DNA from: Bacteroidales bacterium
GTDB lineage: Bacteria; Bacteroidota; Bacteroidia; Bacteroidales; JAIPAP01
Direction of reading: 5' to 3'
Assembly (NCBI GenBank): GCA_021740045.1
Contig: JAIPAP010000041.1
Coordinates: 1-35,343, forward strand
Length of the DNA stretch: 35,343 nucleotides
Below the pieces are notes generated by a model. That model was given only the letters and a program-made list of their open reading frames with translations, did not search any database and was not told the origin of the DNA. Below, piece by piece: positions 1 to 35,343 of the stretch (positions are counted from its first letter, which is position 1; every line of letters begins with the position of its first letter). The position numbers and the translations under genes were made by a program.

Positions 1-41
1 TTTTTCTGTGTACCCATGATAGTTAGTTTTTAACAAAGTTA
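1..41 (-). promoter_or_regulatory. Possible promoter and first codons of a gene leaving the window
   Basis: On the minus strand a TAACTTTG box (34-41) matches the Bacteroidota -7 consensus TAnnTTTG. About 16 bases further on an ATG (15-17) opens a frame reading M-G-T-Q-K before the window ends. No convincing -33 TTG is visible at the right distance. The call is tentative because only five codons can be seen. Confidence 0.25.
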
Positions 42-102
42 ACAGTAAATCCAGAATTCCTTATATACTATATTGAATACAAATGTTCATTTGAATAAAT
101 CA

Positions 103-135
103 AAAAACCACCCAACATTTAGCTGAATGGTTTTT
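103..135. terminator. Hairpin, possible bidirectional terminator
   Basis: AAAAACCA (103-110) pairs with TGGTTTTT (128-135), and an inner CATT/AATG pairing is also possible. A-rich and T-rich flanks give a T-run on either strand. It lies downstream of the leftward four-gene run that ends at 244 and would suit as its terminator. The stem is AT-rich, so confidence is moderate. Confidence 0.35.
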
Positions 136-158
136 ATTCCGCACGGAGTAGTCTTCCT

Positions 159-241
159 CTCTATACTTTGCACTCCACTCTTCGAACTCTGCGCTCTTGG
201 CCCTTGCTCTATGCTCTATGCTCTACGCTCTTCGCTCCCCG
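159..241. repeat. Degenerate 7-base tandem array (CTCnnnn)
   Basis: Twelve successive units, seven bases long except for one six-base unit, mostly begin with CTC, CTT or CCC. Examples are CTCTATA, CTTTGCA, CTCTGCG, CTCTATG (twice), CTCTACG, CTCTTCG and CTCCCCG. The array starts two bases beyond the stop codon of the DUF1338 gene. It is one of several arrays in this window that share the 7-base period but not the sequence. Confidence 0.7.
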
Positions 242-243
242 GT

Positions 244-1056
244 CTACTTCTTATAATAGTCCGTGCTTTCAAAGATCTTATTCGCCGATTTGGCGATAAA
301 GCCGGAGAACAATTCGCCGTCGGCATCCTGGTAGCGACGGGCAAACTCATAATAGCACGAAGGGATTTGTTTGGTACCTTCCTCAAAGTCCACATCGATG
401 AGAGGCGCTTTAATACTGCTCTGTTCCAGCAACTGATCGGGTGAGCCTTTCACTTCACCGCCGGCATCATTGATCAAAAAGCCGTTTTTCTTCAAAAAGG
501 CATTCACATCTTCAACCGACTGGAAGTTTTTGAGGTGATTCACGCTAACCGTAAAGTGGTTGGCCCGAAAACCGTAAACATACAACCATGCGGCGTATTC
601 GGATTCTTCACGCAGCTTTTCATACACTTTGTAGGAGGGAAGCCCCCACAAATTGCCCTGGTAGATTAGTTCATCCGATTCATAAGTTTGCCGGGGGATG
701 AGGTCGAGTTTTTCTTTTACCGTGTTTTGCAGGAATTCGCTAAAATCGCTGGTGATAAGCTGGCTGATAAAAACCCGCGGGGCGAATTTATCCACTTTAT
801 GTTCGAAATGCTGGGCAAAAAGATGTTTTTCCTCAAAATTGTATTCGCCTTTTAACACATAACCGGCATCGAGTAATGGCTTTACCAAACGGTCGATGTT
901 TACGCGCTCATCGTCGAAAGTGCGGAAAGCGATGTGATCGTTTACCACGTCTTCACCTTCCTGCACAAAAAGATCGTAAACCCTTTTAGCATCAGGGGTG
1001 AGGGTTGTATAATCCTTCCATAACCGGTCAAAAATTATTTTTCCTTTTGCATTCAT
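244..1056 (-). CDS. DUF1338 family protein (HglS-like 2-oxoadipate dioxygenase/decarboxylase family)
   Basis: This 270-residue soluble protein has the marks of DUF1338. His41 and Arg45 lie in NDHIAFRT, a second His is His167 in RANHFTVSV, and Glu237 in CYYEFARRY is a likely third metal ligand. In the characterised relative HglS, a His-His-Glu triad binds iron and the enzyme converts 2-oxoadipate to D-2-hydroxyglutarate in lysine breakdown. The family is read from motifs; the substrate here is not known. It is the last gene of a leftward run, 21 bases after the lipoate ligase stop. No signal peptide is present. No lysine-pathway partner is nearby, so a role in another 2-oxoacid pathway is possible. 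Confidence 0.85.
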   Translation of the reverse strand: MNAKGKIIFDRLWKDYTTLTPDAKRVYDLFVQEGEDVVNDHIAFRTFDDERVNIDRLVKPLLDAGYVLKGEYNFEEKHLFAQHFEHKVDKFAPRVFISQLITSDFSEFLQNTVKEKLDLIPRQTYESDELIYQGNLWGLPSYKVYEKLREESEYAAWLYVYGFRANHFTVSVNHLKNFQSVEDVNAFLKKNGFLINDAGGEVKGSPDQLLEQSSIKAPLIDVDFEEGTKQIPSCYYEFARRYQDADGELFSGFIAKSANKIFESTDYYKK

Positions 1057-1077
1057 ACGTTTATTGGTTTTATGATT

Positions 1078-2082
1078 TTAGAAAAATGCTTGTATTAACT
1101 CGTCCGTCGTAATATTGTGAAAGTAATCCTCGATGCGGAACCGTCCCAAGCGCTCACGGATGTTTTGCTCCTCATGCGGGCAGTCGGTCAGGGCGGCTTC
1201 GATGTCTTCAATATCGCGAATATTGAAAAAGTCGCCGTAAATTTTTGCATCACGAATCACTCCCTTTTTTATAACACCCTTTTGGACGTCAAGGTTTACT
1301 TCCAGATGCCCGCCATTGGTTTTAATCTTTTTGGTAAAGTTGTAATTGGGTGAATAACCGAAGTTCCAATTCCAGGTACCGTATTTTTTATCCACCAAAT
1401 CCTGAATGTTCTTTTCGTCTTCCTGGCTAAGGGTGATGATCCGGGCATCGTTATATTTGTCGCGCATGTATTTGTTGATCTTATCCATGAATTCTTCAAT
1501 ATCCATGGGCTTTTCAAGGTGCTCGCTGATGTTGGTCACACGGCTGCGCACTGATTTTACGGCTTTATCCTTGAATTTGCTTTCATCCACCTTTAAGGCA
1601 TTGCTCAAGTCGGTCATCACTGCCTGGAAAAGCAGCGTACCATGGTGCAGGACCTTATTTTTGAAAACATGTTCGGCATTGCCCGAGAATTTTTTCCCGT
1701 CGATGGTCAGGTCATTCCGGCCTTCGAATTTGGCATTGATATTCAGCGTTTGGAGGAACTCCAGGATGGGCTCGGTGAATTTGTGGAAGTCCACCAGGTT
1801 TTCCTCCTGTCCTTTTTCGGCCTTTTTGATAAAGGTGAAATTGATGTTGCCCAGGTCGTGAAAAACGGCACCACCACCGGAAAGGCGCCTCACCACATCG
1901 ATGTTGTTTTGCTTCACATAATCGAGGTTGATCTCGGCCATAGCATTCTGGTGCTTCCCAATGATGATGGAAGGTGCATTACGCCACAGCATGAAGCAAT
2001 CCTCGTTAAAGTGGTTCATTACATATTCCTCGGTAGCCAGGTTGAAGTAAGGGTTCGTTTTATGTCGCTCAATGATCAGCAT
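1078..2082 (-). CDS. lplA: Lipoate--protein ligase
   Basis: This enzyme of 334 residues belongs to the LplA family. It activates free lipoate with ATP and attaches it to a lysine of the E2 subunits of 2-oxoacid dehydrogenases or of GcvH. The signature RRLSGGGAVFHDLGN is at residues 65-79, and the DGKKFSGNA segment near residue 130 carries the expected substrate-contacting lysine. The C-terminal third fits the LplA accessory domain, so the length is that of a complete ligase. It lies between the flavoprotein (59-base gap) and the DUF1338 gene, probably in one transcript. LipM-type octanoyltransferases share the fold, but the length and SGGGAVFHD motif favour the ligase. Confidence 0.92.
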   Translation of the reverse strand: MLIIERHKTNPYFNLATEEYVMNHFNEDCFMLWRNAPSIIIGKHQNAMAEINLDYVKQNNIDVVRRLSGGGAVFHDLGNINFTFIKKAEKGQEENLVDFHKFTEPILEFLQTLNINAKFEGRNDLTIDGKKFSGNAEHVFKNKVLHHGTLLFQAVMTDLSNALKVDESKFKDKAVKSVRSRVTNISEHLEKPMDIEEFMDKINKYMRDKYNDARIITLSQEDEKNIQDLVDKKYGTWNWNFGYSPNYNFTKKIKTNGGHLEVNLDVQKGVIKKGVIRDAKIYGDFFNIRDIEDIEAALTDCPHEEQNIRERLGRFRIEDYFHNITTDELIQAFF

Positions 2083-2141
2083 GAGGTTTTCTTGTTTTAA
2101 TTTTAACTAACCCAATATAACAACTATCTAATCATTTGGTT

Positions 2142-3383
2142 TCACACATAGATCTCCTTCTCCACCTTTTGCAAATCAATATTCTCATTTTCAATTTTTT
2201 CGGCATCGAGCAGGGTTTCATGCCTGATCCAGTAACGGGCTTGTTCACGTTCCTTTTCGGGACGGGTGCTCATGATGAAAGCAGCTACTAATTTGTCGCG
2301 GCTGAAATACCAAACGCCAAATTCGCCTTCATCCATTTTTCCACGAATGAAATGGCTATCGGCATCGGTATTATCGCCTATAAAATCATAGGACAGGTCG
2401 AAAATATCGGAGAAAAAGGCCGGTAAACGGTCATATTCCTCGCGTAATCCAATCATGGAGCGGGCAGCTATTTTTCCTTGCTCTACTGCATTTTCCCAGT
2501 GCTGATGCATGCGGCTTTTGCCGAAGACCATATCGGGGAATTGAGCTACATCACCGGCAGCAAATACATTACTGATGTTGGTTTGGCAAAATTCATCCGT
2601 AACAATGCCTTCTTCGATCTCCAGGGGTGTATCATTGAACAATGCCGTATTAGGCCTAATGCCTATTGCAACAATAAGCATATCGGCTTTAAGGTGTTCA
2701 CCGGTGGCCAGGCTAACTCCTTCCAGCACTTCTTCCCCATTTGTATTAACCAGGTCGTTTTTTGGATAAAGCTTTACACCCCGCTCTTTGTAATATGATT
2801 CCAAATAGCGCGAGGCCTCGGCGGGAATCAGTTGTTGAAGCATCCTTTCTTCGGGGAAAACCAGTGCAACATTAACATCCAATTGCCTGAGGGAGGCGGC
2901 AACCTCAGTGCCAATAAAACCGCCGCCCATGATCACCACATTGTGGGCTGCTTTTGCCGCTTTTCTTATTTCGTCGGCATCATCGGCTTTTCGCAGGTAA
3001 AAGATGCCGGGTAATTCATTTCCGGGCTTATTCAGCGTGTTAACGCTTCCACCGGTGGCGATCAGGAGATTGTCATAGGTGAATTCCCGTTTATTGAGCA
3101 TGGTTACCCTTTTGTTATCAAAATCAACCGATCTGGCGATTGACTTCATATGCAACTCAATGTCATGCCTCTTGTAGAATTCCTTTTCATTCACCAGCAT
3201 GGATCGCCGCTCCGTTTCTCCCCTTAAATAATCTTTGGAAATGGGCGGACGATCCATAGGTGGCATATTTTCAGCCGAAATAATCCCGATTTTGCTACCC
3301 TTTATCCCTTGTTCGATCAGTTCCTGTGCCGCATATCCGGCGGTGGTGCCGCCACCCAGTATGAGGTATTCAAATCTTTTCAT
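2142..3383 (-). CDS. FAD-dependent NAD(P)H oxidoreductase, ferredoxin-reductase-like
   Basis: This 413-residue pyridine-nucleotide disulphide oxidoreductase-fold protein starts with the FAD dinucleotide motif LILGGGTTAG and continues with MDRPPISKDYLRGE, typical of BphA4/AIF-type reductases. The NAD(P)H-binding motif VVIMGGGFIGTEVAASL is near residue 150, and the second FAD motif VFAAGDVAQF is near residue 280. The C-terminal part resembles the reductase dimer domain. No redox CxxC pair is seen, which speaks against thioredoxin- or glutathione-reductase activity. It probably passes electrons from NAD(P)H to a ferredoxin, rubredoxin or small acceptor. The acceptor is not identifiable from the neighbours. 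It sits 30 bases after the baeRF gene. Confidence 0.85.
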   Translation of the reverse strand: MKRFEYLILGGGTTAGYAAQELIEQGIKGSKIGIISAENMPPMDRPPISKDYLRGETERRSMLVNEKEFYKRHDIELHMKSIARSVDFDNKRVTMLNKREFTYDNLLIATGGSVNTLNKPGNELPGIFYLRKADDADEIRKAAKAAHNVVIMGGGFIGTEVAASLRQLDVNVALVFPEERMLQQLIPAEASRYLESYYKERGVKLYPKNDLVNTNGEEVLEGVSLATGEHLKADMLIVAIGIRPNTALFNDTPLEIEEGIVTDEFCQTNISNVFAAGDVAQFPDMVFGKSRMHQHWENAVEQGKIAARSMIGLREEYDRLPAFFSDIFDLSYDFIGDNTDADSHFIRGKMDEGEFGVWYFSRDKLVAAFIMSTRPEKEREQARYWIRHETLLDAEKIENENIDLQKVEKEIYV

Positions 3384-3413
3384 TTCAATTCAATCTATGT
3401 TTCCAAGCCATGA

Positions 3414-4565
3414 TCAATACCTGAATATAGCTGTTATTTCGCAGCTTTCATCGGGCATATCCTGCTCTTTAGTTATAAATACATTTCCGCTGTTCAGCAT
3501 GGTTTCAATAGTTGCCAGGTTGTAAAGGCACGAATTATTTTTATTTTTCTCATCCTCAACGATCACCTTGCGGGTTTCATGATCATATAATCCGTATAAA
3601 TGGGTGCCTTGTTTAATAAACAGGCTGCCTACGCGTCCATCAACCGAATAGGGAATGATCTCTTCAAGGTCGCACGAGGCTTTGTTTACCTTAATGGCTT
3701 CTTCGAACAAGCGGTGTTTATCATCTATTTCCTTTTTGAAATATTTTTCTAACCTGCTGATGGCTTCCCGGTGCAATCTATCTGCATTGCTTTCATCAGG
3801 ATTACCCGGAATAAAATCATCATAAAGATGTTTATAAGCTGTTACATCCTTAAAATAGCCATAGAGGTAATCCACAGCAGCAACAATAAGCGGAGCCTTT
3901 TTGTCATGAAGTATTTTCATCAGGCCTTTATCGACATGCTGCAGGAATTTTTCCACCTCGGTTTTATAATCATCTTTGCCGGAGCCTTGCCCGTGGTAAA
4001 TGCCTTTTCCCTGTCCATCCTGACCGCTGCGGAATTGCGGTGATTTTTGCCGGAAATCGGTACCCACCACTTCTTCTATGCGCTCAGGAACAAACTCTTC
4101 AACATCGAGCTTTTGCATTTTATAGGTATTGGCTTCGTAAAGGCTCACGTTTTTTTGGCTTAATGCCAGCACATAAAAGTTTTTATCATAAATGAATAGC
4201 GGGATCAATGGTTTAAGGTAGAAATGATCGGCTACATAGGTGTATTCATCGAAGGTAATGGGAGCGCGGTAATATTCCAAACCTTTTCCGGGGGCCAGGA
4301 ATAAGGCCAAACCGTTTAGCTGGTTATTCCAGAAATTGGTTTCTTCCAAAAGCTCATAGATGGGTTTAATATATTGATCCACTTCATTTTCTTTCATCTG
4401 GTAGTCGAGCAAAGTTTGCTTTATTTCCTTCACCTTGTTCTTGAGCATCAATTTGTCAAGTTTCTCGTTTACCTCAACACCGGCACGATGTGTTGGCATA
4501 TAGATCGATACACTGTGCGGCTGGTGGATCTTGGCTAATGCTTCAAATCGATCTCTTGTTATCAT
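3414..4565 (-). CDS. Bacterial archaeo-eukaryotic release factor (baeRF) family protein
   Basis: The preferred start gives 383 residues beginning MITRDRFEALAKIHQP. A GGAG seven bases upstream of this ATG (4563-4565) decides the start, although the frame is open 13 codons further back. The N-terminal SVSIYMPTHRAG segment, the HGQGSGKDD motif, the VDKGL motif and the VDYLYGYFKDVTAYKHL stretch resemble baeRF proteins. These are bacterial relatives of eRF1/Pelota domains with a proposed but unproven role in ribosome rescue or RNA surveillance. The exact subfamily was not determined, and no GGQ motif is present. It is the first gene of the leftward run shared with the flavoprotein, lplA and DUF1338 genes. 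Confidence 0.75.
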   Translation of the reverse strand: MITRDRFEALAKIHQPHSVSIYMPTHRAGVEVNEKLDKLMLKNKVKEIKQTLLDYQMKENEVDQYIKPIYELLEETNFWNNQLNGLALFLAPGKGLEYYRAPITFDEYTYVADHFYLKPLIPLFIYDKNFYVLALSQKNVSLYEANTYKMQKLDVEEFVPERIEEVVGTDFRQKSPQFRSGQDGQGKGIYHGQGSGKDDYKTEVEKFLQHVDKGLMKILHDKKAPLIVAAVDYLYGYFKDVTAYKHLYDDFIPGNPDESNADRLHREAISRLEKYFKKEIDDKHRLFEEAIKVNKASCDLEEIIPYSVDGRVGSLFIKQGTHLYGLYDHETRKVIVEDEKNKNNSCLYNLATIETMLNSGNVFITKEQDMPDESCEITAIFRY

Positions 4566-4746
4566 GCAAAACTCCTTTTTTGGTTCTACCCTGAACCATG
4601 GCAAAAAGAATGTGCCAAAATTGTACAGCTCAAAAGGCTTTCATGATCAAATCAATACTGAGGAATTACATTATTGAAAGGGGTGAAAAATCTACACCTG
4701 TTGAGTAGTTAGATACCCTTGATCGAGTAAGCAATTCAAGTAATTC

Positions 4747-4777
4747 TTGGTAATTACCCGGATTTTCTGCATCTTTG
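4747..4777 (+). promoter_or_regulatory. Probable promoter of the CLC gene
   Basis: TTG at 4747-4749 is followed after 20 bases by CATCTTTG (4770-4777), one mismatch from the Bacteroidota -7 box TAnnTTTG. The box ends 21 bases before the CLC start codon, leaving a leader of about 15 bases. This is consensus matching only. Confidence 0.45.
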
Positions 4778-4798
4778 ATCTAAAACATCAGTTAGGAT

Positions 4799-6508
4799 AT
4801 GAGAAGAACTTTTCTCCGGCCGGTTTTTACAAACTATACTTTGCAGGTACTTTTTTTGGCTGCCGGGGTGGGGGTTTTATCAGGATTTATTGCCATAGGA
4901 TTTCGCTATTTGCTTTTTTTCATTCAAAACGTATTTTTTTATCAGAACCTGTCAGTACTTGAGGTTTCGCCTATTCATCATGGCCTGGATGATTATGTAT
5001 TTATTGTTCCGGCAGCCGGCGGCCTTATTGTGGGTTTGATCACCTACTTTATTGCCAATGAGGCTAAAGGCCACGGGGTGCCCGAGGTAATGGAGGCCGT
5101 TGCTGTGAAAGGTGGAAAAATGAGGCCCCGCACGGTGATCTTTAAAGCACTGGCTTCGGCAGTTTCAATAGGAAGCGGAGGGTCCATAGGCCGGGAAGGC
5201 CCGATTGTTCAGATTGGTTCGGCATTTGGTTCTACCATAGCCCAGTGGCTGCAGCTCGATCAGTATAAGATTAAAGTGTTGTTGGGGTGCGGTGCCGCCG
5301 GAGGAATAGCGGCTACTTTTAATACCCCCATCGCCGGGATCATCTTTGCCCTTGAAATTATACTCCTCGAGTTGAAATCGCGCTCTTTTATGGCGCTGGT
5401 GATCTCTTCGTTCTTTGCCACTTCCATATCGCGTTTGTTCCTGGGGACTACCCCGGCCTTTCCGGTTCCATCCTATGAATTTGTGTCCCTTTATGAGACT
5501 ATTCTTTATCTGGTTCTGGGGGTATTGGCAGGCTTCACCGGCTTGTTACTCATAAGATCATTATACAAAACCGAAGACCTGTTTGACAAAATTCCGATCC
5601 CTGACTACTTAAAACCTGCCCTGGGTGGACTTTTGGTAGGACTTATCGGTATGCACTTACCGCAAGTGTTTGGTGTTGGTTATGATACCATTGAAAAGAT
5701 GCTCAATCAGGATATGCTCCTCCAAACTACCTTGTTGCTGCTGATCTTTAAATTTCTGGCTTTTATACTCACCATCGGTTCGGGTGCATCGGGTGGCATC
5801 TTTTCTCCCTCGCTATTTATAGGAGCTGCCCTGGGTGCTACCTTCGGGTGGGTGGCTAATTATGCTTTTCCTGGAATAACGGCGCCGGCCGGAGCTTATG
5901 CATTGGTGGGCATGGCAGCGGTGTTTGCAGCTTCTTCGAGGGCCACATTTACAGCCATTATCATCATTTTCGAACTTACACTTGACTATAAAATTATTCT
6001 TCCCCTGATGTTTGCCTGCGTTATCGCTGATCTTATCACCTGGTCACTCTCACAAGATACCATATATACCAAAAAGCTCTCGAAACGGGGTATCTTTATA
6101 TCGCACGACATGGAAACCAATAAGCTGGAGGCTAAACGGGTGAGAGAAATATTCCACCGGCAGCAAGGTTTTTTGAAAACACTGTCCATTGAAAAACTTC
6201 AGAATCAACTACTTAAAAGTAATGTTTATTCGGCTTGCGTAGTTGATGAAAACGATACCTTGGTGGGGGTGGTAACGGTAAAAAATGTTGAACGCACGCT
6301 GGAAGCAGGTGGACAAGTGGGAGATATTGTGAATGAAGATATTGAGGAAGGCTATCCCGATGAGCCCCTGAGCGAAGCACTTTATAAAATGTCGAAAAAC
6401 AACCTGGAAATGTTGCCTGTGGTATCGAGAACCACCAGAAAGCTACTTGGTTATGTTACCCGGGCCGATATATTGCATGCATTTAAATCGGAGATAGCGC
6501 GGGCATAG
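4799..6508 (+). CDS. CLC-family chloride channel/transporter with two CBS domains
   Basis: This 569-residue membrane protein has the CLC filter motifs. GHGVPEV is at 91-97, GSGGSIGREGP at 125-135 carries the gating glutamate Glu133 (equivalent to E148 of E. coli ClC), and GASGGIFSPSL is near residue 330. About ten to twelve hydrophobic helices fill residues 13-415. A soluble tail from about 445 to 569 forms a CBS pair, the usual nucleotide-sensing regulatory module. In AATFNTPIAGIIFALEII the position of the internal proton glutamate (E203 in E. coli) is Ile187, as in channel-type members. This suggests passive anion flow, although some exchangers also lack that residue. It converges on the MFS gene, with no clear terminator between them. 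Confidence 0.93.
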   Translation: MRRTFLRPVFTNYTLQVLFLAAGVGVLSGFIAIGFRYLLFFIQNVFFYQNLSVLEVSPIHHGLDDYVFIVPAAGGLIVGLITYFIANEAKGHGVPEVMEAVAVKGGKMRPRTVIFKALASAVSIGSGGSIGREGPIVQIGSAFGSTIAQWLQLDQYKIKVLLGCGAAGGIAATFNTPIAGIIFALEIILLELKSRSFMALVISSFFATSISRLFLGTTPAFPVPSYEFVSLYETILYLVLGVLAGFTGLLLIRSLYKTEDLFDKIPIPDYLKPALGGLLVGLIGMHLPQVFGVGYDTIEKMLNQDMLLQTTLLLLIFKFLAFILTIGSGASGGIFSPSLFIGAALGATFGWVANYAFPGITAPAGAYALVGMAAVFAASSRATFTAIIIIFELTLDYKIILPLMFACVIADLITWSLSQDTIYTKKLSKRGIFISHDMETNKLEAKRVREIFHRQQGFLKTLSIEKLQNQLLKSNVYSACVVDENDTLVGVVTVKNVERTLEAGGQVGDIVNEDIEEGYPDEPLSEALYKMSKNNLEMLPVVSRTTRKLLGYVTRADILHAFKSEIARA

Positions 6509-6564
6509 CTTGATAGTACTACATAAAAAGATTGAAAAAAGCAAGTCTTTAAAACAGTTTGTTT

Positions 6565-7854
6565 CTAGTTCTTGCTGCGTTTGCGATCATTGTTTAGCGA
6601 GCCTTTTTCCTTTAAATAAAACAAGGGCGACAGCATTAAAGCAATCCCCGGAACAATCATCAAAGCATAGCCGACGCCCCATTGATCGGCAAAGAAGCCT
6701 AATAGCAAGGCAAAGATGGCGGCATAAAAGGATTTGATTTGTGATTCGGCCGAAAGGGCGGTGGCCAGAATATTTTGCTCAAAAAGATCGGAAACGTAGC
6801 TGATCCCCATAGGCTTGCGGGCGTTTTCGACAAGATATACCAACACAAACAGGATAATGGATAACCAAAAGATCTCTATTTGATAAAATACACCGGTAAG
6901 CATGCCAATGATCAGGCCGCTTAAAATGGTTATATTAAGCGGATTGCGTAAATTGTTAAAACGATTGGCAATATATCCCGACCGCCTGGAAGAATAGGAG
7001 GTCATCAAATAAATGATAAAATACATGATGCCCACCAGCAGTGCCGACCGCTCTCTGCCTTGCAAGCCCAGAAAAAAGGGTGTGGAGAGGGCAAATGTTT
7101 GCAAAACAGGCTGCAGGTAATCTTTTACGGCTTTATGAAATCCACTGAAAACCGAAAGGTTGCTGATGGACTGGAGTATACGCGGTGTTTTAAAAGAATA
7201 GATAAATTCCCCGATCACTTTTTTAAATGTTCCCTTGATTTCTTTCCTGCTAATCGCACGGGTAGAACCGTCGAGCGCTTTGGGATAGCTCATCATTAAC
7301 AAAAGATCCAAAACGTAAGGGATTACCGTAAACAGGAAAATGGACTGATAGCTTCCCCTGTAAAACACGATCCCGGCTGCCAGCAGTGAAGAGATGGCTG
7401 AGCCCAGTTGCGAACAGGAGCGTGTTCCTCCGTAATAATATACCTTTTGATCCTGCCAGCCCTTTATCTTCAGGTATTCGAAAATCATAGCCTTATGGGT
7501 TCCCGTGCGAAAGGCATCACCGAAGGAAAATACCAGCATTGCCACCACAAACATCCAGTAAGTTTCCGAAAAGTAAAAGATCAAAAACGATATAATGTAA
7601 AAGCTAAAGGAAGTGATCATGGTTTTGCGGCGTCCTAAAGCATCGGCCAGGATGCCGGCCGGGATCTCCAGAATATTTCGAACGATCTCCCGTATGGCAT
7701 ACAAGGTTCCTATCTGAAGGTAGGACATGCCTTTTTCAAGGAAAAACAAAATCAGAAACGGGTCGAAAAAACGCAAATTTTTCAAAAATCCATACAAGCA
7801 GAATTTATAATACTGCAGGTTCTTTTCGAAAGTGGGTTCCCGATTGTGCACCAT
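6565..7854 (-). CDS. Major facilitator superfamily transporter
   Basis: The protein is about 429 residues from the preferred ATG (MVHNREPTFEKN), with an in-frame ATG 14 codons upstream at 7896 as an alternative. The inner start is chosen because the extension is short, charged and not membrane-like, and because AAGAGATC precedes it. About twelve hydrophobic helices are visible, with a loop resembling the MFS A-motif after helix 2 (ILADALGRRKTM) and a similar position in the second half (FADQWG). The family moves small molecules across the inner membrane by symport or antiport. The substrate cannot be told from sequence, and the neighbours (CLC, REP-like repeats) do not help. Confidence 0.82.
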   Translation of the reverse strand: MVHNREPTFEKNLQYYKFCLYGFLKNLRFFDPFLILFFLEKGMSYLQIGTLYAIREIVRNILEIPAGILADALGRRKTMITSFSFYIISFLIFYFSETYWMFVVAMLVFSFGDAFRTGTHKAMIFEYLKIKGWQDQKVYYYGGTRSCSQLGSAISSLLAAGIVFYRGSYQSIFLFTVIPYVLDLLLMMSYPKALDGSTRAISRKEIKGTFKKVIGEFIYSFKTPRILQSISNLSVFSGFHKAVKDYLQPVLQTFALSTPFFLGLQGRERSALLVGIMYFIIYLMTSYSSRRSGYIANRFNNLRNPLNITILSGLIIGMLTGVFYQIEIFWLSIILFVLVYLVENARKPMGISYVSDLFEQNILATALSAESQIKSFYAAIFALLLGFFADQWGVGYALMIVPGIALMLSPLFYLKEKGSLNNDRKRSKN

Positions 7855-8106
7855 GATCTCTTGTTTTGATTCATGGCTTACGAAGATAAAGATCATTTAG
7901 CGAAAAACCCACAAATCTTGAACTTGTTATCTGCGTTTGTTCGCTAATGAAGGCTAATTACCCGCTAATTTCAGTACTCCTGATTTGTCATAAACAACAA
8001 TGACTCTTTTCTATCGGGACTACAGTGTATAGTTTCATAAGGATTCCAACCCTTCTCCTGGCCTAAAGGCGTAGGACTCGGGTTTGAAACCCTATAACGG
8101 GTTCAG

Positions 8107-8170
8107 GGCGCGGATTACAAATCCGCGCCAGCCAAAGGGTCAATGATGCGGATTACAAATCCGTGCCAGC
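8107..8170. repeat. Pair of REP-like palindromic repeats
   Basis: Two 23-base direct repeats (8110-8132 and 8148-8170) each hold a dyad. The first has perfect 10-base arms GGCGCGGATT / AATCCGCGCC around loop ACA (8107-8129). The second has the arms GCGGATT / AATCCGT around the same loop. Both end in GCCAGC. A further dyad (GGGTT/AACCC, 8080-8092) lies just upstream. They occupy the 339-base gap between the MFS and helicase genes, which otherwise shows nothing recognisable. This layout resembles REP/BIME elements; no REP-associated transposase is in the window. Confidence 0.7.
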
Positions 8171-8193
8171 TAAGATTGAATGAGATGTTGAGA

Positions 8194-9651
8194 CTAATCA
8201 TACTCAATAAACCCGTTTTCGTTCTCCACAAAAAACCGGCTGTGGAAATTCACCAGGTAAAGGTTGCGCGTAGCCCTGGTCACAGCGGTATATAGCCATC
8301 TAACATAGGATTCATCGATCATATCTTCGGTAACAAAACCCTGGTCGATAAAAACGGAGTCCCATTGGCCTCCTTGTGTCTTATGACAGGTGAGGGCATA
8401 GGCGAATTTTACCTGCAAGGCATTAAAATAAGGGCTTTCCTTTACTTTTTTTACCCGCTGGCGTTTGGAAGGAAGGTTGGCATAATCCATCATGATGGCA
8501 TCGAAAAGCTGGCTCTGTTCCTTATAGGCCAAGGATGGTCCGTCCAGGGTAAGGGTATCGAGCATGAGCTTGACTTCCAGGTCAGGTTGATCGGGATAAT
8601 CCACCATACGGACCACGGCATCGGCAAAACGGAAACCGTACATCTCCTCTTTATGCTTAATGCGAAGAACTTCTATCATATCGCCATTGGCAATGAAGGT
8701 AGTTCGTGACCCGGAGGGCAGCCAGAAATAATTGTTCTTTACCACCATCAGGATGTCGCCGGCCGAGATTTCTTCATCCCTAAAGAGGATGCGGTTTCTG
8801 ATTTCCTTGTTAAAGGTGTTGGCGCGCTTGTTCGAACGGGTAATGATAATGGTGCCCTCATGTCTGAATGCGGAGTAGCTGTCATTGAGAGCTTCCTCCA
8901 GCTCGGTACCATTAATTTTTTTAAAATCGGTAAATCCGCCGGTGGAAAAGAAGGGTGGGAGGGGGGAACCGGTTTCCAACTGCTGCCGCAGTTCCGTGGC
9001 ATTGGCTAGAATGCCTGAATCGAGTGATTGGCGGACCACGTCTTTCAGTTCGAAGCTGGCGATCCTGAGATCATAACGTTTTTTCATGTAATCCAGGTCG
9101 AGGGAAGGACTGATATCCAAGCCCACAGGCGGCAACTGGGCGGCATCGCCAATCAGCAACAAGCGGCAATTCTCACCCTGGTACACATATTCCACCAGGT
9201 CGTCGAGCAGGTTATTGGCGGTAAACAGGGAATCGCTCCCGGTAGCAGTGTCGTCTTGTATCATCGAGGCTTCATCAACAATAAAAACCGTGTTTTTGCT
9301 CAGGTTGTTCTGTAAGCCGAAGGCCACATTGCCTGTGGAGGTGGTTTTTAATTTATAGATGTGTTTGTGTATGGTGAAGGCGGGTTTACCGGAGTATCCC
9401 GAAAGCACTTTTGCCGCCCGTCCGGTAGGGGCCAATAATTTGCTTCGCATTCTAATATCCTGCAAAGCATTGATGAGGGCGCTTACAATAGTGGTTTTTC
9501 CCGTGCCAGCATAGCCTTTCAGGATAAATGCCGGGTTGGGGACATCGGTTAGCACAAATCTCGACAACCAGTTGATAAGGGATTTTTGCCCTTCGGTGGG
9601 CTCATAGGGGAACTTTGAGCGGATGATCTGTTCAAAATTTTCAGGTTTCAT
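8194..9651 (-). CDS. RecD/Dda-like superfamily 1 DNA helicase (AAA ATPase)
   Basis: This helicase of about 485 residues has the motif order of RecD2/Dda-type SF1B enzymes. The Walker A GYAGTGKTT is near residues 46-54, the Walker B VFIVDEASM near 125, the GDAAQLPPV motif III near 165, the ALTCHKTQGGQWDSVF motif V near 430, and the YTAVTRATRNLYLV motif VI close to the end. It lacks the long N-terminal domain of full RecD2, so a role as a 5'-3' repair or replication-restart helicase is inferred. The ATG at 9649-9651 is preferred. An in-frame ATG at 9684 would overlap the preceding TamL gene by 23 bases. It directly follows that gene, so the two may be co-transcribed although their functions are unrelated. 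Confidence 0.9.
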   Translation of the reverse strand: MKPENFEQIIRSKFPYEPTEGQKSLINWLSRFVLTDVPNPAFILKGYAGTGKTTIVSALINALQDIRMRSKLLAPTGRAAKVLSGYSGKPAFTIHKHIYKLKTTSTGNVAFGLQNNLSKNTVFIVDEASMIQDDTATGSDSLFTANNLLDDLVEYVYQGENCRLLLIGDAAQLPPVGLDISPSLDLDYMKKRYDLRIASFELKDVVRQSLDSGILANATELRQQLETGSPLPPFFSTGGFTDFKKINGTELEEALNDSYSAFRHEGTIIITRSNKRANTFNKEIRNRILFRDEEISAGDILMVVKNNYFWLPSGSRTTFIANGDMIEVLRIKHKEEMYGFRFADAVVRMVDYPDQPDLEVKLMLDTLTLDGPSLAYKEQSQLFDAIMMDYANLPSKRQRVKKVKESPYFNALQVKFAYALTCHKTQGGQWDSVFIDQGFVTEDMIDESYVRWLYTAVTRATRNLYLVNFHSRFFVENENGFIEYD

Positions 9652-9661
9652 AAACAAATGC

Positions 9662-11968
9662 TTAAAAGGGTTGCCCGATTCCAAAATTCCAAACGATATC
9701 GCCCAGGTTAAGTTTTCCGGGGTTCATCCATTTCCGGTTCGAAGGTTCCGAGGGATCTTTCAGGGGAATAGCGCCGTCGATACGGAATACAAAGAAACCG
9801 AAATCGAAGCGGAAGCCCAGGCCGCCATCAATCGCGATTTGGTTGGGAAAACTGTCCAGTTTGAAGACTCCTCCGGGGAAGTCGGCGTTTTCTTCCAGCA
9901 GCCAAATATTGCCGAAGTCAGCAAATAAAGCGCCGTGCAGGATCTTATACAAAGGAAAACGATATTCAACATTGGCTTCCAGGTAGATCTCTCCCATTTG
10001 ATCAAACTGGTTTGCCGAACCGGGGAATGAGCCGGGCCCCAGTGAACGGAGGCGCCAACCGCGCAGGCCATTAGCTCCGCCGGCATAAAAGCCTTTTTCA
10101 AAAGGCAGGCCATCGGAGTTGCCATAAGGCAAGCCCAAGCCCATAGCGGTTCGATAAACCGTGCGAGTGTTCACACTGCGCAAATCATAATACCTGAAAT
10201 CGATATCGCCTTTTACATATTGTGCATAGCGAATATTAAATAAAGTGTTATATCCCAGATCTTTGTATTCAGGCTCAACGTTATTGTCAATCAGGTGCAG
10301 CAGATTTCCCGATGATTCGAAATTTCCCCTGAAATACAAAAAGTCGGTATTTTGATTGATTTGCTGGTTGTTGAAAATGTAGCTGTATTTGAATGCTGTG
10401 ATCAGGTAATTGGTAAACTGGTTGGTATAACGCGGATCCTTTAAAGAATCGAGATAATTGGTAAATTCCTGGGATCGCGAGATGCGCACTGAATTGACTT
10501 CGAAAGGAATGAGAATATGGCGGTTTTCACGGGTTTCGCGCCATTCATAACCGAATGAAAGATTGGTAATGGTGCGGTTATAGTAAGGCCGCCGCTGATA
10601 GTTGAAACCAGTGCTGATACTGCTTTTAGGCGTTGCATATTTAGCCTGTCGTCCAAAACTGATGGGTGAGATCAGTTTTGGAAAATCGACGGCTGCCTGA
10701 ATACCGGTCTCAAAGGTGTTGAAGAGCAGGAATTCATTTTCCGGTTCATCGAAAAGGGACCGTTGCATTTCTACCGAGCCGTTGAGCTGCATGCGCAATA
10801 CCTCGGCTCCTCCAAAAAAGTTCAGGTTTTTGTATACCAGGCTACCTCCCAGCCCCAGGTAGCCACCGGAGTTTGTTCCCTCGGTTTCGATGGAATAAAA
10901 CTGCCTGGGATGTTGGCTTATCTTAATGTCGCAATTGAGCGTGGTGGAATCGACCTCTTCAAATTCAATATTCACATAGCGGGTAATACCCAGGTTGGAA
11001 AGCTGGTTATAGGTCCGGTTCACCTGGTGCAGGCTGTAAAATTCGCCGGGCTGGATAAAAATGGAATTCAAAACCGACTCCGGCCTGACAGTCCGGCCGT
11101 TGCGGGTATAGATGTAGTATTTGGGTTTCCTTTTTAGCTTATCAAACACTACCGCGGTTGAGTCATAGGTAACATTGGTTTGTTCAACAGGTTTAAAATC
11201 AGGATAAACGGATACCCGGTTGATGCTGTATTTCCGGTAAGCTTTTGACAGGAACAAGGTGTCATCACCAATTTGCTGAAAATACAAGTCGATATCCATT
11301 TTGCGGTTGTTCAGGTTGCTATCAACCCGGAAATAGACCAGCTCCCTGGAAAAATAGTAATATCCATTGTTATTTAGCGCCTGGGCAATGCGCTTTCGCT
11401 CCTTATCGAGATCATAGGCATTGTATTGCATGGTGCTGTCGATGGCGGGTTCTTGCTCGGTATTGTTAACAATCTGCTTAAAATCCTTTTTAGGGTAATG
11501 GTATTCCAGGTTTCTAATGGTATAGGGCTCCGTTACATTTACGTTATAATGAACCGTGGCCTTTTGATTACCGGTGTCGAGCCGGTGACTGATGGTATGA
11601 TTAAAATAGCCGTAGTTGTTCAAATATATGCCCATTTGTTCTTGGGAGTTCCGGATAAGGCTTTTATCAAGAATTACCGGTGCTTCGGCATAATCTTTCC
11701 CGATGAGCTTTCTCAATCCCTTTTGATTACCACCATATCTGAAATTATAAGCCCAAAGCCTTACCGGCATCAACCCCAGAAAGTGGTTATTCGGTTTTTG
11801 CTGTATCAAACTTTCCAGGTCATCGTCGTCTACTTTACGTTCATTAACATCCAGCTTGTTTTTTTTGAGCAGGTATTTATCGTCAGGAACAAATTTGGTG
11901 GTATTGCATGCTGAAACCATCAGCAGCAAAAGTAATAATAGAGGTATGTAAAGCCTTGATTTGATCAC
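9662..11968 (-). CDS. TamL-type BamA/TamA family outer-membrane lipoprotein
   Basis: This 768-residue Omp85-superfamily protein starts with a lipoprotein signal (hydrophobic Leu run, then VSACNTT). That is the feature separating Bacteroidota TamL from proteobacterial TamA. Residues ~25-345 hold POTRA-like domains (for example YTIRNLEYHYP and YSINRVSVYP). The C-terminal ~400 residues form the 16-strand barrel, with the GGANGLRGWRLRSLG lid-lock motif and a terminal Phe. The family helps insert or assemble outer-membrane proteins, working with a TamB-like partner that is not in this window. The only possible start is GTG at 11966-11968; an in-frame stop lies nine bases upstream. It precedes the helicase by ten bases. 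Confidence 0.9.
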   Translation of the reverse strand: MIKSRLYIPLLLLLLLMVSACNTTKFVPDDKYLLKKNKLDVNERKVDDDDLESLIQQKPNNHFLGLMPVRLWAYNFRYGGNQKGLRKLIGKDYAEAPVILDKSLIRNSQEQMGIYLNNYGYFNHTISHRLDTGNQKATVHYNVNVTEPYTIRNLEYHYPKKDFKQIVNNTEQEPAIDSTMQYNAYDLDKERKRIAQALNNNGYYYFSRELVYFRVDSNLNNRKMDIDLYFQQIGDDTLFLSKAYRKYSINRVSVYPDFKPVEQTNVTYDSTAVVFDKLKRKPKYYIYTRNGRTVRPESVLNSIFIQPGEFYSLHQVNRTYNQLSNLGITRYVNIEFEEVDSTTLNCDIKISQHPRQFYSIETEGTNSGGYLGLGGSLVYKNLNFFGGAEVLRMQLNGSVEMQRSLFDEPENEFLLFNTFETGIQAAVDFPKLISPISFGRQAKYATPKSSISTGFNYQRRPYYNRTITNLSFGYEWRETRENRHILIPFEVNSVRISRSQEFTNYLDSLKDPRYTNQFTNYLITAFKYSYIFNNQQINQNTDFLYFRGNFESSGNLLHLIDNNVEPEYKDLGYNTLFNIRYAQYVKGDIDFRYYDLRSVNTRTVYRTAMGLGLPYGNSDGLPFEKGFYAGGANGLRGWRLRSLGPGSFPGSANQFDQMGEIYLEANVEYRFPLYKILHGALFADFGNIWLLEENADFPGGVFKLDSFPNQIAIDGGLGFRFDFGFFVFRIDGAIPLKDPSEPSNRKWMNPGKLNLGDIVWNFGIGQPF

Positions 11969-11972
11969 AGTA

Positions 11973-11980
11973 CAAATTTA
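11973..11980 (-). promoter_or_regulatory. -7 promoter box just upstream of the TamL start
   Basis: TAAATTTG on the minus strand matches TAnnTTTG and ends only four bases before the GTG start. A transcript starting at the usual distance would begin at or next to the start codon, so this mRNA may be leaderless. The -33 element is not clear, which keeps confidence moderate. Confidence 0.4.
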
Positions 11981-12047
11981 CGATAATCTAACTACTGCTG
12001 GTAACGCTTTTGCGCGTTATGAAGTACATTGTCGTTTGGTTCTTATT

Positions 12048-13070
12048 CTATATGGTCCATGTGGTCAATCCTGTGTTGGTAAAATCATAGCGGGTATTTT
12101 TACCACCGAATTTTTCCAGGGCTTTTACCACTTGCATACGCGTGTTGCGGGGGCAATAAAAGATCATAAATCCACCGCCCCCGGCCCCGGAGATCTTTCC
12201 ACCTTTAGCGCCTTGTTGCTTGGCTGTTTGGTATATCTCATCGATAACCGGATTGGAGATATCCCTGGCCATTTGCTTTTTATACTTCCACCCGAAATCG
12301 AGGATGTCGCCAATATTATCGAGCTCGCCCTTTAAAATAGCCTCTTTCATCATCACTGCCTGCCGCTTGAGCTGATGCATGGCATCGATGGATTTCACGT
12401 TTTTATTCTTCACATTATTCGACTGGGCTTCGATGATACGGGAAGAAAGCCGGCTGGTTTCCGTGTTATACAGGATCAGGTTGTGCGATAATTCATTCAG
12501 ATAGGTGTCTTTAACCCTTAATGGATTCACAATCACCTTATCGTCCTGGAAAAACTCCATAAAATTCACGCCGCCAAAGGTTGCGGCATATTGATCCTGC
12601 TTTCCGCCGGCCATTTCCAGGTCGATACGTTCTATCTCGTAGGCCAGGCGGGCCATATCGTATTCACCAAGCGGCAATTTAAGCCATTCCATAAAAGCCC
12701 CTAAAATGGTGACTACCAATGTTGATGAGGTCCCCAGCCCGGAACCGGGGGGTGCATCCACAAAGGTAGTGAGCTCAAAAGCTACCGGTTCTTCCAGGTA
12801 TTGTTGCATTATCCGGTTGTAGATACCTTTGTGAAGGTCGAGTTTACCGTTGATCTCCAGATAATCGGTTTTATCGAAAACCAAACGCTGGTTTTTATCC
12901 AATGAATTTATAATGATCTTATTATCGGTGCGGGGTTCTATGGTGGCATAGGCATACATGCTAATGGTAAGATTAAGAATTGCCCCGCCATATATGTCGG
13001 AATATGGGGCTACATCCGTACCACCGCCGGCTAATCCAAGTCGTAAAGGTGCTTTGCTTCGTATTATCAT
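12048..13070 (-). CDS. GHMP-family sugar kinase (HddA-like, heptose 7-phosphate kinase-like)
   Basis: This kinase of about 340 residues has the three GHMP motifs. These are the N-terminal APLRLGLAGGGTDVAPY, the phosphate-binding PPGSGLGTSSTLVV loop near residue 105, and the C-terminal KISGAGGGGFMIFY near residue 300. It resembles D-glycero-alpha-D-manno-heptose 7-phosphate kinase (HddA), which makes activated heptose for LPS or surface glycans. Related kinases act on other sugars, so the substrate is inferred. The ATG at 13068-13070 is preferred over a TTG two codons earlier. It ends the glycan operon, 12 bases after the GT4-like gene. No GmhA, GmhB or HddC homologue is in the window. Confidence 0.85.
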   Translation of the reverse strand: MIIRSKAPLRLGLAGGGTDVAPYSDIYGGAILNLTISMYAYATIEPRTDNKIIINSLDKNQRLVFDKTDYLEINGKLDLHKGIYNRIMQQYLEEPVAFELTTFVDAPPGSGLGTSSTLVVTILGAFMEWLKLPLGEYDMARLAYEIERIDLEMAGGKQDQYAATFGGVNFMEFFQDDKVIVNPLRVKDTYLNELSHNLILYNTETSRLSSRIIEAQSNNVKNKNVKSIDAMHQLKRQAVMMKEAILKGELDNIGDILDFGWKYKKQMARDISNPVIDEIYQTAKQQGAKGGKISGAGGGGFMIFYCPRNTRMQVVKALEKFGGKNTRYDFTNTGLTTWTI

Positions 13071-13082
13071 TGACAAGGTTTT

Positions 13083-14219
13083 TTATAAAATTGTTTGCTC
13101 AATAGCTTCCAGCATACGTTGCCAGGAGTAATTTTGCTTTTCTTGCTTTATATTTTCGATGAATTCTGTTTCACGATCTTCCTCAAAAAAACGTACAACA
13201 GCATCGGCTACCGCCCGGGGGGTGGGTTCTTGCACAAAACCCACTTTTTCATGCGGGACAAATTCAGTTAATCCCCCTACATTCGTAATTACCATAGGTT
13301 TGTTAAAATGATAGGCGATTTGTGTTACCCCGCTTTGCGTTGCGCTTTTATAAGGTTGCACCACCAGGCGGCTGGCGCAAAAATAGTATTTCACCTCGCC
13401 TTCGGGAATAAAATCATTCGCCATGATCACTTTATCTTCCAGGCCAAGTTTCCCAATCAGATCATAGTAGGGTTTACTGTCGGTATAGAATTCACCGGCT
13501 ACCAGCAATTTGATGGGCTTTCCGGCTATACGTTGATCACCCATAGCTTTCAACAAGATATCAAGCCCCTTATAATCGCGGATAAAACCAAAAAACAACA
13601 GGTAGGAATAGCCCGGGTCGAGATTTAATTTTTGAATGGCTATGTCGCGGGGGACAAGTTCACCGTAATGGTCATACAAGGGATGTGGGCAAAATTCCTT
13701 TTTTCGTTTTTGGTCAAATTTTTGAAGGTCATTCATAACCGAACGCGACATGGCCACATAGCCGTCCACACTTTTCACAAAATAGTTTGACAGGGGAACA
13801 TCAGCAGGGCGTTTTTCATGGGGAATAATGTTGTCTACTACCGTTACAACCTTGGTATGTTTGTTCCTGCGGGCAATTCGGGCGATGGTTCCCAAGGCGG
13901 GGGCCATAACCGGTAGCCAGTATTTCATGAGCAACAGATCAGGCGCTTCGCGTTTGATTTGATGGCCAACTTTAATCCAGGTTAAGGGATTCAAGGAATT
14001 CACCTTGATTTCAATTTCGAGGTCCTCCGGTGCCGGATCACTGGAATATTGGGTTTTGCCCGGGAATAAAAATTCAGGATACTGAAGGCTGAAGGTGATG
14101 ATCTTAACGCTATAGCCGGAATTTTGATACTCCCGGGCCAGTCGTTCATTAAATGCTGCCAAACCGCCCCTGAAGGGATGTGCCGTACCTACAATGATTA
14201 CGCGTTTATTGTTCGACAT
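13083..14219 (-). CDS. Glycosyltransferase, GT4-like (GT-B fold)
   Basis: This protein of 378 residues begins KRVIIVGTAHPFRGGLAAFNERLA, a GT-B N-terminal Rossmann start with the Gly-rich acceptor loop. The second domain starts near residue 200 with YLLFFGFIRDYKGLDILLKAM. It contains the E-x7-E-like donor region around SATQSGVTQIAYHFNKPMVITNVGGLTEFV. It probably transfers a sugar from a nucleotide-sugar donor to a glycan or lipid-linked acceptor at the cytoplasmic face. Its first codons overlap the end of the GT2 gene by 14 bases, a sign of translational coupling. Donor and acceptor are not known. Confidence 0.87.
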   Translation of the reverse strand: MSNNKRVIIVGTAHPFRGGLAAFNERLAREYQNSGYSVKIITFSLQYPEFLFPGKTQYSSDPAPEDLEIEIKVNSLNPLTWIKVGHQIKREAPDLLLMKYWLPVMAPALGTIARIARRNKHTKVVTVVDNIIPHEKRPADVPLSNYFVKSVDGYVAMSRSVMNDLQKFDQKRKKEFCPHPLYDHYGELVPRDIAIQKLNLDPGYSYLLFFGFIRDYKGLDILLKAMGDQRIAGKPIKLLVAGEFYTDSKPYYDLIGKLGLEDKVIMANDFIPEGEVKYYFCASRLVVQPYKSATQSGVTQIAYHFNKPMVITNVGGLTEFVPHEKVGFVQEPTPRAVADAVVRFFEEDRETEFIENIKQEKQNYSWQRMLEAIEQTIL

Positions 14220-15180
14220 GCTCTGCTTTGGATTTTTCCCGTTTTTTTAAGCCGATTTTCTTTTGGATGAGGTAGTTGTTTCGTTCGGCCGAAGTGCGTG
14301 ATATGAGTTCAGCCAGGAATCCCGCCAAAAACAACTGGGTACCGATGATCATTGCCAGCAGGCCAAAATAAAACAAAGGTCGCTCGGTCATACGGTATTC
14401 TTCCAGGAAAAATTTGGCATAGGCCAGGTATACTGCAATAGCAAAACCGATTAAGAATATGAACGAACCCAGGGCGCCAAACAGGTGCATGGGGCGCTTA
14501 CCGAACTTAGAGATAAAATGTATGGAGATCAGGTCGAGGTAGCCTTTAATAAACCGGTCCAACCCGAATTTGGTCACTCCGTATTTACGCTTGCGGTGTT
14601 GCACAACTTTTTCGGTAATTTTTCCGAACCCGGCCCACTTGGCAATAACAGGGATATACCGGTGCATTTCACCGTATATTTCAATGCTTTTGATCACCTC
14701 TTTTCGGTAAGCTTTCAGGCCGCAATTAAAATCATGCAATTTTAATCCCGACATAATGCGCGTGGTGCGGTTAAAGATCTTCGATGGTATCCTTTTGGTA
14801 ATGGGATCATGGCGTTGTTTTTTCCACCCCGAAACCAAATCGTACTGATCTTCAATGATCATGCGGTAGAGTTCAGGTATCTCATCGGGGCTATCCTGCA
14901 AGTCGGCATCCATAGTAATTACTACCTTGCCCGATGATTCATTAAAACCAATATTCAGGGCGGCCGATTTACCATAGTTACGGCGAAACTTGATCCCTTT
15001 TATGTGCGGATTTTCGTAGCTAAGCTGTTCCACTACCTCCCAGGACCGGTCCCCGCTACCGTCGTCAACCAGGATGATCTCGTAAGAGTAATCCTTTTCA
15101 ACTACCCTTTTTATCCAGTCACATAGCTCGGGGAGCGATTCTTCCTCATTGTACAAGGGTATGACGATTGATAGATCCAT
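14206..15180 (-). CDS. Polyprenyl-phosphate glycosyltransferase, GT2 (DPM1/GtrB/ArnC-like)
   Basis: This membrane-anchored GT-A enzyme has 324 residues. The start LSIVIPLYNEEESLPELCDW, the EIILVDDGSGDRSW motif and MDADLQDSPDEIPEL (DxD-type metal site) are those of dolichyl- or undecaprenyl-phosphate sugar transferases. Residues ~230-300 form two membrane helices, as in GtrB and ArnC, and the tail is Lys/Arg-rich. Such enzymes load a sugar onto a polyprenyl phosphate for later transfer outside the inner membrane. It lies immediately after the DUF4199 gene and overlaps the next transferase, so the four genes 12048-15726 read as one operon. Confidence 0.9.
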   Translation of the reverse strand: MDLSIVIPLYNEEESLPELCDWIKRVVEKDYSYEIILVDDGSGDRSWEVVEQLSYENPHIKGIKFRRNYGKSAALNIGFNESSGKVVITMDADLQDSPDEIPELYRMIIEDQYDLVSGWKKQRHDPITKRIPSKIFNRTTRIMSGLKLHDFNCGLKAYRKEVIKSIEIYGEMHRYIPVIAKWAGFGKITEKVVQHRKRKYGVTKFGLDRFIKGYLDLISIHFISKFGKRPMHLFGALGSFIFLIGFAIAVYLAYAKFFLEEYRMTERPLFYFGLLAMIIGTQLFLAGFLAELISRTSAERNNYLIQKKIGLKKREKSKAEHVEQ

Positions 15181-15726
15181 TTATTTTACCTGCTTGAATG
15201 TTGCGTTAAAAGAGTTGTCTTCCTTTCTCACGAAAATAGAAATAATAAGCGCCATAATCAGGCCAACCAAGGTTGTCGACCCGAATGCAATAATCCCAAG
15301 CCAGGTTGGTGTCATAAATCGTTTTGTGAAATTCATGGCCATTTCAAACTGCTCGTCCGTGAGGTTTTGGTTGCTTTTCCATAACTCCTCTTCGGCGCCT
15401 CTGATCATTACCTCAATTTGTTCCGGGGCAAAAAACTCGTAAAACACATAGGAATAAATACCGATAATGATGGCGGCAAATATACCGATGAGAAAGGTTA
15501 CACCAAATGCCTGGCTATAGCTCATAAAGCCTTCGAGGTCTCTTTTGCGGTAATTTAATGCACCGATGATCATGCCCGCCAATATAATGGCATAACTGAT
15601 CCATTGTGCCCAACTTGTTTGACTAGCCCCCAGGCTATAAAGCAACAGGCTTAACAGAATCAGCCCTACACCTGTTATTATGCCGTAATTAAGGCTTACC
15701 TGACCAACACTTCTTTTATTTTCCAT
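15181..15726 (-). CDS. DUF4199 membrane protein
   Basis: This protein of 181 residues has four hydrophobic segments (about 12-32, 37-57, 72-97 and 138-163) and a charged loop, the layout of DUF4199. That family is frequent in Bacteroidota, often beside polyprenyl-phosphate glycosyltransferases, and has no established activity. Its stop codon directly adjoins the GT2 start codon, so it is the first gene of the glycan operon. It may help anchor or regulate the transferase; that is inference. The 225 bases upstream to the SRP RNA hold no clear promoter match. Confidence 0.8.
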   Translation of the reverse strand: MENKRSVGQVSLNYGIITGVGLILLSLLLYSLGASQTSWAQWISYAIILAGMIIGALNYRKRDLEGFMSYSQAFGVTFLIGIFAAIIIGIYSYVFYEFFAPEQIEVMIRGAEEELWKSNQNLTDEQFEMAMNFTKRFMTPTWLGIIAFGSTTLVGLIMALIISIFVRKEDNSFNATFKQVK

Positions 15727-15920
15727 TGTTGTAAATATTAAGGTTTAACGATATAACGTTTGGAATTCTTTTGAATTCACTTTCACAAATTAATAAAAAA
15801 AATCGATAACAAAATACTTAATTCTTCTAATAAAGCTGGTTTATTCCCGGAAAATATTGTTTTATATGGATTTACCCATTATTAATCCAAGGAAGGCACA
15901 ATAAAATAATGGAAAATACC

Positions 15921-15949
15921 TTGTAGTAACTGGAAATTTTATATTTTTG
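15921..15949 (+). promoter_or_regulatory. Promoter of the SRP RNA gene
   Basis: TTG (15921-15923), an 18-base spacer and TATTTTTG (15942-15949) form a Bacteroidota vegetative promoter. The -7 box ends three bases before the RNA's first paired bases. Confidence 0.75.
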
Positions 15950-15951
15950 CA

Positions 15952-16056
15952 GTGGGTAAGTCTTATGCGACCAGCTCCTGCTGAACTCCCCCAGGACCGG
16001 AAGGTAGCAAGGGTAAGCGGTTGAGCGGTGCGACATAAGTAACTTACCCATTTTTT
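15952..16056 (+). ncRNA. ffs: Bacterial small signal recognition particle RNA (4.5S type)
   Basis: This is the RNA core of the signal recognition particle that binds Ffh and targets membrane proteins to the translocase. The conserved apical domain is visible as GACCAGCTCCTGCTGAACTC followed by CCAGGACCGG and AAGGTAGCAAGGG, which carries the GGAA-type tetraloop and the asymmetric internal loop. The ends pair as TGGGTAAGT (from 15953) with ACTTACCCA (to 16050), closing a hairpin of about 98 bases. Six T residues (16051-16056) complete an intrinsic terminator. It has no Alu domain, as expected for the small bacterial type. Confidence 0.95.
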
Positions 16057-16214
16057 ATTGATATTGATTTTCTAAAACAGCCACTAATCCTGCGTTTCAT
16101 AAAACTTATTTAATTTTGACAAAGCATTCTAAATAAATCATTAGCATAGGCGGTTCATTTTTACTAATTTTATGCTGAGGAAGAAGAGGAAGTATTAACT
16201 AAAGATGATTGTAT

Positions 16215-16823
16215 ATGTTATTAAAAATTTATCCCGAAAACCCAAGTCCGCGTAAGATTAAGAAAGTTGTAGAGTGTTTAAGTGACGGAGGGGTTATTAT
16301 TTACCCAACTGACACCGTTTACGGATTGGGGTGTGACATTTTTCACCAAAAAGCAGTGGAGCGTATTGCACGGATAAAAGGGATCAGGAAAGACAAAGCA
16401 AATTTTTCCTTCATCTGCTATGATCTGAGCCAGTTATCCGATTTCACCAAACCCATAAGTAATGATGTGTTCAGGTTGATGAAAGATAAGTTGCCCGGGC
16501 CATTTACGTTTATCCTGAATGCAAATAATAAAGTGCCAAAGCTATTCCAGAGTAATAAAAAAACGGTGGGTATCAGGATACCGCAAAATCCCATTGCCAG
16601 CGAGATCATAAAGGAGCTTGGCAATCCCATTGTTTCCACTTCGGTTAAAGACGATGACGAGATACTGGAATACTCTACCGATCCGGAGGCTATGCATGAA
16701 CGGTTTAAAAATGAAGTCGATATCGTGATCGACGGCGGTCATGGCGATAATATAGCTTCAACGGTAGTAGACTGTACCAAAGATGAAATTGAAATTATTC
16801 GAGAAGGAAAGGGTGTGTTTTAA
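16215..16823 (+). CDS. Sua5/YciO/YrdC family protein (threonylcarbamoyl-AMP synthase-like)
   Basis: This YrdC-domain protein of 202 residues starts at ATG 16215 (MLLKIYPENP); a TTG two codons earlier is the less likely alternative. The motifs GGVIIYPTDTVYGLGCD (residues ~27-43), RIARIKGIRKDKANFSFICYD, LPGPFTFIL, TVGIRIPQNP and PIVSTSVK line the known ATP/L-threonine/bicarbonate pocket. The family makes threonylcarbamoyl-AMP for the t6A37 modification of ANN-decoding tRNAs. It is the short form without a Sua5 C-terminal domain. YciO-type paralogues look similar, so the exact role is not certain. It lies next to tRNA-Lys(TTT), itself a t6A substrate, although that may be chance. Confidence 0.87.
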   Translation: MLLKIYPENPSPRKIKKVVECLSDGGVIIYPTDTVYGLGCDIFHQKAVERIARIKGIRKDKANFSFICYDLSQLSDFTKPISNDVFRLMKDKLPGPFTFILNANNKVPKLFQSNKKTVGIRIPQNPIASEIIKELGNPIVSTSVKDDDEILEYSTDPEAMHERFKNEVDIVIDGGHGDNIASTVVDCTKDEIEIIREGKGVF

Positions 16824-16849
16824 CAACATACAAATTTGAACAGGAGGGC

Positions 16850-16883
16850 ACAGGGCGATCTATAAAGATTCGCCCTGTTTTTT
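16850..16883 (+). terminator. Intrinsic terminator of the Sua5-like gene
   Basis: ACAGGGCGA (16850-16858) pairs with TCGCCCTGT (16870-16878), leaving an 11-base loop, and a run of T follows. It lies 27 bases after the stop codon. Confidence 0.85.
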
Positions 16884-16943
16884 GATATTCAGTCCATAAC
16901 ATGATTGCGGCAAGAAAATTGCTATTTTTTACGTTGAGGGACT

Positions 16944-16973
16944 TGGTTAGTTAAAATAAAGGTGCTACTTTTG
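16944..16973 (+). promoter_or_regulatory. Promoter of tRNA-Lys
   Basis: TTG (16944-16946), a 19-base spacer and TACTTTTG (16966-16973) match the Bacteroidota consensus. The tRNA starts 23 bases after the -7 box, allowing a short 5' leader for RNase P. Confidence 0.7.
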
Positions 16974-16996
16974 CACCCCGTTACACGATAGGAAAT

Positions 16997-17069
16997 GATT
17001 CGGTAGCTCAGTTGGTAGAGCAACGGCCTTTTAAGCCGTGGGTCGAGGGTTCGAGCCCCTCCCGGATCA
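16997..17069 (+). tRNA. tRNA-Lys (anticodon TTT)
   Basis: The 73-base cloverleaf has acceptor arms GATTCGG and CCGGATC with one T-G pair, discriminator A and no encoded CCA. The D-arm is GCTCAGTTGGTAGAGC. The anticodon stem is ACGGC/GCCGT with loop CTTTTAA, placing TTT at 17030-17032. The T-arm contains GGTTCGAGCCC. It reads both lysine codons. Confidence 0.96.
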
Positions 17070-17073
17070 CAGG

Positions 17074-17100
17074 AAAGCCGGCCCGAAAAGCCGGTTTTTT
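17074..17100 (+). terminator. Intrinsic terminator after tRNA-Lys
   Basis: CCGGC and GCCGG pair around loop CCGAAAA, extended by A-T and G-T pairs, with a T-run at 17095-17100. It separates the tRNA from the oppositely oriented PEGA gene ending at 17107. Confidence 0.85.
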
Positions 17101-17106
17101 AGTGCA

Positions 17107-19083
17107 TCAAAAAATCGCCATCAGCAATGCAAAAGAAACTCTTACTCCCATGTAATACTGAAAACCTTTACGGTCTTCGAAGGCCAGGTTCCAGTCGTTG
17201 GTGGAGGTTCTTATCCCGTTCATTTCCAGGTTGAGTTTTGAATTTACAGGGATCACATAATTAGCTCCTACGATGCCGGTGAGCATGCCTTTAGTGAAAT
17301 CAAGGCTGAATTCGGCGCCGGGCGCTATGTAATGGCGTTGAGATTTCTTGCTGTCATCATTTCCTTCACCCGAGCCTTCAATGTATTCTTGAATGTAATT
17401 TATTCGCGGATGCAAAAATCCAAAACGGAAGAGCTTCATGGGATATGTCAAACCCACTTCCAGTCTTTTTAAATGACAGGAATCACTGTTTACACCTGCT
17501 AACATAAAACTGTTATCGACCTTGAGCTTTTCGGAAGTGGCAAAACCAATCATAATCAGATTGAAAAATTGAAACCTTCCGCCCTCACCACCCAATCCGC
17601 CGCTGTAATTCAGATAATCAAAAGTTAAAACATCTTTTCCGTTAAACCGATGCCTGAGTTTATAATGCAGGCTTTGTTCCTTGCTAGTGGCATCAAAATG
17701 CCGGATCATGGGATAATGCGAGCTCTTGCGAATTTTCACTTTATGGCGGCCTTTATCCATATAGCCTTCGAACATGGATGTTTTCCTGATGTGGTCATCA
17801 ATCAATAAATTGGCGCCACCCGGATCGGTGGAGATCTTTACATGATATTCCTTACGGATCAATGCGTAATGATAGTCCGTTTGCTCATCAACAACCAAAG
17901 TTTCCTTTAATGATTTGTAATCAGGGTGATGGATTTCTATATTATGTTGACCCACGAGGAGTTCAGTACTTTGCGGCGCCTCTCCCAGCTCTTTGCTATC
18001 GATGATAATAGTAGCGTCTTCCGGTTTGGTATGAATAGTGATCATTCGCGACAAAGGCAGATAACCGGTAACTGCATTTTCTACATCACTTGCAACAAAA
18101 ACCTCTTCATTAAAAGTGCCATAGCCCTCCTTTTTCATGGTAACCTGGTGCGGCCCGGTGATCAGGCTGTATTTTTCGATGGGCGTCGAACCGATCTCCT
18201 TGCCATCAAGCAATACCCTGGCGTTGTCAATATTGGCATCGAAGCTACAAAAGGCCATTATGGGTTCGGGATAGATTTCAAGTTTTGTCAACGTTCCGGC
18301 TTTTATTTCAATGGAATCCTTATAGGATTCGTGATGATCTTGTATTATGGTAAGTTCATGCTTACCAATATCAACGCCATTTTCAACCCCCGATAGTTTC
18401 ACATAGGCTTTTCCTACCGGTTGTCCGTCCAGTAAGATCCGGGCTTCATTATTGGTTGTGACTTCCAGGTTTCCCCAGAGCGGTGAAAGTTCCAGGTGAA
18501 TTTCTTTTGATTGATCGGGATCGATGCTGATAATGGTATCTTTGGGTTCATAGCGCTGAGCGGTAAAGGTGAAGTGATAAGGCCCCGACCGGTACTGATT
18601 TAAATCACAAGGGGTTTGAGCGCTAAAGTCAGGCAAACCGTCAATTTTTACCTTGGCATTTGTTGGAGAGGAGGTAATGGTTAAATCTCCTTTGCCGATC
18701 ATAGTGTACTGCCGGGTTAGTTCCATATGAAATACATCATAGGAATTCACCGCCAGGGGAATGGTATAATACAATTTAACAAAACCTTTGCGGCTGATCT
18801 CCAACTGTTGCTCACCGGGCGAGATATAAACCCAGTATTCCCCGGTTTTGAATTCCACATCACCCACCACGCCAACGCCTGAGCTAAAACTCAGTCCTTC
18901 AATATCGGTCCTGATCTTTACCAATGCACAGGCATCGCCGTTGATGTCTTTCCGGTCAAATTTGCGGGCTGCCAGGTCGTTAGGGTCCTTTTCAAAAGCA
19001 TCCACCCGAAACTTAACAGCCCTGAGCATTATGCTGAAAATAAGTAAAAAACACGTAAGCAGTGTAATTCGGAGAAAAAGCAT
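17107..19083 (-). CDS. Secreted PEGA-repeat protein with C-terminal barrel-like domain
   Basis: This 658-residue protein has a hydrophobic N-terminal export segment (1-22). Residues ~25-120 hold a domain with DINGDACALVKIRT, GEYWVYISPGEQQL and RKGFV, shared with the PEGA protein at 33181-35205. About five PEGA-type repeats follow between ~130 and ~475 (TITSSPTNAKVKIDG, ARILLDGQPVG, ARVLLDGKEIGSTPI, TIHTKPEDATIIIDSKELGEAP, ISTDPGGANLLIDD). PEGA repeats are surface or cell-envelope beta modules. The last ~180 residues alternate polar and aromatic residues and end in Phe, consistent with a membrane barrel; that is inference. It begins an envelope-rich region reaching 35.2 kb. Confidence 0.82.
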   Translation of the reverse strand: MLFLRITLLTCFLLIFSIMLRAVKFRVDAFEKDPNDLAARKFDRKDINGDACALVKIRTDIEGLSFSSGVGVVGDVEFKTGEYWVYISPGEQQLEISRKGFVKLYYTIPLAVNSYDVFHMELTRQYTMIGKGDLTITSSPTNAKVKIDGLPDFSAQTPCDLNQYRSGPYHFTFTAQRYEPKDTIISIDPDQSKEIHLELSPLWGNLEVTTNNEARILLDGQPVGKAYVKLSGVENGVDIGKHELTIIQDHHESYKDSIEIKAGTLTKLEIYPEPIMAFCSFDANIDNARVLLDGKEIGSTPIEKYSLITGPHQVTMKKEGYGTFNEEVFVASDVENAVTGYLPLSRMITIHTKPEDATIIIDSKELGEAPQSTELLVGQHNIEIHHPDYKSLKETLVVDEQTDYHYALIRKEYHVKISTDPGGANLLIDDHIRKTSMFEGYMDKGRHKVKIRKSSHYPMIRHFDATSKEQSLHYKLRHRFNGKDVLTFDYLNYSGGLGGEGGRFQFFNLIMIGFATSEKLKVDNSFMLAGVNSDSCHLKRLEVGLTYPMKLFRFGFLHPRINYIQEYIEGSGEGNDDSKKSQRHYIAPGAEFSLDFTKGMLTGIVGANYVIPVNSKLNLEMNGIRTSTNDWNLAFEDRKGFQYYMGVRVSFALLMAIF

Positions 19084-19149
19084 TTCACTTTAATATTCTG
19101 ACAATTTACTATTTATGATTCAATGTCGTTTAGTTAAGTAATTTTATTG

Positions 19150-19764
19150 TTATCTATATTTTTTAGGTTGAAAATCTTTTGGATTGATAACGGTAATGTT
19201 TTCGCCCGATTGGGTTAAAACCAGCAAACCATGTTTGGCAGCCAAGTCATAGCTGGTTTTGGGGATGCTCATCCCGGCTATGCCACCAATGATCTCCTTG
19301 TCGCTGTATTCTTTAAACAATGGCTTAAAGTTAGGTAGCTTACGATCAATAAAGTCTTCCACGTCGTCAGGATGGACTTTGTATTTGACTTCGATAACTA
19401 CGATTACTTCGCTATTGTGTAAAACAATGTCGTATTCCCCTTGCAGTTTCCTGGATGTTCTGGCTAGCTGCGATACTTTATCATACTCAATGCCGAAAAT
19501 TGAAGTTCTTTTCTCAAGCCCTCTTCTGAAAAACTCCTCAGCCACATCACGGCTGTTTTCCGAAACGCCGCCATAAAGTTTTGCTAAACGGTCGAGCTTA
19601 CGATCGGTTTCTTTAAGTTGCTTATCAGTTTCCTGCATCTTTTTATCCGTCTCTTTAAACATCTTATCGGTTTCCCGGAACATCTGCCACACTTTCTCAA
19701 ATGTGAGTGGCTGGTTATATTCCTCCAGTGGTTCGCTGGCCCGGTTGTTATCTTTTTTGCTCAT
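19150..19764 (-). CDS. Coiled-coil PD-(D/E)XK nuclease-like protein, ETDK-repeat paralogue 1
   Basis: The protein is about 204 residues from MSKKDNNRASEPLEEY. This start is chosen because the -7 box at 19792-19799 places transcription near 19785, downstream of the more distal in-frame ATG at 19794. Residues ~30-60 are four heptads of the type KETDKKM, predicting a short coiled coil. The C-terminal half has EYDIVLHNSEVIVVIEVKYKV, the D-x(n)-ExK core of PD-(D/E)XK nucleases. Such proteins are often multicopy and are annotated as DUF3782-like or resolvase-like without a proven function. The first ~60 residues closely match the paralogue at 27439-28071, but the nuclease halves differ strongly. 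No signal peptide is present, so it is cytoplasmic. Confidence 0.75.
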   Translation of the reverse strand: MSKKDNNRASEPLEEYNQPLTFEKVWQMFRETDKMFKETDKKMQETDKQLKETDRKLDRLAKLYGGVSENSRDVAEEFFRRGLEKRTSIFGIEYDKVSQLARTSRKLQGEYDIVLHNSEVIVVIEVKYKVHPDDVEDFIDRKLPNFKPLFKEYSDKEIIGGIAGMSIPKTSYDLAAKHGLLVLTQSGENITVINPKDFQPKKYR

Positions 19765-19791
19765 GCTTATCTCTTTATTCAATAACCTTAT

Positions 19792-19799
19792 CAAAGATA
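19792..19799 (-). promoter_or_regulatory. -7 promoter box of ETDK paralogue 1
   Basis: TATCTTTG, preceded by GCAATAATCG. The same 18 bases occur upstream of paralogue 2 (28099-28106), so the box is conserved between the copies. No clear TTG is visible at -33. Confidence 0.6.
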
Positions 19800-19880
19800 C
19801 GATTATTGCAGAAAACAGTTGATGGTGAGGATCTTAATTTAAATATTTAAGCTCCACCAAGCTTTGGGTTAGAGACTTTT

Positions 19881-19950
19881 CAATCTCCAATCACCAATCT
19901 CCAATCTTCAATCACCAATTTCCAATCACCAATCTCCAATCTCCAATCAA
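19881..19950. repeat. 7-base tandem array (CAATCWC x10)
   Basis: Ten consecutive 7-base units (CAATCTC, CAATCAC and single-base variants) run up to and over the stop codon (19947-19949) of the DUF2135 gene. The remaining ~90 bases upstream to paralogue 1 of the ETDK family hold nothing else recognisable besides its promoter. Confidence 0.9.
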
Positions 19951-20717
19951 TAATACCGATTCACCTCTTCCACCGGTTTGATTTGCCCATCCACAATCCG
20001 AAAAACCATCCAGGTGCTGCCTTTTTGTTTTTCACTTAACTGAAATTCATGAAGCAAAGCACCTTCGCCATAGACCTTTACCCGCGCTTTTGATTTGGAA
20101 AGGCGCTTGGAATGCTTGCGGTCGCGATTGGTGTAATCCTTTACATAAAAGCTATATTCACCCGCATCATCCAAATCGGTAACAGTGATGGTCTCCGGTC
20201 CAAAGCCATCACGATCATCGCGGTCGAGTTTCACCTCACCGTCATTATAGGTTTTCATATCACGGTAGGAGATGTGATACCCATTCACTTTTTTAAAGTG
20301 GGCATCCAGGTCTTCGGGCTTATCATCCCAATCCAGCACAATGCGAATGGTTCCGATATCAACATGGGGTGAAACCGTAAAGCGGTTATAAAAGATGGTT
20401 CCCCTGCTGATCTCAAATTCCATATCGGCCGTGATAAAGCCTTCCTTTTCAAAATGCATGGCATATACACCATCTTCCGGTGGATCGAAAATGATCCGGC
20501 CCAGCGGATCGGTGGTGTATTTACCCATTTCATGAATTTTCACCTTGGCGCCGGAAACGGCCTCGCCATCCAATGCATTGATAAAGCGCAGGGTAAGCTG
20601 ACCGGTTTCCAATTCGCGGTTGGAGTCTTCCAGCTTATCCCGCATCTTGTCAATTTGAGCAAAACCTGCGGAAAACAATATGCTCAGCAACACACTTAAC
20701 AATAAAGCTCTTTTCAT
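19947..20717 (-). CDS. Secreted DUF2135 (YfaP-like) protein with regulatory-like beta domain
   Basis: This protein of 256 residues has a signal peptide (1-21, ending GFAQ). A beta domain at ~38-105 (GEAVSGAKVKIHEMG, DPLGRIIFDPPEDGVYAMHFEKEGF) is like those of carboxypeptidase regulatory or Cna-B families. The DUF2135 domain from ~125 on contains IRIVLDWDDKPEDLDAHF, followed by GEVKLDRDDRDGFGPETITV and GEYSFYVKDYTNRD. DUF2135 is found in secreted and periplasmic proteins, often with von Willebrand or transglutaminase partners, and no activity is established. It is the last gene of a three-gene operon, 13 bases after the transglutaminase-like gene. Confidence 0.83.
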   Translation of the reverse strand: MKRALLLSVLLSILFSAGFAQIDKMRDKLEDSNRELETGQLTLRFINALDGEAVSGAKVKIHEMGKYTTDPLGRIIFDPPEDGVYAMHFEKEGFITADMEFEISRGTIFYNRFTVSPHVDIGTIRIVLDWDDKPEDLDAHFKKVNGYHISYRDMKTYNDGEVKLDRDDRDGFGPETITVTDLDDAGEYSFYVKDYTNRDRKHSKRLSKSKARVKVYGEGALLHEFQLSEKQKGSTWMVFRIVDGQIKPVEEVNRYY

Positions 20718-20730
20718 ATCTGTAGGGTTT

Positions 20731-23382
20731 TTAATTTAAAATATCTTCTTCCAGGTTAACCAAACTTTGCGAATGATCATCATCATAATCAAAAAGCAGG
20801 TTACCGGTTTTGCGGTGAAGGGTGATGGAATTCAAGTCGTACCATACGATGAATTTTCCTACCACCATGCCCGATAACACTTCGATACGGTGATCCTTCT
20901 TAGCCAATGGGGTGATCTTGATACGGGCATTGTCCTTCACCTTCATTTGGGCAAAATTCACCGCATCCCCGTCGCTGGTTTGTATGGTAATGATCCCGGC
21001 TTTATTCTTCAAAAAGCGCACCCGCCCAATCTTGTCAAACATGTCGGGGTATTCCTGCCGGAAACGGGGATTATATTCATCCAGCGCCTTTTGGGCCTCG
21101 CTGCCGGGGATGATCATGCCACTACGCTGTATCAGGTCGATTACGGCAAACAAACCGGCAATGGAGGTTTCCACATCCGCTTCAATCATTTTATCATTGG
21201 TTTCCTTCAGCAGCCGGGGGTAATTCATCTCTTCACCCGCATTAAAGGCCAGGAAATCGGAGGTAAGGCCGGTGGTGCTGTTTATTGATCCGGCTGTTTT
21301 GATCATGCCGTTTTCATAAAACACACCCTGGGCAATGGTTTCATTATCATCAAGGAATAAACGGGTATTTATATGTTCACCTTGTTGGTTAAAACCGGCC
21401 ACATAGCCAAAATGCGTTTGATGATTTTCAGTATCAATGCCGGCTTTGTTAATCCACTCAAGTGATCCTGAATGGGAGTAAAGGGCTGTGAACACATCCG
21501 ATTGCCCACCGGAAGTCACCAATGAATTATTCTGCACCGATAGATTTGGCTTGAAGGAGCCGGCAATAACCGGTTGCTCATTATTATTAAGGGTAATGGA
21601 AAAGCCGGTGGAAGTGCCTTTTCCTTTGGCTCCTGAAGCCCATAAAAGTTCTCCGCTTTTATCATACTTAGCGACAAAAAATTTACGGGAGCCATCTTCC
21701 GAATTGAGCTGATAAGGACCAAAATCAGCTTTTTCATCAAAATAGCCGGTAAGATAGCAGTTGCCATGCCGGTCGAACACATAATCCTTAAGGTTTCCGC
21801 CGCGATAGGCCCCTGCCTGATGAGCATATTCCCAATAGCGCGACGCCGACAAGTTGCCGGAAATAGCCGGATCGAGGGTTATTACATTGGCCTGCATTCC
21901 TGCATACTGAGCCATGGTCAATCCCAGGGGTGCATTCACATAGGTGGGATCGGCCACCACATATTGTTCCCCCTGAAAATTAACATAATCTCCCCCTGGA
22001 TTTTTATCAAACCGCACCGCTGTGGCGATGTGTTTGGGGTATTCCAGGCCGATCACTTCCAAATCGAGTAATTCCCTTACTAGCCAGGCCAAAAGTACTG
22101 AACGGTCTTCGCAGTCGCAAGCCGCATAATGAAGGCTTTCTTCCGGAAAAAAGAATTTTTCGTAACCAAACTGTTGCTGATCGGTTTGATATTCGAAACC
22201 GGTTTGAATGGCTTTTAAAAGGAGGTTAACTGCTTCGGTTTCCGTCTTATCATTGACCAGGGGATAAAAATTTTGCATCAAAGATTCTTTAGCGGTGTTC
22301 GATACCGCTGCATTAAAGTAAATGCCCACATCAGCCAAAGGTAAGTCATTATAAAGATCGATAATGTTTTGATTGTAAGTGATGGTGAGCTTATGAGCCT
22401 CCCCCTCGTGCTCAAATGAAATTTTCCTGGTTTTATCTTTTATGTCAAGGATAACCGAATTCTTTACCGAAAGGTCCAGGCTTCGATTGGCTTCGGGGTA
22501 GTTTTGTTTGTAGGTGTAAATTTGTGTGCCCCGGAAAGGCTCCATGATGTAATACCGCCGGTTATCAATGGTGAGGTAACTCTTTTTATAGATTTTTTGC
22601 TCCGTTGGAAGCAGGCATATAAGCTGATCACCGGAATAGGCCATTTTCGCCCCATAACCGGTGCGGTTCAGCAGAAACCAACTAAGCAATACCGATTCGC
22701 GGGAACCGGAAACGGTAATATCTTCACTGATTTGCTTGATCAGCAAATACACGGCATAGTCATTCAGATTATGCTGTTTTTGCAGGCGGATCAGATCATT
22801 TACGGTGGCCATATAATCGGTTTCGCTTAATGCTTTCCAGTATTTCCCGATGGCGGCTTCGGATACCTTGCTGCCAAACATCTTGTTCATGGCCGGGTCA
22901 TAGGTGTATTCAACGGGTGTTCCGTAAAAGTTGACCGATCCCGAAGGAAGTGACAGCACCGATAAAGAAGCTTTTTGAATCAATGGTTCGATGCGCAATT
23001 GCGGCCGGGCAGAGTCGGCAATTTCAACCTGCGCGATGGTGGGAAGTTGTTTTACAGGTTTTTCTTGGGGCGAAGGCTCATCCGGTTCAGGCTGATATTC
23101 GGGAATTACCTTTGGCTTGGGCTTTTTGGGCGGTTCTTCCCCTTTGAATTTCCTAAAGGCTTTCCATTCCTTTTTTAAATAAGCTTCAAAGTCCGCATCT
23201 TGCTCCTCAATATAAGTATTATAAGTTTCTTTAAGCTTTTTGATCTGTTCTTCTTTTTCCTGTTTGAATTGCTCAAATTGCTTGTTTTCCTGCTCAAGGT
23301 ATTCTTCAAAGGTTTGTGCACTTAGCGGGAGCGCAAATACCAATAAGGTTAATATGATAAAGAAATGCCTGGGATTTTTCAT
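20731..23382 (-). CDS. Secreted transglutaminase-like cysteine protein with coiled coil and beta-propeller-like repeats
   Basis: The protein has 883 residues. The parts in order are a signal peptide (1-22, ending LSAQ), a charged coiled coil (~24-82, rich in Glu, Lys and Gln), a Pro-rich linker (~83-112), a ~300-residue region without known motif, and a transglutaminase-like core. The core triad reads as Cys424 (CEDRSVLLAWLVREL), His451 (PKHIATAV) and Asp478 (VVADPTY). Residues ~545-660 hold SBBP-type repeats (DRHGNCYLTGYF, KYDKSGELLWASGAKG). The fold can crosslink, hydrolyse or transfer; which reaction occurs is not known. Its ATG overlaps the upstream stop as ATGA, indicating translational coupling. 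It is unusually large for the family. Confidence 0.8.
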   Translation of the reverse strand: MKNPRHFFIILTLLVFALPLSAQTFEEYLEQENKQFEQFKQEKEEQIKKLKETYNTYIEEQDADFEAYLKKEWKAFRKFKGEEPPKKPKPKVIPEYQPEPDEPSPQEKPVKQLPTIAQVEIADSARPQLRIEPLIQKASLSVLSLPSGSVNFYGTPVEYTYDPAMNKMFGSKVSEAAIGKYWKALSETDYMATVNDLIRLQKQHNLNDYAVYLLIKQISEDITVSGSRESVLLSWFLLNRTGYGAKMAYSGDQLICLLPTEQKIYKKSYLTIDNRRYYIMEPFRGTQIYTYKQNYPEANRSLDLSVKNSVILDIKDKTRKISFEHEGEAHKLTITYNQNIIDLYNDLPLADVGIYFNAAVSNTAKESLMQNFYPLVNDKTETEAVNLLLKAIQTGFEYQTDQQQFGYEKFFFPEESLHYAACDCEDRSVLLAWLVRELLDLEVIGLEYPKHIATAVRFDKNPGGDYVNFQGEQYVVADPTYVNAPLGLTMAQYAGMQANVITLDPAISGNLSASRYWEYAHQAGAYRGGNLKDYVFDRHGNCYLTGYFDEKADFGPYQLNSEDGSRKFFVAKYDKSGELLWASGAKGKGTSTGFSITLNNNEQPVIAGSFKPNLSVQNNSLVTSGGQSDVFTALYSHSGSLEWINKAGIDTENHQTHFGYVAGFNQQGEHINTRLFLDDNETIAQGVFYENGMIKTAGSINSTTGLTSDFLAFNAGEEMNYPRLLKETNDKMIEADVETSIAGLFAVIDLIQRSGMIIPGSEAQKALDEYNPRFRQEYPDMFDKIGRVRFLKNKAGIITIQTSDGDAVNFAQMKVKDNARIKITPLAKKDHRIEVLSGMVVGKFIVWYDLNSITLHRKTGNLLFDYDDDHSQSLVNLEEDILN

Positions 23383-24407
23383 TGTTTGATGATTTGAAGG
23401 TTCGTCGATAAATCATTACCCGAAATTGCAATGGCGTTCAACCGGGTTTTTAGCCGGTAACCGGTTAGCTGGCGGTTGAGGCTGATGTTTTTCTGCTGCC
23501 GGTAATTATCGCCTGTACCGCTTATTATTACATCATTGTTTTGTGCGTAGGAAGGAAGCTTTAGTAAAATATCGGTGATCAGGGCATTCCATAAGCCGTA
23601 ATAAAGTTTGCTCGATCGCAGGGTATCTACCAGAGCATTTGGTTCACCGGCAGACTTGAATTTGTAATATTGAACAGGAATATCAAGTTCATCACCATTC
23701 ATAAAGCTCTTGATCTCACTTAGTTTTCCCACACCAATATTTTTATACCTGCATGAATCCGAAACCGAACCATCTTCATATAGAACGGACTGGTAATCAA
23801 TGATAAACTCATTTTGGTAGCGGTCATTTTTTTGCAGCTCGGTAACAAAGATGAAGCCGTTTACCCGGATTGAATCCTGTTGCCGGGGCTGAAGGCTGTC
23901 GTCATTCACTTTGTACAAAATGATCTTCTCCCCAAACCGGGTGGTGTGCTGTTCAGCCGCTTTGAGGCTTGCCGGATTAAAGGTGAAGCCCGCTTTAAAT
24001 TCGGTTATCTTATTAAATTTGGAGTATTCGCCCTCAAGGTCTTCAACATTCATAAAATGATCATGCATGTCGAAATAGCGGGCGTGATTCATTAAGGCCT
24101 GTAAGATAAGGGCATGCATGCGGGTTTGTTGCAAGGCCAGTGAATCGGGCAGGGCAGGGGAGGAAATTCCCGGAATAAATTGTTTTTCATCCCGATTAAA
24201 TGAGTTGGTAAACCACGAAGGGAGAATGTCGGGTGATTTATCCAGGGTGTCTTCTTCATTATCTGCCGAAGGCCTGATTTCAGGTAACGCTTTATGATAA
24301 ACCTTCCTGAATTTGCGGTAACCCTCATCCGTGCCCCCTGTTTCCTGGGCAGTAGTTGCCAGCAAGAAGGAAAACACCAAAAAACCGCTTAAAACAAGCC
24401 TTTTCAT
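23379..24407 (-). CDS. Secreted protein of unknown function, first gene of the transglutaminase operon
   Basis: This 342-residue protein has a clear signal peptide (1-20, LLATTAQ) and no membrane helix afterwards. The segment FIPGISSPALPDSLALQQTRMHALILQALMNHARYFDMHDHF (~78-119) resembles the Ala-rich helix of LPP20/FlgT-like proteins, as do the following strands. This is a weak similarity judged by eye. The gene overlaps the transglutaminase-like gene by four bases (ATGA), so the two products are probably needed together. The 127 bases upstream contain CATTTTTG, one mismatch from a -7 box, but no convincing -33 element. Confidence 0.65.
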   Translation of the reverse strand: MKRLVLSGFLVFSFLLATTAQETGGTDEGYRKFRKVYHKALPEIRPSADNEEDTLDKSPDILPSWFTNSFNRDEKQFIPGISSPALPDSLALQQTRMHALILQALMNHARYFDMHDHFMNVEDLEGEYSKFNKITEFKAGFTFNPASLKAAEQHTTRFGEKIILYKVNDDSLQPRQQDSIRVNGFIFVTELQKNDRYQNEFIIDYQSVLYEDGSVSDSCRYKNIGVGKLSEIKSFMNGDELDIPVQYYKFKSAGEPNALVDTLRSSKLYYGLWNALITDILLKLPSYAQNNDVIISGTGDNYRQQKNISLNRQLTGYRLKTRLNAIAISGNDLSTNLQIIKQ

Positions 24408-24534
24408 ACCAAAAATGATTAGGAGTCATTTTTTGTGATTTTATGGAGAGACTTAATGACAATGGGCATAACCTTGCCATTAAGCCTCATAATTCAATTA
24501 AGTTTATAAAACCACAAAAAACAATTGATTTGGA

Positions 24535-25125
24535 TTAATAACCTTTCTGATCCCGCATTTTTTCCATTTCCTCTTCGTAGGTCTTCTTGAACTTTTCATA
24601 GTCATAATCAATGCGGGTTTTCTCGTCGTTTGAAAGCCGCTGGTTCATGGCATTGATAATTTCGTCACCGGCCAGTTCAATAGCGATATATGACTTATAT
24701 TTCCCTTCGGAAGTCCGGGTTAGCTTATCGCATATGGTCCGGGTGCCATTAAGTTTCTGGCGGAAAGCTTCACGGGTCAATCCCTCGTAGCGTTCCCTGG
24801 CATCTTCCACATTGTTCACCTCGTGCGATTCGAAATAGTTATCGATGGTTCCGCTTACCACAACCTCAATCTGACCGGCCAAATTTGCTCTGGCGTTACT
24901 CAAAGCCTTTCGCTTAGCAATGGATTGATCAACACTTTCTCCCACAGCATTATCCCTGAAGTAGTCATCAGTAGTAAAATAATCCGGCCCGGTGCAATAT
25001 TGTTCTATCAATTCTTCATCGGGAGCTTTAGCGGCTTTTTTAGAGCCACCGCAGGAGGTTAACAGCGCCGGCAATACAAAGATGACTGCCAACAGCATGA
25101 CTGGATGTAATGTTCTTTTCTTCAT
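24535..25125 (-). CDS. LPP20-like lipoprotein
   Basis: This protein of 196 residues starts with a lipoprotein signal (ALLTSCGGSKK, lipidated Cys25). The mature part has GPDYFTTDDYFRDNAVGESVDQSIAKRKALSNARANLAGQIEV, the pattern of the LPP20/FlgT N-terminal fold. In that fold a beta-strand with G-x-G/A-x-S is followed by an alanine-rich helix. The Lys/Glu-rich tail (~165-196) is probably helical. LPP20 proteins are envelope lipoproteins of unknown or flagella-related function in other phyla. It lies 127 bases upstream of the transglutaminase operon on the same strand and is divergent from the related 613-residue gene. Confidence 0.78.
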   Translation of the reverse strand: MKKRTLHPVMLLAVIFVLPALLTSCGGSKKAAKAPDEELIEQYCTGPDYFTTDDYFRDNAVGESVDQSIAKRKALSNARANLAGQIEVVVSGTIDNYFESHEVNNVEDARERYEGLTREAFRQKLNGTRTICDKLTRTSEGKYKSYIAIELAGDEIINAMNQRLSNDEKTRIDYDYEKFKKTYEEEMEKMRDQKGY

Positions 25126-25442
25126 GTTAATTGATTTTTGGTTTTGTAAATAATCGTATGTTAAAATTTATCTGTTGTTTTTTGCTTTTTCACCAAGTTT
25201 TAAGCCAATAATACCAAATTAATTCCATCAAGTCTTAATTTTTACGCTAAGTTATTCAATTTTCGATAGATATTAAAAGTATAAAATATTTTCTTTTTTA
25301 GCATTCATAAAAATAGTATTTTTAATCTTTCAAAACATCATTAACTTAAATAAATGATTTGAAAACCCATTAATATAAAAGTTGGGTCGAAAGTAATGAT
25401 TTGGAAGAAATAATGGCAATTTTATAATCTCAATTTTTAATT
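25126..25442. other. Divergent intergenic region, 317 bases
   Basis: This AT-rich stretch lies between two divergently transcribed LPP20-like genes and must hold both promoters. No clean TTG-N19-TAnnTTTG match was found on either strand. Near matches such as TATTTTTA (25317-25324) are not convincing. No RNA gene or hairpin with a T-run was recognised. Confidence 0.5.
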
Positions 25443-27284
25443 ATGCGACGTTTTTACCTGGTTCTCATAGGATTCGTTTTATTGTGTTGGTCTAACATTC
25501 AGGGGCAGGATATGGATGAGATCAACCGCATCAGAAATGATGAACAATACATTTGGGGATATGGGGAGGGAGATTCTTATACCAAGGCTGCCAACAATGC
25601 TCTCGAAAATCTTATCACCAAAATTTCGGTCACTGTGGAAAGCGATTTTAAAAACGTGGTAACCGAAGAGGGGGATGATTTGCATGAGTACACCAAATCG
25701 GTGATCAAGACCTACAGCAATACCAAACTTCAGAATACCAAAGAGATTTGGAAGGAAATAGACGGCAGGAACATGGTTTTACGCTATATGACGCGTACCG
25801 ATATGGATAAGGTGTTTGAAGACCGCAAAACGAAGATCATGCAATATGCCCGGCAGGGTATAAAAGCTGAAAAAGAGTTAAGCATTGGCGATGCCCTGCG
25901 TTATTACTTTTGGTCGTACCGCCTACTGCGCAGTCACCCGGATTATAAAACACTTTGTATGGACGATGAAAATGAATTGAAAGGCTTGTTGTTTATTGCA
26001 CTTGAATCGCGGCTAAACAGCGTACTGCGTAACATCGATATTGGCATCGACCAGGTGAAACTACATGAAGAGCAGGATAAAAAGGATATCATTCTGGATT
26101 TTACCTATCAGGATAAGCCTATTGATTATATCGATTACCAATATCATACCGGCACCTCCATGTCGGCCCTTAATACGGCAAAAGACGGGATGGGGCTGGC
26201 CGAACTTGCTGGGGCCGGGAAAAACATGGATCGCCTACAGCTCTTCATTAAATATGATTATAAAAACAAATGCAGTTTCGATAAGGAATTGTATGACGTG
26301 ATGACCAATACGCCGCCACCACCGCAATTCAGCAAGGCAAAGCATCAAATCAGGCTGGAACCGGCTTTGCAGAAAGAAAGCCTGGCAGAATCGACATCCA
26401 AGGAAGAAGAAACCTTTGAAACTCACACCGAATATGGTGCCGATTCAGTGAATTATGGAACCATTATAAATGATGTAGTAAAAGCGATCAGGACAAATCG
26501 ACATGAAAACATAAAAGCCTATTTTACCATGGATGGCTATGATATGTATGAAAAGCTGATAGCCAATGGCCATGTGTATATACTTGATATAAAGGACAGC
26601 CTTAACATTTTCGAGGTGAATGATGAAGTGATGGTACGTAGTGTGCCCATGTCGTTTCATTATCAAAACAACAACCGGAAGTTTATTGAAGATGTGGTGT
26701 TCATCTTTAACAAAAAAGGGAAGATCGATGCACTATCCTTTGCCCTGAGCGATAAAGCGATTTATGATATCGTGAGTAAGCCGGAGCGCTGGGGGACCGA
26801 TGAGGAAAAATACCAGATCATTAAGTTCATGGAGAACTACAAAACGGCTTATTGCCTTAAGCGCCTCGATTATATTGAATCGGTATTTGCCGACAATGCA
26901 TTGATCATCATTGGGCATGTGCTAAAAGAAGCCGAACCCATCGACGGTATGTACACCCGCATTGGCAGCAATGAACGGGTAAAATACATCCGCAAAACCA
27001 AGCAGCAATACATCGGTGATTTACAACGGGTTTTTCAAAGCAATGAATTCATCAATATTCATTTCGAAGACAATACGGTGGAGCGCACCAACAAGCTGGA
27101 AGACAAAACCTACGGCATACAGATCGCCCAGCATTATTATTCCACCAATTATGCCGACAAGGGCTACCTTTTTCTAATGGTCGATCTGAACGACACCACC
27201 AATCCCAAGATCTACGTCCGTTCCTGGCAACCCGAGAAAAATCCCGATGGCAGCATTATCGGGTTGAAGGATTTTCATTTTTAG
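25443..27284 (+). CDS. Secreted LPP20/FlgT-like protein with C-terminal NTF2-like domain
   Basis: This protein of 613 residues has a signal peptide (1-22, NIQGQ). The N-terminal domain (~28-130) contains NDEQYIWGYGEGDSYTKAANNALENLITKISVTVES, an LPP20/FlgT-type start matching the divergent lipoprotein in kind. Residues ~130-330 form a helical and then beta-rich region, and ~345-440 a conserved-looking alpha/beta domain. Residues ~455-590 (KFMENYKTAYCLKRLDYIESVFADNALIII...) look like an NTF2/SnoaL-type fold. No catalytic motif is evident. It is probably a periplasmic or surface partner of the neighbouring envelope operon; that is inferred from position and shared domain type. Confidence 0.72.
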   Translation: MRRFYLVLIGFVLLCWSNIQGQDMDEINRIRNDEQYIWGYGEGDSYTKAANNALENLITKISVTVESDFKNVVTEEGDDLHEYTKSVIKTYSNTKLQNTKEIWKEIDGRNMVLRYMTRTDMDKVFEDRKTKIMQYARQGIKAEKELSIGDALRYYFWSYRLLRSHPDYKTLCMDDENELKGLLFIALESRLNSVLRNIDIGIDQVKLHEEQDKKDIILDFTYQDKPIDYIDYQYHTGTSMSALNTAKDGMGLAELAGAGKNMDRLQLFIKYDYKNKCSFDKELYDVMTNTPPPPQFSKAKHQIRLEPALQKESLAESTSKEEETFETHTEYGADSVNYGTIINDVVKAIRTNRHENIKAYFTMDGYDMYEKLIANGHVYILDIKDSLNIFEVNDEVMVRSVPMSFHYQNNNRKFIEDVVFIFNKKGKIDALSFALSDKAIYDIVSKPERWGTDEEKYQIIKFMENYKTAYCLKRLDYIESVFADNALIIIGHVLKEAEPIDGMYTRIGSNERVKYIRKTKQQYIGDLQRVFQSNEFINIHFEDNTVERTNKLEDKTYGIQIAQHYYSTNYADKGYLFLMVDLNDTTNPKIYVRSWQPEKNPDGSIIGLKDFHF

Positions 27285-27289
27285 AGAAG

Positions 27290-27426
27290 GTAGAGGGTAG
27301 AAAATAGAAGGAAGATTGTAGATTTTAGATTTTAGATTGTAGATTTACGATTAGGTGTAGCAAACGGTTTGCTACTATCAATCGTCAATCGTCAATCTAA
27401 AATAGGTTAGACCTGATAGTTGTGTG
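27290..27426. repeat. 7-base array with central palindrome, copy A
   Basis: Nine 7-base units (GTAGAGG, GTAGAAA, ... GTAGATT, TTAGATT, TACGATT) at 27290-27352 start five bases after a stop codon. A perfect dyad GTAGCAAAC / GTTTGCTAC follows at 27357-27375, then opposite-sense units (AATCGTC) at 27376-27403. The element is therefore an inverted structure. It ends with CCTGATAGTTGTGTG (27412-27426). Copy B at 28213-28325 repeats the core and this end, so the two flank ETDK paralogue 2 in the same orientation. Confidence 0.8.
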
Positions 27427-27438
27427 AAAAAATGGGTT

Positions 27439-28071
27439 TTAGTATTTCTTCGGCTCAAAAGCAGCCGGGTTGGCAATTTTGATCAATCCCTCCCCGGCGC
27501 TTTTCAATACAAACAAGCCTTTGCGTTGGGCGTATTTATCGGAGTATTCATCATATTTAATGGCGGCCACAGCGCCATAAAAATTCATATCGGCCCAGCG
27601 GGGAAAATATTTGCGGATCTTTTCCAGCTTTTCAAGATGCCACTCCACAAATTCAATCCTCATGGTGGTTTTTACCTCGATAACCACTACCTCACTTCCA
27701 TTGGCAAGAAGAATATCGAATTCGGCTGCCATTTTTTCATCGGGCAACTCAACTTCTACATTGCTGTAGGTTTGATTGATATCAATATCTCTTTCCTTAA
27801 ACAGCTTAAGGCAGGAGGGTTTGATAAGCGCCTCCATCAATTTGCCCCATTGCGTTGTAAACAGATTGGATAACTCCTTGATCTTTTTATTCGTTTCTTT
27901 GAACTGCCTATCGGTTTCCTGGAACTTCTTATCTGTTTCCTGAAACTTCTTGTCTGTTTCTTTAAACTGCTTATCGGTTTCCTGGAACATTTGCCAGACT
28001 TTTTCAAACGTCAGTGGCTGTTCATATTCTTCCAAAGGTTCGTTGGCCCGGTTGTTATCTTTTTCACTCAT
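27439..28071 (-). CDS. Coiled-coil PD-(D/E)XK nuclease-like protein, ETDK-repeat paralogue 2
   Basis: The protein is about 210 residues from MSEKDNNRANEPLEEY. The more distal ATG at 28101 lies inside the promoter box, so it is rejected. Five heptads of the type KETDKKF occupy ~30-66, one more than in paralogue 1. The C-terminal half carries AEFDILLANGSEVVVIEVKTTM, the D-x(n)-ExK nuclease core. The heptads and the leader are nearly shared with 19150-19764, while the nuclease halves align only at the core, so the family looks modular. Repeat elements flank the gene on both sides. The function is not known. It is cytoplasmic, with no signal peptide. Confidence 0.75.
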   Translation of the reverse strand: MSEKDNNRANEPLEEYEQPLTFEKVWQMFQETDKQFKETDKKFQETDKKFQETDRQFKETNKKIKELSNLFTTQWGKLMEALIKPSCLKLFKERDIDINQTYSNVEVELPDEKMAAEFDILLANGSEVVVIEVKTTMRIEFVEWHLEKLEKIRKYFPRWADMNFYGAVAAIKYDEYSDKYAQRKGLFVLKSAGEGLIKIANPAAFEPKKY

Positions 28072-28098
28072 AATGAAGCCTTTATTTAATAACATGAT

Positions 28099-28106
28099 CA
28101 AAGATA
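28099..28106 (-). promoter_or_regulatory. -7 promoter box of ETDK paralogue 2
   Basis: TATCTTTG preceded by GCAATAATCG, identical to the box of paralogue 1. Its position rules out the ORF's most distal ATG. Confidence 0.6.
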
Positions 28107-28136
28107 CGATTATTGCGGGGAAGAGTTGATTGGATT

Positions 28137-28325
28137 GATTGTAGATTTACGATTGTAGATTTACGATTGTGCTTAGCAGACGGGCTGCTATTATCAATCG
28201 TCAATTCTTATTGATTTTAGATTGTAGATTTACGATTAGGTGTAGCAAACGGTTTGCAAGTATCAATCGTCAATCTAAAATTTTCTATCGTAAATCTAAA
28301 ATAAACCAGCCCTGATAGTTGTGTG
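28137..28325. repeat. 7-base arrays with palindromes, including copy B
   Basis: GATTGTA and GATTTAC alternate for five units (28137-28171) and end in a TAGCAG/CTGCTA hairpin and an AATCGTC stretch. A second array (GATTTTA, GATTGTA, GATTTAC from 28213) leads into GTAGCAAAC (28242-28250) with a damaged right arm, then AATCGTC-type units. It closes with CCTGATAGTTGTGTG (28311-28325), as in copy A. Confidence 0.8.
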
Positions 28326-28381
28326 TCGTCAATCATTATAGTTTTCGGCTGATAATAAGAATATAGTATCTAATTTCGTTT

Positions 28382-28677
28382 TGAAGGAGACCTCTCAGAC
28401 CTGTCCTCGCCTCAGCAACTTATTTCTTAAACCTTTCTTTAAAGGTCAAAAAGAGGCTGCAACCTGATGGAGACCCCTGCCTGTCCGGCAGGCAGGTCTC
28501 AGTCGCCTCCTCACGTCGGCTCCATCGAGGTGACAAAAGGCTTAGGAGAGCAGGGCGGGGGCAGGGGAAAAACGCGAAGCGTTTCCCCCCTCCCCCCGCC
28601 ACACAACCGTAAACGTTTGTCTTTTCGACCGAAACAACCGAGTGATAACGAGGTTGTTGAGGGAGAAATCTCCATCA
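28382..28677. repeat. Composite palindromic, MITE-like element (no gene)
   Basis: The stretch opens with AAGGAGACC and closes with GAGAAATCTCCATC. Inside lie a dyad around CTGCCTG/CAGGCAG (28470-28500), a long GC-rich hairpin (28554-28600), and a TTGTCTTTTCGACC...GAGAAATCTCC end. The same kind of end occurs at 33050-33135. Open frames on both strands here are low-complexity and unlike proteins. It resembles a nest of short mobile palindromes; no transposase is present. Confidence 0.55.
28554..28600. repeat. Long GC-rich hairpin
   Basis: Two 22-base arms (28554-28575 and 28579-28600) pair with three mismatches around a GAA loop; the outer bases are GGCGGGGG and the inner AACGC/GCGTT. No T-run follows, so it is not a standard terminator. 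It belongs to the composite repeat region. Confidence 0.7.
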
Positions 28678-28973
28678 ACTTGCAGCGCACCATCCAAAAG
28701 CAGTTATTAAACCCCTCTTAATAGCGATGCAACATTAATATAGCACTGTATTCAGGTGGAAATATCTGTCAATGACACGTTTATACAATTAGCATCCATA
28801 TAAAATATGATGAAAAAGCTGTACCTTCATTCAACATATAAGGTTGGATTTATTAAAGTGAACCTGGTTTTTCCACAGGCTGATTGGAGGAAAAACAAGG
28901 CAATTAAACAAAAAGCTGATTGCTATAGGAATCTTTAATATTTTATCCTTAAAACCGATAACTTGCATACTAA

Positions 28974-29072
28974 AAAGTATCCATTATTGTGATGAACCTG
29001 ATTTATAAAGTTGATAAGGATAAAAAGACCGTTGATTTTGTTCGAATGGGAACGCATTCGGATTTGTTTTAA
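28974..29072 (+). pseudogene. Relic of a YafQ/RelE-type toxin (C-terminal end only)
   Basis: An open stretch between stops translates to a segment with LIYKVDKDKKTVDFVRMGTHSDLF and then a stop. The LIY...VR-x-G-[ST]HSDLF ending is the C-terminal signature of YafQ-type mRNA interferases of the RelE superfamily, in which the terminal His and Phe matter for catalysis. The other ~65 residues and an antitoxin gene are absent. The frame has a stop at 28971-28973, and no matching N-terminal part was recognised upstream. This is therefore a remnant. The minus-strand frame covering it is a shadow. Neighbouring bases 28678-28973 and 29073-29203 hold no recognisable gene. Confidence 0.5.
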
Positions 29073-29203
29073 GAAAAAAGTCTCATGGAAATTCCGATGG
29101 CTACCAGACTTTGCAAGGAATAAAACAAGTAAAAACCAACCACAGAGAATCAAACGCACAGAGCCATGCATGCTTTAACCTCACACCCAACTTGCTGGAT
29201 AAT

Positions 29204-29245
29204 CTACTTTCTATCTTCTATCTTCTATCTTCTACCCTCTACCTT
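29204..29245. repeat. 7-base tandem array (CTATCTT x6)
   Basis: The units CTACTTT, CTATCTT (three times), CTACCCT and CTACCTT run in perfect 7-base register. The 95 bases after it up to 29339 show nothing else recognisable. Confidence 0.85.
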
Positions 29246-29380
29246 CCAATAACCCCCATCCCGTTCAATGGCTTACTAAGGATGGAAGGGAGTGGAAAAT
29301 CTTTTATTATCTCAAACACCACTAAAATAAGTTTATACACATCCTTAAAAACACTTAATTCATAATACAATGCCATACTG

Positions 29381-29410
29381 AAAAAATTTCGATCCCGCCT
29401 TAGGCAGGAT
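29381..29410 (-). terminator. Terminator of the first FN3-lectin lipoprotein gene
   Basis: On the minus strand the hairpin ATCCTGCC/GGCGGGAT (one G-T pair) is followed within four bases by a T-rich stretch. The sequence corresponds to the terminator of the neighbouring copy at 31197-31228, with changes that keep the stem paired. Confidence 0.7.
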
Positions 29411-29458
29411 ATTCGTTAAATTGTTAAATGGTTTAACAAGCCTCCGGTTTGCAAGTAG

Positions 29459-31078
29459 TTAAAAAGCCCGGACGGCCCGGACACGGAAATTGGTAACCTT
29501 ACTGCCATCGTCCTGATAGCAACTGCCGAAACCCTGTAGCCAGGCGCCATATGAATTGACCTCCGAAGAACTCCAATAGTAGTTGGCCGCAAAGCCTCCG
29601 ATGCCTGCCAAATGACGGTTTTCGCACATCAGGTTGAGCTCGTCTTTTGAAGGCAAAAACCAATCGCTGTACCCGTTAAGTTCCAGCTCATCACAAATTC
29701 TGGCAGCAATACCGCTTTCGCTGCATACTGCTACAATGGCAGCTGTATTTGCAGCGCCATCTCCTACGCCGGTACCGGTGCCCCCAACTGTAATGCCGTA
29801 GCATCCCCATCCCGGAATAGTCTGCTGGTCACTTTCGGCACATATTAGGCCACCGCCATTGTCGCCCAAATGAAATATAACGCCACCTCCTCCTATCATA
29901 CCTATTTCAGCAGTCACATCTATTTCTGTCTTTATTGAATTAAAAGATTTGTAAAAGGAGTATACCATGAAAGAATAATCATTATCTAACAAATCAATTG
30001 AATTATCCGTAATATTCACTTCACTTGCGTTTAATATAATAAAATCATTCTCCCATACCCCATCATTCACCTTCCGATCAATTTTAAAGCCTTGATGGCC
30101 GGTGGCGTTGTACGCCCAGTTTAAGGTAACTGAAGTGGCGGAGTTGGCTGTTATTTCCAGCTTTTCCGGTGGAGGTATCGTTGCATCAAAATCGTTTTCA
30201 GCATAGGAAGAGTTATATTGGCCAACATAGGTGCTTACGCGGTAATAAACCTGGGTGTTAAGGTCAAAATCGTTATCTTGGTATTGGGTTTCGGTAACCA
30301 AAGCAATTTCTTCCCAATTGCCTCCTTCATATTTGCGTTCAATCCTAAAACCATGTTCGGTATTGCTATTGTCACTCCATTCCAATGTTACTGTAGTAAT
30401 AGGATTTCTTACGATTTGTAAATCAGAGGGAGGAATTAACGCTGCATCAGTACTTGTTAAGATTTGTTCCGATTCATAACCTTCGTAATAGGCATACAAA
30501 CGATACTCAACATTTAATCCTTTTGTGGGGTTTATAAAGACATTGGTATCAATGTATTCAGTTTGGTTGGCCTCAACTTTTCCATAAGCTGTTTTCCATT
30601 GCCCATCCCCGGTTTTACGGTCAATCTTAAAGCCTTGTTCACCGGTGGAATTATCCGTCCAGCTTAGTTTATAGCTTATTTCGGATAACCTTTCTGTGAG
30701 GAAGTTGGAAGGTTCCGGGATAGTAGAACTAATTTCCAATGCTTCTTCCGTTGTCACCCGTTCATCAAACCTAGTTTTAATGCGGTAAGAATGAGTTTTA
30801 TCCAGTTCAATATCGGTATCAATCCATTCATACGTATTACTGCTAACGGTAGCAAACGCATTCTGCCAGTTTTCCTCGCCGGTCTTTTTATCAATCACAA
30901 AGCTTTCGGCATTCTCGGCATCGCACTCCCAGGTGAGTTTCTTTTCAAAAATACCCAGGTGCTCCACTTGCAGGTTGTAGGGCGCCAGGCTGTCAATGTT
31001 TACCTGCGGGTCGTAGGTGCGCTCGCAACTACTTAGCGCTATTATGCCTATAATGGTAAATAAAATGCTGTATTTCAT
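29459..31078 (-). CDS. FN3-repeat lipoprotein with DUF1566/Lcl C-terminal variable domain (probable DGR target 1)
   Basis: This protein of 539 residues has a lipoprotein signal ending IIALSSC (lipidated Cys18). Four fibronectin type III-like repeats follow at about 28-118, 122-213, 217-303 and 306-390, with repeated SWTDNSTGEQGFKIDRK-type strands. The C-terminal DUF1566/Lcl domain (~395-539) has GGLICAESDQ, AANTAAIVAVCSESG, LNGYSDWFLPSKDELNLM, YWSSSE and the ending RVRAVRAF. This domain has the C-type-lectin-like fold used by known DGR target proteins. The final ~40 codons differ from the tandem copy at positions 1 and 2 of scattered codons, as expected for retroelement diversification. It is probably anchored on the outer membrane, with the lectin tip outermost and the FN3 repeats as a stalk. 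Acidic residues after the Cys fit surface export. Confidence 0.85.
   Translation of the reverse strand: MKYSILFTIIGIIALSSCERTYDPQVNIDSLAPYNLQVEHLGIFEKKLTWECDAENAESFVIDKKTGEENWQNAFATVSSNTYEWIDTDIELDKTHSYRIKTRFDERVTTEEALEISSTIPEPSNFLTERLSEISYKLSWTDNSTGEQGFKIDRKTGDGQWKTAYGKVEANQTEYIDTNVFINPTKGLNVEYRLYAYYEGYESEQILTSTDAALIPPSDLQIVRNPITTVTLEWSDNSNTEHGFRIERKYEGGNWEEIALVTETQYQDNDFDLNTQVYYRVSTYVGQYNSSYAENDFDATIPPPEKLEITANSATSVTLNWAYNATGHQGFKIDRKVNDGVWENDFIILNASEVNITDNSIDLLDNDYSFMVYSFYKSFNSIKTEIDVTAEIGMIGGGGVIFHLGDNGGGLICAESDQQTIPGWGCYGITVGGTGTGVGDGAANTAAIVAVCSESGIAARICDELELNGYSDWFLPSKDELNLMCENRHLAGIGGFAANYYWSSSEVNSYGAWLQGFGSCYQDDGSKVTNFRVRAVRAF
29462..29581 (-). other. Putative DGR variable region 1
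   Basis: The last ~40 codons of the gene, from just before YWSSSE to the stop. Against the second copy they share fixed positions (WSSSE, AW, Q, F, Q, K, RVRAVRAF), while the intervening residues vary freely. The end, coding RVRAVRAF, is GC-rich and nearly identical in both copies. That is where an initiation-of-mutagenic-homing site would lie. Confidence 0.75.
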
Positions 31079-31085
31079 GTTTATT

Positions 31086-31155
31086 GATTTTAAATTGTAG
31101 ATTTACGATTTTAGATTGAAAAAAGGCTGCAATCATCAATCGTCAATCTTTTTAC
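31086..31155. repeat. 7-base array with inverted partner upstream of lipoprotein 1
   Basis: The units GATTTTA, AATTGTA, GATTTAC, GATTTTA and GATTGAA (31086-31120) are followed by AAAAGGCTGC and opposite-sense AATCATC/AATCGTC units. The array starts eight bases upstream of the first lipoprotein's start codon and so lies in its 5' leader or promoter region. It also occupies most of the 171-base gap between the tandem copies. Confidence 0.75.
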
Positions 31156-31196
31156 CCATCCTTAAAAACACTCAATTCATAATACAATGCCATACT

Positions 31197-31228
31197 AAAA
31201 AAAAATTCGATCTTGCCTAAGGCAAGAT
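31197..31228 (-). terminator. Terminator of the second FN3-lectin lipoprotein gene
   Basis: On the minus strand the perfect hairpin ATCTTGCC/GGCAAGAT with a three-base loop is followed by CGAA and nine T residues. It lies about 20 bases after the stop codon. Confidence 0.8.
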
Positions 31229-31249
31229 ATTCGTTTAATGGTTAAATGG

Positions 31250-32902
31250 TTAAAAAGCCCGGACGGCCCTGACACGTATATAGTAGTCCTTACCGTAGTT
31301 GTACTGACCGCCATCGCTGAAACTCTGGCCCCAGGCGATGCTAGAACTGTACTCCGAAGAACTCCAATAGACGTTGTCTGCAAAGCCTCCCATGCCGGCC
31401 TGATGCAGGTTTTCGTACATCAGGTTGAGTTCGTCTATTGAGGGCAAAAACCAGTCGCTGTAACCGTTAAGTTCCAGCTCATCGCAAATACGGGCAGCAA
31501 TGCCGCTTTCGCTGCAACCAGCTACAATAGCTGCTGTGTTCGCGGCCCCGTCACCTATGCCGGTACCGGTCCCCCCAATTGCAGTGCCCCAGCAACCCCA
31601 TTCTGCATCAGTATGCTGGTCACTTTCGGCACAAACCAGTCCACCGCCTTGACCGTCCAAATAAAAAACAATACCTCCCGCATATACTTCGCCTATATCT
31701 GGAATATAAATGCTTTTCTCCATTTTCGCAGATTTATATCCTTCTAAATAAGCATAAACCCGATAGGTGTATTCATTATTTACCAAATCTACATTTTCAT
31801 CACTGAAATTGGTGGTTTCGGAATCAACCACAGCAAAATCATTTTCCCATGCCCCATCATTCACCTTGCGGTCGATTTTAAAGCCTTCATGGCCGGTGGT
31901 GTTGTAATCCCAGTTTAAGGTAACAGAAGAGATGGAGTTGGCTGTTATTTCCAGGTTTTCCGGTGGGGGTATCGTTGCATCAAAATCACTTTCAACAAAT
32001 GAAGAATGGTATTGGCCAACATAGGCGCTTACACGGTAAAAAACCTGCGTGTTCAGGTCAAAATCCGTATCCTGGTAGTGGGTTTCTGTAACCGTAGCAA
32101 TTTCTTCCCAGTTGCCTCCTTTATATTTTCGTTCAATCTTGAATCCATCTTCTCCATTGCTATTGTCCGTCCATTGCAATGTTGCTGTGGTAATAGGATT
32201 TCTTATGATTTGTAAATCAGCGGGGGGAATTAATGCTGCATCAGTACTTGTTAAGATTTGTTCCGATTCATAACCTTCGTAATAAGCGTACAAACGATAC
32301 TTAACATTTAATCCTTTTGCGGGGTTTACAAAGACATTGGTATCAATAAATTCGGTATGGTTGGCCTCAACTGTTCCATAAGCTGTTTTCCATTGCCCAT
32401 CCGCTGTTTTACGGTCAATCTTAAAGCCTTGTTCCCCGGAGGAGTTATCCGTCCAGCTTAGCTTATAGCTTTTATCGGATAGCTTTTCCGTTTGGAAGTT
32501 GGAAGGTTCCGGGAAAGCTTCCTCAAATTCTACACTAGTTTTTTGCGTTACCTGCTCATCAAACCTGGTTCTAATGCGGTAATAATGTGTTTTATCCAAT
32601 TCAATATCAGTATCAATCCATTCATGTGTATCGCCACTAACGGTGGCAACGGCATTCTGCCAGTTTTCCTCACCGGTCTTTTTATCAATCACAAAGCTTT
32701 CGGCATGCTCCGCATCGCACTCCCAGGTGAGTTTCTTTTCAAAAATGCCCAGGTGTTCCACTTGAAGGTTGTAAGGCGCCAGGCTGTCAATGTTTACCTG
32801 CGGGTCGTAGGGGTTATCGTATTTCCTTTCTTCACAGGTGGTTAGCGTTACTATTGCAATGAGGGAAAGTAGAATGCTGGGTTTTGGTTTTATGTGTTTC
32901 AT
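31250..32902 (-). CDS. FN3-repeat lipoprotein with DUF1566/Lcl C-terminal variable domain (probable DGR target 2)
   Basis: This is a tandem paralogue of 550 residues with the same layout: lipoprotein signal (VTLTTCEERK, lipidated Cys23), four FN3-like repeats (~34-400) and a DUF1566/Lcl domain (~405-550) ending RVRAVRAF. Two acidic residues directly follow the Cys, consistent with surface lipoprotein export. The DUF1566 core (GIGDGAANTAAIVAGCSESG, DWFLPSIDELNLMYEN) is almost the same as in copy 1, while the ~33 residues after WSSSE diverge. The copies lie head to tail with an offset of about 1.8 kb, and their 3' flanks are also homologous, so they arose by tandem duplication. Transcription is leftward, with a separate terminator for each copy. 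Confidence 0.85.
   Translation of the reverse strand: MKHIKPKPSILLSLIAIVTLTTCEERKYDNPYDPQVNIDSLAPYNLQVEHLGIFEKKLTWECDAEHAESFVIDKKTGEENWQNAVATVSGDTHEWIDTDIELDKTHYYRIRTRFDEQVTQKTSVEFEEAFPEPSNFQTEKLSDKSYKLSWTDNSSGEQGFKIDRKTADGQWKTAYGTVEANHTEFIDTNVFVNPAKGLNVKYRLYAYYEGYESEQILTSTDAALIPPADLQIIRNPITTATLQWTDNSNGEDGFKIERKYKGGNWEEIATVTETHYQDTDFDLNTQVFYRVSAYVGQYHSSFVESDFDATIPPPENLEITANSISSVTLNWDYNTTGHEGFKIDRKVNDGAWENDFAVVDSETTNFSDENVDLVNNEYTYRVYAYLEGYKSAKMEKSIYIPDIGEVYAGGIVFYLDGQGGGLVCAESDQHTDAEWGCWGTAIGGTGTGIGDGAANTAAIVAGCSESGIAARICDELELNGYSDWFLPSIDELNLMYENLHQAGMGGFADNVYWSSSEYSSSIAWGQSFSDGGQYNYGKDYYIRVRAVRAF
31253..31372 (-). other. Putative DGR variable region 2
   Basis: This is the counterpart of 29462-29581. 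After WSSSE, 33 of 99 bases differ between the copies: 17 at first, 10 at second and 6 at third codon positions. In the ~100 bases of coding sequence just upstream (31418-31517) only 10 differ, mostly silently. Many differing codons are explained by a common AAC or AAT template codon (for example GTC/TAC, AGT/GAT, GGC/TAC, TAT/GGT). Confidence 0.75.
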
Positions 32903-32917
32903 GGTGCCAAATTTTAG

Positions 32918-32934
32918 TCCCGATGACTTCGGGA
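32918..32934. repeat. TCCCGA...TCGGGA dyad upstream of lipoprotein 2
   Basis: TCCCGA (32918-32923) and TCGGGA (32929-32934) pair around TGACT. It lies 15 bases before the start codon of the second lipoprotein and could affect its leader. A related dyad lies at 35309-35330. Confidence 0.6.
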
Positions 32935-32978
32935 TTAGATTTACGATTTTAGTTTCACTGATGTCCGGTAAACATCAA

Positions 32979-33133
32979 GGAGATTTCCTGCCCTCGCCTG
33001 AGGCGAGGCAGTTGGGCTCCCACAGCCCCCCTTACAAAACTCATAACTAATTGTCATTTCGAACTTTAACCCTATTACCCCGAGCTTAATAGTCATCGGA
33101 ATTACCGGTATAGGGTTAAAGTGAGAAATCTCC
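32979..33133. repeat. MITE-like element with 9-base inverted ends
   Basis: GGAGATTTC (32979-32987) and GAAATCTCC (33125-33133) bound a stretch without genes. Inside are a CTCGCC/GGCGAG dyad (32993-33007) and a strong inverted repeat with perfect 13-base arms, ACTTTAACCCTAT (33063-33075) and its complement (33110-33122). TTGTCATTTCGAAC precedes the left arm. It lies between the second PEGA gene and lipoprotein 2. Confidence 0.6.
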
Positions 33134-33180
33134 ATCCTACATTCACGCTCTCCTGACAATAGTGTTATCATAATTTACAT

Positions 33181-35205
33181 TTACAATTTAAAATTAACAC
33201 CCAGCACCAATCCATCCCCATAGGGCTTTGCTGTTATGTCTAATTTGTTCTTAACCTTGCCTTGCTTAACAGCGTGAATAATAGCCGGCACCAAACAGGC
33301 TGCTCCTACACCATAACCGATCAGGGAAAGCTGATCTTCCTTGTCTACTTGCTCACGCAAGTCGATGGCATCCTGGGTCACATTGGTATCTTGATATTCG
33401 TCATAATGCTTGTCGGCAGATTGCTGGAAATAGGCTCCGGCTCCTGCACTTAATATGGCTGCCGCACCCCATACTAGTTTTTCGCGTTTGTGTTTGTTAA
33501 ACGTTTGCTGCAAGCTTCCTTTATAGGTCTGCATTTGAAAGGTGAGCTTCTTTTGCTCGTTGGCTTTTACCGTAATTGCCCTGGTGTTATCCAGAAAGCC
33601 GTCTTTTTTCAGGGTAATGGTATAATCGCCTATGAGCAAGGGCAGCACCGCCGGTGTGGTCTTTTTTTGCTCTTGGTTATTCACATAGATTTCGGCGCCA
33701 CGGGTTTTGCGGGGTTCGGAGAAAATGGACACGCTGCCTTGTATGGGTTGCGGGTTTAAGTTTAGGGTCCGGGTATCACCAACGGATAAATAGATTTCTT
33801 CTTCGTCATCCAGGTGTTTGTCTCGTGTGGCTTTAAACATATAGCGGCCGGGCTGAAGCTTGGCCTTGTATTGCCCGGTGCCTACCCGCTCATTGTTTTG
33901 GTAAATGGTGGCTCCGGGCGCATTCACTTCCACGGTGCCAAAATCTTGGGTGAGCACGATCATCTTTTCGGTGGTTTGCTCATTGTTAATGGTTAGGCGT
34001 TCGGTAACTTCGTTCCAGAGGTCTTTGGTTACGCGCAGTTCATAGTTGCCGGAAGCCAGGCGGTTTTCGGTGTGGGGCGTGGTCCCTATCATTTCGTCAT
34101 CCAAATACACCCGCGCTCCGCTGGGTTCGGAGTTGACCGTTAGGCTGCCAAAGGCCGGATCGAGGGTGAGTTTAGGGCTTATATCATCGCCATCCGCTAT
34201 GGTAAATTCCAGGGTTTCGCTGTGGTATAAGTCCATTTCGGCGCGCAGGGTGTGGTTGCCGCTTTCAATTTTTTGGCGGGGGATGGGCGCTGTGCCCAGT
34301 GATTTTCCGTCGAGGAAGATTTCGGCTCCACTTGGTTCGGAATTTACGGCTATATAGCCAAAGCGGGGCGTTAATTTTATACGCGGCAATTCTTTGGTAT
34401 CACCTTCGGCCAGAGAAAAGGTAGCGCTATAGGTATGATAGAGATTCTTTTTAAGCGTAAGATCGTATACCCCGGCAATTATCTGATCGGTGTATGGCGT
34501 TACCCCCACCTTTTGGTTATTGAGCAACACATCGGCACCGGCAGGCTCGGACGTGATGGTGATAATACCGGGGAGCTTCATGGTGGTTTGTTCCTGTCCT
34601 TCCTGCAAGCGAATGTCGATCACCCGTTCTTCTTCCACGGTGATGTTCCTATTAACCTCACTATAGCCTTCTTTGCTATAGGTAAAGGAATAATTGCCTT
34701 TGGGAAGCTGGAACTCGGCCACCGTTCCGGTGGATTGCACCGGGGCAACGCCACCCCTGGAAATGTACACCTGGCTTACATTAAACCGGAAGGTGGTTTT
34801 GATGAGGTCTTCATCCAGCGCCTGTTTATCGCCGGTACCGGTGAGCTCCAGCACATAAACCGTGGAGGACTCAATGGGCATGGGAAAGGAAAAGGTCTTG
34901 GCAATAAAGCCTTCTTTCACAAATTTCAGTTGTTGCTCACCGGGCGAGACATACACCCAATAGTCGCCTTCTTTATAACTAACATCGCCAACCGCTCCAG
35001 CATTGGGTAAGATAGTCACACCGCTCAGGCCGGTGCGCACCTTGATCAAGGCACATTCCTCGCCATTAATATCGGTTCGTTCATAACGAATAGCCGCAAT
35101 ATCATTTGGCGCCTTATAAAAATTCAATACTTTGAATTCGCCGGCTGATAAGGCCGTTGGTATCAGCAGCAGGGTGATAGCGAGCAGGATAAAATTACGC
35201 AGCAT
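33181..35205 (-). CDS. Secreted multi-PEGA-repeat protein
   Basis: This protein of 674 residues has a signal peptide (1-21, ALSAG). The N-terminal domain (~23-120) contains DINGEECALIKVRTGLSG and GDYWVYVSPGEQQL and is shared with the protein at 17107-19083. Five or six PEGA-type repeats follow (~140-560), the clearest being ITSEPAGADVLLNNQKVGVTPY, VNSEPSGAEIFLDGKSLGTAPI and VNSEPSGARVYLDDEMIGTTPH. The C-terminal part (~575-674) has two hydrophobic stretches (WGAAAILSAGAGAYF, LIGYGVGAACLVPAIIHAV) and a short beta tail, unlike the barrel-like end of the other PEGA protein. It is probably an envelope-anchored scaffold. PEGA repeats have no enzymatic role. It closes the envelope-rich region. Confidence 0.85.
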   Translation of the reverse strand: MLRNFILLAITLLLIPTALSAGEFKVLNFYKAPNDIAAIRYERTDINGEECALIKVRTGLSGVTILPNAGAVGDVSYKEGDYWVYVSPGEQQLKFVKEGFIAKTFSFPMPIESSTVYVLELTGTGDKQALDEDLIKTTFRFNVSQVYISRGGVAPVQSTGTVAEFQLPKGNYSFTYSKEGYSEVNRNITVEEERVIDIRLQEGQEQTTMKLPGIITITSEPAGADVLLNNQKVGVTPYTDQIIAGVYDLTLKKNLYHTYSATFSLAEGDTKELPRIKLTPRFGYIAVNSEPSGAEIFLDGKSLGTAPIPRQKIESGNHTLRAEMDLYHSETLEFTIADGDDISPKLTLDPAFGSLTVNSEPSGARVYLDDEMIGTTPHTENRLASGNYELRVTKDLWNEVTERLTINNEQTTEKMIVLTQDFGTVEVNAPGATIYQNNERVGTGQYKAKLQPGRYMFKATRDKHLDDEEEIYLSVGDTRTLNLNPQPIQGSVSIFSEPRKTRGAEIYVNNQEQKKTTPAVLPLLIGDYTITLKKDGFLDNTRAITVKANEQKKLTFQMQTYKGSLQQTFNKHKREKLVWGAAAILSAGAGAYFQQSADKHYDEYQDTNVTQDAIDLREQVDKEDQLSLIGYGVGAACLVPAIIHAVKQGKVKNKLDITAKPYGDGLVLGVNFKL

Positions 35206-35308
35206 AAAAATTGGTTTTTGGATTGAATAATAGATAGAGTAAAATTATAAAAAAATCATTGTTGTCCGGGAAAAATGTATTTAGCAATGAGATTTCTCGC
35301 TTTATGCC

Positions 35309-35330
35309 GATCCCGATAGTCATCGGGATC
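35309..35330. repeat. GATCCCGAT...ATCGGGATC dyad
   Basis: Perfect nine-base arms (35309-35317 and 35322-35330) surround AGTC. GAGATTTCTC (35290-35299), the same motif that bounds the element at 32979-33133, lies ten bases upstream. There is no gene between 35206 and the window end. Confidence 0.7.
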
Positions 35331-35343
35331 ATCGTCATAAAGA

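Follow-up and report, generated by a model that had tools for sequence, protein, structure and literature searches.

Two neighbouring lipoprotein genes on a Bacteroidales contig differ strongly in a block close to their 3' ends, which raises the question of whether these blocks were written by a diversity-generating retroelement (DGR) and, if so, whether they are still being rewritten. The window, the whole stretch of 35,343 nucleotides that was analysed (assembly GCA_021740045.1, contig JAIPAP010000041.1), carries both genes on the reverse strand. Target gene 2 (positions 31,250 to 32,902) encodes a lipoprotein with an FN3-like stalk and a C-terminal Lcl_C (DUF1566) lectin-like domain. Target gene 1 (29,459 to 31,078) is a tandem copy of the same architecture that can be aligned with gene 2 along its length. 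Both are above the cut-off of 34.9 bits for PF07603 (Lcl_C, formerly DUF1566), at 43.1 bits for gene 2 and 36.9 bits for gene 1; for fn3 gene 2 scores 28.7 bits and gene 1, at 18 bits, is under the cut-off of 25. The LTTC of gene 2 and the LSSC of gene 1 are sequences that we take to be lipoboxes. The target domain is modelled with a C-type-lectin-like fold (pLDDT 86) that matches the solved structures 8q4e (Z 12.5) and 4eps (Z 12.4), and both lipoproteins are probably exposed at the surface and bind ligands there.

The variable blocks had been described as having 33 differences in 99 bases, with 27 in the first two codon positions, between nearly identical flanks. A recount over gene 1 codons 507-539 and gene 2 codons 518-550 gives the same figures; YWSSSE is identical in its bases in both genes and the last eight codons contain one base difference. 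The constant 3' end (RVRAVRAF and stop codon; 31,250 to 31,276 in gene 2, with its counterpart at 29,459 to 29,485 in gene 1, 1 of 27 bases differing) lies at the IMH position of a DGR and would have served as the IMH. This tail is present only at the 3' ends of these two genes in the whole genome, with up to 3 mismatches allowed. In linked DGRs the target closes with VRAVRAF or something similar, and most of the templates have VRAVRDFK there.

Within the 25-codon core, formed by the drifted block VR1 of gene 1 (codons 507-531; 29,486 to 29,560) and the better preserved block VR2 of gene 2 (codons 518-542; 31,277 to 31,351), the first two codon positions account for 26 mismatches and the third for 6; elsewhere in the part of the gene compared (codons 25-495) the numbers are 130 and 131 (Fisher p=6.6e-4). 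By the score used in the gene-pair scan, the windows of 25 codons with the strongest skew all overlap the variable block. Chance is rejected as the source of the skew, which peaks at the block within the gene pair. Two other parts of the preliminary description did not hold. Third positions have not escaped change: the share that differs is 24% in the block, 19% in the FN3 stalk and 34% in the Lcl_C part upstream. This is the usual rate for the gene, and the excess in the block lies at positions 1 and 2. Nor is change confined to the block, since the hinge (codons 331-397) is equally divergent (86/201 against 32/75 bases), although its differences, unlike those of the block, are mostly at third positions.

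Complete DGR cassettes from the same order (L086-L091) show what a template for such blocks looks like. They have the order target, stem-loop, avd, template repeat and RT, their target is an Lcl_C/DUF1566 lectin, and within the matched 90 bases template and target mismatch at adenines only. The templates align in register with the blocks in the window. VR2 is identical to the foreign template of L086 at 32/35 non-adenine and 17/37 adenine positions (p=2.9e-5), and VR1 to that of L091 at 28/37 and 13/35 (p=1e-3). Mismatches to foreign templates, used in place of one from this genome, fall at adenines in 22/28 cases for VR2 and 27/37 for VR1. A template profile finds VR2 with E=7e-9 and VR1 with E=0.027. 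A third-base rule, derived from the templates only after the window had been inspected, is followed at 12/13 sites in VR2 (p=0.001) and 10/13 in VR1 (p=0.076); jointly p=3.4e-4, with each block failing against some single templates. In a scan of the retrieved loci, template repeats come out as the best source for either block once the blocks themselves are set aside. The preliminary description derived most variable codon pairs from AAC or AAT template codons; six codon pairs of the core, whose third bases differ, are incompatible with a single AAC/AAT template for both genes.

Other marks in the tails proved less telling. Block register and 3' end are weak evidence of a DGR on their own, as Lcl_C tails from genomes without a DGR RT and from viral contigs share the register and have an end of similar VRAVR type. 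The tails scored were gapless and non-identical (60 rows, including 3 templates and 1 misfiled, out of 116 domain matches; gapped tails such as L085, L088 and L089 were excluded), and came from 120 stretches sampled from 74 matching genomes, which represent part of the matches, were picked by rank and RT proximity and are in some cases RT regions. NNY codons were rejected as diagnostic, since 14/38 tails from genomes classed as RT-less reach 15/17; one of these 38 rows, L156, is misfiled, since G046 proved to have an RT fragment. Bias at fourfold sites separates the groups (28/29 in linked targets against 140/219 in the RT-less) but does not set the window apart by itself (11/13, with 73/127 upstream; p=0.075). 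The six linked rows include the template L170 (ETNSNN...), without which they give 62/65 for the third-base rule and 26/27 for fourfold sites, and L183 was grouped as a genome with a DGR although its contig carries a template. A contrast in amino acids between AAT and AAC sites was dropped because unrelated tails show it too. Among the best 80 of 417 viral relatives, 13 gapless tails follow the third-base rule at 2-12/13 sites (mean 5.3), and the 27 loci with a readable tail contain no template (<=4 non-adenine mismatches) or RT match.

Both genes are followed by further sequence of the kind found in cassettes. Stem-loop 2 (31,210 to 31,228, reverse strand) reads ATCTTGCC-TTA-GGCAAGAT and stem-loop 1 (29,392 to 29,410, reverse strand) ATCCTGCC-TAA-GGCGGGAT, each continuing into CGAA and a T-run. 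Their predicted folds have energies of -10.5 kcal/mol (z=-2.3) and -11.6 kcal/mol (z=-1.9), respectively, and a paired change between the two preserves the stem. Each gene has a stem-loop just behind its variable region, as DGRs do, in the layout seen behind linked DGR targets, although with their T-runs these may be plain terminators. Behind stem-loop 1 are the first 28 codons of an avd (29,293 to 29,376, reverse strand; MALYYELSVFKDVYKLILVVFEIIKDFP, residues 1-28), followed by unrelated sequence, and behind stem-loop 2 the first 12 (31,158 to 31,193, reverse strand; MALYYELSVFKD, residues 1-12), followed by G and a stop codon. The reference is the 113-residue avd of Lcl_C cassettes in the same order. 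Its profile matches stub 1 with E=2.7e-9 when the window is searched and with E=1.1e-6 when the search covers the whole genome, while stub 1 has no Pfam match on its own; stub 2 is short and its protein match (E=0.02) is weak alone. A DNA model of stem-loop and avd together finds both, at 29470-29292 (E=2.8e-20) and at 31261-31151 (E=1.9e-13).

The template repeat and the DGR RT called for by the preliminary description were not found in the assembly. Its sole RT is a group II intron RT, and there is no DGR-RT profile match at E<=1e-20. For the template, the window was also scanned with the template profile, and a template-core pattern was relied on only for its zero matches in this genome; the pattern is noisy, matching 72/295 genomes, many through low-complexity sequence, and in some a reversed control gives a similar number of matches. 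No relics of RT or template are present elsewhere in the window. The assembly contains no intact avd, only the two truncated starts, and no other credible avd was found among three further weak matches in the genome (C86, C157 and C42), of which C86 was inspected and is a four-helix-type protein with neighbouring genes unrelated to DGRs. An active DGR in this genome is rejected, since an assembly that is 97% complete yielded no DGR RT, template or intact avd. The assembly consists of 161 contigs and is not closed, so this absence is no proof, and it is possible that the machinery lies outside it.

Across genomes of the order, truncated avd genes go with the lack of an RT-profile match. Among genomes whose avd match starts at residue 1 or 2, a full-length avd is present in 0/9 without an RT-profile match and 13/16 with one (p=1e-4). 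Of these nine, the sequence was inspected in the present genome, G004 and G157; contig ends could mimic truncation in the others. G041 has a weak full-length match without RT (E=4e-6), which is probably a 23S-IVP-type protein and was excluded for that reason; with it the count is 1/10 and p=8e-4. The DGR-RT profile matches 45/295 genomes, which is an upper count of DGR genomes because some non-DGR-type RTs are also matched. In 9/11 tails from RT-less genomes with a good third-base score there is no avd or stem-loop match behind the gene, which counts against the window genes being relics of a DGR. The nearest relative among named sequences, L019, is apparently the contig G069:C730, with the same tail, and is too short to show a cassette.

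These observations suggest that the tandem genes are probably orphaned targets of a decayed DGR, their lectins now frozen. The DGR reading of the preliminary description is thus upheld as to ancestry, mainly through the fit of foreign templates and the stem-loops and avd starts behind both genes, evidence beyond that description's view, and not as to present activity, there being no RT or template in the assembly. An ancestor would have carried a cassette made up of a target gene, a stem-loop, avd, an adenine-rich template repeat and an RT. This cassette would have written copies of the template over the 3' end of the lectin domain, misreading adenines and so randomising the first two codon positions at about 17-19 sites in the C-type-lectin-like domain. 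The target gene, stem-loop and avd start would then have been duplicated in tandem, and the remaining avd, template and RT lost, or at least placed outside the assembly, leaving two different binding tips on lipoproteins that drift as ordinary genes do. We infer this order of events, and loss of the machinery rather than an assembly gap.

A clearly less likely alternative is that both genes are live remote targets of a DGR whose template and RT sit in genome sequence that the assembly lacks or on a mobile element in the population, with stem-loop and avd stub travelling with a remote target. The closeness of VR2 to a foreign template at non-adenine positions is what a recently written block would show, and counts against a relic. 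There seem to be remote targets in the order: G241 has a template and RT on contig C6 (L099), and its targets on C48 and C18 fit at 35/37 and 33/37 non-adenine positions. For another target, L085 of G209, no template was found in seven G209 loci. An avd stub, at L161, is also found in a genome that possesses DGR RTs. In addition, the stem-loops of the window keep their pairing, and stem-loops are reported to be important in BPP-1 retrohoming (PMC12875486). Against this are the lack of RT, template and full avd in so complete an assembly, and the drift of VR1. At 31 positions the seven templates compared carry a base other than adenine; the two genes differ at 5 of these, with VR1 departing in all five, so the two blocks have not recently been rewritten by one template. 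Current diversification is not supported.

It is very unlikely that a decayed target with its stem-loop and avd stub was acquired already broken by horizontal transfer, in a lineage that never had a working cassette. Movement between families would be consistent with an alignment of 15 DGR RTs, in which 12 of the Lcl_C type from different families have 57-78% identity to the first, and with VR2 being nearer to foreign templates than most Lcl_C tails compared. However, the two genes have diverged in place, with 19-34% of third positions differing, and an incidental look noticed no mobile gene beside it. Ordinary positive selection on the lectin binding face, with no DGR ever involved, deserves almost no credence: Lcl_C tails without a detected DGR do have the same register and vary at the same residues, but selection on the protein would not set third bases to a template pattern or place stem-loops and avd starts behind both genes, and these avd starts already contradict it.

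If the genes are indeed orphans of a decayed DGR, the locus suggests that DGR-made diversity can outlast its machinery, and it offers RT-independent sequence marks of DGR targets in the third-base template pattern, the stem-loop and the avd start. It thereby becomes possible to test how short-lived DGRs are in such bacteria and for how long what they made persists. It is conceivable, with the odds slightly against, that DGRs of this order repeatedly lose template and RT, leaving fixed diversified lectins recognisable by a third-base 'watermark', stem-loop and avd stub. Such orphans would then form a repertoire of binding proteins, made by retroelements and passed on by inheritance, that exceeds what RT gene counts suggest. 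Large surveys find DGRs through the RT, and one says that targets not adjoining an RT are missed (PMC8144416). No orphaned or broken DGR like this locus is described in the titles and abstract starts covered by a search of open-licence PubMed Central text.

Among known systems, the DGR of BPP-1, which supplied the RT query and served for comparing avd families, has an avd that falls in PF22296 together with the cassette avd; its target is a phage tail protein, unlike the lipoproteins here. The C-terminal domain of Legionella Lcl (8q4e) resembles the window domain in fold (rmsd 2.5 over 108 residues at Z 12.5) and in sequence (profile E=3.9e-15). Cyanobacterial remote variable proteins and 'VP homologs' (PMC7517822) are like the window in being target-like lectin genes distant from any RT; they are tied to a DGR in the same genome, whereas none was found here. 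The cassettes L086-L091, unlike the window locus, retain template, avd and an RT with the motif IGNLTSQ, and share with it the register, the avd N-terminus and the stem-loop layout. DGRs with DUF1566 (Lcl_C) targets are known (PMC4159848, PMC6642488). The window differs from these in that template, RT and intact avd were not found and its two targets have drifted at non-adenine positions, but it has the same target domain, the same position of the block at the 3' end, the same codon logic, a stem-loop behind it and an avd start where one is expected.

Two lipoprotein genes stand in tandem on the minus strand, gene 1 at 29459-31078 and gene 2 at 31250-32902, and had been described as carrying an FN3-like stalk and DGR-like last 33 codons. 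DGR ancestry is supported by templates in relatives, stem-loops and stubs of the accessory gene avd, whereas a present DGR is not, since an RT, a template and an intact avd were looked for and not found; the locus, which looks like a former DGR target, is therefore not classed as a DGR. The two genes are quite probably a DGR relic, orphans that encode lipoproteins with lectin tips already diversified and that retain stem-loops and stubs of avd.

As previously counted, the genes differ at 33 of these 99 bases, 27 of them at codon positions 1 and 2. In the 25-codon core (VR1, codons 507-531 of gene 1; VR2, codons 518-542 of gene 2) 26 mismatches fall at positions 1 and 2 and 6 at position 3, whereas codons 25-495 divide 130:131 (p=6.6e-4); the stretches with the strongest skew between the two genes each include part of the block. 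A sparing of third positions, as given in the preliminary description, is not borne out: their rate is 24% in the block, 19% in the stalk and 34% in the upstream Lcl_C part. Nor is change confined to the block, the hinge (codons 331-397) being equally divergent. The third-position rate in the block is ordinary for the gene, and positions 1 and 2 are raised. This matters because two blocks newly copied from a single template ought to be identical wherever that template has no adenine. The genes differ at 14 of the 22 positions that are adenine in all seven templates of relatives and at 5 of the 31 that are adenine in none. At all five of the latter the VR1 base is found in no template; VR1 has thus drifted, and the two blocks were not both lately rewritten from one template.

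The surroundings contain a dispersed 17-base repeat, ATTGTAGATTTACGATT, with nine copies at up to 2 mismatches in 27315-31110, against 0.02 expected; every copy lies within or close to an intergenic stretch near these genes. Large PEGA-domain proteins (17107-19083 and 33181-35205) flank the region, which also includes an LPP20-type protein (25443-27284) and a pair of proteins (19150-19794 and 27439-28101) that resemble each other in their heptad-like N-terminal part and have no Pfam match at E<=0.001.

A relative of the C-terminal domain is present in 74 of the 295 genomes of the order. Several adjoin an RT with the motif IGNLTSQ, the SQ of which we take to be a mark of DGR RTs in these genomes. 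The complete cassettes (L086-L091) have a template repeat placed between the target and the RT, and all mismatches within the matched 90 bases are at template adenines. With small variations, the templates encode SSxE-NNNNN-AW-N-Q-N-F-NN-G-N-Q-NNNN-K-NNTN-Y-VRAVRDF; their register equals that of the window, with asparagine codons where the window residues are free. Template and target may also be far apart: in G241, contig C6 (L099) carries template and RT, and C48 (L181) and C18 (L098) have tails that fit this template at 35/37 and 33/37 non-adenine positions, an apparent trans arrangement. Non-adenine changes were remarked in one of these targets. L085 (G209:C150), closely related to the window domain, has a DGR RT (15911-16990) some 10 kb away; a scan of seven G209 loci found no template for L085.

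Over block codons 1-24 (72 bases), taking the best of seven templates for each, VR2 (31277-31351) matches that of L086 at 32/35 non-adenine and 17/37 adenine positions (p=2.9e-5), and VR1 (29486-29560) that of L091 at 28/37 and 13/35 (p=1e-3). Because fixed residues favour this fit, a second test was limited to third bases of variable codons, mostly T at three and C at ten in the templates. This rule, formulated after the window sequence had been seen, holds at 62/65 sites in linked DGR targets (one misfiled template row excluded), 12/13 in VR2 and 10/13 in VR1. When the third bases are permuted within the window tails, the joint result is p=3.4e-4; against single templates p runs from 4e-4 to 0.27 for VR2 and from 0.01 to 0.62 for VR1. 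The domain does not follow this rule everywhere, since scores spread from 1 to 13 in 38 tails from genomes classed RT-less (at least 12 in 8/38) and average 5.3 in 13 viral tails among the best 80 of 417 viral-contig relatives. For the BPP-1 RT, amino-acid spectra differ between AAC and AAU (PMC12875486), a possible reason for a conserved AAC/AAT pattern; a test of this amino-acid contrast in the tails did not discriminate. When the loci collected up to then were scanned for adenine-only sources, template repeats came best for both blocks after the blocks themselves (of 81 bases, 6 other and 22 adenine mismatches for VR2, 10 and 27 for VR1).

Most linked targets are followed by a short stem-loop (e.g. 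ACCGC-GAA-GCGGT), TCGA, a T-run and an avd starting MALYYDL or MALYYEL; both of two checked are bAvd (PF22296). On the minus strand behind gene 1 are a stem-loop (29392-29410), CGAA, a T-run and a stub, MALYYELSVFKDVYKLILVVFEIIKDFP (29293-29376), matching avd residues 1-28 before unrelated sequence. Behind gene 2, on the same strand, are a stem-loop (31210-31228), again with CGAA and a T-run, and a stub reading MALYYELSVFKDG and a stop, from 31193 downwards. A DNA model of the pre-avd region and avd has exactly two hits in the window at E<=10, one at each of these sites (2.8e-20 for gene 1, 1.9e-13 for gene 2). The avd protein profile gives E=2.7e-9 and 0.02 for the stubs in the window, and 1.1e-6 for the first genome-wide. 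The next genome match, on C86 (E=3e-4), was rejected as a protein of four-helix type whose neighbouring genes have no connection with DGRs; two further matches are weaker. The stem-loops may be plain terminators. Change between them is paired and keeps the stem, so that it has been maintained since duplication, for retrohoming or termination.

It might be that VR2 was lately rewritten from a template. VR2 is nearly intact, which counts against the relic reading, as does the fact that the genome (3.9 Mb, 161 contigs, 97% complete) is not closed. Against a DGR still at work, the search for a template and DGR RT suggested in the preliminary description found neither in this assembly, and avd was found only as truncated starts. 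A profile built on 15 of the order's DGR RTs, mostly Lcl_C-linked or of that type, has no match in this genome; at E<=1e-20 it matches 45 of the 295, some via other RT kinds. The one PF00078 match is a group II intron RT (G000:C125:41188-41856; TIGR04416, 418 bits). BLAST of this genome with the VR1 region gave the sister gene (75% identity, E=1e-28) and nothing else below E=0.17, a foreign template nothing below E=0.8. The template core is absent at up to 3 mismatches, the constant tail occurs at the two genes only, and a search of the window revealed no remnant of an RT or of a template.

Evidence for a relic also comes from the order. Among genomes whose avd match starts at residue 1-2, full-length avd without stops occurs in 13/16 with an RT-profile match and 0/9 without (p=1e-4; 1/10 and p=8e-4 when the excluded G041 is included). 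Stubs behind Lcl_C tails cover avd residues 1-47 (L199), 1-31 (L172) and 1-22 (L161), the last in a genome that does contain DGR RTs. In G004 (L312; C22, 84-1798) target, template repeat and an avd with two stop codons are together, and after the template comes a gene for an unrelated protein; neither the contig, of 4.9 kb, nor the RT searches of this genome yielded an RT. This is an intermediate stage of DGR decay. From the count, the stubs and G004, decay that leaves targets behind looks recurrent, although contig ends may account for part. Among RT-less tails scoring at least 11 on third bases, 9/11 lack any avd or stem-loop match behind them, and among those at 8 or below 0/13 have one; the two signs thus coincide only partly, which counts against the relic reading.

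The C-termini of both genes, the only two of this kind in the genome, are Lcl_C (PF07603, formerly DUF1566), as had been proposed. In human microbiomes Lcl_C is the Pfam domain that DGR targets carry most often (47 proteins; PMC4159848), and PMC6642488 calls it the commonest target domain, the latter paper citing an older complete-genome survey in which a different domain was commoner. The AlphaFold2 model (pLDDT 86) has a C-type-lectin-like fold. Among solved structures the best matches are 4eps (Z 12.4) and the C-terminal domain of Legionella Lcl (8q4e, Z 12.5), the fold of which is like that of the window domain model.
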